From: Gelidibacter japonicus
Lineage (GTDB): Bacteria > Bacteroidota > Bacteroidia > Flavobacteriales > Flavobacteriaceae
Direction: 5' to 3'
NCBI RefSeq assembly: GCF_010725055.1
Contig: NZ_BJKB01000002.1
Location: forward strand, 124,001 to 188,000
DNA: 64,000 nt
Both the position numbers and the translations under genes were made by a program. The notes under the pieces were generated by a model. It searched no databases. It saw nothing but the letters and a program-made list of their open reading frames with translations, and was not told the origin of the DNA. Numbering within the stretch: the stretch's first letter is position 1; each line of letters opens with the position of its first letter. This document shows, in pieces, positions 1 through 64,000 of this stretch.

Positions 1-57
1 AAATAAAAAATTGCGTAAACTTACACCATCAGTAGCCAAGATTAATATTTTTTTCAT
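1..57 (-). CDS. 5' end of a further polysaccharide-locus gene, cut by the window edge
   Basis: Only the first 19 codons are present. They read MKKILILATDGVSLRNFLF, a start codon followed by a hydrophobic beta strand and a turn, which is the usual opening of GT-B glycosyltransferases and related sugar enzymes. The ATG overlaps the stop of the hydroxyacid dehydrogenase gene in the ATGA arrangement seen repeatedly in this operon, so I take it as the next operon member. The family cannot be fixed from 19 residues; a glycosyltransferase is a guess from context. Confidence 0.55.
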   Translation of the reverse strand, partial: MKKILILATDGVSLRNFLF

Positions 58-998
58 TTATCCTCAATTAAAACAGTTCGAAATTTATGAGACACATAGT
101 CTTCGGTCATCTGCATTGATTCGTAGGTTGCACCTGCAATATGTGGAGTAATCAATACATTATACCCTTGGTTCATAAGCACTACCATCTTATTTTCTAT
201 TGACTTACCTTCCAATTCATCCGTTAGGACATCAAGTGCACATCCTTTGATTTTTCTTTCTTTTATTAAAGTGGCCAAAGCAGCTTCTTCAATAACCGAA
301 CCCCTGGAGGTGTTAAGAAGTAAGGACTCACTATGCAAATTGGATAAAAGTTGGGCGTTTATAAAACCTTCATTTAATTCAGCGGGAATATGTATAGAAA
401 TAACATCTGCCCATTGAAAAAGTGCTTCTGCCGTTTCGAACCTTTCACCAATTTCTGGATTAATCTTCTTTTTATCATAAAATCCTATCTGCATCCCAAA
501 TACTTGTCCATATTTAGAAACTTGAGCTCCGACGCGGCCCATCCCCAAAATTCCAAGTTTTTTCCCACTTAAATTGTTACCTTTAAAGGCATCTCTTCTC
601 CAATACCCTTTTTTAACATCATCAATCGCATTCGGGATATGTCTTATTAATGCTAATAGCAATGCCCAGGTATGCTCTGCAGTTGACGGAATGCTGGTCA
701 AAAATTCCGTTTCACCTTGGAGTGAAATGATTTGTCCACCTCTACTCTTAAAGTAAGCACCATCAATATGATCTAAACCAGTTGTCGCCGTTAATATATA
801 TTTGAGTTGAGAAGCTTGTTCCAATAGTTCTTTATCAATCTTAAACCCCAGTCTTATAAATGCAGCATCTACCGGTTTTAATGCAGCAATAAGTTCTGCT
901 CTGTCCTTAATATCAGAAATGACAACAGTTCCTAAAGATTTAAGAATTTCAATTGCTCTGCTACTAAAATGCTCAGACTCCGTTATTAGTATTTTCAT
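54..998 (-). CDS. D-isomer-specific 2-hydroxyacid dehydrogenase, NAD-binding
   Basis: A 314-residue member of the phosphoglycerate/hydroxypyruvate dehydrogenase family, which interconverts 2-hydroxy and 2-oxo acids with NAD(P). The Rossmann glycine motif is at residues 152-157 (GMGRVG). The catalytic trio typical of the family is visible: Arg in TSRGS (232), an acidic residue in the LDVLTDE segment (about 260) and His in TPHIAG (286). It overlaps the neuA-like gene upstream by 26 bases, so it is translated with the nonulosonate cassette. Its substrate is unknown. Genes of this kind do occur beside sialic-acid-like clusters; a role on the sugar precursor or on a related 2-oxo acid is inference. 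Confidence 0.85.
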   Translation of the reverse strand: MKILITESEHFSSRAIEILKSLGTVVISDIKDRAELIAALKPVDAAFIRLGFKIDKELLEQASQLKYILTATTGLDHIDGAYFKSRGGQIISLQGETEFLTSIPSTAEHTWALLLALIRHIPNAIDDVKKGYWRRDAFKGNNLSGKKLGILGMGRVGAQVSKYGQVFGMQIGFYDKKKINPEIGERFETAEALFQWADVISIHIPAELNEGFINAQLLSNLHSESLLLNTSRGSVIEEAALATLIKERKIKGCALDVLTDELEGKSIENKMVVLMNQGYNVLITPHIAGATYESMQMTEDYVSHKFRTVLIEDK

Positions 999-1677
999 TT
1001 TTAAAATCGTTGTATAGTAATTCGGCTAATAACAAATCACGTGGACTATCAATATTAGCTAGCCAATTGACATCCATAACATAGGCCTTTTTATTTGCTA
1101 CCATTAAGGTCTTTTCTCTCAAAAAAGCTTCGGTTTTAACCGCATAAAAACACCCGTTTCTAAAAAAAACAGGATCCAAGTCCTGCCTTCTACTTGTTTC
1201 ACCAAATTGAGTTAAAGGTTTCATTGATAAATCCGTATCTAAGGTGTACATCCGAGCTGGGTGTATGTCATGCATAGGGACCACAGAAATCACTGCATTT
1301 AAAGAAGCATCGTTTTCAAACATTGAAATAATTTCATCCAATTGTTTGGAAGTACGTAAAGGTGAAGTGGGTTGCAATAAAACGATAACCTCATAGTTGC
1401 CTAATTCTTTTAAGGCATGTTCAATCGCCAAAACAACATTGCTCTCATCTCGCGCCAAATCCTGAGGCCGATGTATCAATTCAACATCTTTGTGTTTTAT
1501 GGTCTCTAATATCCTTATGGAATCTGAAGTCATAGCAGTACAATCAATTTTTTTGGCACCTCTCGCACAATCCACGGCGTGTTCTATTAAAGTTTTACCT
1601 CCTAATAGTTTAAGATTTTTATCAGGAATACCTTTTGAGCCTCCACGAGCTGGAATAAGAGCTAAAACTTTCATCAA
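973..1677 (-). CDS. neuA: Acylneuraminate (nonulosonate) cytidylyltransferase
   Basis: A 234-residue CMP-sugar synthetase that couples CTP to a nine-carbon sugar acid (Neu5Ac, legionaminic or a related acid), giving the CMP donor used by a transferase. The N-terminal nucleotide-binding motif IPARGGSKGIPDKN is at residues 8-21, and the conserved LLQPTSPLRT block follows near residue 100. It overlaps the NeuC-like gene by four bases (ATGA) and the dehydrogenase by 26 bases. The order neuB-neuC-neuA is that of a complete nonulosonate pathway. Whether the acid is Neu5Ac or legionaminic cannot be decided here: the family also contains LegF and PseF, and PtmB-type enzymes. Confidence 0.9.
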   Translation of the reverse strand: MMKVLALIPARGGSKGIPDKNLKLLGGKTLIEHAVDCARGAKKIDCTAMTSDSIRILETIKHKDVELIHRPQDLARDESNVVLAIEHALKELGNYEVIVLLQPTSPLRTSKQLDEIISMFENDASLNAVISVVPMHDIHPARMYTLDTDLSMKPLTQFGETSRRQDLDPVFFRNGCFYAVKTEAFLREKTLMVANKKAYVMDVNWLANIDSPRDLLLAELLYNDFKNENTNNGV

Positions 1678-2831
1678 TACATAATGGTTTTATGAAAGCG
1701 CAATTCAATGGTCGCTAAAATATTGGCAATTTTCTTACCACTATTCCCATCGCCATAAATAGTACTACGCTTATTTTTAGGATTTTTCAATTGCTCTAAA
1801 ATTGCTGATTTAATAGGAACCCCGTCATAGGGCACGTCAATGGTATTTAGTCCACGTTCCCTCCTGTGTTGCCGTGTACCGATATTCACCACAGGAATTC
1901 CTAAATAAGAACATTCTCGAATCCCCACACTACTATTTCCTATTAAGCATTGGCTGTGGTACAACAACTTTAAAAAATCAATAGCATCCATATTCTTGAA
2001 AAACCGAATATGCTTTGGATCGTGTTTTTCTCTATAGGAACGAATCCCATTGGAAGTGCCATCAGAGCCCGCATCTACATTGGGCCAAAACCAAAAGGTT
2101 GGGATTCCCAATTCGTTAATAACATTAAGTGTAGTTGTGATATCTGACCTTGCTTGATCATATTCATTGGTCACAGGATGCTGCAACACTACCAAATAGT
2201 TTTCTGGCATTTCGGTCAAACTACCTACGCCGCCATATTTTGAGATGGGATTAAAATCCAGTTCAGTCTGGTCTATCAATCCATGGGCAATATCTATGGA
2301 CGGACACCCCGTATTAAAAACAAAATCAGCATCTTCGCCTAACCTAATTACACGTGCTTTGGCCTCTTCTGAAGCCACCAAATGAATATCCGCCAGCTTG
2401 GTATTGGCATGCCTTACTTTTTCATCGATATTCCCCGTCACCTCTCCACCTTGCAAATGCACCAAAGGGATGTTCTGATAAGCAGCAGCAATAGATGTCG
2501 CAATAGTTTCAAACCGATCGGCAATAGTGATCACCGCATCAGGTTTTAAATTATAAAACACATTGGCAAGTTCCATCACCCCTAAACCGGTGGTTTTGGC
2601 CATGGCGGTTTTGTTCTCGCCTTCCAGAACCATAAAAACCCGCTCATCAATTTTAAATCCGTCGCGCTCTATATAATCTGCGGCGTTGCCATAGCGGTCC
2701 AATAAAGCTGAACCTGCTACAACCAGTTGTAATTCCAATTCCGGATGCTCATTGATTGCTCTTAGTGCTGTTTTTACTCGGCTATAAGACGGACGTGCAG
2801 TAATGACTACACATATTTTACGTTTTGTCAT
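1674..2831 (-). CDS. neuC: UDP-sugar 2-epimerase, hydrolysing (NeuC/LegG type)
   Basis: At 385 residues it matches hydrolysing UDP-N-acetylglucosamine 2-epimerases, which release ManNAc (NeuC) or a 2,4-diacetamido mannose analogue (LegG) from the UDP sugar. Visible family marks are the N-terminal VVITARPSYSRVK, the LVHLQGGEVTGNIDEKVRHA region carrying the acidic and His residues of the active site, and the C-terminal GNSSVGIRE, which holds the UDP-binding part of the GT-B-like fold. It is distinct from the wecB copy about 4 kb upstream in the same operon. It has four-base overlaps with neuB and neuA. The product feeds directly into the neighbouring synthase. Confidence 0.9.
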   Translation of the reverse strand: MTKRKICVVITARPSYSRVKTALRAINEHPELELQLVVAGSALLDRYGNAADYIERDGFKIDERVFMVLEGENKTAMAKTTGLGVMELANVFYNLKPDAVITIADRFETIATSIAAAYQNIPLVHLQGGEVTGNIDEKVRHANTKLADIHLVASEEAKARVIRLGEDADFVFNTGCPSIDIAHGLIDQTELDFNPISKYGGVGSLTEMPENYLVVLQHPVTNEYDQARSDITTTLNVINELGIPTFWFWPNVDAGSDGTSNGIRSYREKHDPKHIRFFKNMDAIDFLKLLYHSQCLIGNSSVGIRECSYLGIPVVNIGTRQHRRERGLNTIDVPYDGVPIKSAILEQLKNPKNKRSTIYGDGNSGKKIANILATIELRFHKTIMY

Positions 2832-3826
2832 GCGATATCTTCACTGTTTAAAAAATCCCATTGGGCTTTGTCCTGTTTTAACGTTTTTCCAATAACCTCC
2901 ATAAACTTAGTGGCTGGAATTCCTTTTTCGGCAGGTTTCTTTGCTTCCAAATCATCAAAAGATAAAATGTGTCCTTTAGAAAGATTTTTATTGATGGCTA
3001 ATGATTTTTCAAATATAAGCTTCAGATCTTTAAAAACTAAATTGTCGTCTTTATCTACGGGATTTGCGATGGCCAAGTTAATATTTCTTACCGCCTCAAC
3101 CAATTGCTTCGTTTCATCTATAGTCAATGATGCCGACACGTCTGGCCCAAACATTTCTTTATTAAACACCACATGAAATTCTAAAATTTCAGCACCTAAA
3201 GCAGTGGCGGCAATGCAGGTTTCTATTTTAGCGGAATGGTCAGAATAACCAACCATAACCCCATATCGTTGTCTTAGCTCCTGTATCACATTTAATCCGA
3301 ATTGTTCAGGACTGGTTGGATAGGCTGTAGTACATTGTAGAATTGACAATGGAACACCGCGTTCTTTTAAAAATGAAACCGCACTATCCAACTCTATATA
3401 TGAACTCATTCCAGAAGATAAAATCACAGGCTTTTTCGTTTGTGAAATTTTTTCAAGTAGTAAGAAATTAGTGATCTCACCAGAACCAATTTTATAGCGC
3501 TCTACACCAACTATCTCTAATAAATCCACAGCTGCATTACTAAACGGAGAACTCATAAATTCAAGTCCAACCGTATCGCAGTGTGCTTTTAATTCTTTCC
3601 ATTGTTCAAGAGTAAACTCCATGCGTTTCCAATAGTCAAATCGTGACCTATCCTGCTTTGAAAACTTAATTCTAAAGGGTTCAAAGCTGCTACTTTCCGC
3701 ATCAGCGATATGGGTTTGAAATTTAACAGCATCAACTCCAGTTTTTGCCAATGCATCTATATAGGCGTGCGCCATACCCAAACTTCCATCATGGGCTTGT
3801 GCTATTTCTGTTATTATAAATGTCAT
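2828..3826 (-). CDS. neuB: Nonulosonic acid synthase (NeuB/LegI type)
   Basis: A 332-residue phosphoenolpyruvate-dependent synthase that condenses ManNAc or a diacetamido hexose with PEP into a nine-carbon 2-keto acid. The TIM-barrel marks are present: VKFQTH near residue 35, KIGSGE near 115 (sugar and PEP contacts) and GYSDHS near 200. A C-terminal antifreeze-like SAF domain follows (about residues 275-325, with LSKGHILSFDDLEAKKPAEK). It ends four bases into neuC. No dehydratase or aminotransferase for the bacillosamine branch (LegB/LegC) is in the window, which slightly favours an N-acetylneuraminate product. They could lie beyond the left edge. Confidence 0.9.
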   Translation of the reverse strand: MTFIITEIAQAHDGSLGMAHAYIDALAKTGVDAVKFQTHIADAESSSFEPFRIKFSKQDRSRFDYWKRMEFTLEQWKELKAHCDTVGLEFMSSPFSNAAVDLLEIVGVERYKIGSGEITNFLLLEKISQTKKPVILSSGMSSYIELDSAVSFLKERGVPLSILQCTTAYPTSPEQFGLNVIQELRQRYGVMVGYSDHSAKIETCIAATALGAEILEFHVVFNKEMFGPDVSASLTIDETKQLVEAVRNINLAIANPVDKDDNLVFKDLKLIFEKSLAINKNLSKGHILSFDDLEAKKPAEKGIPATKFMEVIGKTLKQDKAQWDFLNSEDIA

Positions 3827-3836
3827 AGATTATTAA

Positions 3837-4766
3837 TTAAGCTTCGGTTTTGTCGAACTTATCAGTAGGTTTCCAATATACCTTAGAAGATTGCAATTTA
3901 TTAAATTCCCTGTACTCTTTTATGCCCATTCTATAATTCGAAAATATAAACTTCTGGTTATGCATCAACACATCCATTAACGCTTTTAATATGGCATTTG
4001 TAGCCCCCCAATTGCCTTTAAAAGTTTTTCTCTTTACCTGACTCCATAAACTGGAAAAGAAACTTTTAAACATAAGTCGTTTAGGATAACACAAAAAAAA
4101 CAAATACCACCCAGAACTTAAAGAACGTCGCTGTCTGTTTAAATAATCTGAGTTAGATTTTCGCAAATTCATATTGACTCTGTGGTGGACCAAAATCTCA
4201 GGAAGATAGTGTACTTCCCAACCATTTCTAAAGAGCTGAATACTTGCAAATTGTTCCTCACCATAAAATTGAAACCACTCAGGATAATTTGGAATTGATT
4301 TCCAAGCCGCCATACGCCAAACATGACCGCACCCTACAAAACCATTGACCTGATGTGCTTTGTCTCCCGTGACCAGATTTTCAGGTTGTTCTAATCCCCA
4401 AAACACCCGAAAAGCAATTAATCCACAGCTTGATTTCTTATCAAAATATTCTTCTATGACATCTAAATTTTTTGCAGATAAAAAATGGGCATCATCATCT
4501 AAAGAAATGGCATAAAGTGCTGATGTGTTGTTCAACATATAATTTCTGTTATATAAATAGCCTTTGCTTAACTTATTACTTATAAGATGTATTTTAGGGT
4601 AATTTGAGGATATATAAGCAGTAGTTCCATCGGTTGACCCATCATCACAAACCATACACTCAACTTCAGAGTCGTTATCAATTAGGAATGCGATGTTTTG
4701 AAGAGTTATTTTCAAATCATCTAATCTATTTTTGGTTGATATTAGAATAGAAAACTTAGTTGACAT
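3837..4766 (-). CDS. Glycosyltransferase family 2
   Basis: A 309-residue GT-A enzyme. The N-terminus KFSILISTKNRLDDLKITLQ and the VCDDGSTDGT block (about residues 39-48) form the nucleotide-sugar site, and SLDDDAHF near residue 94 is the metal-binding DxD region. A later WFQFYGEEQFASIQLFRNGW segment carries the acceptor-side acidic residues. It overlaps the upstream gene by 11 bases and stops ten bases before neuB. In this operon it probably adds one sugar of the repeat unit on the cytoplasmic face. The linkage cannot be predicted. Confidence 0.88.
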   Translation of the reverse strand: MSTKFSILISTKNRLDDLKITLQNIAFLIDNDSEVECMVCDDGSTDGTTAYISSNYPKIHLISNKLSKGYLYNRNYMLNNTSALYAISLDDDAHFLSAKNLDVIEEYFDKKSSCGLIAFRVFWGLEQPENLVTGDKAHQVNGFVGCGHVWRMAAWKSIPNYPEWFQFYGEEQFASIQLFRNGWEVHYLPEILVHHRVNMNLRKSNSDYLNRQRRSLSSGWYLFFLCYPKRLMFKSFFSSLWSQVKRKTFKGNWGATNAILKALMDVLMHNQKFIFSNYRMGIKEYREFNKLQSSKVYWKPTDKFDKTEA

Positions 4767-6018
4767 TTTGAAAAATATTTTGAAACTGTGATTCTAAGAA
4801 TTTAACAGACACATAACCTTCTAAATCTGGTCTGTTTAATTTAAAGTTTTCTTTGTCAATCTTCCATTCATTATACAGCCGTCCCAACAATGATGCAATA
4901 CGCTCTATATCATCAACTTCAGACCAATAAGGATAATTTTCTCCTAGCAATCTTTTGGTTTCACTGTAAAATGGTCCTAATGCCAAAATTGGTTTATTGG
5001 CAAACACGCAATGTGGGAATTTACCAGGCAAAAAAGGGCTGATTTCTGATTTTGATTCCAAAATAATATTTACGCTAACATTGTTTTGGACTATGGATGC
5101 TTCATGATAAGGCACATTTCCATGACTATAATAGAGTTGCGAAATATTGGATGCATATTCCAATAGTAATTGTTCATAATCAGAAGCCCTTCCAAGTAAA
5201 ACTAATTGACTATTACTCTCAGCGTCAGGACATCTTTTTAAAAACATGACATACCCTTCAATAAGGCCAATGGGTGGGCGTTGTTTCATTAAATTTCCAG
5301 CATGCAAGATTGAAAAATAATTGCTTTTTAAGTAATGAGGAATTTTTACCTCATCTACAAATGATCCCATAAGATGTTGATGAGGCACAACAATACCTGT
5401 TTTCAAGAAGTTCGGAAAATAACTGCCCATCCAATCTCTAAGCATAAGACTTGGAAATGCAGAATGCTCTGCCTTCTCAGAAACATCTTTAAAAAAGCGT
5501 TCCTTACTTTTATATCCATCTTCGATCCAATTGTAGGGTCTTGGATAGAAATGAAACGGATAAGGATCATGTACATAAGCCATCCATTTACCATATAGAT
5601 TTGGCAATCTCAACAAAGCATGATGTGTTCTGAAACTAGCACCTTTACTAAGTGTAATGACCAAGGCTTCATTTGAGTAATGTTTTCTCACAGCCTTGGC
5701 AATGCTTTTTGAGTCATTATAAAATGAGAATGAAAAACCAAAAACTGCATCAACCCGTTTAAAAATGTCAATTTTAAAATGCCTCAAAGTTAATCTCCTT
5801 ACCCTACTTAATACATATGAAACATTAAATTTAAGCTCTTTGATGGGAATACAATGCACACCATCTATAGATGCAGGTCTTCTTGTGTAGTGCAGTACTG
5901 AAACATTATAACCAATGGTAACTAAGTTTTTAATTAAACCAATATTCACTTTACTGGCACTACTGTCATTAACATCAATAGATTCTATAACAATTAAAAT
6001 GCGTTTATTGTCTTTCAT
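4756..6018 (-). CDS. GT-B fold glycosyltransferase (GT4-like)
   Basis: A 420-residue protein opening with RILIVIESIDVNDSSASKVN, the N-terminal Rossmann half of GT-B transferases. The second half has FSILHAGNLMKQRPP near residue 225 and PGKFPHCVFANKPILALGP near 330, the position where GT4 enzymes bind the donor diphosphate and where the family expects an E-x7-E. The first Glu is plausible in ESKSEISPF, but the motif is not textbook. It overlaps wecB by four bases. Most likely it is a sugar transferase of the repeat unit; donor and acceptor are unknown. Confidence 0.78.
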   Translation of the reverse strand: MKDNKRILIVIESIDVNDSSASKVNIGLIKNLVTIGYNVSVLHYTRRPASIDGVHCIPIKELKFNVSYVLSRVRRLTLRHFKIDIFKRVDAVFGFSFSFYNDSKSIAKAVRKHYSNEALVITLSKGASFRTHHALLRLPNLYGKWMAYVHDPYPFHFYPRPYNWIEDGYKSKERFFKDVSEKAEHSAFPSLMLRDWMGSYFPNFLKTGIVVPHQHLMGSFVDEVKIPHYLKSNYFSILHAGNLMKQRPPIGLIEGYVMFLKRCPDAESNSQLVLLGRASDYEQLLLEYASNISQLYYSHGNVPYHEASIVQNNVSVNIILESKSEISPFLPGKFPHCVFANKPILALGPFYSETKRLLGENYPYWSEVDDIERIASLLGRLYNEWKIDKENFKLNRPDLEGYVSVKFLESQFQNIFQNVN

Positions 6019-7121
6019 CCTAGGATATTTCGAATTTGTTGAACAATTTGAGTGGCAGCAGTTCCATCACCGTAAGGGTTTTTAGACCCATTTACTCTTC
6101 TTTTCTCATCCAAAATAGCATTAGCATGTTTTGTTATTTGAGTAACTGAAGCACCTACCAATATAGAACATCCCGTTTCTACTCCTTCTGGTCGCTCAGT
6201 AACATTACGAGTTACTAAAACAGGTACGCCAAAACTTGGAGCTTCTTCTTGAATCCCGCCAGAATCAGAAATGACCAAAGCTGATTGGCTTAGTAACCAC
6301 ACCATTGTTGCATAATCTATTGGCTCAATTAGAATGATATTAGGATGATTACCTAATAAGACAGTTACTTGATTGTTTATATTAGGGTTTAAATGAACTG
6401 GAAAGACCATACATACATCACTCCTCTGAGCAATTTCTAAAAGCGCTTGACAAATTTGCTCAAACTTTTTTCCAAAATTTTCACGTCGATGACCAGTTAC
6501 CAAAATTATTTTTTTATTAAAATCAATTTGTTCTTTTAAAACTTCCATTGCAGGTGATATAAAACCGTCATCAATTTTAAGTTTAGTCATATACAAGGCA
6601 TCAACTATTGTATTTCCTGTAAGATATATTTGTGAGGATGGAATAAGCTCATTTAATAAATTCTGTTTTGCTCTAAATGTTGGAGCAAAATGAAAGTCGG
6701 CCAGTCTTCCCGTCAATTGTCTATTTATTTCTTCTGGAAAAGGAGCATATTTGTTATGTGTCCGTAATCCAGCTTCCACATGCCCGATTCTTATACCATG
6801 TTGAAATGCTGCCAATGCCACCATAGCCGATGTGGTAGTATCACCATGCACTAAAACTAAATCAAAACTTTCATCTCTAAAAACCGTATCCATTGCAGCT
6901 ATAATTCGTGCACTAAGCTGATTCAAACTTTGATTAGTCTGCATTAAATTCAAATCAAAATTAGGTGTAATTTCAAAAAAGCTTAAGACTTGATCCAACA
7001 TTTCACGATGCTGTGCGGTAACGCAAACTTTGTAATCTAAACCTTCTTTTTTTAGTGAATAACATACTGGTGCCATTTTGATGGCTTCAGGACGCGTACC
7101 GAAACAGACGAGTATTTTCAA
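6015..7121 (-). CDS. wecB: UDP-N-acetylglucosamine 2-epimerase (non-hydrolysing)
   Basis: A 368-residue WecB/MnaA-type epimerase that interconverts UDP-GlcNAc and UDP-ManNAc. Family marks are FGTRPEAIKMAPV at residues 6-18, TAQHREMLDQVL near 36, VHGDTTTSA near 91, GHVEAGLRT near 112, the TGHRRENFG loop near 209 and the SDSGGIQEEAPSFG block near 286. It is the second 2-epimerase of the locus and differs from the NeuC-type one in keeping all motifs of the allosteric non-hydrolysing class. A ManNAc or ManNAcA residue in the glycan is therefore plausible. The upstream neighbour is an acyltransferase remnant. Confidence 0.93.
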   Translation of the reverse strand: MKILVCFGTRPEAIKMAPVCYSLKKEGLDYKVCVTAQHREMLDQVLSFFEITPNFDLNLMQTNQSLNQLSARIIAAMDTVFRDESFDLVLVHGDTTTSAMVALAAFQHGIRIGHVEAGLRTHNKYAPFPEEINRQLTGRLADFHFAPTFRAKQNLLNELIPSSQIYLTGNTIVDALYMTKLKIDDGFISPAMEVLKEQIDFNKKIILVTGHRRENFGKKFEQICQALLEIAQRSDVCMVFPVHLNPNINNQVTVLLGNHPNIILIEPIDYATMVWLLSQSALVISDSGGIQEEAPSFGVPVLVTRNVTERPEGVETGCSILVGASVTQITKHANAILDEKRRVNGSKNPYGDGTAATQIVQQIRNILG

Positions 7122-7148
7122 GGCAACTATTTTTTTATTTAATTTCCA

Positions 7149-7763
7149 TTATAAATTTAATGAACTATCAATCAGTTCCCAATAAATGTCCTTTCTAATA
7201 ATAGTGGCTAGATTACCCGCTATAATAACGTTTTCATCCTCAAATACTTTTGTAACTACACTATCAATCTCTATTAAACTTTTTGAGTTCACTTTGGTTC
7301 GTGATGCAAAAATACAACTTGAGCCAATGAAAGTATCAATTCAATACTAATCGATAAGTCTTTAGTGCTTTTTTTGCTGTGGAAGTAACCATGCGTCCAT
7401 AATTAACTATTCATTCCAGCTACCCAAGAATTATCATCAATACTTTTACTATTTAACAAATCGAAATAATGATTAATAATTATTCTTGAATCTCTTCCAA
7501 TAAATGTCGAGCCTTTAAAAAAAATATTACCGAATTGTATTTTAGAATGGCTTCCAATTGAAATTTATTAACTATAAAAGACATTTTTATTTACAACACA
7601 AGCATTATCTCCAATTGCCAGGCTTTTAAAGTTTATTATAGATTTTCCAACTTTCACATTTTTACCAATCGTATAACTAAAAAGTATTCAATACAATTGA
7701 ATTTTTATATTGGTAAAATGAATGTACTTTATTGGTATTAAACTTATTATTTTTATCTTCATT
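7149..7763 (-). pseudogene. Decayed left-handed beta-helix (hexapeptide) acyltransferase
   Basis: No open frame spans this gap, yet the minus strand reads as a broken LbetaH acyltransferase. One frame gives the hexapeptide stretch IGKNVKVGKSIINFKSLAIG, then two stops, then ISIGSHSKIQFGN and FKGSTFIGRDSRIII. It continues with SIDDNSWVAGMNS, a stop, and LWTHGYFHS, the cofactor-loop pattern of polysaccharide O-acetyltransferases. After a frameshift it resumes with DTFIGSSCIFASRTKV and ends AGNLATIIRKD, the usual C-terminus, at a TAA. A possible start ATG lies at the right end, one more frameshift away. At least three stops and two frameshifts make it non-functional. Order and spacing of the motifs make the identification fairly safe. 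Confidence 0.75.
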
Positions 7764-7778
7764 TTGTGTTTTAATATC

Positions 7779-8717
7779 TCAAATACTTTTTAACCTTTCC
7801 TTTATTAAGTACAATGGTTTTATTATGAAATTTAAGTAATATCTTATTTGTATATTAATCTTCTGAGAAAAACTTAAATGATCAATTTTAAGAATTAATG
7901 TTTTGTAAACTCTCTCGTTTTTTAAAAACAAAGATAAATTAGCAAAGTATAAAGCCAATTTAAAATTTAAAAGATTTTTCTGTTTTAAGTTTTCAATAAC
8001 CAATTGACAAGCTTTGATTTTTGAATCTCGTCTAATTTTATCATTGCCCCAAAACTCGGCAGTAGTCGAGTTTTCATGCTTCCTAACATAATATAATACC
8101 GTATCAATTGAAATTCCTTTTGGACCATTGGACAACAATCTTGAAAAAAACTCCCATTCATCTCCATAAAATATCACTTCACTAAAACGCTCTTTACCGA
8201 TTATTTTTCTATTCCATAAAACCGTACACGTATTAAACGGAATAGTATTGCTTATCATGTCATAAATATTATCGATATCTAATGGAATTAAAGTGTTTAC
8301 AACTGGTTCTGTAAATGAATAATCATGATTAGATCCAAAGAAAACGGTTTTACTAAATCGACAAAAATCAGAAGAATGCTCATTTATCAATTTTAGACAA
8401 ATTTCCAAACATTTAGGATGCATGATATCGTCACTATCCGCCCATATTACAAAATCTCCATTACTCAATTCAAGGCCGTAATTTCTAGAAGCATTAGCCC
8501 CTTTTGGTCTGTTTTTTGGTCTATCAAAAAGCTTTATACGGTTATCGTTTTCAATAAATTTGTTAACTATTGTGTAAGTGTTATCGGTAGACCCATCATC
8601 TACAATAATACATTCCCAGTTTTTAAAAGTCTGCCTAATTATTGCGTTTATGCTCTCGCCAATAAGACTTGCCCTATTATAGGTGGGCATGATTATGGAT
8701 ACCAAAGACTCCCTCAT
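7779..8717 (-). CDS. Glycosyltransferase family 2
   Basis: A 312-residue GT-A transferase. SIIMPTYNRASLIGESI at the N-terminus, IIVDDGSTDNT near residue 38 and WADSDDIMHPKCLEI near 91 form the nucleotide-sugar and metal site. The N-terminal 100 residues resemble the next GT2 gene upstream (same YNRA/FNRA, NWEC, ASRNYG/AARNYG pattern), while the C-terminal halves differ, as in a duplicated donor domain with changed acceptor part. The DNA is very AT-rich, which is typical of the swappable part of such loci. A 147-base gap separates it from the upstream gene. Confidence 0.85.
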   Translation of the reverse strand: MRESLVSIIMPTYNRASLIGESINAIIRQTFKNWECIIVDDGSTDNTYTIVNKFIENDNRIKLFDRPKNRPKGANASRNYGLELSNGDFVIWADSDDIMHPKCLEICLKLINEHSSDFCRFSKTVFFGSNHDYSFTEPVVNTLIPLDIDNIYDMISNTIPFNTCTVLWNRKIIGKERFSEVIFYGDEWEFFSRLLSNGPKGISIDTVLYYVRKHENSTTAEFWGNDKIRRDSKIKACQLVIENLKQKNLLNFKLALYFANLSLFLKNERVYKTLILKIDHLSFSQKINIQIRYYLNFIIKPLYLIKERLKSI

Positions 8718-8864
8718 ATTCTATATATTCTTCTTCAAACTTGTTTAATTAAAACCTTAACATTCTATAGGGTAATTACCTTATTTATAACATTTCTTAA
8801 TTTTAGTGTATTGTAAAAAAATTCAGACATTCATACAGTTTCTATCCTTTAAAATGCCGACAAG

Positions 8865-9830
8865 TCATACTATAAATGATTTCCATCGTTTTTCAAAATA
8901 ATAACTCCCTCTTCTAAAAAAGACAAACACCAAACCTAACGTATAAATTTCTAAATACTTTATGACATTCAATTTTTTTATTGATAACGCAACATTCTTT
9001 AAAATATATTTCGAACTTTCAACATCTTTATAAATTAAACCCTCAAAAAAAAACTGAACTAAATTACCAAAACAATAAGATTTTACTTCAAGGTCATCTA
9101 ACTCTATACCTCTTTTAAGATTTACAATTAATATAAAGGCCTGAGATCGTCTATATTCAGGCACATAATATTTCCCTATTGCTGTTTTACCTTCTGGATG
9201 CTGTCTATACAGAAACAATGGTTCTTTTATAATTTGATTATGCTCGTTTGGTAATTTATAGAATAATCTTGCAAACAATTCCGCTTCTTGACCTCTTTTT
9301 AACTTTGGATTAAACAATTCCTTATTAAACAAAAATGATTTTCTGAAAAGAATATTATTTGTAACAATTTTAAACTTCCAACGTACATAGTCCTTGTATA
9401 AAAATGTTTCCAACTTCAAATGAATTTTTACTGGATTTTCTAATTTTTCGTTCACATAAAATCCTGAACAGATAACAAGTTCAATTCCATCTAAAAAAGC
9501 ATTCACTTTTAACTCTAAGAAATTAGGTAGCATAACATCATCATCATCAAACCAATTCACATACTCTCCTTTACTCAATTCAAACCCATAATTCCGAGCG
9601 GCATTACCACCAGGTAGCCAATCTTTGGGTCGATGATGGTATTGAAATCTTGAATCCTTAGCACAATACGCTTCCATGAGTTCAGAAGTTCCATCAGTAC
9701 TTCCGTCATCCACCACAATACATTCCCAATTGGTATAGGTTTGTGCCAACACAGAATCCAGCGTTTCGCCTATTAAGTGCGCCCGATTAAAGGTGGGGAT
9801 GATTATGGAAACGAGGGGTTGGTCTGGCAT
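8865..9830 (-). CDS. Glycosyltransferase family 2
   Basis: A 321-residue GT-A enzyme. SIIIPTFNRAHLIGET starts the domain, VVDDGSTDGTSE follows near residue 40, and NWFDDDDVMLPNFLE near 90 is the metal and donor site. It is paralogous to the adjacent GT2 over the first 100 residues. Base composition changes sharply inside the gene: a 60-base sample over the N-terminal codons has 27 G+C, one near the C-terminus only 12. This suggests a mosaic of a conserved donor domain and an imported acceptor domain. It is probably one step in repeat-unit assembly. Confidence 0.87.
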   Translation of the reverse strand: MPDQPLVSIIIPTFNRAHLIGETLDSVLAQTYTNWECIVVDDGSTDGTSELMEAYCAKDSRFQYHHRPKDWLPGGNAARNYGFELSKGEYVNWFDDDDVMLPNFLELKVNAFLDGIELVICSGFYVNEKLENPVKIHLKLETFLYKDYVRWKFKIVTNNILFRKSFLFNKELFNPKLKRGQEAELFARLFYKLPNEHNQIIKEPLFLYRQHPEGKTAIGKYYVPEYRRSQAFILIVNLKRGIELDDLEVKSYCFGNLVQFFFEGLIYKDVESSKYILKNVALSIKKLNVIKYLEIYTLGLVFVFFRRGSYYFEKRWKSFIV

Positions 9831-9902
9831 GTTTACTATTTTTGGAACTAAATTACAAAGTTGAGTATAATAGAAAGATTTGTAAATTCATGAATTTAAT
9901 AT

Positions 9903-11123
9903 TTAGATGTATAATTCAAAAAATTCTGAACTTAATGTTTCTCTATTAAAATTATTTATTGCAAAGCTTTTGGCAGATGCGCTCATCGTTTTATATAAAA
10001 TAGGATTATCCATCAGTTTTATTATAGCAGCAGCATACCTTTCAATGTTTTTCTCTTCTATTAAAAATCCTGTTTTATTTTCTAAAATAGTATAGGGTAC
10101 ACCTCCACTACGAAACGCAACTACAGGAAGTCCCATGGCCTGTGCTTCTACTGTTACAACGCCTTGTGCTTCTGCCCTATTCACACAATCAGTAATGGAA
10201 CTCATTAAAAAAATATTATTTTCTTCAAATAACTCTTTTATGTCTATTTGGCTTTTAGCACCAACCAAAAACACGAAGTCACCCAGTCCCAATTTAGACA
10301 CCAATTGCTGCAACGTATCTTTATCGGTGCCTTCTCCAACAATAGTGTATTTTACGTTGTAACCTTTATCAACAAGTACCTTCACACTTCTTATCGCATA
10401 TTCAAATCCTTTCAGTTCAATTAAACGACCAATAGATATCAACTTTACAGAAGTGTTTTTTAACAATGTCCTTTCTTCGTCTTGTTGAAAAAGACCCAAA
10501 TCAATACCCATTGGAATAATTCGTATTTTCTTGAAATCACCACCCAGTAACTTTACTTTATTAGCCAAATAAGGGGTGTTTACGGTCATATAGCATGATT
10601 CTTCCATTAGCTGTTTATATTTCCTCCGCATTAAATCAAGTGCCTCAGGGCCCTTGAAATGAGCATCGTAACCATGAAAAGTAGTTATGATATGTCCCGA
10701 TAACAAACCAATAGACTTCATAAGAGCAATGTCAAAACCAGCCAGTCCAAATTGAATATGAAAAACAGGCATTTCTCTGAATTGATTATAGTAATGAAGC
10801 TGAAATGGTAAAATTGAAAATCGCTCTCTTATGGGTACATTTATAATACGTATCCAAAATTTTAAGTATTTCAATATCAGAATTAGAGATTGAAAGCGCC
10901 TTTTTGTTTTATTTCTTGGTATCCTAAAGTCAACTGCAAAGGTGTTGTCCAAAATTCGGTGCTCAGTTAAAAGCTCCTGTTGGGAGGATGCTTCAATACT
11001 TAATTTATTTTTAGTTAATACACTTACCTGATAGCCTTTTATTTTAGACTGTATAATATGGTTAGTAACAAATGTTTCTGTCACGGTAGGAAAACTTGGC
11101 ACAACAAAACAAATGGATTTCAT
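9903..11123 (-). CDS. Glycosyltransferase family 4 (WcaL/AmsK-like)
   Basis: A 406-residue retaining GT-B enzyme. The N-terminal CFVVPSFPTVTETFVTNHI is the opening typical of colanic-acid WcaL-like transferases. The C-terminal domain shows LISIGRLIELKGFEYAI near residue 230, YTIVGEGTDKDTLQQL near 260, and the family motif EAQGVVTVEAQAMGLPVVA (E-x7-E) near 322 followed by GGVPYTI. Fifteen bases separate it from the methyltransferase gene upstream. It probably adds one sugar to the lipid-linked repeat; donor unknown. Confidence 0.9.
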   Translation of the reverse strand: MKSICFVVPSFPTVTETFVTNHIIQSKIKGYQVSVLTKNKLSIEASSQQELLTEHRILDNTFAVDFRIPRNKTKRRFQSLILILKYLKFWIRIINVPIRERFSILPFQLHYYNQFREMPVFHIQFGLAGFDIALMKSIGLLSGHIITTFHGYDAHFKGPEALDLMRRKYKQLMEESCYMTVNTPYLANKVKLLGGDFKKIRIIPMGIDLGLFQQDEERTLLKNTSVKLISIGRLIELKGFEYAIRSVKVLVDKGYNVKYTIVGEGTDKDTLQQLVSKLGLGDFVFLVGAKSQIDIKELFEENNIFLMSSITDCVNRAEAQGVVTVEAQAMGLPVVAFRSGGVPYTILENKTGFLIEEKNIERYAAAIIKLMDNPILYKTMSASAKSFAINNFNRETLSSEFFELYI

Positions 11124-11137
11124 TTTATTTAAGTTTA

Positions 11138-11800
11138 TTACACCTTTTCATAAATATAGAAATCAGAAAATGACGTGTTGTTTTCATTGTTTTTATCGTA
11201 GGGGTATCTATTTAATATTTTTTCTTTAAGAACCCAATCATTAGAAATATTATTCTCTATCCATTGTGTAAAACGCCTACATTTTACATGCGGAGAAACA
11301 AATTCATCATAATCACTTGAATAGATTATAACATATTGGAAAGAACTTGAAAACAACCTTTTCATATAATGAACAAAAACATCATCCTCAATTAAATGAA
11401 ATATTACTTCCAGCGATAAGACAAGTTCTCCACTGAATTCCTGGTCTAATTTATCACTTAGATGATAAAACAATTTTGTTGTATCATTTTTAAATTTCTC
11501 TTTACAAATAGAAATTGCCTTTTCAGAAACATCTACACCAATATAGTTAGGATAGTTAGCCAAAGAAAGTTGATTTCCATCTCCACATCCAAATTCTAAT
11601 ACTTTATTTATATTGTTTTTCAATACGAACTCATTTAATATTTCAGCCTTAAAATCAGCTAAATGCCCGTAACTCCCTGTACCTGAATTTCTATTTTGTT
11701 TGTACCTATGTTCCCAATATTTTTTTGAACCAGGAAATTCCTTGTTTTTTTTTCTATCTAATGAAGAAAATATTTTTTTAATATATGTTCTTAAATCCAT
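11138..11800 (-). CDS. Class I SAM-dependent methyltransferase
   Basis: A 220-residue protein with the SAM-binding motif VLEFGCGDGNQLSL near residue 84, an acidic residue closing the next strand (YIGVDVS) and a later LVLSLEVIFHLI, the methyltransferase-11/23 pattern. It lies directly after wzt in the direction of transcription. In ABC-transporter-dependent O-polysaccharides a methyl group can end the chain and be recognised by the Wzt C-terminal domain. That role is inferred from position only. Alternatively it methylates a sugar of the repeat unit. Confidence 0.8.
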   Translation of the reverse strand: MDLRTYIKKIFSSLDRKKNKEFPGSKKYWEHRYKQNRNSGTGSYGHLADFKAEILNEFVLKNNINKVLEFGCGDGNQLSLANYPNYIGVDVSEKAISICKEKFKNDTTKLFYHLSDKLDQEFSGELVLSLEVIFHLIEDDVFVHYMKRLFSSSFQYVIIYSSDYDEFVSPHVKCRRFTQWIENNISNDWVLKEKILNRYPYDKNNENNTSFSDFYIYEKV

Positions 11801-11829
11801 ATTAAAATTTCAATAGTTGCATATTAATT

Positions 11830-13110
11830 TTAAACATTAAAATCCCCAGGAAAAATGACAATACTGTCTGTTCTATTCAATTTCCCTGAACCCCATAAAT
11901 CACCTGGTAAAACTTTAATCGAGGCTACGTTATCTATAACATCAATGAAATTGTCCGGGGTAGTATCTATTTCTGTTATAACAATACGGATACTATAAAT
12001 ACCTGCGCTTAAATAAAGATTTGGTATTTCTAATTCGAAACTATCTTTATTCTTTAAATCTGAAAATGAAAAACCCATTTCGTCATTAACATATTTTAAA
12101 ACAGAAACTAAATCCTTGTTTAAAAAATCAATTGAAACAAATAGTTTTTCATAAACGACATCCTCAAATTTTGAAATTAATAATTTAATTTTCAGATAGT
12201 CTCCTGATATGACTTCCATAACAATATCATTTTCACAATTATGAAAATCAATTTTAGAAACTTTAAGTTTTTGATTACCAAGTCTATCCTTTCTATTTAT
12301 CAAGGAAGTGTTATTCTCTAAATTATCTATAGATAAATAATATCTAACGGCGCTATCCACATTACCTTCAAATACGGTTTCCCCGTGCTCCAACACAATC
12401 GCTCGCGTACACAGACTCTTTACAGCTGCCATATTATGACTCACAAACAACACCGTCCGCCCCTCACCTTGGCTAATATCTTGCATCTTACCAATCGCCT
12501 TCTTTTGAAACTCCGCATCACCTACCGCCAACACCTCATCAATTACTAAAACATCAGGTTCTAAATGCGCCGCCACGGCAAATGCCAAGCGCACCCGCAT
12601 CCCACTGCTGTAGCGTTTCACAGGCGTATCAATATAACGCTCACATCCAGAAAACGAAATAATTTCTTCTTCTTTGGCTTTGATTTCTTTTTTGGTCATC
12701 CCCAAAATAGCGCCATTCAAATAGATGTTTTCGCGTCCTGTCAATTCAGGATGGAAGCCTGTGCCCACTTCCAAAAGTGAGGCAATCCGGCCTTTGGTTT
12801 TGATTTCGCCCGTAGTTGGGCTGGTTACACGGGATAAAATTTTTAATAAGGTGGACTTACCAGCGCCGTTTTTACCGATAATACCCAAGACTTCGCCACG
12901 TTGCACTTCAAAGTTGATATCCTGCAAAGCCCACACATATTCCGATTCGCCTTTGGTGCTACGGTCATTGGACTCGCCCACTTTTAAGAAGGGGTCTTCC
13001 TTTCCACGCACCTTATGCCACCAACGGTTGAGATCATGACTGATCGTGCCGGTACCCACAGTGCCAAGTCGGTATTGCTTACTTATATTTGAGGCTTTGA
13101 GAATGATCAT
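11830..13110 (-). CDS. wzt: Polysaccharide ABC transporter ATPase with C-terminal glycan-binding domain
   Basis: A 426-residue ATP-binding subunit. The nucleotide-binding domain covers about residues 1-250: Walker A GIIGKNGAGKSTLLK near 77, the coupling region RIASLLEVGTGFHPELTGREN, signature YSSGMRVRLAFAVA, Walker B DVLVIDEVLAVGD, and H-loop FVSHNM. Residues 260-426 form a Wzt_C-type beta domain, which in characterised systems binds the finished glycan and sets specificity. Composition splits at the same border: a 60-base sample in the ATPase has 30 G+C, one in the C-terminal part only 15. The partner permease is wzm upstream, separated by an unusual 930-base spacer. Confidence 0.93.
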   Translation of the reverse strand: MIILKASNISKQYRLGTVGTGTISHDLNRWWHKVRGKEDPFLKVGESNDRSTKGESEYVWALQDINFEVQRGEVLGIIGKNGAGKSTLLKILSRVTSPTTGEIKTKGRIASLLEVGTGFHPELTGRENIYLNGAILGMTKKEIKAKEEEIISFSGCERYIDTPVKRYSSGMRVRLAFAVAAHLEPDVLVIDEVLAVGDAEFQKKAIGKMQDISQGEGRTVLFVSHNMAAVKSLCTRAIVLEHGETVFEGNVDSAVRYYLSIDNLENNTSLINRKDRLGNQKLKVSKIDFHNCENDIVMEVISGDYLKIKLLISKFEDVVYEKLFVSIDFLNKDLVSVLKYVNDEMGFSFSDLKNKDSFELEIPNLYLSAGIYSIRIVITEIDTTPDNFIDVIDNVASIKVLPGDLWGSGKLNRTDSIVIFPGDFNV

Positions 13111-13463
13111 GAAACTATTACTTATACTTTATTTTTTTTATTTATTGCTTGGTCGTCATTGCGAGCTTCTTAATTATGCCGTCATTGCGAACGAAGTGAA
13201 GCAATCTTTGGGTTTTGGCTAACCAATTATGAGATTGCCGCGTCGTTCCTTCGTCACTCCTCGCAATGACGCTTAGGTGGGAGACTCGCAATGACGCTAT
13301 GGTGGGCAGTCTTTGCAAGGACGCTATCGTGGCACTTCGCAATAACAGCTAATTGTTGCTTGTTTTCACTTCTCTATTCTTTACTCTTTTCTATTTTCTA
13401 TCCTCCACCGACTCACCTCTCACCACTCACCACTCACCACTAATCCCTAATCCCTAATCCCTA
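13111..13463 (-). repeat. wzm-wzt spacer, copy B, with palindromic dispersed repeat
   Basis: This gene-free stretch is a second copy of the spacer at 13600-14043. Both begin after the wzt start with the same AT-rich run and then a repeat with many facing segments (GTCATTGCGAG and CTCGCAATGAC; GAAGTGAAGCAATCT and its near-complement), able to form a long hairpin. Its far end is made of seven-base units: CACTCAC three times, then TAATCCC three times. Short reading frames inside it are not genes. Confidence 0.85.
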
Positions 13464-13519
13464 TTACACCGTATCAATAAACGATTTCTCCGTTTTGTTA
13501 AATATAACCAATCTTATTA
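13464..13519 (-). pseudogene. Remnant of the wzm 3' end
   Basis: The last 17 or so codons of wzm (ending NKTEKSFIDTV, then TAA instead of TAG) occur here a second time, with almost identical bases to the intact gene 580 bases away. It is joined without a gap to the wzt 5' remnant, so it is a junction scar and not a gene. Confidence 0.85.
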
Positions 13520-13599
13520 AAGTCGTGCTTAACCGTGCCCGTACCCACAGTGCCTAATCGGTATTGTTTGCTGATGTTTGAGGCTTTTAAAATGATCAT
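13520..13599 (-). pseudogene. Remnant of a wzt 5' end
   Basis: Starting at an ATG, the minus strand reads MIILKASNISKQYRLGTV and then GTGTVKHDFNK before running into the wzm tail. The intact gene reads the same protein up to GTGT and then ISHDLNR. At the base level the two copies differ at roughly ten mostly synonymous positions in 70, while the sequence just in front of the ATG is identical. The remnant therefore comes from a different wzt allele than the intact gene. Confidence 0.85.
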
Positions 13600-14043
13600 G
13601 AAACTATTACTTATACTTTATTTTTTTTATTTATTGCTTGGTCGTCATTGCGAGCTTCTTAATTATGCCGTCATTGCGAACGAAGTGAAGCAAATGCAGA
13701 GCATTCACTAACACCCCTTTATCAAAACTAAAAGACGTTAGTAATCTTTGGGTTTTGGCTAACCAATTATGAGATTGCCGCGTCGTTCCTTCGTCACTCC
13801 TCGCAATGACGCTTAGGTGGGAGACTCGCAATGACGCTAGGGTGGAGAGGCTTCTCAATGACAGCTCGTTATTCTTTGTTTTGGCTTCTCTGTCTTGGCT
13901 CTTGATTCTTGAATCGTTGATCTATTTTCTCCATATTCATTTCTCTATGCTCTATTTTCTATCCTCCACCGACTCACCACTTATCACTCATCATTCACCA
14001 CTAATTACCTAATCTCTATTCCCAAATACCTAATGCCTTTAAC
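13600..14043 (-). repeat. wzm-wzt spacer, copy A, with a 51-base insertion
   Basis: This copy lies directly behind the intact wzm. It matches copy B through the AT-rich run and the palindromic repeat but carries about 51 extra bases (near 13694-13744) inside the palindrome. The extra piece contains CACTAAC and GTTAGTA as facing arms. The distal part again falls into seven-base units (CTTGGCT CTTGATT CTTGAAT; CACTTAT CACTCAT CATTCAC). No gene is supported. Confidence 0.85.
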
Positions 14044-14913
14044 CTACACCGTATCAATAAACGATTTCTCCGTTTTGTTAAATATAACCAATCCTATTAA
14101 AAACAGGACCACACTAATGATTAAGGTGTAAATAAATCCAAACCAACTGAACGCTCCCGTATTTAAAAGCATGACTCTAAAGCCTTCTATAATTTGGGTC
14201 AACGGATTGTACTCTACAATTAATGCCACAGAACTTGGAAACTTGGCTTTTGCCTCACTTACTGGATAGGGCACAGCGGATACGTACATCAACAACTGCA
14301 CGCCAAAACCAACCAATACGGTTAAGTCTCTATATTTGGTGGTCATGGAAGAAATGATCATCCCCAGTCCCAAGCCCATCAGGGCCATCATAACAATATA
14401 CACAGGGAGTAAAAAGATATGGCTGTTAAAGCCAAAAGTCTGTCCCTGAAATGCGTAATAGATATAAAACCCAATAAAAATACCCAATTGAATCCCAAAC
14501 TTCAATAAGTTGGAAATAGTAATCGACATGGGCATAATCACTCTTGGAAAATAGACTTTCCCGAAAATACTTTGATTGGTGGTAAAAGTGCTTGAGGTGC
14601 CCGTGAGGCATTCCTTAAAATAATTCCAGGCCGTAATTCCCGCCAAATTAAAGAGGAATGGCGGCACACCTCCGGTTTGGATATTCCCAAGATTATTAAA
14701 AATCAAAGTGAAAATAACCGAAGTGAACAAGGGCTGAATCACATACCATAAAGGTCCTAAAATGGTTTGTTTATAGACCGTGACAATATCCCGTTTGACA
14801 AAAAGGATGAGCAAATCTCTGTAACGCCAAATTTCCTTAAAATTAAGGTCAATCAGTTTATGCTTTGAAGAAATGGTGTACAGCCATTGATCTTGTGGTG
14901 TCATGAGAGGCAT
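14044..14913 (-). CDS. wzm: Polysaccharide ABC transporter permease
   Basis: A 289-residue ABC-2 type inner-membrane subunit with about six transmembrane helices. The cytoplasmic N-terminus has the typical LWRYRDLL-like segment (here EIWRYRDLLILFVKRDI), followed by TILGPLWYVIQPLF, FNLAGITAWNYFKECLT, and the C-terminal YNPLTQIIEGFRVMLL, all marks of the O-antigen/teichoic-acid exporter family. With Wzt it moves the undecaprenyl-linked glycan across the inner membrane. The next gene upstream (SDR epimerase) ends 46 bases away, so it is in the same operon. Confidence 0.94.
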   Translation of the reverse strand: MPLMTPQDQWLYTISSKHKLIDLNFKEIWRYRDLLILFVKRDIVTVYKQTILGPLWYVIQPLFTSVIFTLIFNNLGNIQTGGVPPFLFNLAGITAWNYFKECLTGTSSTFTTNQSIFGKVYFPRVIMPMSITISNLLKFGIQLGIFIGFYIYYAFQGQTFGFNSHIFLLPVYIVMMALMGLGLGMIISSMTTKYRDLTVLVGFGVQLLMYVSAVPYPVSEAKAKFPSSVALIVEYNPLTQIIEGFRVMLLNTGAFSWFGFIYTLIISVVLFLIGLVIFNKTEKSFIDTV

Positions 14914-14959
14914 TGCATTTTTTAACTGGGCTAATATAATAGAAATTATGGAGTTAGAT

Positions 14960-15892
14960 CTAAGTTTTTGATTGCGACTTATAAAATTCGACCATTTGAT
15001 GCAAACCTTCGTCCAAACTGGTCAGCTCCCGGTGTAAAATGGCTTTCATTTTGGTCACATCAGGACAACGACGTCTCATATCTCCCTCAACTAGAGCAGG
15101 TAAATGGATGATTTCAGAACTGGATCCCGTAAGCTTAATGATTTCCCTGGCGAGCTCCAAAACACTCATCTCTCGATCATTTCCGACATTTAAAACACTA
15201 TTTTCATAATTGCGGTGTAGGGTTTTGATGCAGGTGGCAATGGTATCCTCGATATAACAAAACGAACGGGTCTGCAGACCATCCCCATGAATTTCTATTG
15301 GTTTTCCTGCCAGAGCAGCCTTTAAAAATTTAGGAACCACAAAGTCCTCGCTTTGATGTGGTCCATAGGTATTGAAGAAACGAAAAATAGTATAGGGCAG
15401 ACCGAATTCCTTTTCATAAGACCTAAAAAAAGCTTCGCCAACATTTTTGACTATGGCGTAAGGCAATCGCGAGTTTAAAGGGGTGGTGTTTTCATTCTGC
15501 GGGATTTCAAAGGGTTCGCCATAGACCTCAGAGGAACTGGAAAAAAACACCCGCTTGACTCCCGAGCTTTTTGAAAGCGCCAACACGTTCTTGATGCCTT
15601 CAATATCCTCCAATACGCCAAGGGGATGCTCCAAAGTACGTTGCACGCCTACAACCGCAGCGAAGTGAAAGACATAGTCAAAGTCAAAACGACCAAAAAC
15701 GGGGAGGATATCCTTGTAGATATTAACATCAGCATTGATAAAGATCACATTGTCAGATTTCGGCATTTTTCGGATATGGCCTGTTGAGAGATTATCGACA
15801 ATAACAATCTTATAGGTCTCAGTTTCGGCCAATCTTGTGGCCAAGGCACTTCCAATATTACCGGCACCACCAGTGATCAAGAAATTAGTCAT
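14960..15892 (-). CDS. NAD-dependent nucleotide-sugar epimerase/dehydratase (SDR)
   Basis: A 310-residue extended short-chain dehydrogenase. TGGAGNIGSALA at residues 7-18 binds NAD, SSSSEVYG near 117 provides the catalytic Ser, and YAIVK near 145 the Tyr-Lys pair. The closing EGDMRRRCPDVTKMK segment is the pattern of UDP-glucuronate decarboxylase and UDP-glucose 4-epimerase relatives. It makes or modifies a UDP sugar for the glycan; the exact reaction is open. It is the first gene after the DUF559 interruption, so it probably needs read-through or its own promoter. Confidence 0.85.
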   Translation of the reverse strand: MTNFLITGGAGNIGSALATRLAETETYKIVIVDNLSTGHIRKMPKSDNVIFINADVNIYKDILPVFGRFDFDYVFHFAAVVGVQRTLEHPLGVLEDIEGIKNVLALSKSSGVKRVFFSSSSEVYGEPFEIPQNENTTPLNSRLPYAIVKNVGEAFFRSYEKEFGLPYTIFRFFNTYGPHQSEDFVVPKFLKAALAGKPIEIHGDGLQTRSFCYIEDTIATCIKTLHRNYENSVLNVGNDREMSVLELAREIIKLTGSSSEIIHLPALVEGDMRRRCPDVTKMKAILHRELTSLDEGLHQMVEFYKSQSKT

Positions 15893-16095
15893 ATCATATT
15901 TTAAGCATTAAAAGTCGCACGCTGATGAAATGACGATATTCTACTTAGGGAATGGTCAGAATGTATCTCGCCATGAATCAAAAAACGAATATAAAAAAAT
16001 AGATGGAACTATGGGGGTGAATTGTTATAAAATTGGGGTGGGTTTATATGATGTGGCTAATTAACATGATTGATACATGATTTAAGATAGGATAG
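15893..16095. other. Gene-free spacer before the left direct repeat
   Basis: AT-rich sequence between the epimerase start and the left direct repeat. I see no open frame, RNA gene or clear promoter in it. Confidence 0.6.
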
Positions 16096-16408
16096 GCAAA
16101 CCCTCCGACTATATTTCCTTCGTCGATATAGCCACCTCCCTTTGATTAAAGGGAGGAGCCACTGAGATAGAGTTTATGACATGCAGATAGTTTACAAGAT
16201 AAACACGTAATTTTAAGTTTACTGAAAAAGACAGGTTAATTATAAAATAACAAATAATCTTGGAAAATCACCATGCCGCTCCCCTCTTTAGCCAAAGAGG
16301 GGAATAAATTTACCGTAGTAAAACAAAGGTAAAGAAAGGGGAGTTTGAATAAGCCATAGGGGAATGAATTTACCGTAGTGAAACGAAGGTAAAGAAAGGG
16401 AAGTTTGT
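16096..16408. repeat. Left 313-base direct repeat flanking the DUF559 gene
   Basis: Nearly identical to the repeat at 16921-17232, starting GCAAACCCTCCG and ending AAAGGGAAGTTT. It is a string of perfect hairpins: CTATAT/ATATAG (16109-16131), CCTCCCTTT-GATT-AAAGGGAGG (16135-16156), CCCCTCTTT-AGCC-AAAGAGGGG (16281-16302), and TTTACC/GGTAAA (16309-16333). The last is followed by a second TTTACC/GGTAAA unit. No coding capacity. Confidence 0.9.
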
Positions 16409-16462
16409 TCTAACATAAGTAGTTTTAGCACTACATATCCAAATATTATCTATTTTTAATAA

Positions 16463-16831
16463 ATGTCCAAGCAAAGAATACATACCAAAAAAGAATTACA
16501 AGGCTACAGAAAAGAGTTGCGCAAAAAACTAACTCCTGCTGAAGCATTCTTATGGACACAGCTAAAATCCAGGCAATTAGACAATAAACGATTTACAAAA
16601 CAACACAGCATTGGCTATTATATTGTTGATTTTTATTGTGCTTCTGAAAGATTAATTATTGAATTGGATGGTCAAGGACATTTCACTCCTGAAGGAAAGG
16701 AATATGACAGGAAGCGAACCATATATTTAGAAAGTTTAGGGTATAAGGTAATACGATTTGAAAACAAAATGGTATTTGATCATTTGCCATCTGTTATAAA
16801 GGAAATACGGGATTGTTTTTGTAAAGACTGA
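16463..16831 (+). CDS. DUF559 endonuclease-like protein
   Basis: A 122-residue DUF559 protein, a family with a Vsr/PD-(D/E)xK-like fold predicted to cut DNA. The core is visible: LTPAEAFLWTQLKSRQLDNK (helix with the early Glu, about residues 23-42), IGYYIVDFYC near 56 and LIIELDGQGH near 70, giving the D...E-x-D arrangement. KRFTKQHSIG is the typical linker. It is the only plus-strand gene inside the minus-strand polysaccharide operon and sits between two long direct repeats. It appears intact. Function in vivo is unknown; a mobile or selfish role is inference. Confidence 0.87.
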   Translation: MSKQRIHTKKELQGYRKELRKKLTPAEAFLWTQLKSRQLDNKRFTKQHSIGYYIVDFYCASERLIIELDGQGHFTPEGKEYDRKRTIYLESLGYKVIRFENKMVFDHLPSVIKEIRDCFCKD

Positions 16832-16920
16832 GATTGATGGTTTTCTGGATTATGTTAAGGTGCCTGGCTTGGGGTAGGTTCTGCAAACCCTCCGTCTAAA
16901 CCTCCCTTTGAGCAGGACAC
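16832..16920. other. Spacer with a partial repeat start
   Basis: Contains a truncated start of the direct repeat (GCAAACCCTCCGTCTAAACC near 16883, then CTCCCTTTGAG) 38 bases before the full right copy, as if repeat units had been added or deleted here. Confidence 0.6.
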
Positions 16921-17232
16921 GCAAACCCTCCGTCTATATCTCCTTCGTCGATATAGCCACCTCTCTTTGACTAAAGGGAGGAGCCACTGAGATAGAGTTT
17001 ATGACATGCAGTTAGTTTACAAGATTAACACGTAATTTTAAGTTTACTGAAAAAGACAGGTTAATTATAAAATAACAAATAATCTTGGCAAATCACCATG
17101 CCGCTCCCCTCTTTAGCCAAAGAGGGGAATGAATTTACCGCAGTGGAACGAAGGTAAAGAAAGAGGAGTTTGAATAAACAACAGGGGAATGAATTTACCG
17201 TAGTGGAAGGAAGGTAAAGAAAGGGGAGTTTA
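16921..17232. repeat. Right 312-base direct repeat flanking the DUF559 gene
   Basis: Same orientation and same hairpin series as the left copy. The stretch from GAGCCACTGAGATAG to the CCCCTCTTT hairpin is almost base-for-base identical. Differences cluster in the hairpin arms (CTCTCTTTGACTAAAGGGAG here) and in the TTTACC units. Confidence 0.9.
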
Positions 17233-17280
17233 TGTTTTTAATAAATAAATCTTGTTAGAAAAAATAAATAAACAAACCCT

Positions 17281-18258
17281 CTAAACAAACGCATCCCAAG
17301 TTATCTTCAGCCCTTCCCTCACCGTATATCGTGGCGAATACCCCAATAACTCCTTGGCCTTTGAAATATCTGCTAAAGAATCGCGGACATCACCTTGACG
17401 TTCTGGGCCGTATTCTGCTTTTAACTGAGAGTTGGCTGCAGATTTAAGGGATTCCCATAAATAATTGATATCAATGCGTTCACCACAGGCGACGTTGAAT
17501 ACCTGATTGGCGGCTTCTTTAGAAGCGAAAAAACCTTTGACATTGGCTTGAACCACATTATCTATAAAGGTGAAATCTCTTGTCTGTCCGCCGTCGCCAT
17601 TGATCTTTGGTGATGTATTATCTTTTAAGGCTTGCATAAACAACGGGATTACCGCTGCATAGGCACCATTGGGACTTTGTTTTGGTCCAAATACATTGAA
17701 GTATCTAAAACCAATCACATCTGTGCCGTAGGTTTTGCCAAACACGTCGGCGTAGAGTTCGTTGACATATTTGGTCACTGCATAAGGCGATAAAGGTTTT
17801 CCAATAGTGTCTTCTACTTTTGGCAAGGATTTGCTATCGCCATAAGTAGAACTGGAAGCGGCATAGACCATGCGCTTCACGTTTGGATTATCCTTGATGG
17901 CAATCATCATATTCAAAAAACCAGAAATGTTGACGTCGTTTGTGGTCGCTGGATCGTTGATCGATCTTGGCACAGAGCCCAACGCTGCTTGATGTGACAC
18001 ATAGTCCATGTCTTTTACCGCACGATGGCAGGTGTCCACGTCTCTGATATCACCTTCCATCAATTCGAAGGCGGGATTCGCCATAAATTCGGTAAGGTTC
18101 TCTCGATACCCATTTGAGAAATTATCAAGCACTCGGACTTTTTTAGCCCCATGCTGCAAGAGGTACTGGACCAGATTGGATCCAATAAAGCCTGCACCAC
18201 CGGTGACTAAAAAGCTGTAGTTTGATAAATCTTCGTTATGGTAAGGATGTGTGTACAT
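17281..18258 (-). CDS. tviC: UDP-HexNAc 4-epimerase (WbpP/TviC type SDR)
   Basis: A 325-residue SDR epimerase. TGGAGFIGSNLVQYLL near residue 19 binds NAD, AASSSTYGDS near 125 holds the catalytic Ser/Thr, and SPYAVTKYVNEL near 153 the Tyr-Lys pair. The opening, with a short N-terminal leader before SFLVTGGAGFIGSNL, and DNFSNGYRENL are typical of the WbpP/TviC group that interconverts UDP-GlcNAc/UDP-GalNAc or the uronates. Its stop-to-start contact with the TviB-like dehydrogenase supports a joint UDP-GalNAcA pathway. Plain UDP-glucose 4-epimerase activity cannot be excluded. Confidence 0.87.
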   Translation of the reverse strand: MYTHPYHNEDLSNYSFLVTGGAGFIGSNLVQYLLQHGAKKVRVLDNFSNGYRENLTEFMANPAFELMEGDIRDVDTCHRAVKDMDYVSHQAALGSVPRSINDPATTNDVNISGFLNMMIAIKDNPNVKRMVYAASSSTYGDSKSLPKVEDTIGKPLSPYAVTKYVNELYADVFGKTYGTDVIGFRYFNVFGPKQSPNGAYAAVIPLFMQALKDNTSPKINGDGGQTRDFTFIDNVVQANVKGFFASKEAANQVFNVACGERIDINYLWESLKSAANSQLKAEYGPERQGDVRDSLADISKAKELLGYSPRYTVREGLKITWDAFV

Positions 18259-19550
18259 TATAGTCTGGCGTCAACGGTTTCTATTGGCAATAAGCATTTG
18301 ACGTCAAAAATAACGCCGATATCTGATTTTAAATTCTTGAGATCCAACTTTAAAAACTCATTATGCGCAACCGCAACGACAATGGCGTCATATTTGGAAG
18401 CCAATTTGGTATCGGTACAAATCAAATCGAAGTCGTATTCATGCATGACTTCATCGGCAGAGGCCCATGGATCATAAACATCAACATCCACGTCATAACT
18501 TTCGAACTCCCTGATGATATCAATCACCCTTGAATTACGGATATCCGGACAATTCTCTTTAAAGGTGATGCCTAAAACCAAGACTTTGGAACCTTTGATG
18601 GTTGCCCCCTTCTTGATCATCATTTTAACAGTTTCCTGAGCCACATAACTGCCCATACTGTCATTCATCTTTCGACCTGCCAATATAATTTCAGGATTGT
18701 ATCCTGATTCAATCGCTTTTTGGGCCAAATAATACGGATCCACACCAATACAGTGTCCTCCTACCAATCCTGGAGACATCTTAATGAAGTTCCACTTGGT
18801 ACCTGCAGCTTCTAAAACCGCTTTGGTATCAATGTCCAGCAAGCGGAAGATTTTAGAAAGTTCATTCACAAAAGCAATATTGATATCGCGTTGTGAATTT
18901 TCAATAACCTTAGCTGCTTCGGCTACTTTTATGCTCGGTGCCATATGGGTACCTGCCGTAATAATGGTTTTATAGAGATTGTCAACCTTGATCGCAATTT
19001 CTGGGGTTGAACCTGAAGTGACCTTTAAGATTTGAGTTACGGTATGGACCTTATCTCCCGGATTGATACGCTCTGGCGAATAGCCGGCAAAGAAATCGAC
19101 GTTAAACCTCAATCCCGATTCCTTCTCCAAGATCGGCACACAGATATCTTCAGTGACTCCAGGATATACTGTGGATTCATAAATAACGATGGCATCTTTT
19201 TTCAGTACTTTACCAACAGTCTCGCTCGCCTTCACCAATGGGGTGAAAATAGGCTTGTTGAGGGCATCCGTTGGCGTTGGGACGGTAACAATATAAAAAT
19301 CGGAATCTTCGATATCCGCAACATCACTCGACACAAACAGACCACTTTTGGCCTTTGGGTCTGTCACTAAAATGGACTTAAGAATGTTATTATCAACTTC
19401 TAAGGTTCTATCTACCCCTTGTTCGAGCTCCTCAATACGCTTTTGGTTGATGTCAAAACCGACAACCAAAAATTGCTTTGCAAATTCTACAGCTAGTGGT
19501 AAACCTACATATCCTAATCCTAATATCGTAATTTTGGGGTGACTTGTCAT
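18258..19550 (-). CDS. tviB: UDP-N-acetyl-hexosamine 6-dehydrogenase (TviB/WbpO type)
   Basis: A 430-residue NAD-dependent UDP-sugar dehydrogenase that oxidises C6 of UDP-HexNAc to the uronic acid. ILGLGYVGLPLAVEFA at the N-terminus binds NAD; GLVGGHCIGVDPYYLAQKA carries the catalytic Cys and the dimer contacts. I chose the start at MTSHPK because its ATG overlaps the stop of the sugar-transferase gene as ATGA. An in-frame ATG 18 codons further upstream would lie inside that gene. The product, a UDP-HexNAcA, would give the glycan negative charge. Confidence 0.92.
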   Translation of the reverse strand: MTSHPKITILGLGYVGLPLAVEFAKQFLVVGFDINQKRIEELEQGVDRTLEVDNNILKSILVTDPKAKSGLFVSSDVADIEDSDFYIVTVPTPTDALNKPIFTPLVKASETVGKVLKKDAIVIYESTVYPGVTEDICVPILEKESGLRFNVDFFAGYSPERINPGDKVHTVTQILKVTSGSTPEIAIKVDNLYKTIITAGTHMAPSIKVAEAAKVIENSQRDINIAFVNELSKIFRLLDIDTKAVLEAAGTKWNFIKMSPGLVGGHCIGVDPYYLAQKAIESGYNPEIILAGRKMNDSMGSYVAQETVKMMIKKGATIKGSKVLVLGITFKENCPDIRNSRVIDIIREFESYDVDVDVYDPWASADEVMHEYDFDLICTDTKLASKYDAIVVAVAHNEFLKLDLKNLKSDIGVIFDVKCLLPIETVDARL

Positions 19551-20140
19551 TTTGAGTTTTTTATGGATTTTAAAATAAAGAGCAAATCTACAGAAAATCT
19601 CCAATTTCGAACGTATTTTTTATTGATTTCAACCTTATCGGTCCAAATTACCGTTCTATTGTAGTGTTCAGGGTCTGACTGTTGTGCCAAAATACGTTCT
19701 TCGTCTTTGTATTTTATGGTCGCTGGTCCTGTAATGCCTGGTTTGACGTTCAAAATAATGCGGTCTTCACCTTCCAAACAGTCTGCAAAACCCGCAATAT
19801 CAGGGCGTGGGCCGACAAAACTCATATCGCCCTTTATAACGTTGAAGAGTTGAGGCAATTCATCTAACTTATAACGTCTTAAAAATTTACCGAAACGTGT
19901 TGCACTTGCATCTAAATGTCCCAAACGATGGAGCTCTTGCTTTAATGTCCTGATTTTGTATATTTTAAAAGGTATTCCAAAGTGCCCAATCCGATATTGT
20001 GAAAACAAACCCCATTGGCCGGTGTCGAGCGTAGCCATTAAAATCAGTAAAACGATAGGAATGATTAGAAACGGGAGTAGAAAAAGACCTAACGTCACAT
20101 CAAATATACGTTTTACAAAGACTTGTCTTGGAGAGATCAA
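19547..20140 (-). CDS. Initiating undecaprenyl-phosphate sugar-1-phosphate transferase
   Basis: A 197-residue monotopic phosphoglycosyl transferase (bacterial sugar transferase family, WcaJ/PglC catalytic core). One N-terminal hydrophobic segment (about residues 12-37) is followed by a stretch with YKIRTLK, the conserved RRYKLDELPQLFNVIKGDMS (about residues 89-108) with the Asp-Glu catalytic dyad, and SFVGPRPD. It puts the first sugar phosphate on the lipid carrier. It is the short form without the N-terminal membrane bundle of WcaJ/WbaP. It starts ten bases after wzc ends. Confidence 0.93.
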   Translation of the reverse strand: MISPRQVFVKRIFDVTLGLFLLPFLIIPIVLLILMATLDTGQWGLFSQYRIGHFGIPFKIYKIRTLKQELHRLGHLDASATRFGKFLRRYKLDELPQLFNVIKGDMSFVGPRPDIAGFADCLEGEDRIILNVKPGITGPATIKYKDEERILAQQSDPEHYNRTVIWTDKVEINKKYVRNWRFSVDLLFILKSIKNSK

Positions 20141-20150
20141 AAGAAATTGA

Positions 20151-22634
20151 TTAAGTGTTAATTCTCAAAAACTTCTTGATCCGTCTTAGCAGCGGTCGCT
20201 TGCCGTTCCCTTCGTGATAAGCATTCCCATAAACCCCGTAACCATAACCGTAGCCGTAGCCATAGCCGTACCCATACCCGTAATTATGATTGGTCTTGTG
20301 CTTATAGAAGTTAAGGACAAAACTAATATTCTTGACTTCGCCCATTTTATATTTGGCGTTGATTAAGGACAACATCCCTTTTTTGGTATAGTCCAATCGC
20401 ACCATGAACAGGGTGGCATCGGCGTATTGTGTCAGTTCTAAGGCATCGGTGACCAATCCTAAAGGTGGTGTGTCCAATACGATGATATCATAATGTTGGC
20501 GCACATGTTCCATGAGCAATTTCATTCTCGGGCCCATGAACAATTCTGACGGATTTGGTGGTACCGGTCCAGATGGAATAACATCAAGGTTTTCAATAAA
20601 CGATCCCGTGTTCATCTCATCAAAGGAACATTCTCCAATCAAATAGTTGACAACGCCTTTATCATTGGTCATTCCAAAATCTCCAAAAATTTTAGGCTTT
20701 CTTAAATCCATTCCCAACAACAGGGTTTTCTTTCCAGATAAGGCATAAACAGTAGCGATATTTATTGAGCAAAAAGTTTTTCCTTCTCCACTGACCGACG
20801 AGGTAATCATAATAGTCTTTCCACGACCCTCCTCTTTTCCTTGTTTCTTATAGATAAACTGCAGACTTGATCTGATGGATCGAAACGATTCTGCCACTGC
20901 GGATTTAGGTTTTTCAAAGACCACCAGATTGTTTTTATAATTGTATTTTCCAATCAATCCAAGTATTGGAATACTCGACAAGCGTTCCACTTCATCAGAA
21001 CCATGAATCGTATTGTCCAATAAGAAAATCACAAAAATCAAAAACATTGGTGCAAAAAAACCAACCATTAAAGCCATCATATAATTGAGTGACTTATTGG
21101 GTCCTATAAGTCCACCGCCAATATCTTTGGCTTCATCAATAGTCGTGATATCAGAAACATTGGCAGCCTTGACTATTGCCGCTTCTCCGCGCTTCGACAA
21201 ATAAACATCATAGGCTTGTTGACTGATGTTCATCTTCCGTTGAATCTTTAGGAATTCTTGCTGGTCTTCAGGTAATCCGCTCAGTTGTGCTTCCAAATTG
21301 CCAATATTTTTGGTAAGTGCATTCAACTGGGACCTAATTGTGCTACTTGTAGCATCTATGGTTTCCAAGAGAACATTCTTTTCAGAATCCAATTGGTTGT
21401 CAATATCCTTAAATAAGATACTTCCTTCTTTGGTAGTGTATTCCAAATTTTGGCGCTCAATGGCTAAAGCTGTGATTTTTGACACACTGGCCAAAATATT
21501 GCCCTCTTCAATGCCCACAGAAGTTGGTGCCGCAATTTTAGTGTAATCTGTTTTCGTCCGCAAATAGGTCTCTAAAGCATTAAGGTAGTTCAACTTGGAC
21601 TGCTCCTGCTCTTTTTGGATGTCCAATCCCTTTAATTTTTCAGAAATGATCTGCATTTCATCACTGACGTCAAATACCTTATTCTTTTTTCGGAAGGTAT
21701 TCATTTCATCGGTAACATCTTTCAAATTGTCATTCACAGCGTTTAAGCTACTGTCAATAAACTTAATGGTATTAGTGGCATAAAGGTTTTTTCGCTCCAA
21801 CTCCATTTTGCTCAAAATAGCACTTGTAGCATTGAGATAGTCAACAATTTTCGACTTGTTGGTTCCCGTTAATGACAATTTCAACACAGAGGCCGACTCC
21901 TTTGAAAACGGCCCAATTTGAATGCCATTCTGGAAGCCGCTCACCACGCCATCAAAATTCAGGAACCTCACAAAATACTCTGAGTTTTCCTGTGCGATAC
22001 GATTTGGTCTTGGAATTATCGTCGCATTGAAAAACGGAAGTGTTATGGCTTGTCCAAAACTATAGGTTGCTTTAAATGGACCTTTAGTGACATTTGCCTG
22101 CAGTCGTTCTTTATCAATAGGACGCTGGAGATTGGCTACCGTACCCGCAAAGTCAATAAAGAGTTCAAACTGATTGTCGTTTATAAATCGAATTCCTATT
22201 GGTGGGCCCAAAAGTTGGCCTTTGGTTTTATCGAGCTTTACAATAAATGGGGCATCCTTGTAAATATCTTCCATCCGGTATTTGCCCTGTTTCAAATATT
22301 GCATATAATATTCCAAGGAATCCACAACAAATTCGTTATGCGTCCTCGTTTTTACGGAAGTCATGATTTTTCCAACCTTACCGGAAACCCCTCCCCAATT
22401 AAAGGAAATGCTCGTATTGGCGGTAAAAAAAGGATTCTGTTCAGTCTCAACGGAAATCAGTGAGTCTAGCCGATAAATATTTTGTTTTCTTACATTGATC
22501 AGATAGGCCACAATTAATGCAATACCAATACTTAAAAGCACCAATTTCCAGAGGTTTAGCGCCTTGAATAAGAATCCTCTAAAATCAAAGTTGACACCTC
22601 TCGGTTCTGAATAATCATTTTCGTGGTCTTCCAT
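20151..22634 (-). CDS. wzc: Polysaccharide co-polymerase with tyrosine autokinase
   Basis: An 827-residue inner-membrane protein. A Wzz-like domain comes first (TM near residues 31-48, a periplasmic part with long coiled coil near 300-470, and a second TM near 510-535). The cytoplasmic BY-kinase follows: Walker A SGEGKTF near 615, Walker A' GMDLRKP, and Walker B IIVLDTPPLG. The tail (about residues 782-803) alternates Gly and Tyr nine times, a tyrosine cluster for autophosphorylation. It controls chain length and links to Wza in the outer membrane. Nine bases separate it from wza. Confidence 0.95.
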   Translation of the reverse strand: MEDHENDYSEPRGVNFDFRGFLFKALNLWKLVLLSIGIALIVAYLINVRKQNIYRLDSLISVETEQNPFFTANTSISFNWGGVSGKVGKIMTSVKTRTHNEFVVDSLEYYMQYLKQGKYRMEDIYKDAPFIVKLDKTKGQLLGPPIGIRFINDNQFELFIDFAGTVANLQRPIDKERLQANVTKGPFKATYSFGQAITLPFFNATIIPRPNRIAQENSEYFVRFLNFDGVVSGFQNGIQIGPFSKESASVLKLSLTGTNKSKIVDYLNATSAILSKMELERKNLYATNTIKFIDSSLNAVNDNLKDVTDEMNTFRKKNKVFDVSDEMQIISEKLKGLDIQKEQEQSKLNYLNALETYLRTKTDYTKIAAPTSVGIEEGNILASVSKITALAIERQNLEYTTKEGSILFKDIDNQLDSEKNVLLETIDATSSTIRSQLNALTKNIGNLEAQLSGLPEDQQEFLKIQRKMNISQQAYDVYLSKRGEAAIVKAANVSDITTIDEAKDIGGGLIGPNKSLNYMMALMVGFFAPMFLIFVIFLLDNTIHGSDEVERLSSIPILGLIGKYNYKNNLVVFEKPKSAVAESFRSIRSSLQFIYKKQGKEEGRGKTIMITSSVSGEGKTFCSINIATVYALSGKKTLLLGMDLRKPKIFGDFGMTNDKGVVNYLIGECSFDEMNTGSFIENLDVIPSGPVPPNPSELFMGPRMKLLMEHVRQHYDIIVLDTPPLGLVTDALELTQYADATLFMVRLDYTKKGMLSLINAKYKMGEVKNISFVLNFYKHKTNHNYGYGYGYGYGYGYGYGVYGNAYHEGNGKRPLLRRIKKFLRINT

Positions 22635-22642
22635 TCAAAAAA

Positions 22643-23434
22643 CTACAGTCTAATTAATACAATTGTTGTGGTTATAAGACTCAAAACAGAAACTATCGTA
22701 GCTAATGTCTCTCTGCCCGTTACGCCAGTACCCCAAGTTTTTTGTTTGAGCGGCTTAACGTATATCATATCATTTGGTTGGATATAGTAATATGGCGAAT
22801 TCATAACATTTATGTCGGTCAAATCTAAATGGTGAATTTTTTGTCCCTGTGGGTATTGACGTATAATCAATACATCTTTGCGGTCTCCGGTCACTGGAAT
22901 TTCGCCCACATTGGCAATGGCCTGAAAAATATTGACGCGTTCTTGAAACAACACTTGTGTGCCTGGACTTCCCACCTCGCCATTGGCAGTGTAACGAAGA
23001 CCCGCTAATTTTACGGTGACAAATATGTTGGCTGTTTCCTTAAATTGTTCGTCGAGTAATTTGGTTTCAATCATGGTTTCAATCTCCTCAGTAGAATAAC
23101 CTAGGACATTAATTTGACCTAAAGAGGGTATCCTGATATTGCCATGAACATCAACTGTAAATCCATCAAAATAGGCGCGCTCACTTGAACTCGCATTTAA
23201 ATTTCCTTCACCAATAGGATTGAGGATACTTACCGATTTCTGATCAATTGATTTCACCCTAATATTCAAAATATCATTGATTTGAACTCGATAAGGTTTT
23301 TGCTGCTCTACCATTAGCTGTAAACTATCGGTGGCCATATCCTTATTTTGGAGGTACACAATATCTTTATGAGGAATACAGGATGTCAATAAACTACTGA
23401 GAATTAATCCCATAACCAATAAAAATCGTTTCAT
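22643..23434 (-). CDS. wza: Outer-membrane polysaccharide export lipoprotein
   Basis: A 263-residue Wza-type protein. The signal peptide ends in a lipobox (LLTSC, Cys19). YRVQINDILNIRVKSID near residue 48 opens the Poly_export/SLBB core, GFTVDVHGNIRIPSLGQINV is the conserved turn, and a second SLBB-like segment follows; a hydrophobic C-terminal helix (about residues 240-262) ends the protein. It forms the outer-membrane exit for the glycan. It is shorter than E. coli Wza, as usual in Bacteroidota. It is the first gene of the whole minus-strand locus and has a good promoter right in front. Confidence 0.93.
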   Translation of the reverse strand: MKRFLLVMGLILSSLLTSCIPHKDIVYLQNKDMATDSLQLMVEQQKPYRVQINDILNIRVKSIDQKSVSILNPIGEGNLNASSSERAYFDGFTVDVHGNIRIPSLGQINVLGYSTEEIETMIETKLLDEQFKETANIFVTVKLAGLRYTANGEVGSPGTQVLFQERVNIFQAIANVGEIPVTGDRKDVLIIRQYPQGQKIHHLDLTDINVMNSPYYYIQPNDMIYVKPLKQKTWGTGVTGRETLATIVSVLSLITTTIVLIRL

Positions 23435-23455
23435 AGAGGGTCACATGTGTTTTGA

Positions 23456-23486
23456 CAAATATAAGTTATCACTATGAATATCAAAA
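23456..23486 (-). promoter_or_regulatory. Promoter of the polysaccharide operon
   Basis: On the minus strand TTTTG, 18 bases, then TATATTTG, matching the Bacteroidota sigma-A consensus TTTG-N17-20-TAnnTTTG. The -7 box lies about 22 bases before the wza ATG, giving a short leader. Confidence 0.75.
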
Positions 23487-23715
23487 CTATTATCAATTTT
23501 TTTGGTTTATTGGTAAATCAAAGGTTAAATCAATGCAAAAGATGGTCATTCTAAATTGTTTCTTATTATATTTAAGTCGCAAGCGATAAAAAGTACTCAA
23601 TGTATCTAAGGTTTTGAAAAAAGGCTTTAAACCAATGAAATGCTTCACTTAACTTTAAATTTGAAGATATTATCGCGCTTGTTTATTATTCCCGTTATTT
23701 GCAAAAAAATAGACT

Positions 23716-25575
23716 TTGAATTACCTAACTGTTGAATCGATATCAAAATCTTATGGCGAAGTATCGCTATTTGAAGACTTGTCTTTTAGTATCCATAAAG
23801 ACGATAAAATTGCCTTTGTGGCGAAAAACGGAAGTGGCAAGACCTCTATCCTCAATATCATCTCAGGTGCAGACCAACCCGATAACGGGCAAGTCGTGAT
23901 CAGGAAAGGGCTACGCTTGTCTTTTTTATCGCAATCGCCTCAATTTGAAGATGAACATACGATAGAGGATACGATTTTCAACTCCGATTTGCCCATCTTA
24001 AAAATCATTGAAAACTATGAAAAGGCGCTGTTAAATCCAGAGGACGCCGATGCCTACCAAAAAGCTTTTGAGGGCATGGAGCGCCACAATGCCTGGGAAT
24101 TTGAGCTGCGGTTTAAACAAATCCTCTCGCAATTGAAATTGGAAGACCTCAGCAAAAAGATCAAAACACTCTCTGGAGGCCAGAAAAAGAGATTGGCCCT
24201 GGCAACCGCACTGATCAACGACCCTGATCTTTTAATCTTGGATGAGCCCACCAACCACCTCGATCTTGAAATGATTGAATGGCTGGAGCAGTATTTTGCC
24301 AAGGCACAAATGACCTTGTTCATGGTGACGCATGATCGGTACTTTTTGGAGCGTGTCTGTAATGAAATCATTGAACTGGACCACGGTAAACTCTACACTT
24401 ATAAGGGTAATTACTCCTATTATTTAGAACAAAAGGAAGCACGGGTTGCCAATGAAACTGTTGAAACCGGTAAGGCCAAGCAACTCTTCAAGAAAGAATT
24501 GGACTGGATGCGCCGCCAACCGAAAGCACGGACCACCAAATCTAAATCGCGCATTGACGATTTTCAGGATATCAAGGCTAAAGCCCACCAACGCCGAAAT
24601 GACCATCAGGTGCAATTGGAAATCAATATGGAACGGTTGGGAAGCAAGATTGTGGAATTCCATAAAGTCTCAAAGGCCTTTGGGGATAAGGTGATACTGG
24701 ACGGTTTTGAATATGTTTTCAAAAGAGGTGAACGGATCGGCATTATCGGAAAAAACGGAACTGGCAAATCGACATTTTTAAATATGTTGACCAAATCCAT
24801 CACTCCCGACGCTGGAAAAATTGTCATTGGCGATACCGTTAAATTTGGGTATTATACCCAAGGTGGCATCAAAATAAAGGAAGGTCAAAAGGTCATTGAA
24901 GTCATCAAGGAGTTTGGCGAGTACATCCCGTTGACCAAAGGACGTCAGATCAGTGCCTCACAATTATTGGAGCGTTTTCTATTTGACAGAAAAAAGCAGT
25001 ACGATTTCGTTGAAAAATTAAGTGGTGGCGAACAAAAACGTTTGTACCTCTGTACCGTACTGATCCAAAATCCGAACTTCCTGATCCTGGATGAGCCCAC
25101 CAACGACTTGGACATTGTGACCTTAAACGTGCTTGAGGAATTCTTGCTGGATTTCCCTGGCTGTTTGCTTGTGGTGTCGCACGACCGTTACTTTATGGAT
25201 AAGATCGTCGATCATTTATTTGTGTTTAAAGGCGAAGGTGAAGTTGAAAACTTCCCTGGCAACTATTCCGATTATCGCGAGTATGAAGCGTCTGCACCGG
25301 TTGTGGATGTTGTCAAAACAGAAACCGTCACTGTGGATCAAACAAAGAATGAGGCCAAGAAACTTTCTTATAATGAAAACAAGGAGCTGAATTCGTTGGA
25401 AAGTAAAATCAGATCGCTTGAGTTGGATAAAAAAGCCTTTGAGGACAAATTCCTTGACACCAGCTTGACCCAAGATCAAATCAATAAATTGTCATTGGAA
25501 TTAGAGAAAATAATCAACGAGTTAGAGGCAAAGGAAGCCCGATGGTTTGAGTTGTCAGAAAAGCTGGAAGATTAA
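23716..25575 (+). CDS. ABC-F family ATPase (Uup-like)
   Basis: A 619-residue soluble protein with two ABC domains and no membrane segments. Domain 1 has Walker A-like AKNGSGKT (residues 36-43, with Ala where Gly is usual), signature LSGGQKKRLALA and Walker B LLILDEPTNHLD. Domain 2 has GKNGTGKST, LSGGEQKRLYL and FLILDEPTNDLD. An acidic coiled-coil C-terminus (about residues 550-619) marks the Uup/YheS side of the family. ABC-F proteins act on the ribosome or on DNA processing. Translation starts at TTG; no ATG fits the conserved N-terminus. Confidence 0.93.
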   Translation: MNYLTVESISKSYGEVSLFEDLSFSIHKDDKIAFVAKNGSGKTSILNIISGADQPDNGQVVIRKGLRLSFLSQSPQFEDEHTIEDTIFNSDLPILKIIENYEKALLNPEDADAYQKAFEGMERHNAWEFELRFKQILSQLKLEDLSKKIKTLSGGQKKRLALATALINDPDLLILDEPTNHLDLEMIEWLEQYFAKAQMTLFMVTHDRYFLERVCNEIIELDHGKLYTYKGNYSYYLEQKEARVANETVETGKAKQLFKKELDWMRRQPKARTTKSKSRIDDFQDIKAKAHQRRNDHQVQLEINMERLGSKIVEFHKVSKAFGDKVILDGFEYVFKRGERIGIIGKNGTGKSTFLNMLTKSITPDAGKIVIGDTVKFGYYTQGGIKIKEGQKVIEVIKEFGEYIPLTKGRQISASQLLERFLFDRKKQYDFVEKLSGGEQKRLYLCTVLIQNPNFLILDEPTNDLDIVTLNVLEEFLLDFPGCLLVVSHDRYFMDKIVDHLFVFKGEGEVENFPGNYSDYREYEASAPVVDVVKTETVTVDQTKNEAKKLSYNENKELNSLESKIRSLELDKKAFEDKFLDTSLTQDQINKLSLELEKIINELEAKEARWFELSEKLED

Positions 25576-26025
25576 TCTGGACTCGAAAGAGTACTTCTGA
25601 AATTTTCTCGCAGAGACGCTGAGGCGCAAAGTTGTTGTTATTGATTGTTATTTATTTGTATTAATTATTGAAAGTTGAAAAGAGTAAAGTGGTCAACCTA
25701 ACTATTGATCCTTCGCGCAAACTTTGCGAATATTAGTATTAAGGCTTTTGAGATTTGTGGTAAATGTGCTTATTTTGGTATTTGGTATTTGGTATTTGGT
25801 ATTTCTGACAAATCAAATCAGTGCAAATCAGCAAAAATCCGCGTCATCAGCGTTCTATTTAATTTTGACCGATGACCAATGTCTGCTTGTCCGCAGCTTT
25901 TGCAGTAGCAGAAAACAATAGAAACAAGAAACCTGAAACCTGAAAAAAGCCTGCTCGTCCGCTTGCCCAAATCTTTTTAGAGACGGGGAACAATAGAAAC
26001 CATAAAAACAAGAAACTCCTAACCC
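25576..26025. other. Gene-free spacer with seven-base repeats and dispersed phrases
   Basis: Contains TTTGGTA repeated four times in tandem (25774-25801), a phrase CAAATCAGCAAAAATCCGCG followed by TCATCAGCGTTC that belongs to a class of dispersed spacer sequence, and seven-base units GAAACAA GAAACCT GAAACCT. No gene, RNA or terminator is supported. Confidence 0.7.
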
Positions 26026-26796
26026 TTGCATAAAATCCTCTCCTACATAAAATTCCTCCTCAAATCAAAAAACCAGCATGGTGTCCACTCCCCTTTTGTT
26101 TATGATTTGGTCACACAATGTTTTTATGATCGGACAAATTATTCTGAATATAAAGCTTTAGTAGCCTATCGTTCAGAATTGTTGCTAAATCCTGAAAAAA
26201 TCACCATCACCGATTTTGGGTCGGGATCCAAAGTTTTTAAATCTGATGAGCGGGCTATAAATGCCATCGCCAAAACTTCTGGAACCTCATTAAAAAACGC
26301 CAAATTATTATTTAGGTTGGTCAGGTATTTTGAATCGCCCTCCATTTTAGAGTTAGGCACCAATCTTGGCATTGCCACTCAGGCTATGGCCTTGGCTAAT
26401 CCCAAAGCAAAAATAACTACAATTGAAGGTTGTCCTGCGATCTTAGAGGTGGCCAATCGGCAGTTTACCAAGAAAAAACTTTCAAACATTACCACTGTAC
26501 AAGGAGATTTTAAAGCAAAAATTCGAGAGCACAGACAAAAAAACTGGGATCTGATATTCTTTGATGGCCATCATTCAAAAGAAGCCACCTTACGCTATTT
26601 TGAAATGCTCTTGCCCACCGCCCATAACGATTCTGTTTTTATTTTTGATGATATTTACTGGTCCAAAGGCATGACCGAAGCCTGGGAAAGTATTAAAAAA
26701 CATCCGCAAGTTACGGTCACCGTTGATACCTATAATTGGGGAATCGTTTTCTTTAGAAAAGAACAAGCAAAAGAACATTTTAAGATTAGAGTGTAA
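26026..26796 (+). CDS. Class I SAM-dependent methyltransferase (O-methyltransferase-like)
   Basis: A 256-residue protein. The N-terminal HGVHSPFVYDLVTQCFYDR is a conserved opening in flavobacterial homologues. SILELGTNLGIATQAMALAN near residue 105 is the SAM motif I, TTIEGCP closes the next strand, and WDLIFFDGHHSKEATLRYFE near 170 with IFDDIYWS matches the O-methyltransferase/caffeoyl-CoA type. It starts at TTG. Substrate unknown. It stands 158 bases ahead of the LolD-like ABC ATPase on the same strand. Confidence 0.8.
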   Translation: MHKILSYIKFLLKSKNQHGVHSPFVYDLVTQCFYDRTNYSEYKALVAYRSELLLNPEKITITDFGSGSKVFKSDERAINAIAKTSGTSLKNAKLLFRLVRYFESPSILELGTNLGIATQAMALANPKAKITTIEGCPAILEVANRQFTKKKLSNITTVQGDFKAKIREHRQKNWDLIFFDGHHSKEATLRYFEMLLPTAHNDSVFIFDDIYWSKGMTEAWESIKKHPQVTVTVDTYNWGIVFFRKEQAKEHFKIRV

Positions 26797-26954
26797 CAAC
26801 ATGACGATTTGAACGTCATACCAATCGTAAATCAATTATCTTGCAAACACGAAAAATTCAAGATTCCATGTTTGATATTCCATGTTTGTTTATTCATCTT
26901 TGAACCTGGAACTTTGAACTTTGAACCTTAAAACTTTGAACCTTAAACACACCC

Positions 26955-27638
26955 ATGGGAAACGTCATTCACATTAGAAACATTGTCAGAAACTTCCAAT
27001 TAGGATCAGAAACCGTTTATGTCTTAAAGGGCATTGACCTGGATATAGAACGCGGCGATTACGTCGCCATTATGGGGCCTTCAGGTTCTGGGAAATCGAC
27101 GTTGATGAATTTATTGGGCTGTTTGGACACGCCTACTTCCGGGAAATACATTCTCAATGATAAAGATGTAAGTCAGTTGAGTGACGATCAGTTGGCAGAA
27201 ATCCGAAACAAGGAAATCGGATTTGTTTTTCAAACCTTTAATTTATTACCAAGAACTACGGCGTTGGACAATGTGGCCTTACCGATGATCTATGCCGGTG
27301 CCTCAAAAGCCGATCGTCAAGCTCGTGCCACGGAAGTATTGACCGATGTTGGCTTGGCCGATCGGATCCATCATAAACCGAATGAACTTTCTGGAGGGCA
27401 ACGTCAACGTGTAGCTGTAGGCCGTGCTCTAGTCAATAGGCCTTCCATTATCCTTGCCGATGAACCTACGGGGAATTTAGATTCGAAAACCTCATTGGAA
27501 ATACTTCAATTATTTGACGATATACACTTGGCAGGAAACACAGTAATCGTTGTGACCCACGAAGAAGATGTGGCTAAAAGAGCGGCACGCGTTATTCGAT
27601 TGCGAGATGGGATGATTGAGAGTGATGAGAGAAATTAG
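26955..27638 (+). CDS. ABC transporter ATPase of the LolD/MacB type
   Basis: A 227-residue nucleotide-binding protein. Walker A is [13 protein letters not shown] near residue 40, the LolD/MacB-specific [22 protein letters not shown] near 85, signature [15 protein letters not shown], Walker [18 protein letters not shown] and [12 protein letters not shown]. This class works with FtsX-like permeases that move lipoproteins or drive extrusion. No permease gene is adjacent, so it probably serves permeases encoded elsewhere. Preceded by seven-base units of the TTTGAAC type, with no visible promoter. Confidence 0.92.
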
Positions 27639-27936
27639 GGAATTAGGAGACAGTTGGCAGTCAGCAGCCCGCTCGTCCCGCTCGTCTTAACTAATTTAAG
27701 AAGAAAATGGTACGTTCGGGCGGGTCTGAAGTTCTCAGTAGGTAGCCAGTGCCGCCTAAATGAAATGCTCTGACGTGCAGACCATGTGAAAAATCAAGAA
27801 CCTACAAGCGAGCCTTCCAAGAATGAATAAGAAATTGTATTTTTAAGACTTTTCAACAGAAATAAGTTTCGCGGTATTAAAAAACCCACTTGCAGGATTA
27901 AATTAGTGAATTGATGACAAAAAATCTGTACCCAAA
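27639..27936. other. Gene-free spacer with a GGTACGTTCGGGC module
   Basis: Carries GGTACGTTCGGGCGGGT near 27710, the same module that recurs four times in the repeat array two kilobases downstream, and AGT-led seven-base units just after the ABC gene. No gene seen. Confidence 0.6.
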
Positions 27937-29268
27937 TTGAAATTGTTTAAGCCTTTTTATATACAGCCTCGGTTTTTTTATAGTGGATTAGTCATTGTAA
28001 CTCTGTTCGTATTCAGTTATTTCGTTCCCGTTTTATTTGGCATTGCACAACTCTGCATCCTGGTGGTCCTATTATTGTTTTTTATTGATGTCTTGATCGT
28101 ATTCTTTGGCAAAAATAAAATTATGGGCTATCGAATTTTACCTGATAAATTTTCTAATGGCGATAATAATCAAGTAGAAATCAGTATTGAAAACCATTAT
28201 CCGTTCGCCATTGACTTAACTATTATTGATGAAATTCCATTTCAGTTCCAGGTACGGGATTTTGAGCTCAAACTGAACATCAAACCCCATAGGGAAGATC
28301 GCATCACCTATAACCTGAAACCAACGGAACGTGGCGAGTACCATTTTGGGAACCTTAATATTTACGCATCGACAAAAATTGGACTGGTGGCCAAGCGTTT
28401 TCGTTTTGACAATAAGGCCATGGTGCCCACCTATCCGAGTTTTAAGCAGCTCCGGAAGTTTGAATTGATCAACATCAATAATAGTCTGCAGGATTATGGG
28501 GTGAAGAAAATCCGTCGCATCGGGCATTCCATGGAATTTGAACAAATTAAGGATTATGTTTTAGGTGATGATCTACGTACCATCAATTGGAAAGCAACGG
28601 CCAAGAAAAACAACTTGATGGTCAACCAATTTCAGGACGAAAAGTCGCAACCCATTTATTCCATTATCGACAAAGGCCGCGTGATGAAAATGCCTTTTGA
28701 AGGCCTTAGTTTATTGGATTATGCAATTAATGCGACTTTGGTCATCAGCAGTATCGCCTTAAAAAAACACGATAAGGCGGGCATGCTTTCGTTCTCCAAA
28801 AAAGTGGAAAATATTGTAGTGGCACAACGTCGAAATTCGCAAATGCGTTTGATATTAGAATCGCTTTACAATGTGAAAACCGATTATTTTGAAAGTGATT
28901 TCAGCCGATTGTACGCCAACATTAAGCGCAATATCACCCAACGTAGTTTAATCCTACTCTACACCAATTTTGAAACTTTAGATAGTTTGAATAGGCAATT
29001 GGCCTATTTGAAAGCAATAGCCAAAAACCATCTTATCGTCGTCATCTTTTTCAAAAACACAGAACTCAACAGTATTATTGACGAAAAAGCAGAGACTATT
29101 CAACAGGTTTATGACAAGGTTATTGCCGAAAAATTTGCTTTTGAAAAACGATTGATCGTTCAGGAACTAAAAAAGTATGGCATCTACTCTATTCTAACCA
29201 CACCCGAAAATCTGACCATCGATACCATTAATAAGTATTTGGAGATTAAATCACGGGGATTGCTTTGA
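27937..29268 (+). CDS. DUF58 domain protein
   Basis: A 443-residue membrane-associated protein. Two adjacent hydrophobic helices (about residues 11-60) are followed by a beta-rich region and the DUF58 core: GHSMEFEQIKDYVLGDDLRT near 195 and INWKATAKKNNLMVNQFQDE, the family's R-x-W-K-A-like signature, then a vWA-like fold with IYSIIDKGRVM and LLDYAINATLV. DUF58 proteins usually act with MoxR AAA+ ATPases in complex maturation. No moxR is adjacent in this window. Translation starts at TTG; no upstream ATG is available. Confidence 0.88.
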   Translation: MKLFKPFYIQPRFFYSGLVIVTLFVFSYFVPVLFGIAQLCILVVLLLFFIDVLIVFFGKNKIMGYRILPDKFSNGDNNQVEISIENHYPFAIDLTIIDEIPFQFQVRDFELKLNIKPHREDRITYNLKPTERGEYHFGNLNIYASTKIGLVAKRFRFDNKAMVPTYPSFKQLRKFELININNSLQDYGVKKIRRIGHSMEFEQIKDYVLGDDLRTINWKATAKKNNLMVNQFQDEKSQPIYSIIDKGRVMKMPFEGLSLLDYAINATLVISSIALKKHDKAGMLSFSKKVENIVVAQRRNSQMRLILESLYNVKTDYFESDFSRLYANIKRNITQRSLILLYTNFETLDSLNRQLAYLKAIAKNHLIVVIFFKNTELNSIIDEKAETIQQVYDKVIAEKFAFEKRLIVQELKKYGIYSILTTPENLTIDTINKYLEIKSRGLL

Positions 29269-29440
29269 AGGAAGTTGGCAGTTGCAAGTTGGCAGTCGTC
29301 AGTCTTCAGTTAGCAGTCTTCCCGCCTACGCTTCGCTACCAGCCTTCGTAAAAACTACGGACGGGCAGGCCCGCCTGCGCTGCGCTACCCGCCTGCGCTG
29401 CGCTACGGACGGGCAGGCAGTTTTAAGGTATCGACAGTCA
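29269..29440. repeat. AGT heptads and a G+C-rich palindromic block
   Basis: Starts with consecutive seven-base units AGTTGGC AGTTGCA AGTTGGC AGTCGTC AGTCTTC AGTTAGC AGTCTTC. Next comes a G+C-rich block (29322-29420) in which CCCGCCTGCGCTGCGCTAC occurs twice and CGGACGGGCAGGC flanks it. The composition is far from the AT-rich surroundings. No gene. Confidence 0.75.
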
Positions 29441-30830
29441 ACAATCAACAATCAAAAATCAACAATCAAAAATCTTCAACCCGCCCCTACCTAAGAAGGT
29501 ACGTTCGGGCAAGTCGTTATTCTTTATTCGATATTCTTTATTCGTTATTCAAAACATTCAAAGCACAAATTTAAATCACCTATGCAAAGCAACTTAGTCA
29601 CGCCAACATTTCTCCGTGCTTCAACCTTCCCGCTCCAAACACTAAAAACCATTCATGTATTCGTGGCCAACAACATTTCGACTTCCCCCGATTCTTGAGT
29701 CTTGAATCTTGAATCTCGAATCTTGAATCTTGAATCTTGAGTCTTGAATCCTGCTTCAAAAATCATCAATCTTCAATCAACAATCTTCAATCTTCAATCA
29801 ACAATCTTCAACCCGCCCCTACCTAAGAAGGTACGTTCGGGCAAGTCGTTATTCGTTAATCAAAGTGCAAATTCACTTCATCTCTACAAGATAACTTAAT
29901 CACGCATTTCTTCGTGCTTCAAGCATCCCCCTCCAAACTCTAAAAACCATTCGTGTATTCGTGGCCAACAATATTTCGCTTATCCCGATTCTTGAGTCTT
30001 GAATCCTAAATCTTGCTTCAAAAATCATCAATCTTCAATCAACAATCTTCAATCTTCAATTAGTCACGGCAAAATTTCTTCGTCCTTCAACCTTCCCGCT
30101 CCAAACTCCAAAAATCCATTCCTGTATCCGTGGTCAACAATATTTTGACTTCCCCCGATTCTTGAGTCTTGAATCTTGAATCCTGCTTCAAAAATCATCA
30201 ATCTTCAATCAACAATCTTCAATCTTCAATCAACAATCTTCAACCCGCCCCTACCTAAGAAGGTACGTTCGGGCAAGTCGTTATTCGTTATTCGTTAATC
30301 AAAGTGCAAATTCACTTCATCTCTACAAGATAACTTAATCCCGCATTTCTCCGTGCTTCAACCTTTGCGCTTCTAACTCCAAAAATCCATTCCTGTATCC
30401 GTGGCCAACAACATTTCGACTTCTCCCCATTCTTGAGTCTTGAGTCTTGAATCCTGCTTCAAAAATCATCAATCTTCAATCAACAATCTTCAATCAACAA
30501 TCTTCAATCTTCAATTAACAATCTTCAACCCGCCCCTACCTAAGAAGGTACGTTCGGGCAAGTCGTTATTCATTATTCGTTATTCAAAATACAAATTCAA
30601 CTCATCTATGCAAGGCAATTTATTCACGCCAACATTTCTCCGTGCTTCAACCTTCCCGCTCCAAACTCCAAAAATCCATTCCTGTATCCGTGGTCAACAA
30701 TATTTTGACTTCCCCCGATTCTTGAGTCTTGAGTCTTGAATCCTGAATCTCGAATCTCGAATCTTGAATCTTGCTTCAAAAAACCATTCCTGTATTCGTG
30801 GCCAACAATATTTCGTCCCTAACAGCATCA
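29441..30830. repeat. Modular repeat array without genes
   Basis: An array of about five degenerate units of roughly 290-430 bases. Each has, in order, a GCCCCTACCTAAGAAGGTAC module followed by GTTCGGGCAAGTCG (near 29477, 29810, 30242 and 30528), TTATTCG heptads, a CCGTGCTTCAACC block, a GTATTCGTGGCCAACAA module (six copies, near 29655 to 30789), TTGAATC heptads and CAATCTT/CAACAAT heptads. Reading frames in it change with each unit and code for nothing recognisable. Confidence 0.85.
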
Positions 30831-30953
30831 ACTTTGGCAAAAACAACACTTCAACTTTCGACTTTTATTTGTTAATAATTATACTTTAATTAACCATCTG
30901 TATAATAGTTTTTATAGATAGTTTTTATATTTTTATAGTTTAAATGAATAACC

Positions 30954-31892
30954 ATGACCATTACACAGTTAACCTATGTTATCGCTATTGCTGAACATAA
31001 AAACTTCACAAAAGCCGCCGAAAAATGTTTTGTCACGCAACCAACATTGAGTACCCAGATCCAAAAATTAGAAGAAGAATTAGAGGTTCTTATTTTTGAT
31101 CGCAGCAAAAAACCTATAGAACTCACTGAGGTTGGACGAAAAATAGTACAACAAGCACGAAATATCGTCAATGAATCCGAGCGGATCCAAGACATTGTCG
31201 ATCAGCAAAAAGGATTCATCGGTGGCGAATTCCGATTAGGAATTATACCCACGGTAATGCCCACTTTGCTTCCTATGTTTTTAAAGGCATTTATAAAGAA
31301 GTTCCCTAAGATTAAGCTGAGGATCGAAGAACTCACTACTGAAGAAATTATCCTAAGAATTAAGGAGGGACACTTAGATGCCGCCATTGCCGCAACTCCC
31401 TTGGAGAGTGAAAACATAAAAGAACGTGTCCTGTATTATGAACCTTTTGTAGGCTATATACCAGAACACCATCGTCTTTTTGAAAAGAAAACCATTGAAG
31501 TGTCCGACCTTGAAATTAACGATATGTTGCTGCTTGAAGATGGCCATTGTTTTAGGGACGGGATCATTAATCTATGTAAAGCATTTAAAGATCAGAATGA
31601 CGAGAATTTTCAGTTGGAAAGCGGCAGTATAGAAACCTTGATAAAACTATCAAATGAAGGATTGGGAATGACCTTACTTCCCTATTTACACACTCTTGAA
31701 CTCAATGAGAATCTCAAGGTCAATCTCCACCATTTTAAAGAGCCTTCACCTGCCCGCGAAGTCAGTATTATTTACCATAAAAGCGAATTGAAAATGCAGA
31801 TCATCGACGCCTTGCACAACGTAATATCTGGAATTATCCGTGGAGCGATTACCTTCCAAAACGTAAAAATAATTAGTCCGCTAGCAAAATGA
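30954..31892 (+). CDS. oxyR: OxyR-type LysR family peroxide sensor
   Basis: A 312-residue LysR-type regulator. The winged helix-turn-helix covers residues 1-60 (FTKAAEKCFVTQPTLSTQIQ). The effector domain keeps the OxyR redox pair: Cys199 and Cys208 in EDGHCFRDGIINLC, with the same numbering, spacing and flanking residues as E. coli OxyR. TLIKLSNEGLGMTLLP follows as in OxyR. It should activate peroxide-defence genes after disulfide formation; none of its usual targets (catalase, ahpC, dps) is next to it. A hairpin terminator lies 41 bases behind the stop. Confidence 0.93.
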   Translation: MTITQLTYVIAIAEHKNFTKAAEKCFVTQPTLSTQIQKLEEELEVLIFDRSKKPIELTEVGRKIVQQARNIVNESERIQDIVDQQKGFIGGEFRLGIIPTVMPTLLPMFLKAFIKKFPKIKLRIEELTTEEIILRIKEGHLDAAIAATPLESENIKERVLYYEPFVGYIPEHHRLFEKKTIEVSDLEINDMLLLEDGHCFRDGIINLCKAFKDQNDENFQLESGSIETLIKLSNEGLGMTLLPYLHTLELNENLKVNLHHFKEPSPAREVSIIYHKSELKMQIIDALHNVISGIIRGAITFQNVKIISPLAK

Positions 31893-31932
31893 GCGTCCTC
31901 CGGACAAACATCACCAATCCAATGATGATAAT

Positions 31933-31963
31933 AAAAAAAGCGACCGGTTGGCCGCTTTTTTTT
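31933..31963. terminator. Shared hairpin terminator between oxyR and the small minus-strand gene
   Basis: A-run, GCGACC, loop GGTT, GGCCGC, T-run; one A-C mismatch in the stem. The A- and T-runs on both sides allow termination from either direction between two convergent genes. Confidence 0.8.
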
Positions 31964-32159
31964 ATGGTTTTAAATAGATTAAACATTGATTTAATTCTGG
32001 ATTCTGTAGAATCAAAGATTTGATAAAGACCTTAAGCTCTTCAATTTCGTAAGGTAATAAGCGTTGAATAGCTTTTTGGACTTCTCTACAGAACAATGCA
32101 GTATCAAAACTGACTTTGCTAAGTACGGTTTTAGTGTACTCAAACATTGCTCTTGACAT
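31962..32159 (-). CDS. Small conserved flavobacterial protein, function unknown
   Basis: A 65-residue protein without signal or membrane segment, reading like an alpha-helical bundle (EYTKTVLSKVSFDTALFC, then LLPYEIEELKVFIKSLIL). I recall similar short proteins, starting MSRAMFEYTK, in many Flavobacteriaceae, which together with the convergent terminator at its stop supports it as a real gene. Two Cys residues are present but not in a metal-binding pattern. I know no function for it. Confidence 0.65.
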   Translation of the reverse strand: MSRAMFEYTKTVLSKVSFDTALFCREVQKAIQRLLPYEIEELKVFIKSLILQNPELNQCLIYLKP

Positions 32160-32668
32160 GGTTTTTTTAGTTTAGGTTATAATATTAGGTAGAAATCAAC
32201 AATAGGCATCATTTTTTTGGTTGTCTAAATTTAGTAAAAAAAACAATATCTAACCTAGATACGACTAACTTTAACAAATTATATGGTCGTTTTTCACTTT
32301 AAAGAACCGCCTGTCCACGTCTAAAACATCGCCCAATCCGCCGCAGTTAAGTGGTGAGAGCCGTGTGCAGTCAGCGGTGTGCAATCTTCAAAAGAAACAG
32401 ATTAATTAGGTTTGAGAAGCAATTGATTTGATAAAATCCTATCATTTGTCATCCCTCTATATAGAATGTGAATATTTAAAAAATCACACTTATCCCAAAA
32501 ACCAACAAGTCGTGGCACCTATATCATGCAATCATAAGCTCGTGCTCCCAGCTTCCCGCTTCGGGCTTCGGGCTCCAAAAAAATACTCTCGCATTCATGG
32601 CTAAACTTTTTAATCTATTGTATCTTCGTACCTCAAGCTTCATGCTTCAACCTTCAAACTCTTTAAAA
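32160..32668. other. Gene-free spacer
   Basis: Nothing coding is supported. It holds phrase-like low-complexity pieces (CTTCCCGCTTCGGGCTTCGG; CTTCGTACCTCAAGCTTC) just in front of the adenosyltransferase gene. A frame open through part of it only extends that gene artificially. Confidence 0.6.
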
Positions 32669-33244
32669 ATGAAAATTTATACTAAAACAGGTGATAAAGG
32701 AACCACTGCACTATTTGGAGGCACACGAGTTCCAAAACATCACATTCGAATTGACAGCTACGGAACGGTTGACGAATTAAATTCACATATTGGTTTGATC
32801 AGGGACCAAAAAATAGACCAACATCATAAAGACATCCTAATGATCATTCAAGACCGATTGTTTACCATTGGTTCTACCTTGGCTACAGATCCTAAAAAAG
32901 CAACGCTTAAAAGTGGAAAAGCCCGACTGAACATTCCAAAAATATCGCCAGGAGACATCGAGCGTCTGGAGAACGAAATGGACCTTATGAATGACGCCTT
33001 ACCTGAGATGACACATTTTGTATTACCGGGCGGACATCAAACCGTGTCATTCTGTCATATAGCACGATGCGTCTGCCGTAGAGCCGAACGTTTGGCTTCT
33101 GCTCTTAATGACCTAGAGCCGTTTCAACCAGAGACTTTAATGTATTTAAACCGTCTATCTGACTATTTATTTGTATTGGCACGAAAGTTGTCCCATGACT
33201 TGAAAGCCGAAGAAATACAATGGATTCCGCAAAAAGAATCGTAA
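32669..33244 (+). CDS. pduO: ATP:cob(I)alamin adenosyltransferase (PduO type)
   Basis: A 191-residue enzyme that transfers the adenosyl group of ATP to cob(I)alamin, making coenzyme B12. The ATP loop YTKTGDKGTTALFGGTRVPK opens the protein. FVLPGGHQT and the helix CHIARCVCRRAERLA near residues 122-136 are the family's active-site blocks, and YLNRLSDYLFVLAR is near the end. I placed the start at MKIYTK because the homologous domain begins there and the 24 codons in front are repeat-like spacer. Its likely client is methylmalonyl-CoA mutase; the mutase chaperone meaB lies 25 kb to the right. Confidence 0.94.
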   Translation: MKIYTKTGDKGTTALFGGTRVPKHHIRIDSYGTVDELNSHIGLIRDQKIDQHHKDILMIIQDRLFTIGSTLATDPKKATLKSGKARLNIPKISPGDIERLENEMDLMNDALPEMTHFVLPGGHQTVSFCHIARCVCRRAERLASALNDLEPFQPETLMYLNRLSDYLFVLARKLSHDLKAEEIQWIPQKES

Positions 33245-33347
33245 AGAAATTAGGCTATTACATCTTTTTTGATTATATATTAAAGTCGGAAAATCTTGTA
33301 AGAATTATACGCTCTTTTAAATAGTGATTAAATAATTCATTTTTTAC

Positions 33348-33377
33348 TTGATTATCTCAACAAAAAAATTATTTTTG
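33348..33377 (+). promoter_or_regulatory. Promoter of the DUF2795 gene
   Basis: TTG, 19 bases, TATTTTTG, matching the Bacteroidota -33/-7 pattern; the -7 box is 23 bases before the ATG. Confidence 0.7.
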
Positions 33378-33400
33378 CAAAAATTTAAAACGAATAACAA

Positions 33401-33622
33401 ATGTATTGGACATTAGAACTGGCATCTTATTTAAGTGATGCGCCTTGGCCTGCTACCAAAGACGAATTAATTGATTATGCGATCCGTACTGGTGCACCTT
33501 TAGAAGTGGTAGAAAACTTACAAGCAATTGAAGATGAAGGAGACTCTTACGATTCAATTGAAGAGATTTGGTCAGACTATCCAACCGATGAGGACTACCT
33601 CTGGAACGAGGATGAATATTAA
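33401..33622 (+). CDS. DUF2795 domain protein
   Basis: A 73-residue, strongly acidic protein. LASYLSDAPWPATKDELIDYAIRTGAPLEVVENLQAI (given here in its known family context, residues 7-43) is the DUF2795 fold, a small helical module. The C-terminal 25 residues are mainly Asp, Glu and Tyr. Function is unknown in the family. It stands alone, with its own promoter and a terminator 117 bases behind its stop. Confidence 0.88.
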   Translation: MYWTLELASYLSDAPWPATKDELIDYAIRTGAPLEVVENLQAIEDEGDSYDSIEEIWSDYPTDEDYLWNEDEY

Positions 33623-33738
33623 ATCAATAACCGTGGGTTAACCCCACGAGGTATAAATAAGAAATTGCTTTTTTCGATCGATTTAAGCCTTGTTGGCCTT
33701 AAAACCCAAAGGTGGGAAATAAATCAAAAAGAATAGTT

Positions 33739-33765
33739 AAAAAGTCTCATCAAGAGACTTTTTTT
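33739..33765 (+). terminator. Rho-independent terminator after the DUF2795 gene
   Basis: AAAAAGTCTC, loop ATCAA, GAGACTTTTTTT: a perfect stem followed by a T-run. Confidence 0.88.
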
Positions 33766-33901
33766 GTGCGTTATTTTTTAATAAACTTGGCACAAACCGT
33801 ATCTTTGTAAGCCTTACAAGCAAAAACATCGTACAAATAACATATATTATCATAAATGCTCACTGAACTTTGTCGAAGTGTAGCTTAAATAAAAACATCA
33901 T

Positions 33902-36900
33902 ATGAGTTTTTTAGATTCAGTATTGAAGGTATTTGTTGGCGACAAATCCAAACAGGATGTCAAAGCCATCACTCCTATTGTAGAACAGATCAAAACCTTC
34001 GAAAAAGCTTTGGAAGCTTTGTCGCATGACGAATTAAGGGCAAAAACGGCATATTTTAAATCTAAGATCGCTGAAGCGCGGCAGCCATTTAACGATGCCA
34101 TTGAAAAACTTCAAAAAGATGCTGAAGCCACCGAAGATATTGATGAACGCGAAGACATCTACGTAGAGATTGATCGTATTAAAGACGATATCTACAAGGC
34201 TACGGAAGAGGTTCTGAACGCAATTTTACCAGAAGCTTTTGGAGTGGTTAAGGAAACCGCAAAGCGTTTTGTGCACAACACTTCCATAACCGTAACGGCA
34301 AGTACTTTTGACCGCGAAATTTCGGGAAGCAAGGATTATGTGACCTTAGATGGCGACAAAGCCATTTGGGCAAACTCTTGGGATGCCGCCGGAAAACCGA
34401 TCACATGGGATATGATCCATTATGATGTCCAGCTCATTGGTGGTGTGGCACTTCATCAAGGAAAAATTGCTGAGATGCAGACGGGTGAAGGTAAAACTCT
34501 CGTAGCGTCACTTCCAATGTACTTGAACGCACTTGCTGGAAATGGCGTACACTTGGTAACGGTCAATGATTATTTGGCAAAAAGGGATAGCGCGTGGATG
34601 GCGCCATTGTTTGAATTTCATGGAATGAGCGTGGATTGTATTGATTATCATCAACCCAATTCCGCAGCCCGTAAAAAGGCCTATAATGCAGATATCACCT
34701 ACGGAACAAATAACGAATTTGGATTCGACTATCTACGTGATAATATGGCACACTCGCCAGAAGACTTGGTACAACGGCCACATCATTACGCCATTGTGGA
34801 TGAGGTGGATTCCGTATTGGTGGATGATGCCCGTACTCCACTGATTATTTCTGGACCCATTCCGCAAGGAGAACGACATGAGTTTAACGAATTAAAACCA
34901 AAGGTCGATGCCATTGCTGCCGTACAACGCCAATATCTAACCGGTGTTTTGGCAGAAGCCAAAAAATTGATTGCTGAAGGCGACACCAAAGAAGGTGGCT
35001 TTAAATTATTGCGTGTTTATAGAGGAATGCCTAAAAACAAAGCGCTAATTAAGTTTTTAAGTGAGGAAGGCATCAAACAATTACTTCAAAAAACAGAGAA
35101 TCACTATATGCAGGATAATAACCGCGAAATGCCGAAGGTGGATGCGGAACTGTACTATGTGATCGATGAAAAAAACAATCAGGTAGAATTATCGGATAAA
35201 GGTGTCGAATTCCTTTCTGGGGAAGATGATCCTAATTTCTTCGTCATGCCAGAAATTGGAATGGAGATTGCAAAAATTGAAGCACAGAACCTTTCCAAAG
35301 AAAAAGAAGCAGAAGCAAAAGAGGAACTTTTCAGGGAGTTTGGAATTAAATCAGAACGTATCCACACCCTGAATCAATTATTAAAGGCTTATGCCTTATT
35401 TGAGAAAGACATTCAATATGTGGTGATTGACAATAAAGTAATGATTGTTGATGAGCAAACGGGCCGTATCATGGATGGTCGTCGTTACAGCGACGGTCTG
35501 CACCAAGCTATTGAAGCTAAAGAGAATGTAAAAATTGAAGCAGCTACCCAAACATTTGCAACGGTAACCCTGCAAAACTACTTTAGAATGTACCGTAAAT
35601 TGGCGGGGATGACAGGTACCGCATTGACCGAAGCTGGTGAGTTTTGGGAAATCTATAAGTTGGATGTGGTGGAAATTCCAACCAACAGGCCTATTGCCCG
35701 AGATGATCGCGAGGATTTGGTTTATAAAACCAAACGAGAAAAGTACAATGCGGTTATCGATGAAGTAACAAAACTATCACAAGCTGGACGCCCTGTTCTT
35801 ATTGGAACAACCAGTGTTGAAATCAGTGAGCTATTGGGTAAAATGTTAACCTTGCGAAAGGTACCCCACAACGTATTAAACGCAAAACTCCATAAAAAAG
35901 AGGCCGATATTGTCGCGGAAGCGGGGCAACCTGGCCAAGTGACCATTGCCACGAATATGGCTGGCCGTGGTACGGATATTAAGTTGAGCGAAGAGGTTAA
36001 AAAAGCTGGAGGGTTGGCCATTATAGGTACTGAACGTCATGATTCACGCCGAGTGGACAGACAGTTACGTGGTCGTGCCGGTCGTCAGGGAGACCCAGGA
36101 AGTTCTCAGTTTTATGCCTCCTTGGAAGATAACTTGATGCGTCTATTTGGTAGTGAGCGTATTGCAAAAATGATGGATAGAATGGGCCTAAAAGAAGGTG
36201 AGGTCATTCAACATTCCATGATTTCAAAATCTATTGAGCGTGCACAGAAAAAGGTTGAGGAAAACAACTTTGGTGTGCGTAAGCGCTTGCTAGAATATGA
36301 CGATGTCATGAACGCCCAACGTGAAGTGATCTACAAACGCCGTCGTCATGCTTTACACGGGGAACGATTACGTGTGGATTTGGCCAATATGATCTATGAC
36401 ACCTCAGAAATCATTGCCCAAACCAACAAGGCCGCTAACGACTATAAGAATTTTGAATTTGAACTGATCCGTTATTTTTCAATGAGCTCGCCAATTACGG
36501 AGGCGGAATTCAGTAAAATGACCGATATAGAAATTGCAGGCAAAATTTACAAGGCAGCATTCAGCCATTATAAAGATAAAATGCAAAAGAATGCTGACTT
36601 AGCTTTTCCTGTCATTAAAAATGTTTACGAAACCCAACGCGATAAATTTAAACGTATCGTCGTCCCGTTTACTGATGGCGTAAAGAGTTTGCAAGTAGTC
36701 ACAGATCTCGAAAAAGCTTATGAAACCAATGGGAAACAACTGATCAATGATTTTGAAAAGAACATTACCCTGGCCATTTTGGATGATGCATGGAAAACCC
36801 ATTTGCGCAAGATGGACGAATTGAAACAATCGGTTCAGTTGGCAGTCCACGAGCAAAAAGATCCATTGTTGATCTATAAATTTGAAGCTTTTGAATTGTT

Positions 36901-37255
36901 TAAGGTGATGATTGACCAAGTCAACAAAGACGTGATCTCCTTCTTGTTTAAAGGTGAATTGCCATCTGAAACCACAGATGCCATCCAGGAAGCGCGTCAA
37001 ACACGCTCCAAAGAAAAGCTGGAAACCAATAAGGAAGAAATTCCAAATTTGGACGAACGTTCCTCACAAAGCAGAGCTGCCGGAAATACACAGCGCCATG
37101 AAGTCGTAGAAACCATTGTTCGCGACAAACCTAAAATTGGCCGTAATGATCGGGTGACCATTAAACACGTGTTGAGCGGTGAAAACAAAACCCTAAAATA
37201 CAAACAAGCTGAACCTTTAATATCTAAAGGAGATTGGGTGTTGACGGAAGATTAA
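33902..37255 (+). CDS. secA: Preprotein translocase ATPase SecA
   Basis: An 1117-residue motor of the Sec export system. Walker A is MQTGEGKTL (about residues 193-201), DEVD box near 299, [13 protein letters not shown] just before, motif [21 protein letters not shown] near 525, helicase motif [11 protein letters not shown] near 680, and [12 protein letters not shown] near 720. It is about 200 residues longer than E. coli SecA, the usual size in Bacteroidota. The C-terminus lacks the CxCxSGxxxxxCH zinc motif and ends in a [20 protein letters not shown] segment. A TATCTTTG -7 box lies near 33800. A strong terminator follows. Confidence 0.97.
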   Translation: [1117 protein letters not shown]

Positions 37256-37299
37256 CCCAATTCTTGCGAAGTCAGTCCTGAAAATTCGGGATTATACAT

Positions 37300-37340
37300 A
37301 AAAAGAGGGTATCTCATAACACTTGAGATAGCCTCTTTTT
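37300..37340 (+). terminator. Terminator after secA
   Basis: AAAAGAGGGTATCTCA pairs with TGAGATAGCCTCTTTTT around a short loop, closing with a T-run. It may also serve the convergent gene. Confidence 0.85.
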
Positions 37341-37407
37341 CTAGTTTACCTGCGTTCTCCTATCAGAGACATGTCTCAAGTTTTCAATTCTATAGACTCG
37401 TTTTGAT

Positions 37408-39888
37408 TTAAAAATGAGAATCTAATGAGATTGATCTTTCTTCAAAAATAACTGAACCATCATGAACAACTCCCTCAATAAATAAGGTCACGGGCACTTT
37501 AGGCGTTGCTATGGTCAACGTAATGTTGCCATATGCATCTGGCACAAGTTTAGGTTTCCAATCAACAGTACCATATTGTTTATAAAAATCATCGGTGTAA
37601 TATTGATATTTCGGTACGTAGAATTTTTTCTCAACACTAAATGTCAAAGGCAGATCAACTCCTAATCCAGTCTTTCTGTTGTCCGGAAGATCAGAACCAT
37701 AATAAGAATAGATTTTAAGAACCCCACCGGACCCCCTAACGCCATGACCCAATCCACCTTTATTGATTTCAACATAATCCACATTGTTGAGCGGGAAATG
37801 ATTTAACATTGTTTGGTCCACGATCTGCACATCATCTAAAAAGACGGTCATTGGTTTTTTCTTAATCGTATAATCTATCACATCATCAGCAGGAGCTGAA
37901 GAGGATGACCTATGCCCTATAATATAAGGTCCATAATTTGCAGGCGAATTATTTTTAAGTCCGGAAGACCCTACATATAAAGCAAACCCTCCATTAAATT
38001 CATCAACAGTCAATCCTAAAAAATGTAGATAGTCAGTAAGTGTAGCAAATGACATTCTATCTGCCTCCTCAACAATTTTTATCTTTCCATATTTATGCTC
38101 GCCAAGCTTTTGGATTCTTGTCATGGTTTTACTTACCCGAGTTGAAACAGTTATTTCGTCCAATTGCTGCATATCATTCAATTTTTCAAATTGGATAGCA
38201 TTGTTGAGGCTCATACTGATATTATAATCAAACTTCGGATTCAGATAGACTGATTTGGTAGACAGCTCGGGAATAGCGTTCGGAAACGATTGAACATATA
38301 GCTTTGCAGTCTCCAACTCATTGTTTTCCTTAACTTTGGACAAGTACAAACGGTTGTTCTCCATAGGAAACACATTGTCTATCATAAAACTTTTATCGTT
38401 TTTGTTGACCTTGAACGTTTGTGCATCGGTTTCACCTATGGCATGCATGAGATATGAGCTTGTTGGCTCGTTGCCCGGAGAATTTATATTGACCTTATAT
38501 CTGATTCCCTGTTCAAAGGCATAATATGGCTTATTGGAGGTACTGAAAATACTGTTCCAATCATAACTGCTCCAACCTTGGGTAATTAACAGATTGTCCA
38601 ATTCAAACTGTTTCTTAGCATCTATGTCAGTAAAATAATATTTGGCCTGTTCAATTTCTCCCTTAACATAGGGCTGCAAATAGACATAAGAGACCATATT
38701 ATGATGTTTGTTATAGGATTTGGTCTCTTTGGGCAGGACCGAAACACTTATGTTGCTCAGGGACTTGGTATCTATATTTTTGAAATTAAGGGCTACAGCA
38801 ACGGAGTCCTTTGTTTTTGATGCTGAAATGTCATCCGATGTCAAAATGTTCAATCCCTCATAATTGAAAAACAGTCGCTCAGAAATTGGTTGTTTGTTTT
38901 CATTGAAGAGCGTCAATATATGGACTCCAGGAGGAGCAATGGTCAAATCGATGGCTGTTGTCACGGTGGTCTGGTCAGTAAATCTGACATCGATTACAGT
39001 GGTTTTGTCTCCGTTGTGCCATAACAAACTATATGTTTTATTTTTTATTAAATCCAAACTTTCTGCATTGGTCACTACGGAAATAAAGACCTTTGACTTC
39101 GTTCTGTTAAGAGAAATAACAACTCCCCTTTCTTCAATTTTTTGGTTAAGATTGAAATCGAAATCCTTATTGCCATGAGTAAGCCTGATCCTATAAGGGG
39201 TATTAATCTCTGCAAACAATGGAAATTTACCGATGCCCAATTTATTGGTCTTAAAGGATGTCAACACCTCATTGTTTTTGCCAAATACCGTTCCTTCTAT
39301 ATAAGGTACACCATAACCCAAATTATCCTTGACTACCACCCCGACCGTGTTGGAGACGCCATGGAGAAGATGACCACTTTCCGGCAAAAACTGCGCATCC
39401 AACTCATTCGTTGTCCTTTGTGTTTCAATAAATTTCTCGCTATCCGGGTCTATAACTCTAATCGATTCTACATAATGATTTTGTTCTGTAAAATTAAGCA
39501 TCCAATTGGTGTAGGCCTTTATCCTGTAATAGCCTGAAGTAAAGCTAGAATCAATAATGAAGGTATTTGATCCCACGCCATCCATTATCCTGATCAACTT
39601 TTTTGCTATGGTCTTATCGTTTTTATCTTCGATAGAAACATAAAGGTTGGTGGTAAGGTTGGAAGGCTTTTTATCCTTCTTGTCAAAAACATAAGCCGTG
39701 AAACCGATTGCCTCCCCTTTTATATAGGTTGATTTGTTAAGGTGCAAATAGGCAACTTCTCTTGCGCCTTCAGTATAATTCTGGTAGGCAGACAACAAAT
39801 CGCTGTCGCCCTGGGCCAAAGCCAAGAAGCCATTTAGAATGACCGTTATAAGAAGAAAGGGCTTGTGGCTAGGTTTTAGGGTTTTCAT
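37408..39888 (-). CDS. MG2/carboxypeptidase-like protein with TonB plug domain
   Basis: An 826-residue exported protein. The start MKTLKPSHK gives a signal peptide ending near ALAQG; a promoter box lies between this ATG and an earlier in-frame one, which decides the start. The N-terminal half has alpha-2-macroglobulin MG2-like beta domains (YLHLNKSTYIKGEAIGFTAY near residue 35). The C-terminal part has a TonB plug-like domain: TVFLDDVQIVDQTMLNHFPL and VDYVEINKGGLGHGVRGSGG. No 22-strand barrel follows, so it is not a transporter. Such proteins are common in Flavobacteriia; function is unknown. Confidence 0.8.
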   Translation of the reverse strand: MKTLKPSHKPFLLITVILNGFLALAQGDSDLLSAYQNYTEGAREVAYLHLNKSTYIKGEAIGFTAYVFDKKDKKPSNLTTNLYVSIEDKNDKTIAKKLIRIMDGVGSNTFIIDSSFTSGYYRIKAYTNWMLNFTEQNHYVESIRVIDPDSEKFIETQRTTNELDAQFLPESGHLLHGVSNTVGVVVKDNLGYGVPYIEGTVFGKNNEVLTSFKTNKLGIGKFPLFAEINTPYRIRLTHGNKDFDFNLNQKIEERGVVISLNRTKSKVFISVVTNAESLDLIKNKTYSLLWHNGDKTTVIDVRFTDQTTVTTAIDLTIAPPGVHILTLFNENKQPISERLFFNYEGLNILTSDDISASKTKDSVAVALNFKNIDTKSLSNISVSVLPKETKSYNKHHNMVSYVYLQPYVKGEIEQAKYYFTDIDAKKQFELDNLLITQGWSSYDWNSIFSTSNKPYYAFEQGIRYKVNINSPGNEPTSSYLMHAIGETDAQTFKVNKNDKSFMIDNVFPMENNRLYLSKVKENNELETAKLYVQSFPNAIPELSTKSVYLNPKFDYNISMSLNNAIQFEKLNDMQQLDEITVSTRVSKTMTRIQKLGEHKYGKIKIVEEADRMSFATLTDYLHFLGLTVDEFNGGFALYVGSSGLKNNSPANYGPYIIGHRSSSSAPADDVIDYTIKKKPMTVFLDDVQIVDQTMLNHFPLNNVDYVEINKGGLGHGVRGSGGVLKIYSYYGSDLPDNRKTGLGVDLPLTFSVEKKFYVPKYQYYTDDFYKQYGTVDWKPKLVPDAYGNITLTIATPKVPVTLFIEGVVHDGSVIFEERSISLDSHF

Positions 39889-39906
39889 GGCATAGAGGTT
39901 TAAAAA

Positions 39907-39936
39907 CAAATATATCAAAAAATAGCACGGTTCAAA
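39907..39936 (-). promoter_or_regulatory. Promoter of the MG2/plug protein gene
   Basis: On the minus strand TTTG, 18 bases, TATATTTG: the same boxes and spacing as at wza. The -7 box lies about 19 bases before the chosen ATG. Confidence 0.72.
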
Positions 39937-40072
39937 TATTGTTTTCGCAGTATGACGGCAGATCAAAAAAGCATTATAGGGCAACATGGTGTCTATAGAG
40001 GCCGTTTGATATTAAAAGTAAATTATTCTGATTTAAAGTTAGAAAAACATGATGACATTTGAAATCGTTCTC

Positions 40073-40104
40073 GATGATATTACATAATCAAAAAAAATAT
40101 CATC
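40073..40104 (+). promoter_or_regulatory. Inverted repeat abutting the start codon of the barrel gene
   Basis: GATGATATT (40073-40081) and AATATCATC (40096-40104) are perfect 9-base arms with a 14-base loop, ending directly before the ATG at 40105. It could be an operator or a leader hairpin that limits ribosome entry. Confidence 0.5.
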
Positions 40105-40773
40105 ATGAATCACGCAAACAACAAACTCAAAATTCTAGGTCTCGCATATATCTTATGCGTGTCTTTTACCGTAACGGCACAAGATTTCACTTATGGGGCC
40201 AAAGCCGGTCTTAATATTGCAGAACTTAAATTTGATGACAATAGCACCATGAAATCACTTATAGGAGTTCATGCTGGCCTGTTCGGCAATTATGCCATCA
40301 ACGAAAAATTTGCCATTCAGCCGGAGCTCTTCTTTTCAACCGGTGGCTCAAAATACAGTTATAATTATATTGTCGCCATGGCTGCTGATGTTGAAATGAG
40401 AAATACGGCAACTACTGCAAGTTATGAGGCTTCGGGAAAGATCAAAACGAGTTATATAACACTCCCGGTTATGTTGCAATTCAAAATTATAGATGCCCTT
40501 TATATAGAAGCTGGTCCTCAATACAACTTTTTACTCTCTATCAAAGAATCCTTTAATGATAGTCCCGAAGAAGACATTAAAGAATATTATAAAACTGGTA
40601 CATTTGGATTTGGTGTAGGCATTGGCTATGATTTAACAGCCTTTGTTCCTGGTTTAAAGATCGGTGTGAGATATACCGGAGATCTTTCGGATATGAATAA
40701 AGAAGAGGTCGGTGCAGGAAACATAAAAAGCCAGATGTTTCAAGTAGGTGTTTCCTATGGATTCTCCAAGTAA
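40105..40773 (+). CDS. Outer-membrane beta-barrel protein (PorT-like family)
   Basis: A 222-residue protein with a signal peptide (cut near VTAQ-DF, about residue 25) and amphipathic beta strands of an eight-strand barrel: FTYGAKAGLNIAEL, GVHAGLFGNYAI, FAIQPELFFSTGGSKYSY, YITLPVMLQFKI, LYIEAGPQYNFLLS, FGFGVGIGYDLT and a final strand ending MFQVGVSYGFSK. The terminal aromatic strand suits BAM-dependent insertion. PorT is named as a fold relative only; this is one of many small barrels in the group. It stands alone, with its own terminator. Confidence 0.85.
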   Translation: MNHANNKLKILGLAYILCVSFTVTAQDFTYGAKAGLNIAELKFDDNSTMKSLIGVHAGLFGNYAINEKFAIQPELFFSTGGSKYSYNYIVAMAADVEMRNTATTASYEASGKIKTSYITLPVMLQFKIIDALYIEAGPQYNFLLSIKESFNDSPEEDIKEYYKTGTFGFGVGIGYDLTAFVPGLKIGVRYTGDLSDMNKEEVGAGNIKSQMFQVGVSYGFSK

Positions 40774-40798
40774 GCACGTTCATAAATCAAATCAAATT

Positions 40799-40831
40799 AA
40801 AAAGGAGGCTGTCTTAAAGGCAGCCTCTTTT
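40799..40831 (+). terminator. Terminator after the beta-barrel gene
   Basis: AAAGGAGGCTG, loop TCTTAAAGG, CAGCCTCTTTT; a strong stem with a T-run. Confidence 0.88.
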
Positions 40832-40935
40832 CTATTCGGACAAGCAAAGGCACCTCTTTGGTTGGTGAAAAAAATATTTCAACTGCAAGGCTTCATAGCC
40901 CAAATATTCTCCTTATTTTTCCATAAATTTCGACT

Positions 40936-43900
40936 TTGAAAACCCCAAAAGCCAAGATAGAAAAATCTGCAAAGCAACTATGGCTTAAAAGAATTACCAT
41001 AAGCCTAATGGTCATCCTATTATTGCCCATTGGACTCTTCACCATTGGTTGGCTCAATAGGGATAGTGTTATTGACGTACTACAAGAGTGGTATGCCGAA
41101 AACACCTCTGGGACATTAACCATCGGCAAGGTAAATGCTCAGTTTTTAAGCGGCTTCCCAAATGTTGTTTTTACGCTCAAAGACATCAAACACACCAATA
41201 GAGATTCTATTTCTGACCAGGTGTCAAGCCTCGAGATCAACGAAGCAAAACTGGAAATAGGTGCTGGAAAGCTATTAAGAGGGCAGATTGTCTTTAAAGA
41301 TATCACCATCAAAAATGCCGAATTCCATTCAGAGGTCATGTCGAACAAATCCTTAGCATATCATCAGCAACTAAAAAAAATCAAACAACAAGCAAGGCAA
41401 AAAGGTTTCCAACTACCAGATTGGGTCAATCCCACGGATGCGAACGTCGTTTTGGAAAATGTCAAATATATTACCAAGGACAGCGTTCTAAACAAATATT
41501 TCAATCTTCACATCCACAAAATTAAAGGGGCGTTTAGGGGAGATGGCTTAAAATTACAAGGCAACTCCAATATGGATATAACGGTCAACAACCTTGGATT
41601 CAATACTACCAAAGGCAGTTTCTTCAACGGCGCAGTAGTAAAAGGCGCCTATAATTTTAGTGTAGATTTGGAAAAGAACTTTATAGAAGTTTCAGAATTT
41701 CCACTTAAAATTGACGATCAGACCTTTCTCTTGAGTGCCAATTTTGATCTTACGGACATCACGGAATACAAATTTGAATTGCAGAACTCAAGTACAGATT
41801 TCAAGGCCCTTAAAGGTTTGCTTACGGATAGTATTTCTGAAAAACTCAAAAATTATGAGATCCTTAAGCCTCTCACAACCAATCTCAAATTAGCCGGAAA
41901 ATTCGCCTATGGAAACAATCCTGATATAAATGCCAAATTTTCTACCACCGACAACGAGGTGATCATTGCCGATAAATTCCATTTTATGCAAACCTCTTTT
42001 AGCGGCCACCTGACCAACGATCTCTATAAGACCGATAGTTTAAGGAAGGAAAAAAAGTCGGTAAAGGATTTTAAAATCACCTTTGACACCTTGGTTTCCA
42101 AATTAGAGACAGTAAAAGTTGATATTCGCAATTCCTATTTTCAAAGCACGCCCGAAACCTTAAATTTTATAGACGCCAATGTGCGACTCCATGGGGATAA
42201 CGAAGATTTAGCAACAATTATCGAAACCGACAATTTTGATTTTAAGGGAGGAAAATTCCGATTGGATGCGCACTTTTCGGGAGATATTCAACATCCTTTC
42301 GAATTTTTAAACAAGGCTACAGGGAGATTCAATTTGAACAATACACACGTTATCCTTAAAAAAAATGGACTGCAATTACCTGTACAATCTATTACTGTTT
42401 CGTTAGAAAGGGAAAACTCCATTTTAAAGGAGCTAACCATTAACTTGCCTAATGGTGAAGATTTAGTGTTAAAGGGAAGCTTAAAAAATATTGCGGGAAT
42501 TTTATCCAAGGCGCCAACCGTCCCCACAACGAGTCAAATCTCATTAAATTCTAAAAACCTAAACGTCAATGAAGTGATTGCCATGGCGAAAAGCTTTGTG
42601 CCAAAAACCAATACGCCGGTGGACGATAGAAAAAATCTACACGAAACCCTTGAGGCCATTTATAGTCAATTCCATCCTCAGTTCAACATCAATGTGGATT
42701 CATTAAGATATAACGATGTGGTCATTTCAGACTTAATTTCGACTATGGAGTTGATCAATTCTGAAACTATTTTATTGAAGAATTTCGACTTCAAATACAA
42801 TGAAGCAGTAACCAATCTGAAAGGTAATGTTAGGGTTCACGGACCACAAAGCATATTGAAAGATGCGGTCTATATGAATGCTGAAGCAAGTTCAAGTGGT
42901 CCCATCTCCGTTTTCAAAGAGTTGTTCAATATTCAGTTGTTCAGGATAGATTCAGGCGATTATAAGTTCAACGGACATGTTACCGGGAATGTAAAAGAAC
43001 TCAGCGAGCTTCTGAATAGCGCACGGGGTGATTTGACCTTAACCAACACCAATCTCCACTATGAGCCTGCGGAAATGGATATCACAATGGATTCTCTATC
43101 CCTTTTTGTTGATAATTCTGATATTCTGCTTAAGGAATTCAATTTGGAAATTGATGACCTCCATTCCATAAATCTCGATGGAAGCATCAAACAGTTTCCA
43201 GTTTTTTTATTGGATGACAAAAAGGGATCGGGTGCTGTATTTTTGAATCTCACCGCAGCTTTTATCGACGGCGATGAGGTGTTGGCCACCATAAACTCCT
43301 TTAAGAATGAAGATAAACCAAAGGCCCAAAAGAGCAAAAAAGCATTACATAATATATTTGAAGACATCAACAGGTTCAACCCAAAGATTCAAATACGACT
43401 CGATTCTTTAAAATATAAAGGCTTGATAACAGAAAACATCAATTCCCAAATCTTTTTTGAAAATGATTCCATTCTTAAATTAAACCATTTGAATTTACAT
43501 TATAAAGAGACGGTGGCAAACGCACATGGTGAAATCATAGCGCATTCGAGCCAGGTGGAGTTACTGAAGGATAATCCGTTTGACCTTGATTTTTCGGTCA
43601 AGGTAAAAGGGAAATCTGAAGATCTGAATGATTATTTAAAGACGACCAATTTCATATTTAAGTCGGGTGATTTTGAGTTTATCGGAAACTACAAAGCTGA
43701 GTCCAAAGATTTGAAGTTGTTGAATGCTGAGGGATTTGGCGACCTGAAAATGGCAGGGACAACTGTCGATTTCAAGGCTGCTGGGCTTCAAATCCCGGTA
43801 GACAGCCTGCATGTAGAAATAATCAACGATGTTGCAACGCTTAAGACGCTTGATATCCAATTGCCCGGAAAAAGCATGGTCTATTTTTCGGGGACCATTG

Positions 43901-44895
43901 ATAATTTTTCAGGATTTATCAATGGACCACAGGATATCAACCAACACAGTTCCAGCTTTTCCATTTACGCCCCTTATTTGGACACCTCCCATATTAAGGA
44001 ATTTATCGAATCGACAAAATCAAATCCAAAAATAAAGGACGCCAGGCCTTTTGATCTCAAAAAGTGGAAGTCGACCATGACAGATATCAACAGCTCATTT
44101 TATCCTGCAATAGACATCGAAATTGACACCTTAAAACATGATGATTTTAATGTCACCGATTTTGATTCGAAACTGTTGTTTGAAGAGGAGAATTTTATGA
44201 TTGATGACATGGCGTTCAATAGCTTTGGGGGCAAGCTATCATTAGACCTCGCTTTAGGAGTTGAAAATACCGAAAACACTCCCTTCGTTATTGAAATGGA
44301 AGTCAATGACATAGCGCTCGATCAATTTCTGGACAGCGTAAATTATTTTAATAATGAAAATTTAAGGCAAGCCGATAGCATTAGAGGCTTTCTAAACTAT
44401 GTGGTAAAAGCCACTGGAACGCTGGATGAACTAGGGAAGCTGAACATGGATTCAATGAATGGTACTCTGCAGTTGGATCTGGAAGATTTGGCGATTTATA
44501 ACTACAAACCCCTAATGGAAGCTATTCCGTTGATGAAAGACGAGCGCTTTAAAAACCTGAGATTCCAACCCATTGTCCAAACTTTCGAAATCAAGAAAGG
44601 TGAAATCATCATCCCAAGAACAGAAATTCAGTCGTCAGCTCTCCATTTATTTGCCGAAGGCCGATTAAAACTAAAAGAACATATCAATATCTGGTTATCG
44701 GTGCCATGGACAAACCTAAAAAGCAGTGACGGTATAACTTTACCGGAAAAAACGATGTATGAAGGTGTAGGAGCTAAATTCTTTTTACAGTTGGTTCAAG
44801 ATAAAAACAGTAAAAAGGCCAGAAAACAAAAGCTAAAAGTCAAGTTTAAACTTGGAAATAGAAAATTGCGAAAGATGCGGGCGAATTCAAAGTAA
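40936..44895 (+). CDS. AsmA family envelope protein
   Basis: A 1319-residue protein with one N-terminal membrane helix (about residues 18-36, ITISLMVILLLPIGLFTIGW) and a very long periplasmic part built of repeating beta segments, as in AsmA/TamB-like bridge proteins. Repeated blocks of the form F-x-F-KGG-K/D-F-x-L (DFKGGKFRLDAHFSGD; IFKSGDFEFIGNYKAE) recur about every 300 residues. The AsmA C-terminal domain is near 1150-1290. Such proteins are thought to carry phospholipids between membranes. The start codon is TTG. The C-terminal tail is Lys-rich. Confidence 0.87.
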   Translation: MKTPKAKIEKSAKQLWLKRITISLMVILLLPIGLFTIGWLNRDSVIDVLQEWYAENTSGTLTIGKVNAQFLSGFPNVVFTLKDIKHTNRDSISDQVSSLEINEAKLEIGAGKLLRGQIVFKDITIKNAEFHSEVMSNKSLAYHQQLKKIKQQARQKGFQLPDWVNPTDANVVLENVKYITKDSVLNKYFNLHIHKIKGAFRGDGLKLQGNSNMDITVNNLGFNTTKGSFFNGAVVKGAYNFSVDLEKNFIEVSEFPLKIDDQTFLLSANFDLTDITEYKFELQNSSTDFKALKGLLTDSISEKLKNYEILKPLTTNLKLAGKFAYGNNPDINAKFSTTDNEVIIADKFHFMQTSFSGHLTNDLYKTDSLRKEKKSVKDFKITFDTLVSKLETVKVDIRNSYFQSTPETLNFIDANVRLHGDNEDLATIIETDNFDFKGGKFRLDAHFSGDIQHPFEFLNKATGRFNLNNTHVILKKNGLQLPVQSITVSLERENSILKELTINLPNGEDLVLKGSLKNIAGILSKAPTVPTTSQISLNSKNLNVNEVIAMAKSFVPKTNTPVDDRKNLHETLEAIYSQFHPQFNINVDSLRYNDVVISDLISTMELINSETILLKNFDFKYNEAVTNLKGNVRVHGPQSILKDAVYMNAEASSSGPISVFKELFNIQLFRIDSGDYKFNGHVTGNVKELSELLNSARGDLTLTNTNLHYEPAEMDITMDSLSLFVDNSDILLKEFNLEIDDLHSINLDGSIKQFPVFLLDDKKGSGAVFLNLTAAFIDGDEVLATINSFKNEDKPKAQKSKKALHNIFEDINRFNPKIQIRLDSLKYKGLITENINSQIFFENDSILKLNHLNLHYKETVANAHGEIIAHSSQVELLKDNPFDLDFSVKVKGKSEDLNDYLKTTNFIFKSGDFEFIGNYKAESKDLKLLNAEGFGDLKMAGTTVDFKAAGLQIPVDSLHVEIINDVATLKTLDIQLPGKSMVYFSGTIDNFSGFINGPQDINQHSSSFSIYAPYLDTSHIKEFIESTKSNPKIKDARPFDLKKWKSTMTDINSSFYPAIDIEIDTLKHDDFNVTDFDSKLLFEEENFMIDDMAFNSFGGKLSLDLALGVENTENTPFVIEMEVNDIALDQFLDSVNYFNNENLRQADSIRGFLNYVVKATGTLDELGKLNMDSMNGTLQLDLEDLAIYNYKPLMEAIPLMKDERFKNLRFQPIVQTFEIKKGEIIIPRTEIQSSALHLFAEGRLKLKEHINIWLSVPWTNLKSSDGITLPEKTMYEGVGAKFFLQLVQDKNSKKARKQKLKVKFKLGNRKLRKMRANSK

Positions 44896-45249
44896 CATCC
44901 CATGACTACAACAGCAAACTTTATAAAAATCCATGAAACAGCCGATTTCCCAACAAAAATTAATACTATTTAAGAATGTTTGATTTTTTTAGAACGATTC
45001 TAAATCAGTCAAAACTGAAGATAAAAAAGACTCATTATTTATCTTTAACAAAATAATTCCCCATCTTAGATACAGAATATGAACAGATTAAGAAATTAAA
45101 AGTCGTCGCAACAAATAGTCTTTCGCTTAACTTATCGGTAACGATTTTTGCTTGAACGATTTTCGTATTTGCTTTTTCAATTAAATATGACGAATATCAG
45201 TTAATCCAATAATCTATTTGGTTATTTTTAACATACAATTCACAATCGT
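44896..45249. other. Leader region of the nrf operon
   Basis: No gene. Near 44988-45004 lies a perfect palindrome TTTAGAA-CGA-TTCTAAA, extended outward by TGATT and AATCA, either a weak terminator of the AsmA gene or an operator. I find no convincing -33/-7 pair for nrfH. Confidence 0.5.
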
Positions 45250-45849
45250 ATGAAGTTTAATTTAAAAATACTTCCGGAAAAAGGCTCTTCGTGGCGCACA
45301 TTTGCGGTTTTTGCAATTGCGGTTGTAATGGGCATGGGGTTTTTTCTTATGCGTGAAGCTGAAGTGGTATCTTACCTATCAGATAATCCGCAAGCCTGCG
45401 TTAACTGTCACGTCATGACCCCAGTTTATAATAGTTGGATGCACAGTTCCCACAGAGAATGGGTGTCATGTAATGGCTGCCACGTTCCGCAAGACAATAT
45501 TTTTAATTCCTATTATTTCAAGGCTAAGGATGGACTGTACCATTCGGCTGTTTTTACGGCCAGAGCAGAACCAGATGTCATCACCATGCGTGAAGCCTCA
45601 GAAGAGGTAGTTCAAAACAACTGTATCAGATGCCATGTCCAACAAGTGACCCAAGTCAAATATGATGGCTGGCTCGATAATCACAGAGAAAACCGCACCG
45701 AAAGAGCCTGTTGGACCTGCCATCAAGAAGTCCCACACGGCCGTATCCATGGACTATCGACCGTAAAATATAATATCGCCCCATTGCCAACCGATCAGGA
45801 AGAAATGGTCATCCCAGAATGGTTGGCAAAAGAAATTGAAGCACAATAA
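45250..45849 (+). CDS. nrfH: Cytochrome c nitrite reductase, small membrane subunit
   Basis: A 199-residue NapC/NrfH quinol dehydrogenase that passes electrons from menaquinol to NrfA. One N-terminal membrane helix (about residues 17-34). Four heme motifs: CVNCH (50-54, followed by V-M, the NrfH heme-1 pattern CxxCHxM), CNGCH (74-78), CIRCH (125-129) and CWTCH (154-158). It lies 12 bases ahead of nrfA and forms an operon with it. Confidence 0.96.
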   Translation: MKFNLKILPEKGSSWRTFAVFAIAVVMGMGFFLMREAEVVSYLSDNPQACVNCHVMTPVYNSWMHSSHREWVSCNGCHVPQDNIFNSYYFKAKDGLYHSAVFTARAEPDVITMREASEEVVQNNCIRCHVQQVTQVKYDGWLDNHRENRTERACWTCHQEVPHGRIHGLSTVKYNIAPLPTDQEEMVIPEWLAKEIEAQ

Positions 45850-45861
45850 ACCGTAATTATT

Positions 45862-47361
45862 ATGAAAAATAAAGTTCTCTTCATCGTCACAATTGTAGTC
45901 GTCTTTTTATTAGGATTGCTTGCATCGAGTATCATTAACAGAAAAAGTGAAGCCAAGTACAAATATGTGCCTAGCGTTGTCATTGGGAAAAATGAACCTA
46001 GAAATGAAGAATGGGGAAAAAATTATCCAAGAGAATATCAATCCTATATGCAAACCGCAGATACGACCTTCCGCTCTTATCAAGGTGGTTCGGCCATGGT
46101 TGATATGTTGGAAGAAGATCCGAGAATGGTAGTACTTTGGGCAGGATATGCGTTCTCTAAAGATTACAATCAAGGTCGTGGTCACTTTTATGCCATTGAA
46201 GACCTTCATAATAGTTTACGGTCTGCAGCTCCTGAGAACAAAGAAGATGGTCCTATGCCAGCTACATGTTGGGCTTGTAAAAGTCCCGATGTGCCACGGT
46301 TAATGGATGAGCATGGTGTTGGGGAATTTTATGCGGGTACTTGGGCAGAAAACGTATCGGAAGTAGTCAATCCGATTGGTTGTGCAGATTGCCATGACCC
46401 AAACAATATGAAACTGCGTATTACAAGACCGGCGTTAGTAGAAGCTTTCCAGGCTATGGGCAAGGATATCAACAAGTCCACCCACCAAGAAATGCGCTCA
46501 TTGGTTTGTGCACAATGCCACGTAGAGTATTATTTCAACAAAAACAAACCTGGACATGAAGGCACCAATTATCTGACTTTCCCATGGGAAAACGGATTTG
46601 CGGTTGAGGATATGGAAAAGTATTACGATGATATTGGATTTTCAGATTGGACACACGCTATCAGTAAAGCGCCAATGCTTAAGGCACAGCATCCTGATTA
46701 TGAAATTTTCCTAACTGGAGTTCACGCCGATCGTGGGGTGTCCTGTGCCGATTGTCATATGCCCTATAAGAGTGAAGGCGGACAAAAGTTTACCGATCAC
46801 CATTTACAATCGCCTTTAAACAATGTAGCCAACTCATGTCAAGTATGTCATAGAGAAGAAACTGACAAACTTATTGCCAACGTCTATGACAGACAACAAA
46901 AAGCCAATGAAAACAGAATCAAATTAGAAGATGTTTTGGTGAAAGCACATATTGAAGCAGGGAAAGCTTGGGAACTCGGGGCAACAGAGGAGCAAATGAA
47001 AGATATTTTGATGAGCATTCGTCACGCTCAATGGCGTTGGGATTATACTGCAGCGTCTCATGGTGGCTCGTTCCATTCGCCTGTAGAAATAGGACGTGTG
47101 TTGGGTAGTGGTCTCGCCGAAGCTCAAGAAGCACGAGTCAAGTTAGTTCGCCTATTAGCTGCTTTAGGGCATAATGAGCCTGTGGCAATGCCTGATATTT
47201 CAACGAAAGCAAAAGCACAGAAATATATCGGACTCGATATAGATCAATTAAGAAAGGATAAACAGAACTTTAAATCCAACACGTTACCAAAATGGCTGGA
47301 AGAGGCAAAAGCCCGCGAAGCTAAAATGGGCTCCAACAAAGTAGTAAGCACCAAAAAATAA
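45862..47361 (+). CDS. nrfA: Ammonia-forming cytochrome c nitrite reductase
   Basis: A 499-residue periplasmic pentaheme enzyme that reduces nitrite to ammonium with six electrons. The catalytic heme has the Lys-ligated motif CWACK (136-140). The others are CADCH (174-178), CAQCH (216-220), CADCH (295-299) and CQVCH (326-330). Tyr after CAQCH (VEYYF) and His in AQHPDYE match the active-site Tyr and His of the family. An uncleaved-looking N-terminal hydrophobic helix (residues 5-24) may anchor it. It forms an operon with nrfH and the assembly gene behind. Confidence 0.97.
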   Translation: MKNKVLFIVTIVVVFLLGLLASSIINRKSEAKYKYVPSVVIGKNEPRNEEWGKNYPREYQSYMQTADTTFRSYQGGSAMVDMLEEDPRMVVLWAGYAFSKDYNQGRGHFYAIEDLHNSLRSAAPENKEDGPMPATCWACKSPDVPRLMDEHGVGEFYAGTWAENVSEVVNPIGCADCHDPNNMKLRITRPALVEAFQAMGKDINKSTHQEMRSLVCAQCHVEYYFNKNKPGHEGTNYLTFPWENGFAVEDMEKYYDDIGFSDWTHAISKAPMLKAQHPDYEIFLTGVHADRGVSCADCHMPYKSEGGQKFTDHHLQSPLNNVANSCQVCHREETDKLIANVYDRQQKANENRIKLEDVLVKAHIEAGKAWELGATEEQMKDILMSIRHAQWRWDYTAASHGGSFHSPVEIGRVLGSGLAEAQEARVKLVRLLAALGHNEPVAMPDISTKAKAQKYIGLDIDQLRKDKQNFKSNTLPKWLEEAKAREAKMGSNKVVSTKK

Positions 47362-47426
47362 TCACATCCATATACGGACTAACCTCTTTCTATAAGGGCT
47401 TTTTTAAAAAAGCCACATCATTCTCT

Positions 47427-50400
47427 ATGAAATTTATTTATCGTTTCTTTTCGTCTTCCGTTTTAGCCTTAGTTTTACTTTTAATCTTTGCGGTAGCCAT
47501 GGCCACTGCAACGTTTATTGAAAATGATTTTGGCACAGATACCGCCTGGATCAAAGTTTATGATGCCTTATGGTTTGAATTGGTCATGGTGGGCTTAGCC
47601 TTGTGTTTTCTTGCCAATACCTTCAAATACAATTTATGGCGAAAGGAAAAATGGGCCATTCTTCTTTTTCACCTCGCCTTCATCATTATTATTATTGGGG
47701 CCGGAATTACACGTTATGATTCGTATGGTGGCATAATGCGGATTAGGGAAGGTGAAAGTTCCAATACTATTATTTCAGATAAAAACTATTTACAAGTTCA
47801 TATATCCAACGGAAGTAAAACAAGACACCTTCAAAAGAAAAAGGAGTTTTCTCCACTGAACGATAATAGATTTACTATCCATACCGATATAGAAGATACG
47901 CCTGTGGTCATTTCCTTAAAGGAATTTGTGGCAGATGCCTTGCCGGAAATTGTTGATGATCCAGAAAAAGGAATTCCCTTGTTACAGATGATCACCACTT
48001 CTGGCAACGGGAGAGAAACTCTATTTTTAAACAAAGGAGAGGTAGAAGTTATCGGTCCCCACAAACATAAAGTAGGGTTTGAAGCGCAAGAAGAAGGGAT
48101 CATTAATATTACCGAAGAAAACGGAGAGTTTATGATTTGGGCACCTCACCCACTCGACTTCTTCATCATGTCCGATCAAAAAGCAGGGGTCATCAAAGGG
48201 GATTCCCTTCAGCCCATGTCACTTAAGACTTTATACAGGCAGGGAGATTTGTCTTTTGTACCACTTTCATATCATCCTAAAGGCAGTATGAAATTGACCA
48301 GCACTTCAGAAAAACCACAGGATAATGATCCAACTAAGGATGATGCCGTCGTGCTCAATGTGACCGTTGGAGATAAAACGGAAGAAGTCATGCTTCTTTA
48401 CAGAAAAGGTTTTTTGCCTACCACTCATGAAACTATTATTGATGGTATAAATCTGAGTTTTTCTTATGGCGCAATGCCCATTGAAATTCCCTTCGCTATC
48501 AAGTTAAATGATTTTCAATTGGAACGTTATCCTGGCTCTGAAAGTCCATCATCTTATGCCAGTGAAGTCACTGTTTTGGATGGTGACACTGAAATGCCGT
48601 TTCGGATCTATATGAACAATGTTTTAGATTATGGCGGATTTAGATTTTATCAGGCCAGTTATGATACCGACGAAAAAGGCACATTACTCGCCGTAAATCA
48701 TGACGTCTTGGGTACCGCCACGACCTATATTGGTTATTTTTTACTGATGATAGGCATGTTCTTTACCCTCTTCGGAAAAAGTACGCGTTTCACCATCATT
48801 AGTAAAAAACTAAAGAAACTGAAACAAATCACCACGATTCTTCTGATTGCGCTATTTAGTTCCTTGACAACATCTGCGCAAGCTCCGATGCAAAAGGACT
48901 CGATACCTTCTGTAGCCGAATTGGTGAAAGCTCAAGAAATCGAGAACCAACATTCCGACTTGTTCGGACGTATTTTGGTCCAGGACATCGATGGGAGAAT
49001 CAAACCCATCAATACTTTAGCTTCAGAGTTTTTACGTAAAATCTATGGCAAAACCACATTCACTTATAAAACAAATGATGAGAAAATAACTTTGGATGCC
49101 AACCAGGTATTTTTGGCAATGCACGTGTCACCAGGAGCATGGCAGAAAATTCCCGTTATAAAAATAGAAGCCATCAAAGGAGGGGATTTTTTCAAACCTC
49201 TTAAAATTACGGATGACGGTTATATCTCCTTTGATCATTTGATCAATCCAGAAGGCAATTATGTCCTATCCAAGATGGCCGAAGAAGCACATGCCAAGAA
49301 ACCTGCAGAGCAGAACGAATTTGATAAGGAAGTCATCAGAGTTGATGAGCGCTTTAATATACTATTCAATATTTTCTCCGGAAACTATTTGAATATTTTC
49401 CCAAATAGTTTGGATGAAACGGATAAGTGGTTCAGTTATACCCACCACTTTAACGACTTTCCGGCAGAAGACGGCATATTTGTTCAAAATATCACACGAA
49501 CCTATTTTAACGATATCGCCGCCCATAATTGGGCAGGCGCTACTGATAAACTTTCTTATATAGACACCTATCAATCTACGTTGGGCAAACACATCATCCC
49601 TTCCGAAGAACGAATTGAAGCCGAATTATGGTACAACCAAATGAATCTTAATTTTTGGTTATTTCAGACCTTTTTCACTATTGGTTTGATCATGCTCGTC
49701 TTGGCGCTTTCAAAAATATTCGTTCAAAAACGATTTATAAATGTCCTTTGGGATATTCTCGTGTTAATTTCATTGATCAGTTTCTTGATATTTACAGGAA
49801 ACATTCTGCTGCGTTGGTATATTGCACAACATCCACCATGGAGCAACGGTTATGAAATGATGGTTTTTGTAGCTTGGGTATTGATGCTCTGCGGATTGAT
49901 GACCTTTAGAAAATCTGATTTCTCATTGCCATTGGCAACTTTATTTACGGGCTCCCTCCTATTTGTAAGCTACCTCGATTGGTTAAACCCAGAGATCACC
50001 AATTTAATGCCGGTCCTAAAATCGTCTTTTTGGCTCAAGGTTCACGTGGCAACAATTGTCAGTAGTTATGCGCCCTTGGCATTATCTGCCGTATTGGGCT
50101 TTATGGCGCTAATTTTAATGATCATCAGAACCAAAAGCAGCGCCTATAAAATTGATATCCGCATAAAAGAACTCACGTATATCAATGAGATCTCCATGAC
50201 CATAGGCTTGTTTGTATTGACTATTGGCACCTTTTTAGGTGGTGTTTGGGCCAACGAATCGTGGGGCCGCTATTGGGCATGGGATCCAAAGGAAACCTGG
50301 GCATTGATTTCAATCATTATTTATGCCATCGTCTTACACTTACGACTGGTTCCGGCACTTAAAAGTCGCTTTACCCTGAACGTGGCCAGTGTGTTTGCAT

Positions 50401-50579
50401 TCGGTTCCATTATCATGACCTCTTTTGGGGTGAACTACTATTTAACGGGTCTGCATAGTTATGCTGCGGGTGACCCTATCCCTGTTCCGAAGTTTATTTA
50501 TATATTAACGGCGGTTGTCATAATTGTATCCATCATAGCTTATATAAGAGTGCGAAAACCTAAAAAGAAAGTGGGTTAA
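47427..50579 (+). CDS. ccsBA: Fused cytochrome c assembly protein (ResB-CcsA, NrfI-like)
   Basis: A 1050-residue system II heme-attachment protein. The N-terminal part is ResB/CcsB-like (helices near residues 7-27, 45-60 and 72-90, then a periplasmic domain, helix near 435-455). A linker with a second export-like segment follows (TTILLIALFSSLTTSAQ, near 475). The CcsA part has about eight helices and the heme-handling WWD motif WGRYWAWDPKETWALIS near residue 950. The fusion is the usual NrfI arrangement in epsilonproteobacteria and Bacteroidota, and its position behind nrfHA fits attaching the CxxCK heme. Confidence 0.95.
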   Translation: MKFIYRFFSSSVLALVLLLIFAVAMATATFIENDFGTDTAWIKVYDALWFELVMVGLALCFLANTFKYNLWRKEKWAILLFHLAFIIIIIGAGITRYDSYGGIMRIREGESSNTIISDKNYLQVHISNGSKTRHLQKKKEFSPLNDNRFTIHTDIEDTPVVISLKEFVADALPEIVDDPEKGIPLLQMITTSGNGRETLFLNKGEVEVIGPHKHKVGFEAQEEGIINITEENGEFMIWAPHPLDFFIMSDQKAGVIKGDSLQPMSLKTLYRQGDLSFVPLSYHPKGSMKLTSTSEKPQDNDPTKDDAVVLNVTVGDKTEEVMLLYRKGFLPTTHETIIDGINLSFSYGAMPIEIPFAIKLNDFQLERYPGSESPSSYASEVTVLDGDTEMPFRIYMNNVLDYGGFRFYQASYDTDEKGTLLAVNHDVLGTATTYIGYFLLMIGMFFTLFGKSTRFTIISKKLKKLKQITTILLIALFSSLTTSAQAPMQKDSIPSVAELVKAQEIENQHSDLFGRILVQDIDGRIKPINTLASEFLRKIYGKTTFTYKTNDEKITLDANQVFLAMHVSPGAWQKIPVIKIEAIKGGDFFKPLKITDDGYISFDHLINPEGNYVLSKMAEEAHAKKPAEQNEFDKEVIRVDERFNILFNIFSGNYLNIFPNSLDETDKWFSYTHHFNDFPAEDGIFVQNITRTYFNDIAAHNWAGATDKLSYIDTYQSTLGKHIIPSEERIEAELWYNQMNLNFWLFQTFFTIGLIMLVLALSKIFVQKRFINVLWDILVLISLISFLIFTGNILLRWYIAQHPPWSNGYEMMVFVAWVLMLCGLMTFRKSDFSLPLATLFTGSLLFVSYLDWLNPEITNLMPVLKSSFWLKVHVATIVSSYAPLALSAVLGFMALILMIIRTKSSAYKIDIRIKELTYINEISMTIGLFVLTIGTFLGGVWANESWGRYWAWDPKETWALISIIIYAIVLHLRLVPALKSRFTLNVASVFAFGSIIMTSFGVNYYLTGLHSYAAGDPIPVPKFIYILTAVVIIVSIIAYIRVRKPKKKVG

Positions 50580-50605
50580 TATTCACATAACATTTTTGTA
50601 TCAAA

Positions 50606-50638
50606 AAACCTCTCAGGTTTTGAAAACCTGAGAGGTTT
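50606..50638. terminator. Bidirectional terminator between ccsBA and pncA
   Basis: AAACCTCTCAGGTTTT, one-base centre, AAAACCTGAGAGGTTT: a perfect palindrome between convergent genes. Confidence 0.85.
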
Positions 50639-50660
50639 AAAATTGGTTATAAATTCTCAA

Positions 50661-51266
50661 CTAAATATCTTCAGAAGAGATCATCTGTATGCCCAGATAT
50701 TCCATCTCCTTTTTTAATTCTTCATGTTTTTTTGGATCCAATGGTTGAGAAGCATCTTCAATAAAGAAACAGGCAAAGCCTTCCTTAAAGGCATCGTAAG
50801 TGGAAAAGTAAACGCAGATATCGGCTGCGAGTCCACATAAAAAAAGTTGGGACACGCCTTTCTCTTTTAGATAACCGGTCAATCCTGTCGATTTCAAACG
50901 GCCATTGTCATAAAAAGCACTATAGCTGTCAATTTCCTTATCCGTTCCTTTTCTAAAAATCGCCTCCCATCTTTGAGTGTCAAGATCCCTATGGAACTTT
51001 GCTCCCTCGGTGCCTTGTACACAGTGATCTGGCCATAATGTTTGTGGTTTCCCATGAATTTCGATCTCATCAAAATGAGATTTCCCTGGATGATTGGACG
51101 CAAAACTCACGTGATCCTGTGGATGCCAGTCTTGAGCAGCCACGACCAAATCAAATTTATGTTGGATGTTATTGATCACCGGAACAATTTTGTCGCCATC
51201 AGGAACCGCAAGCGATCCTCCTGGCATAAAATCATTTTGGACATCAATTATAAGAAGTGTCTTCAT
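50661..51266 (-). CDS. pncA: Nicotinamidase
   Basis: A 201-residue enzyme that deamidates nicotinamide to nicotinate. The catalytic triad is visible: Asp8 (LLIIDVQNDF), Lys106 (FRKGTDK) and Cys151 (LCGLAADICV). DWHPQDHVSFA near residue 47 supplies the metal ligands, and WPDHCVQGT is typical of the family. The next minus-strand gene upstream is nicotinate phosphoribosyltransferase, the enzyme that uses the product, so the two form a salvage route to NAD, although 390 gene-free bases separate them. Confidence 0.96.
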   Translation of the reverse strand: MKTLLIIDVQNDFMPGGSLAVPDGDKIVPVINNIQHKFDLVVAAQDWHPQDHVSFASNHPGKSHFDEIEIHGKPQTLWPDHCVQGTEGAKFHRDLDTQRWEAIFRKGTDKEIDSYSAFYDNGRLKSTGLTGYLKEKGVSQLFLCGLAADICVYFSTYDAFKEGFACFFIEDASQPLDPKKHEELKKEMEYLGIQMISSEDI

Positions 51267-51656
51267 TTTAATCTAGTTTTTTAAGCTTTTCCGTAAAGTT
51301 AATCAAACATCCTGTTTTCGACAACCCAAAGTCCCCGAATAATAGGGTAAACATCTTATAGCACAGATATATTTTAGACACGAATTACACGAATACCCAC
51401 TAATTTTCAAACAACAATTTTGCCAATCTCAAAAAATATACCAGACCTAATTATTAGTGGTTATCAGTGACCTTAGTGCCTTAAGATGTCTGAAAAAAAT
51501 ATCCGAAATGAACTCCCTCGTCCAAAGGCTACGAAGTATCAAATTAGAAATACTTGTTTAACTTCGACGCAGAGCCTCGGGTAATAAAACCTAAATATCC
51601 CGCTGAAAATCGGGATTATCCCGACAGCTATCCGGACAACTATCAATTTCACTAAT
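51267..51656. other. Gene-free spacer with dispersed phrase sequences
   Basis: Contains GACACGAATTACACGAATAC near 51377, the opposite-strand relative of the GTATTCGTGGCC module in the 29-31 kb array, and a small inverted repeat TCCCG-CTGAAAAT-CGGGA near 51600. No gene. Confidence 0.6.
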
Positions 51657-53054
51657 TTAAAATTTGTGTTTTTTAACCAACCTATCACGTTCTTGCTTGA
51701 GATGTGTGCTCAAGCCTATTTTGTAAATATGCGGATTCTGAAATCGTTTGTATTCATCAGGTAGTTTCAGCAATCGAGATTTTGAATACTCTGCAATCTC
51801 ACTGACAGTTCGCGAGGGCATTACTTTTTTACCGTTTTCCATTACCTTCTGAAGTAAAGGTTCGTGTTCAAAACGTGTAAGTTCCAAGCTTTTGTTGGCG
51901 TCGAATGAATGCTCCATTCGCGCTACATTTTCCTCATCATAAATAGCAACGGCATCTGCACCGTAGAACATGCCGTTTTTGTCCAACATTCTGTACACCT
52001 GTTTTTTTGAAGGTAGGGAAACCTTAATAATATTTTCAGAAAGCTTGATACGGGGTTCGCCATTGTATTCAGACAACTTATAAACCCCATCTATCGCGGC
52101 ATCAGGTTTTCCGGTGACCAAGTTTGTTCCCACTCCGTAGATGTCAATAGGCGCCCCTTGATCTTTCAAACTTTTTATGACGTATTCATCCAATTGATTA
52201 GAAGCCACTATTTTTACATAGCCCAAATCGGCATCATCGAGCATTTTTCGAGCTTTTTTTGCCAAATAAGCCAAATCTCCACTGTCCAATCTGACGCCCA
52301 ACAACTGCTCTCCACTGCTCTCCATCTCTTTGGCAACTGTAATCGCATTTGGCAATCCACTTCTAAGCGTGTTATAGGTATCTATAAGAAGTACACAGTT
52401 TTTAGGTCGTATTTTGGCAAAATCCCGAAAAGCCTCCAATTCATCTTCATAACTTTGTATAAATGAATGTGCCATGGTACCCGAAGATGGAATATTATAG
52501 TCCTCAGCCGCTTTCACGTTACTTGTACTGTCAAAACCACCAACGATAGCCGCCCTTGACGCATAATATCCACCGGTAGCATGTGCGCGACGAAGCCCCA
52601 TATCCAATAGCATTTCTGTTTTAGCACTATGGCGAATTCGGCTTGCCTTTGTGGCAATTAAGGTCTGAAAGTTGAGAATATTCAACAATAGCGTTTCTAT
52701 GATTTGCGCCTCTATAATATTGGCTTCTACTTGAAGAATTGGACGATTTGGAAAAACAACATCACCTTCCATGCTTGAAAAGATATTCCCCCTGAATCGA
52801 AACTCCTTTAAATAATCCAAAAAACTCTTTTCAAATCCATGTTGCTCCAAATAGGTCACATCTGATGTCGAAAACTTTAAAGTCTCAAGAATATCCAGGA
52901 CATCCTCCAATCCGGCAAAAATGGAATACCCGCCATTAAATGGATTATTTCTAAAATAATAGTCATAGACTGCCCGTCCATCCGGTTTGGTTTTAAAATA
53001 GACTTGGGCCATAGTCAGTTGATAGAGATCAGTATAAGAAGCTGTAATGTTCAT
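51657..53054 (-). CDS. pncB: Nicotinate phosphoribosyltransferase
   Basis: A 465-residue enzyme joining nicotinate and PRPP to nicotinate mononucleotide. YTDLYQLTMAQVYFKT at the N-terminus (residues 6-21) is the family opening. GLRRAHATGGYYASRAA near 153, FDSTSNVKAAEDYNIPSSGTMAHSF near 174-198 (the second stretch holds the His used for phosphorylation), GVRLDSGDLAYLAKKAR near 250 and DIYGVGTNLVT near 302 form the substrate site. It is of the long, Gram-positive-like class and not the short E. coli PncB class. It works with the neighbouring nicotinamidase. Confidence 0.93.
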   Translation of the reverse strand: MNITASYTDLYQLTMAQVYFKTKPDGRAVYDYYFRNNPFNGGYSIFAGLEDVLDILETLKFSTSDVTYLEQHGFEKSFLDYLKEFRFRGNIFSSMEGDVVFPNRPILQVEANIIEAQIIETLLLNILNFQTLIATKASRIRHSAKTEMLLDMGLRRAHATGGYYASRAAIVGGFDSTSNVKAAEDYNIPSSGTMAHSFIQSYEDELEAFRDFAKIRPKNCVLLIDTYNTLRSGLPNAITVAKEMESSGEQLLGVRLDSGDLAYLAKKARKMLDDADLGYVKIVASNQLDEYVIKSLKDQGAPIDIYGVGTNLVTGKPDAAIDGVYKLSEYNGEPRIKLSENIIKVSLPSKKQVYRMLDKNGMFYGADAVAIYDEENVARMEHSFDANKSLELTRFEHEPLLQKVMENGKKVMPSRTVSEIAEYSKSRLLKLPDEYKRFQNPHIYKIGLSTHLKQERDRLVKKHKF

Positions 53055-53408
53055 GAAAGTTTCTTTTTAATTGAGATTTTTTATTTTGTTAAGATATCCA
53101 AAAAATGGTTAATTTATTAATAAGATTTCAGTAAAAACAAAGGGAACAAGTTCTGACAACGTTGTTCCCTTTGTAAATCATATTCCTTCTTTTGGTAGTA
53201 TCTCCTTTGAAGTTATACGGGTTTTTTCTCAGCTATATTTAACGGTTTAAATTTAAGCACCCCGATATGATTGTTCCATAAATATACAAAATTTTTAGAT
53301 GCCATTAATTGCTGGATGAAAATTTAACATAAGTTTTTTAGGCTACTCTTCTATCTCCTTAGATACCATAAAGCAAGTCTCCATGTTCTTTCACAACGCT
53401 TAACTCTT
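53055..53408. other. Gene-free spacer with a terminator
   Basis: Apart from the hairpin at 53137-53174 I see only AT-rich sequence without open frames. Confidence 0.6.
53137..53174 (-). terminator. Strong hairpin terminator
   Basis: ACAAAGGGAACAA and TTGTTCCCTTTGT are perfect 13-base arms around a 12-base loop. It lies 230 bases behind the stop of the 5'-nucleotidase gene and is the likely end of that transcript. Confidence 0.75.
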
Positions 53409-54938
53409 TTAACTTTTTAAGTAATGGATGAGCGCAAGTCGAATATCAGATTGGGGGTGATCGGAAGAGGTTTCAATCGGATATATCTTGAGGATTTCAG
53501 GATGATCTTCTTTTAAAAAATCTAAATTAGACTCCATCCCTGTAAGCAAAAAACCTAACATAGCTACCCTATAGACCTTACTGTTTTCAATCTCATCTTC
53601 TCCAATAACCCAAGTACCGTCTACTTTTTTAATAGTTGTATTGCGTAATAAATAACCGCCACTTCCTTTGTTGCTTTCCCCGATCTCCAAAATCCTATTC
53701 AGCAAACTTCCCTTCATATCAACCTCTCTTATTTCTCCGCCAAAAGGCATGGCCCGCAAGATGTCGTATTGAGACACCGGTGCATGCAAAATATCATCAA
53801 CGCGAATAGCTCCCGCATTGACAAGTACCGCATTTGATAAAGGAGCAGCAGCTTGTACCGAACTTACTACAAGTTCGGTTAAATTGCTAGGTTGCGACCT
53901 GATCACAATTTCCCTACCTTCAAGTGGTTCACTTTTTTCAATAACAATATCTGCTACATCAAACCCTAAAGAGCTGTAATTTGCATTGGCAATTCCCTCC
54001 CATTTTTCCACTATTGTATTTGTATGATGATCAAGCGCTATGTCTTCGTTAAGATATCTCAGTTTTGGAGACACTTTTAATTCACCTGTATTCTTATTTA
54101 ATCTCAAAGTATTTACATAAGCTGATTTCGCATTGGCATGGGCCTTTGTAATATACACATCACCTACTTTTTCAAATTGCATATCGTGCTCATGTCCTCC
54201 CATGATCAAACCTAAGGTCGGAATTTCCTGAGCGAGCTTGATATCGTCCGCAAGATCCAAATGCGTTAAAGCGATAACCACATCCACAGAATCTTTTATT
54301 TGAGCATATAACTTCTTAGCAGTCGTTAAAGGATCAGTATAATGCACATAAGACGCTTTATTAAAAGGCAGCGTAAGTCCAATAATTCCAATTTTCGCCT
54401 CGGTGCCATCGTCATCGACAAGATTCAAAATATAAGTCTCCGGGAAAGGATTTGTAGAAGACTTGTAAAAGGGTTGGATAGACGTGCCTTTTTTATGAAA
54501 TGTATTTGATGAAATCCAAGTAAATTCTGATTCATCAATACGTGACTGTAATTCATTTTCCTTAATATCAAATTCATGATTGCCAAAAACAACAAAATCC
54601 ATTTCAGCTGCGTTTAAGGCTTCTATCATCTGTTTGCCACGTATGCTCTTCCCTTCATATTTCAAGCTATTGTAAATAGATGGACTCACAAAATCGCCTC
54701 CCATAACCAGAAACGTATTTTGGTTCTTCTCCTTTTCTTGCTTCTTTAACCTTGCAATTCGAGCGACCCCACCCTCTTTTCCCCCGCTTAAAGGGGCTAT
54801 TTCATATACGTCATTGACCTGAACAAAAACAATATCGATTTGACCATCATCTTTAATTGAGGTGTTTTTCTGGAATACTGAACAGGACGTTCCAAAGATT
54901 AAAACGATTAACGACAGAAGAGCAAGTGTTTTTTTCAT
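53409..54938 (-). CDS. 5'-nucleotidase/UshA family lipoprotein
   Basis: A 509-residue exported enzyme. Signal peptide with lipobox GTSC (Cys19). The metallophosphatase domain has VQVNDVYEIAPLSGG near residue 33, MGGDFVSPS near 78, FVVFGNHEFDI near 115, ALTHLDLADD and GGHEHDM near 247, all metal ligands of the family, with the first Asp-His pair in the variant VNDVYE (Asn-Asp, no His). The C-terminal 5_nucleotid_C domain has VNAGAIRVDDIL near 373 and MPFGGEI. It probably releases phosphate from nucleotides at the cell surface. Confidence 0.9.
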   Translation of the reverse strand: MKKTLALLSLIVLIFGTSCSVFQKNTSIKDDGQIDIVFVQVNDVYEIAPLSGGKEGGVARIARLKKQEKEKNQNTFLVMGGDFVSPSIYNSLKYEGKSIRGKQMIEALNAAEMDFVVFGNHEFDIKENELQSRIDESEFTWISSNTFHKKGTSIQPFYKSSTNPFPETYILNLVDDDGTEAKIGIIGLTLPFNKASYVHYTDPLTTAKKLYAQIKDSVDVVIALTHLDLADDIKLAQEIPTLGLIMGGHEHDMQFEKVGDVYITKAHANAKSAYVNTLRLNKNTGELKVSPKLRYLNEDIALDHHTNTIVEKWEGIANANYSSLGFDVADIVIEKSEPLEGREIVIRSQPSNLTELVVSSVQAAAPLSNAVLVNAGAIRVDDILHAPVSQYDILRAMPFGGEIREVDMKGSLLNRILEIGESNKGSGGYLLRNTTIKKVDGTWVIGEDEIENSKVYRVAMLGFLLTGMESNLDFLKEDHPEILKIYPIETSSDHPQSDIRLALIHYLKS

Positions 54939-55249
54939 GATTATCAGATTTTATGCAAAATAAGCATTTACCATCTGAATAAAAACTTAACCCTATTTTA
55001 TAAAAGTGCTTATCCTCAATTAAGTAAGGTAAAGACGAAAGTTTACAAATCTGAAGATAACATCGATATTTAGTGGCGATGTTTAAATCTTTATTAAATA
55101 ATAATGATATTGAAACTATGGGAAACCTAATTAGGACTGACAAAATCATTTATAAAAAAAGGAACATGATTGAAAAAACCATGCTCCCTTTGTACATTAA
55201 AAATTTGATTCGTTGATTGCAATCTCGATCCTATACGCCCATCTTCCTA
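54939..55249. other. Gene-free spacer
   Basis: AT-rich; holds the terminator of the J-domain gene at its right side. A 98-codon frame overlapping the nucleotidase start has no recognisable content. Confidence 0.6.
55155..55192 (-). terminator. Hairpin terminator of the J-domain gene
   Basis: AAAAGGAACATG and CATGCTCCCTTT pair imperfectly around an A-rich loop; on the minus strand an AT-rich run follows. It shares the TCCCTTTGTA end with the terminator at 53137-53174. Confidence 0.6.
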
Positions 55250-55699
55250 CTAAACAGGTTCTAGCGTTCTTTTCGACTTTCTATAGGTGTAATTAGAATA
55301 AATGTTGCGTTTTGCAAAACGATTTAGCTTATCACTATTGATCATTTTAATATAAACCTGTTTGGTAACGCCAAAATACTCGTAAGTAGAACCGTCCTGA
55401 AAGGTAATTTCGAGCAATAAACCTTTGTGCATATAATCGGCAATACCTGAATTGGTAATCGTTTCTGTATAACTATCTTTTTGCGAGGCAATGGTCTCTG
55501 GTGCTATACTTACCAAAAAATGATACCCGTCAATAATCTTTCGGCTTTGGATTTCTGCTTCTTCCTGTAGCGCATCTCCAATTTGGAATTTATCAGGATG
55601 CCATTCCTTCACTAAATCACGGTAACTCTTTTTCAGAGTCTTTAATTCAATTTCGCTTTCCACTCCAAAGAGTTTCTTGTATTCATTTATGCGCTTCAT
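55250..55699 (-). CDS. J-domain protein with KTSC domain
   Basis: A 149-residue protein. Residues 4-65 are a J domain (YKKLFGVESEIELKTLKKSYRDLVKEWHPDKF in family terms, with the diagnostic HPD at 34-36) that would stimulate a DnaK ATPase. Residues 85-140 fit a KTSC domain (LEITFQDGSTYEYFGVTKQV). KTSC modules are linked to RNA- or protein-bound enzymes, but their role is unclear. The fusion is known in Bacteroidota. A TACTTTTG -7-like box lies about 22 bases upstream. Confidence 0.87.
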   Translation of the reverse strand: MKRINEYKKLFGVESEIELKTLKKSYRDLVKEWHPDKFQIGDALQEEAEIQSRKIIDGYHFLVSIAPETIASQKDSYTETITNSGIADYMHKGLLLEITFQDGSTYEYFGVTKQVYIKMINSDKLNRFAKRNIYSNYTYRKSKRTLEPV

Positions 55700-55968
55700 T
55701 TCAAAATTTTATTTGAGGGCGCAAAAGTACGGGTAAATGGGACATAAAATAGCATCAATATCATTTTTGTTAGATCATAATTCTATCCTAACAATCTGTA
55801 TCTCTTGAAACTAAAATTTTCTATTGCAATTTTTTCTTCGGCCGAGTTACAAACAACCAAACAAAAGAGGCCACAATGACTTACAATTTTCAAATATATT
55901 TAACATTCTATACATACTAAATTCCTTTTATACCGTTAACACTAGATAACCTATAAAGTTTAAAAACT

Positions 55969-56667
55969 ATGAATGTATTTAAAAAAATGAAATTTGGCAT
56001 TGTTGCACTGTCCCTGGCAACTGTATTTACGGCCTGTTCATCGGATGATGATTCAACAAATGCCCCAAATCAAGGCAATTTAAAAATAGCTGCCAAAGCA
56101 AGTTATATCCCAGTAGCCACTAGAGGTACTGATAACGTGATTCTTGGAGAGTTTTTAGTGAATTTTAAAGAAATTGAATTGGAACTTCAAGACGGTTTTT
56201 ACGATAGCGATGATGATATCGAATTGAAAGGCCCTTTTGAAATCGATCTTTTATCCGGAAACAGCATCCAATTGGTAGACATTGAAATTCCAAATGGGGT
56301 GTATGAAGAAATTGAATTTGAATTTGACAAAAGTGAAAATCAAAACTCTGACTTGTTTGGAAAAAGTATGTTGTTGACAGGAGAAATCAATGGACAGTCT
56401 TTTGTTTTTTGGCATGATTTTGAGGACGAAATCGAAATTGATTACGAAGATAGCGACCAAAATCTGATCATCAACAACGACACAAAAGAGGTAGTCATTA
56501 ACTTCGACATCAACGCTGTATTGGGCATGGTAGATCTGTCTACTGCTACTGATGGTGATGGCGATGGTGTGATTACGATCAGTCCAGAAGATATGGATGG
56601 TAACAATGATTTGGCAGAAGCACTGAAAGAAGCTTTCAAAGTACAAATTGATTTGTTGGATGATTAA
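55969..56667 (+). CDS. DUF4382 lipoprotein
   Basis: A 232-residue protein with a lipoprotein signal (FTAC, Cys23) followed by a Ser-Asp-rich linker (CSSDDDS). Such an acidic run right after the Cys resembles the surface-export signal described for Bacteroidota lipoproteins. The rest is a DUF4382-type beta fold (VILGEFLVNFKEIELELQDG; IEIPNGVYEEIEFEFDKSEN), acidic throughout, with DGDGDGVITISPEDMDGNND near residue 200, which looks like a calcium-binding loop. Function unknown. It has its own terminator. Confidence 0.85.
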   Translation: MNVFKKMKFGIVALSLATVFTACSSDDDSTNAPNQGNLKIAAKASYIPVATRGTDNVILGEFLVNFKEIELELQDGFYDSDDDIELKGPFEIDLLSGNSIQLVDIEIPNGVYEEIEFEFDKSENQNSDLFGKSMLLTGEINGQSFVFWHDFEDEIEIDYEDSDQNLIINNDTKEVVINFDINAVLGMVDLSTATDGDGDGVITISPEDMDGNNDLAEALKEAFKVQIDLLDD

Positions 56668-57281
56668 GAATCAGTAAATAACAATCTTGATAAAAACTGC
56701 TCAGAAATGTTTGAAAACAATTATGGGCAGTTTTTTTGTACCCGATCATGAGCGTGCTTACGAGTAAAAGTACACAACCCGTACAAAAACTTAACTCCTT
56801 GGTTCGCAACGAAATAACGACGAACACTAGGTTTTAAAAACAAATAGTTTGGCGATATAGGCACAGTTCTTTGCTTCCAATAGCGATAGGGCATGACATA
56901 AACACTTTAGACTAGTATTTTTTAGGCTTTGGGCATTCCCGCCGATACTGATGAGTTGCTCTTTTTTAATATAGAACTAACTTGCGATCATACTATTTTG
57001 AATACGGTCATCAGAACGCAACTCGAGATCATTAAAATATCACCATTAATCGGTTCAAATCCAATAGCCCATTCAACCTCCATATCACCACAAATGGCAC
57101 TCATAATTGTTTCTGAATTTTTGATGATTCTTATAAAACACCTTTAAAAGTATGAGCTAAGGAGAATTAAGTCCTCTTTTTAAAAAATAATACCAACTTT
57201 ACATAAAACAACGTTAAGTGCTTTAAGGAGCAATCTTTTATAATTATATTTAACCCAAGTTTCAAACAAATTCCCTTATTT
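56668..57281. other. Gene-free spacer behind the DUF4382 gene
   Basis: Holds the terminator and otherwise nothing I can support. Short frames exist on both strands (about 72 codons plus, about 50 codons minus) but neither resembles a known protein or has a clear start region. Confidence 0.55.
56692..56737 (+). terminator. Terminator after the DUF4382 gene
   Basis: AAAACTGCTCA and TGGGCAGTTTTTTT pair with one G-T around a 22-base loop, followed by T. Confidence 0.75.
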
Positions 57282-57857
57282 ATGAATACGTTTTTAAAAC
57301 GCCTTTTAATTGTCCTGGCCATAGTGGCAGCAGGCTTATTTTTATATTCCTATTTTGTTGAAGATATTTTTTCAAAACGAGTGAGTCCAAAAGATGTCGT
57401 AAAATTTGAATTAAATGATACAAAGTTGGAAGTGCTTTACAATAGACCTTATAAAAAAGGACGGGAGATTTTTGGTGCTTTGGTACCTTATGATAAAGTT
57501 TGGCGTACCGGTGCCAACGAAGCTACCACATTTACCACCAACAAAACCCTAATCATTGACGGCATTTCTGTGCCCAAGGGCATTTATACACTGTGGACCG
57601 TTCCTAATGATAGCCTTTGGAAGGTTTATTTTAATACCAAACAATACGAATGGGGTGTTGACGACCAAATGCGGCCTATGCGTGAACCAAAATATGATCT
57701 TTTGGAAGTTGATGTTCCTGTCATCCATTTAGACCATACCGTAGAACAGTTTACCATTGCTTTTGACAATACTGTAGATATTTTAAAAATGACCATGGCA
57801 TGGGACCAAACCAAAATTGAAGTCCCTATGGAAATCAGCAAAGACCAACCACAATAG
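57282..57857 (+). CDS. DUF2911 membrane-anchored protein
   Basis: A 191-residue protein with one N-terminal hydrophobic helix (about residues 7-26), then the DUF2911 beta domain: LEVLYNRPYKKGREIFGALVPYDKVWRTGANEATTF in family terms (residues 50-85), IPKG-like VPKGIYTLWTV, and WGVDDQMRPMREPKYDLLEV. The family is common in Bacteroidota and has no assigned function. It ends 17 bases before meaB, so the two are probably cotranscribed, though a shared role is not obvious. Confidence 0.9.
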   Translation: MNTFLKRLLIVLAIVAAGLFLYSYFVEDIFSKRVSPKDVVKFELNDTKLEVLYNRPYKKGREIFGALVPYDKVWRTGANEATTFTTNKTLIIDGISVPKGIYTLWTVPNDSLWKVYFNTKQYEWGVDDQMRPMREPKYDLLEVDVPVIHLDHTVEQFTIAFDNTVDILKMTMAWDQTKIEVPMEISKDQPQ

Positions 57858-57874
57858 GCTAAACTTGAATTATT

Positions 57875-58951
57875 TTGACCAAAAAAGGCAAAACCTCGGC
57901 ACTACAAGAAACTGAAGGTGTTTCTGAATCTGAAACGACCAACAAAAGTGCTATTGCTGCCATTAGAAATAAACGCCATAAACAACCTTCCACAGCAGAA
58001 TTGGTCAGAGGCATACGCGACAAAAACCGCACAGCACTGAGCAGGGCCATAACTTTGGTGGAAAGCACCAATCCGCAACATTTAACGATGGCCAATGAGA
58101 TCATTCAACAATGCCTTCCTTATGCCAATAAATCAATCAGGATTGGCATTACCGGTGTGCCCGGGGTCGGAAAAAGTACATTTATAGAAACTTTTGGCAC
58201 CTATTTGACGTCTAAAGGAAGGCAGATTGCTGTTTTAGCGGTAGACCCGAGCAGTTCTTTAAGTCGTGGCTCAATTTTAGGCGATAAAACCCGGATGGAA
58301 GCACTGGTCAAGGACGACAATGCCTTTATCCGTCCTTCACCATCTGGGACATCACTTGGTGGTGTGGCACGAAAAAGTAGGGAAACCATTATTCTGTGTG
58401 AAGCTGCTGGCTTTGATACCATCTTGATCGAAACTGTTGGCGTTGGGCAAAGTGAAACGGCCGTCCACAGTATGGTCGATTTCTTTTTATTATTGAAACT
58501 GGCCGGTGCAGGAGACGAATTGCAGGGCATTAAACGGGGCATTATGGAAATGGCAGATGCTATTGTGATCAACAAAGCAGATGGCGACAATCTTAAAAAT
58601 GCCAAAACTGCAAAGGTCGAGTTTAACAGGGCACTACACCTCTACCCTCCTAAAGATTCTGGATGGCAACCCAAAGTTCTTCTGGCTAGTGCGCTTGAAA
58701 ACAAAGGAATTCCAGAAGTTTGGCAACTGATTGAGGATTATTTAAGCTTAGTCAAAGAAAACCATTTTTTTGACCATACACGGAACGAACAAAACAAATT
58801 CTGGCTACTCCAAACCATTGAAGACCGACTCAAAACCGACTTCTACAATAATCCAACCATTAAAAAAGAATTAAAACACCAATTGGAACGTATTGAAAAT
58901 GGTGAAACCACGCCATTTGCTGCCGCGGAACTATTGCTGGGTCTCAAGTAA
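57875..58951 (+). CDS. meaB: Methylmalonyl-CoA mutase-associated GTPase
   Basis: A 358-residue G3E-type GTPase of the MeaB/ArgK group that guards adenosylcobalamin loading of methylmalonyl-CoA mutase. Walker A is GVPGVGKS (residues 94-101), [22 protein letters not shown] is the switch region, ETVGVGQSE near 192 the Walker B-like segment, and NKAD near 231 the guanine specificity motif. The first 40 residues are a variable, low-complexity leader. The start is TTG, 17 bases after the DUF2911 stop. The mutase genes are not in the window. Confidence 0.95.
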
Positions 58952-59332
58952 ATCTCCACTAATATTTTAACGGATTTCTCTGTGAAACTTAATAGTGGGC
59001 AGTGGATAGTGGGTAGTAGTGGATTGACGGTGTATAATCCTCTCAACTTCATTGGAGAAGAGATTAAAACAACCTAAATAATGAAATCCGTTTATTCTTC
59101 TTCAATAGTTTCTGCGGCAATCTGCGGGAAACTTTAATGGTAAGTGACGGACAACTTCTCCCAACAACCTTCAGGAGTCAATTTCAACTTCAATTTCAAT
59201 TTCGACTTCTCCCGATACCCATTGGGATTCAACCTTCAGCGTTAAATTCTATATAAATCTCCATAGACTCGTATTTTTTTCTAATGGAAATCACTAACTT
59301 TTCATCAACTAATTCAAAATCCGAAGCGCTCT
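58952..59332. other. Gene-free spacer with heptads and hexads
   Basis: AGTGGGC AGTGGAT AGTGGGT near 58994 are seven-base units. TCAATT TCAACT TCAATT TCAATT near 59180 are six-base units. CTGCGGCAATCTGCGGGA near 59112 is a dispersed phrase. No gene. Confidence 0.65.
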
Positions 59333-60694
59333 ATGACATTATTCACAAAAATTAAGTCCATCATCAATCTGATGAAAGAAGTTGACTTTGAAGATCTTGG
59401 TAGAATTTCAGAGAAAATAGATTTACCTAAAATCATGAAAACTGTGGGAGAACTCGATGATAATCAGCTCGACGGACTCATGAAAATGCTCACCGAGAAA
59501 AGCAAAAAAGGACAACACCAACTTCCTCCTATTGATGGCGATTTTTATGATCTCGATTTAAAATTGACACAGGAACAGCGTGCGATTCAAATGAAAGTCC
59601 GCAATTTTATGCAGGATGAAGTAGAGCCTATTGCCAATGACTATTGGAAAAAAGCCAAATTCCCTATGGAAATCATCCCAAAATTAGCTGCCCTAAACAT
59701 TTGTGGTGTCGCCTATAAGGGTTATGGCTGCCCTGATCTTCCTTTTATTATGGAAGGCATCATCGCTGAAGAGTTGGCACGTGTGGATGTCTCGATCTCG
59801 ACTTTTTTTGGGGTTCATAGCGGACTTGCCATGGGGTCGATCTATCTCTGCGGAAGCGAAGAGCAAAAAGAAGAATGGCTACCGAGAATGCAAAAAATGG
59901 AATTGATAGGTGCCTTTGGTCTGACCGAACCCAATGTTGGAAGTGCCGTGGCGGGCGGAATGGAAACGACCTGTAGACTTGAAGGCGACGAGTGGATTTT
60001 AAACGGTCAAAAAAAATGGATTGGGAACGCCACATTTGCTGATGTGACGATTATATGGGCAAGAGACGAAACCAGCAACAAGGTCAAAGGATTTTTGGTT
60101 AGAAAGGGTACCCCCGGATTCACCACCGAAAAAATAGAAGATAAAATGGCATTAAGAACCGTACAGAATGCCATCATCACACTAAAGGAGTGTAGAATTG
60201 CTGAAAAAGACCGACTCCAAAACGCCAATTCGTTCAGAGATACGGCCAAAGTATTGCGGATGACCAGAGCGGGTGTAGCGTGGCAAGCCGTAGGTTGCGC
60301 AAGGGGAGCTTATGAAAATGCACTCAAATACACCAAAAAACGTGAACAGTTTGGAAAACCAATTGCTTCATTTCAATTGATACAAAATCATCTGGTGGAA
60401 ATGCTATCCAATCTCACAGCAATGAAAACCATGGTCTATAGACTTTCTGAATTGCAGGATCAAGGTCTTCTAACCGATGAACACGCCTCCTTAGCAAAGG
60501 TGTTTTGCTCTTTAAGGACACGAGATGTGGTCAGCCAGGCACGTGAGGTCATGGGTGGTAATGGTATTTTGTTGGAGTACAATGTGGCGCGGTTTGTGGC
60601 CGATGCGGAAGCCATATATTCTTATGAAGGCACCAAGGAAATCAATACCTTAATTGTGGGAAGAGCCATAACTGGATATAGTGCGTTTGTTTGA
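59333..60694 (+). CDS. Acyl-CoA dehydrogenase (glutaryl-CoA dehydrogenase-like)
   Basis: A 453-residue flavoenzyme. Residues 70-180 form the N-terminal helical domain (LTQEQRAIQMKVRNF), AFGLTEPNVGSAVAGGMET near 202 and WIGNATFADVTIIWAR near 234 are the FAD/substrate beta domain, and RMTRAGVAWQAVGCARGAYENAL and KKREQFGKPIASFQLIQ the second helical domain. The catalytic Glu is Glu432 (YSYEGTKEIN), the position used by glutaryl-CoA dehydrogenase. The first 60 residues are an extra charged helical extension absent from most family members. It starts 381 bases after meaB; substrate not proven. Confidence 0.9.
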   Translation: MTLFTKIKSIINLMKEVDFEDLGRISEKIDLPKIMKTVGELDDNQLDGLMKMLTEKSKKGQHQLPPIDGDFYDLDLKLTQEQRAIQMKVRNFMQDEVEPIANDYWKKAKFPMEIIPKLAALNICGVAYKGYGCPDLPFIMEGIIAEELARVDVSISTFFGVHSGLAMGSIYLCGSEEQKEEWLPRMQKMELIGAFGLTEPNVGSAVAGGMETTCRLEGDEWILNGQKKWIGNATFADVTIIWARDETSNKVKGFLVRKGTPGFTTEKIEDKMALRTVQNAIITLKECRIAEKDRLQNANSFRDTAKVLRMTRAGVAWQAVGCARGAYENALKYTKKREQFGKPIASFQLIQNHLVEMLSNLTAMKTMVYRLSELQDQGLLTDEHASLAKVFCSLRTRDVVSQAREVMGGNGILLEYNVARFVADAEAIYSYEGTKEINTLIVGRAITGYSAFV

Positions 60695-60832
60695 TTTTTA
60701 TAGCTATTGGACCACCTTGCTCAAAAGATCTATAATTGAGTTTAACGTTAAAACCAAAAAATTAAATATAGTTTTCAACTTTAGATTATCTATAATATTG
60801 AGCCCTACATTGGATCATTAATTCAACTGACT

Positions 60833-61507
60833 ATGAAAATTTTAATCGTTGAGGACGAAATTGAACTGCAGCAGTCCATTGTGACTTATTTACAAAAGGA
60901 TGGTCATATTTGCGAAACAGCATCCAACTTTAGTGAAGGCTCCTATAAATCAGACCTTTATGCCTATGATATTATTCTACTCGACATTAATCTACTGGAC
61001 GGCAGCGGTTTAGACATTTTGAAAACCTTAAAGGAAGAACACAAACATTCTGGCATTATCATCATTTCGGCCAACAGCTCTTTGGAAGACAAACTTAAGG
61101 GTCTTGATTTAGGTGCCGATGATTACCTGACCAAACCTTTTCATTTGGCCGAACTTAATTCACGCATCAGAGCCGTTCTACGACGTGGCCACTATGAAGG
61201 GAATGATATCATAAACTTTAATGAGATTTCTATCAATACTACATCGCGCACGGTTGTTGTCAACGAAGTAGACATTGTGTTGACTCGAAAAGAATTTGAT
61301 CTACTTCTCTTTTTTATCACCAATAAAAACCGTGTTCTTTCAAAGGAAATCATTGCAGAACATCTTTGGGGAGACCATAGCGATCTCTTGGACAATTTTG
61401 ATTTTATTTATGTCCATATCAATAACCTTAGAAAAAAACTGACCAATAAGGGAGCAAAATACATTCAGACCACTTATGGAAGTGGCTATAAATTCACAGA
61501 TACGTAG
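60833..61507 (+). CDS. OmpR-family response regulator
   Basis: A 224-residue two-domain regulator. Receiver domain: acidic pocket EDE at residues 7-9, phospho-acceptor Asp51 (LLDINLLDG), Thr/Ser switch in IIISANS and Lys in YLTKPF near 101. DNA-binding winged helix: VLTRKEFDLLLFFITNKNRV, HLWGDHSDLLDNFDFIYVHI and NLRKKL, ending TTYGSGYKF. It lies three bases ahead of the kinase gene. The boxes at 62787-62803 and 63601-63617 are candidate targets because OmpR/PhoB regulators bind 11-base direct repeats. Confidence 0.95.
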   Translation: MKILIVEDEIELQQSIVTYLQKDGHICETASNFSEGSYKSDLYAYDIILLDINLLDGSGLDILKTLKEEHKHSGIIIISANSSLEDKLKGLDLGADDYLTKPFHLAELNSRIRAVLRRGHYEGNDIINFNEISINTTSRTVVVNEVDIVLTRKEFDLLLFFITNKNRVLSKEIIAEHLWGDHSDLLDNFDFIYVHINNLRKKLTNKGAKYIQTTYGSGYKFTDT

Positions 61508-61510
61508 ATT

Positions 61511-62776
61511 TTGAAGGGACAAAAGAAAACAATGTCATTATCAAAAAAAATCTCTCAAAAACAATTGCTTTTTGGGCTCGCCATTGTTTTGGGGAGTCTG
61601 ACCATTCTATATTTTTTAACACGGGCCTATATTGTGGCAGAAGCCAAAGAAAGTCTTTACCACACAAATTTTCGAATAGAACAACAACTTGTTCAACAAA
61701 AGGAAGTAACATCATTATTTCCGCTTTTTGAAATCCATCAGGTTGAGCATCTTCACCCTGACACTCTAAAAGATACAATCATCTTTGATGTTCTTCAAAA
61801 TGAAAATGAACTCTTTAAGGAACTTAATGTCTATAAGACCATCAATACGAAAAATTACCATATAATCACCAGAACCTTAATGGTTGAATACGATGACACC
61901 TTGTTGACCATTCTCATCACTTTTGGAGTCATCATTATTTTGGTTTACCTGACCCAATTTATCTATAATAAAAATTTGAACAGAACAATTTGGACGCCTT
62001 TTTTTAAAAATATTGAAATTCTCAAAGCTTTTTCAATTAGGTCAGAACAAGCTATTCAACTAGAAGCCTCTGATATTTCTGAATTTTCAGAGTTAAATAT
62101 TGAAATTGAGGCGTTAACATCAAAATTGTCCACAGACTACCATAACTTAAAGCAGTTTACAGAAAACCTCTCGCATGAAGTCCAAACACCCTTGGCTATC
62201 ATTCAAGCAAAAATTGAAAATTTGATTGATGGATCGAAAGACCTGGAACAAGACCATTTAAAAACACTTTATGATATTCAAGACAATACAAAACGACTTT
62301 CCAAATTAAATAAAAGCCTTATCCTATTGACACGAATTGACAATCAACAATTTCATGATGTTGAAGCAATTTCAGTAAATACTATAATCGAAGAACTTTT
62401 AGAAAATCTAAAGGACATTTGGAACCATAAGAAGCTTGAAATTAATTTCTCTTCCCGTTCTGAAACTCGTATTTTAATGGACAGGAGTTTAGCAGATATT
62501 TTGTTCTCCAACCTTATAGGAAATGCCATAAAATACACTAATGCGAATGGGAACATAACTATTGCGATCACTTCTGACAGTTTCAAAATTTCCAACAACG
62601 GCGACAACAAGATAGCTGGCTCGGACCAATTGTTTCATCGATTTTATAAAGAAAACAAACAGTCCAAGTCATTAGGCCTCGGATTGGCCATAGTTAAAAA
62701 AATATGTGACTATTATAATTTTGAGCTTACTTATACCTATTCAAATAACATCCATGAGTTTGAAATTCAGTTCTGA
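61511..62776 (+). CDS. Sensor histidine kinase
   Basis: A 421-residue membrane kinase. Two helices (about residues 18-40 and 132-152) enclose a roughly 90-residue extracytoplasmic sensor. No typical HAMP is recognisable; a coiled segment leads to the H box ENLSHEVQTPLAIIQAKIEN with His222. The ATPase follows with LFSNLIGNAIKYTN (N box), FKISNNGD (degenerate G1) and SKSLGLGLAIVKKICDYYNF (G2). It is the QseC-like domain order in short form. The start is TTG, coupled to the regulator gene. The signal is unknown. Confidence 0.93.
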   Translation: MKGQKKTMSLSKKISQKQLLFGLAIVLGSLTILYFLTRAYIVAEAKESLYHTNFRIEQQLVQQKEVTSLFPLFEIHQVEHLHPDTLKDTIIFDVLQNENELFKELNVYKTINTKNYHIITRTLMVEYDDTLLTILITFGVIIILVYLTQFIYNKNLNRTIWTPFFKNIEILKAFSIRSEQAIQLEASDISEFSELNIEIEALTSKLSTDYHNLKQFTENLSHEVQTPLAIIQAKIENLIDGSKDLEQDHLKTLYDIQDNTKRLSKLNKSLILLTRIDNQQFHDVEAISVNTIIEELLENLKDIWNHKKLEINFSSRSETRILMDRSLADILFSNLIGNAIKYTNANGNITIAITSDSFKISNNGDNKIAGSDQLFHRFYKENKQSKSLGLGLAIVKKICDYYNFELTYTYSNNIHEFEIQF

Positions 62777-62786
62777 TCCTTTCTCT

Positions 62787-62821
62787 CTTTAAAATCTCTT
62801 TAGAATTCCATTGTAATTTTA
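62787..62821 (+). promoter_or_regulatory. Direct-repeat operator and -7 box before the four-repeat membrane protein
   Basis: CTTTAA-AATCT-CTTTAG gives two six-base half-sites with 11-base period, the geometry of OmpR/PmrA-type boxes. Ten bases further is TAATTTTA, close to the -7 consensus TAnnTTTG, 19 bases before the ATG. The same arrangement recurs at 63601-63635. Confidence 0.6.
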
Positions 62822-62840
62822 AGCCTTACTTAAAATAAAA

Positions 62841-63605
62841 ATGGAACATTTAAACAAAGTCGCCAAGATAACATTCTTGTTTTGGTGCATGAAAATCGTT
62901 GCGACCACACTTGGGGAAACTTTAGGAGATTTTATAGCCCAAACGTTGGGCTTGGGTTATACTGTGGGTATTTCCATAACACTCGTTTTTTTCTTGATTG
63001 TCTTGAGCATACAGCTCTATTCAAAAAAATATATCCCACTTTTCTTTTGGCTGGTTATCATTGCAACGACCACCCTCGGCACAGAAATTTCTGATTTTAT
63101 GGACCGAAGTTTAGGACTTGGTTACACTTATGGTAGTATCATCTTATGCGCAGGACTCTTATTGACCCTGTTGATTTGGTATTTGAGTTTCAAAAATCTT
63201 GAGGTCCATCCTATTTATCAAAGGAAGAAAGAATTGCTCTTTTGGACTGCCGTACTGTTCTCTAACAGTCTGGGCACGGCTTTTGGCGACTATCTAAGTG
63301 ACAATATCGGGTTGAGTTATCTCATGGGAGCTTTAGTTACGGCATCTATAATTGCATTGGTTATTGGGTTGCATTATTTTACCAAGGCCAACCAAATCCT
63401 GTTGTTTTGGATTGCCTTTGTTTTTACCCGCCCATTTGGCGCCACCTTTGGTGACTTTCTTACCAAGCCTATAGCCAAAGGCGGATTGGATTTAGGCACA
63501 TTAACAGCATCCATTATAGCAATGGTACTCATGGCGATCTTTATTTTCGTTTCTCACTCAAAGTTAAGAACCAGTAACACAGGTTTAGTAAAGCCAACCA
63601 CTTAA
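62841..63605 (+). CDS. COG4705-like four-repeat membrane protein
   Basis: A 254-residue integral membrane protein with about eight helices. It is a fourfold repeat: each unit begins with FW (residues 14, 69, 134, 189), continues with a helix, then a TTLG-E/T-x-x-G/S-D-F/Y block and GLGYxxG (degenerate in unit 4). The conserved Asp and Gly in every unit suggest a pseudo-symmetric channel or carrier. I relate it to the uncharacterised COG4705 family from memory. Its site beside a two-component system and a sulfatase hints at envelope homeostasis; function is unknown. Confidence 0.8.
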   Translation: MEHLNKVAKITFLFWCMKIVATTLGETLGDFIAQTLGLGYTVGISITLVFFLIVLSIQLYSKKYIPLFFWLVIIATTTLGTEISDFMDRSLGLGYTYGSIILCAGLLLTLLIWYLSFKNLEVHPIYQRKKELLFWTAVLFSNSLGTAFGDYLSDNIGLSYLMGALVTASIIALVIGLHYFTKANQILLFWIAFVFTRPFGATFGDFLTKPIAKGGLDLGTLTASIIAMVLMAIFIFVSHSKLRTSNTGLVKPTT

Positions 63606-63635
63606 AAGTCTCTTTAGAATTGGAACGTAATTTTA
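63601..63635 (+). promoter_or_regulatory. Direct-repeat operator and -7 box before the sulfatase gene
   Basis: CTTAAA-AGTCT-CTTTAG, 11-base period, then AATT, five variable bases and GTAATTTTA. It matches the box at 62787-62821 in half-sites, spacing and -7 element. It overlaps the stop codon of the preceding gene and lies 15 bases from the next ATG. Confidence 0.6.
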
Positions 63636-63649
63636 TTCGAAAATTAACA

Positions 63650-64000
63650 ATGACAACATTTAGATTACCGCAAAGGTTTACATTATTAAAATCTTTCATT
63701 TTTATTTTTATCCTATCTTCAACAGCAATTAGAGTGCTTTTATTTATTTGGAGTTTTAATGAAGTAGATGTGAACTTATTTCATATTGTCAATACTTTTT
63801 TAATCGGCTTTCTATTTGACCTTGGAACCATCTCGCTGTTTTTGACGCCATATGTACTGTATCTTTTGTTACTCCCTAAAAAATTACATGGCAGTTTATT
63901 TGATAGAATTACCACCTATAGTGCCTATCTTTTAGGCTTGATCATTATAATCTTTTCGTTTATAGCTGAAATCACTTTTTGGGAAGAGTTCAAAAGTCGT
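63650..64000 (+). CDS. N-terminal part of an LTA-synthase-like sulfatase family protein, cut by the window edge
   Basis: The first 117 codons are open to the window end: MTTFRLPQRFTLLKSFIFIF and onward, with three membrane helices (about residues 14-32, 46-75, 92-110) and ending AEITFWEEFKSR. Bacteroidota LTA synthase/phosphoethanolamine-transferase-like sulfatases open this way, and FWEEF before the periplasmic linker is a pattern I recognise from them. The catalytic alkaline-phosphatase-like domain would lie beyond the edge, so the assignment rests on the N-terminus only. Confidence 0.7.
   Translation, partial: MTTFRLPQRFTLLKSFIFIFILSSTAIRVLLFIWSFNEVDVNLFHIVNTFLIGFLFDLGTISLFLTPYVLYLLLLPKKLHGSLFDRITTYSAYLLGLIIIIFSFIAEITFWEEFKSR

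Follow-up and report, generated by a model that had tools for sequence, protein, structure and literature searches.

Seven-base tandem repeats of many different units in the gene-free DNA of a marine Gelidibacter

The gene-free DNA of this marine Gelidibacter is dotted with tandem repeats of a seven-base unit, and these were confirmed as real in the window (the whole 64,000-nucleotide stretch of Gelidibacter japonicus DNA that was analyzed) and in further samples of the same genome. They are probably heptanucleotide simple-sequence repeats, made and remade by a slippage-like copying process with a seven-base step. Neither a sequence-reading protein nor a single mobile element fits as well as slippage-like copying: in the few orthologous spacers compared the arrays differ by whole units, substitutions are even along the unit, no shared motif was replicated, the units fold less than their shuffles, and arrays are scarce in divergent spacers. 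Both the phenomenon and its explanation by seven-base slippage are already known, and Gelidibacter is a new and rather clear case of them.

The genome (G000, 4.67 Mb) was sampled as the window plus 1.2 Mb of stretches at positions fixed beforehand. Spacers were defined by a crude caller that kept the longest open reading frames of at least 80 codons, giving 661 spacers (158 kb). Exact runs of at least three copies, not explained by a shorter period, were counted in these spacers with N masked. Units of seven bases gave 39 runs, against 3 runs for units of five bases and none for units of six, eight or nine; units of 14 bases gave 2 runs in the same recount. With the window removed, the counts for five to nine bases were 3, 0, 35, 0 and 0. 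The 39 runs use 29 distinct units, so that no single repeat family lies behind the excess, and coding DNA of the same genome (1.05 Mb) held no exact run of at least three copies of a seven-base unit. A wider run list contained 40 heptad runs with 30 units, including one run of A. The sequence-only reading had proposed a conserved period without a conserved sequence, a seven-base register and no single spreading element. These counts bear it out, as do some orthologous spacers that keep the period with changed units.

Exact two-copy runs of five to nine bases numbered 211, 83, 99, 9 and 8 in a count that included runs of shorter period. The special feature of the seven-base repeats is growth: two-copy runs of six bases are near those of seven in number, yet runs of at least three copies number 0 and 39. 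Under a slightly narrower definition, which also included runs of shorter period, 76 two-copy heptads were found against 30.3 expected and 81 two-copy six-base runs against 82 expected. Period 7 was the commonest class of TRF arrays in spacers, both in 800 kb beyond the window (27 of 88 arrays) and in a further 400 kb (13 of 43); the corresponding coding samples gave 0 of 81 and 1 of 35, and the looser TRF arrays in coding DNA of the window gave 1 of 10.

Plain autocorrelation is a diluted and weaker signal than the run counts. In the window spacers, identity at lag 7 was 0.3275, where dinucleotide shuffles gave 0.2807 (z 11.9), with z values of -0.3 at lag 6, 1.3 at lag 8, 3.8 at lags 3 and 4 and 4.1 at lag 18. 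Lag 7 remained the largest when 29269-30953 was removed (z 5.1); when 13111-14043 was removed as well it fell to z 2.9, with lag 18 slightly larger (z 3.1). Over 800 kb beyond the window, lag 7 stood 0.0126 above its neighboring lags and lag 6 stood 0.0059 above. The first 400 kb of this gave 0.2959 at lag 7, barely more than the 0.2953 at lag 6, with lag 21 at 0.2961, and lag 6 exceeded lag 7 in 3 of the 8 other Gelidibacter genomes (G005, G007 and G008).

All 10 of the heptad strings tested from the sequence-only reading were present in the window, 0 to 14 bases from where it had put them. Its TTGAATC and CAACAAT/CAATCTT runs were visible in TRF, and its six-base exception near 59180 was present. 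The arrays are collected in Table 1.

Table 1. Heptad arrays and duplicated core in the window
Feature	Position	Basis
CACTCAC and TAATCCC heptads, adjoining	13406..13463	TRF and string match
CTTGGCT-type and CACTCAT-type heptads	13872..14002	TRF 13872-13900 (period 14) and 13967-14002; strings at 13894 and 13978
TTTGGTA x4.4, exact	25774..25804	TRF and string match
GAAACAA GAAACCT GAAACCT	25921..25945	TRF 25928-25945 and string match
TTTGAAC/CTGGAAC heptads	26898..26941	TRF, 73% matches; string at 26899
Degenerate array AGTTGGC/AGTCTTC (NNNCAGT type), directly after DUF58 gene	29273..29320	TRF 29279-29318; string at 29273
Array ATCAACA/ATCAAAA	29430..29474	TRF period 7, 6.4 copies
Array TTATTCG/TTATTCT	29514..29550	TRF; exact string at 29517
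About five tandem copies of locus-specific core, start-to-start 168-298 bases, heptad blocks between	29556..30820	Repeat search (D1-D5)
Arrays TTGAATC, then AATCTTC/AATCAAC	29693..29811	TRF 29693-29750 and 29761-29811
Array AATCTTC/AATCATC	30018..30060	TRF
Arrays TTGAATC and AATCTTC/AATCAAC	30160..30243	TRF 30160-30182 and 30193-30243
TTATTCG x2.9, exact	30278..30297	TRF
Arrays TTGAGTC and AATCTTC/AATCAAC	30431..30528	TRF 30431-30450 and 30464-30528
TTATTCA/TTATTCG x3	30566..30586	TRF
TTGAATC/TTGAGTC/TCGAATC x7.7	30720..30773	TRF
AGTGGGC AGTGGAT AGTGGGT, weak	58992..59017	TRF, 73% matches, score 31; string match

Two arrays of a 25-base unit, CTCGCAATGACGCTATGGTGGGAGA, lie at 13260-13332 and 13800-13862, beside the other repeats of that spacer. 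Elsewhere in the samples, the spacer L138:18665-19553 carries TAGTGGG x14.3, exact, followed by a 14-base unit, AATCAACAATCCCC, x7.9, which consists of two related heptads. A long AATCTTC/AATCATC array at G000:C1:99860-100290 gave 15 pattern hits in ~430 bases, and its spacings of 7, 35 and 77 suggest a higher-order period.

The main spacer of the window, 29269-30953, lies between a DUF58 gene and a LysR-type regulator gene. Many of its runs are not independent, which corrects the sequence-only reading: those at 29517-30780 sit in about five copies of a locus-specific core that was locally duplicated. Within the own genome, a 148-base core query matched this locus only, at 6 places; it gave one strong match in G004 and three in G006 (G. 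maritimus). The heptad runs may have let the core between them duplicate into the five-fold array. No known RNA family reached the gathering threshold in 29200-31000, and the DNA of the region gave no match on plasmids. GC-rich dispersed pieces also occur in this spacer, namely CCCGCCTGCGCTGCGCTAC...GGACGGGCAGGC and a hairpin-like CCCGCCCCTACCTAAGAAGGTACGTTCGGGC (four times), at 29320-29420 and with starts at ~29478, 29812, 30244 and 30529; G004 and G. maritimus have similar pieces in their spacers. When the CCCGAACGTACC element was sought with a perfect-stem pattern, the own genome gave no match, the pattern being too strict for counting.

The same locus was followed in relatives, in which the DUF58 protein has identities of 93% (G. 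maritimus), 90% (G. gilvus), 88% (G. algens) and 87% (G. mesophilus). The core copies of the window carry TTGAATC/TTGAGTC heptads; in G. maritimus the three core matches are accompanied by TTGGCTC/TTGTATC and by TTATTCG in up to seven copies. In G004 a CAGT-type array was seen together with a single core copy, whose heptads run to two or three units. CAGTTGG and GGTCTTC heptads are present in G. algens, and G. gilvus has a few irregular CAGT units. No array was found at the locus in G005, G. salicanalis, G. mesophilus or the uncultured L154, in several of which another predicted gene follows. On the upstream side of the DUF58 gene, which is the flank seen for loci L023 and L025-L029, 9 of 79 named loci have a period-7 array of at least 3.9 copies, with differing units. 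Four of these units are closely related (AACTAAC, AACTAAT, AACTATT and AACTTTT), as if an old array had kept its place while its unit was replaced; the four were picked after looking, and their p value of 0.0006 is only illustrative. The remaining units are unrelated (such as TGAGCAG, CAGTGTT, AATGAAT, CATACGG, CTGAAAC and CAGTCTT).

Orthologous spacers were compared between species. Filters were passed by 7 of the 52 array-bearing spacers of the own genome, two of the 7 being one spacer split by a spurious open reading frame (30440-30739). Some of the arrays compared differ by whole units, some occupy the same site but are homogenized to a changed unit, and some are absent from one of the two species. 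In the spacer 25576-26025, GACCGAT-type units are present x2 in the window and x7 in G. maritimus, and the G. maritimus ortholog of this spacer lacks the doubled GAAACCT of 25921-25945. One of the sampled spacers carries GATTTGC x3 in G000 and GATTTAC-type units x3 in G004; another has TCTTTAT x13, perfect, in G000 and about five mixed TCTYTNT units in G005. Relatives lacked the array in 2 of the 7 comparisons (L013 against G. mesophilus and L138 against G007). The sequence-only reading had proposed a check for mutation by whole units between strains; copy number appears to vary in this way between species, at the few sites compared.

Substitutions are spread evenly over the seven positions. 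In 55 degenerate arrays, several of them from one window spacer, variable positions numbered 2.87 against 2.83 expected under a null that takes no account of shared descent among the units. On the same figures, five fixed and two hypervariable positions were rejected as a general rule. A fixed GA/TC dinucleotide in each unit was dropped as well: it was present in 31 of 36 first units (p 0.006) and in 12 of 18 new units (p 0.41), all drawn from period-7 arrays of at least 2.9 copies with 14-, 21- and 28-base arrays left out. The units form weaker folds than their shuffles do (-0.51 against -1.32, sd 0.27, n 54), so hairpins were ruled out as the driver of growth. Divergent spacers hold few arrays of period 7, 14, 21 or 28 (13 of 103, where length would predict 25.5; p 0.002). 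Other tandem arrays are not depleted there (5.0 per 10 kb against 5.7 and 4.2). For the 73 arrays of tandem spacers, the median distance was 107 bases to the next start and 74 bases to the previous stop, with starts crudely called. A strand preference in these spacers, with the purine-rich strand on the coding strand in 45 of the 73 arrays, was too weak to use. The even substitutions, the unreplicated GA/TC, the low folding and the scarcity in divergent spacers argue for neutral DNA, tolerated at the places where its harm is smallest, and against a role as binding site or as part of a promoter. No evidence of function was found, and the heptads are presumed to have none.

The process would be replication or repair slippage. 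Two-copy heptads in tolerant spacers would lengthen by whole units, point mutation would make the units drift, and renewed growth would homogenize an array to a variant unit; the place and period of an array could thereby persist while its unit sequence turns over. The ruler may be a polymerase contact, an idea credited to Mrazek et al. (2007). Slippage in general gives no reason why units of six and eight bases fail. Mismatch repair is established to be poor at longer loops (discussed in PMC4060949), but weak repair of longer loops cannot alone explain the non-growth of six- and eight-base repeats. Nor is seeding neutral: the excess of two-copy heptads in G000 has no counterpart in other Flavobacteriaceae, where 34 were found against 32.3 expected. 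Runs of at least five copies number 10 in the latter sample without that two-copy excess, which means few intermediates and is not predicted by a slow stepwise model. A further reading, in which Flavobacteriaceae have a dedicated sequence-indifferent activity (a polymerase variant or copying enzyme) with a hard seven-base step that extends any two-copy spacer heptad and ignores six- and eight-base repeats, is considered unlikely.

Unequal recombination between pre-existing heptads would change the number of units and homogenize arrays, with seven merely inherited from the founding arrays. The duplication of the core at 29269-30953 as a block with heptads at its borders is consistent with it, as are the replaced units at orthologous sites. 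The 29 units in the sampled quarter of the genome would however need many independent founders, all seven bases long, and many arrays are shorter than 50 bases, which is short for RecA exchange. Such recombination is given a low probability.

A dedicated copying enzyme with a seven-base template or step, such as a reverse transcriptase or a telomerase-like or terminal-transferase-like activity, could write the arrays directly, and would account for the sharpness of seven over six and eight and for the finding that other Flavobacteriaceae have long perfect arrays but only few intermediates of two copies. The unit sequence is almost free, so that no fixed template can be in use, and orthologous sites hold seeds and degenerate units, which points to growth from local DNA; such an enzyme is quite improbable.

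Very improbable is that the heptads are tandem sites for a protein, of the cold-shock type for instance, whose monomers each take a step of seven bases, the register being kept by selection. Translational regulation has been suggested for the TAACTGA repeats of a Beggiatoa relative, and CspB can bind heptamer repeats (MacGregor, 2015, PMC4679880). GA/TC is in excess over all 54 units (43, p 0.0125), but this is owed to the first set and did not recur in the new units. The substitutions fall evenly on the seven positions, the divergent, promoter-bearing spacers are poor in arrays, and an array may be present in one species of the genus and absent in another. Among the mechanisms offered by the sequence-only reading, the slippage-like process was thus favored and the seven-base-reading protein found no support. 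One mobile repeat family that spread through the genome and then drifted apart is equally improbable: some types recur (NNNCAGT and AATCNNC), and unit pairs within one change are somewhat in excess (59 against 44.7 for shuffles, sd 5.1), so that descent between arrays plays some part, but the 29 distinct units speak strongly against it, the non-heptad core occurs at one locus only, and orthologous spacers point to in-place growth from seeds.

The reach of the heptad runs was surveyed in relatives. The 8 other Gelidibacter genomes (94 kb of spacer) had 12 exact runs at seven bases and, for the remaining lengths between 5 and 13, a total of 5. Other Flavobacteriaceae (74 loci, 128 kb of spacer) had 16 runs at seven, with 14 units, and a total of 4 for those remaining lengths; their 18 four-base runs were no more than chance. 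No run at seven was found in 31 kb from 7 genomes of the family and order, where 3.8 were expected at the rate of other Flavobacteriaceae. One was found in 34 kb from 20 genomes of the phylum, and none in 17 kb of E. coli K-12. Lineages clearly differ in the trait; the samples from beyond the genus were small.

The reason for the dominance of heptads among long bacterial simple-sequence repeats has been open since 2007 (PMC4679880; PMC4692102). Gelidibacter is a useful case because seeds, growth and replacement are visible side by side, and the genus offers many units in one genome together with relatives that have or lack an array at the same site. Two-copy runs of six bases are nearly as common as those of seven and do not grow, so a plasmid assay could test the seven-base ruler directly. 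The arrays would be good markers for strain typing, and could break assemblies. No paper on Gelidibacter tandem repeats was found in a literature search, and a search on intergenic heptanucleotide repeats in flavobacteria found MacGregor (2015, PMC4679880) alone.

Several known systems were compared. A mobile repeat element has one conserved sequence at many loci; Gelidibacter has 29 units and a core at one locus only. The STRR (short tandemly repeated repetitive) heptamers of heterocystous cyanobacteria are heptameric, dispersed and intergenic. They belong to another phylum than Gelidibacter and are likened to its heptads by description. Heptads of Calothrix are mentioned in PMC4692102, where Rehm et al. 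(2015) describe the GGGNATC and GGGGA(C/T)T heptads of Xanthomonas and Nostoc. These resemble the Gelidibacter heptads in being intergenic, with heterogeneous units and with length and sequence that vary between close relatives. They are G-rich and can form quadruplexes, whereas GGG or CCC is present in 3 of 30 Gelidibacter units.

TAACTGA direct repeats were described in Beggiatoaceae, Cyanobacteria and five Bacteroidetes, with longer heptamer arrays in flavobacteria such as Gramella and other heptamers alongside; the closest relatives have shorter spacers without obvious repeats (MacGregor, 2015, PMC4679880). These are intergenic heptads, as in Gelidibacter, but there one unit dominates and lies mostly just before start codons. 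In Gelidibacter the TAACTGA unit (rotation AACTGAT) accounts for 1 of 40 exact runs, and the arrays lie at the greater median distance from the next start given above rather than a few bases before it.

The closest likeness is to the bacterial heptanucleotide repeats of Mrazek et al. (2007). Many bacteria have an excess of heptameric repeats, and the 2007 survey is credited with finding heptanucleotides to be the commonest long unit in most genomes surveyed and with the idea of slippage set by the polymerase footprint (PMC4679880; PMC4692102). The seven-base slippage register put forward in the sequence-only reading, which was supported in part overall, is thus older than that reading. Gelidibacter shares the excess of seven over neighboring lengths (39 against 3, 0, 0 and 0), the intergenic placement and the absence from coding DNA (no exact run in 1.05 Mb). 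The passages that describe that survey name no Flavobacteriaceae, and what Gelidibacter adds is units that are many and often degenerate, with some orthologous sites compared.
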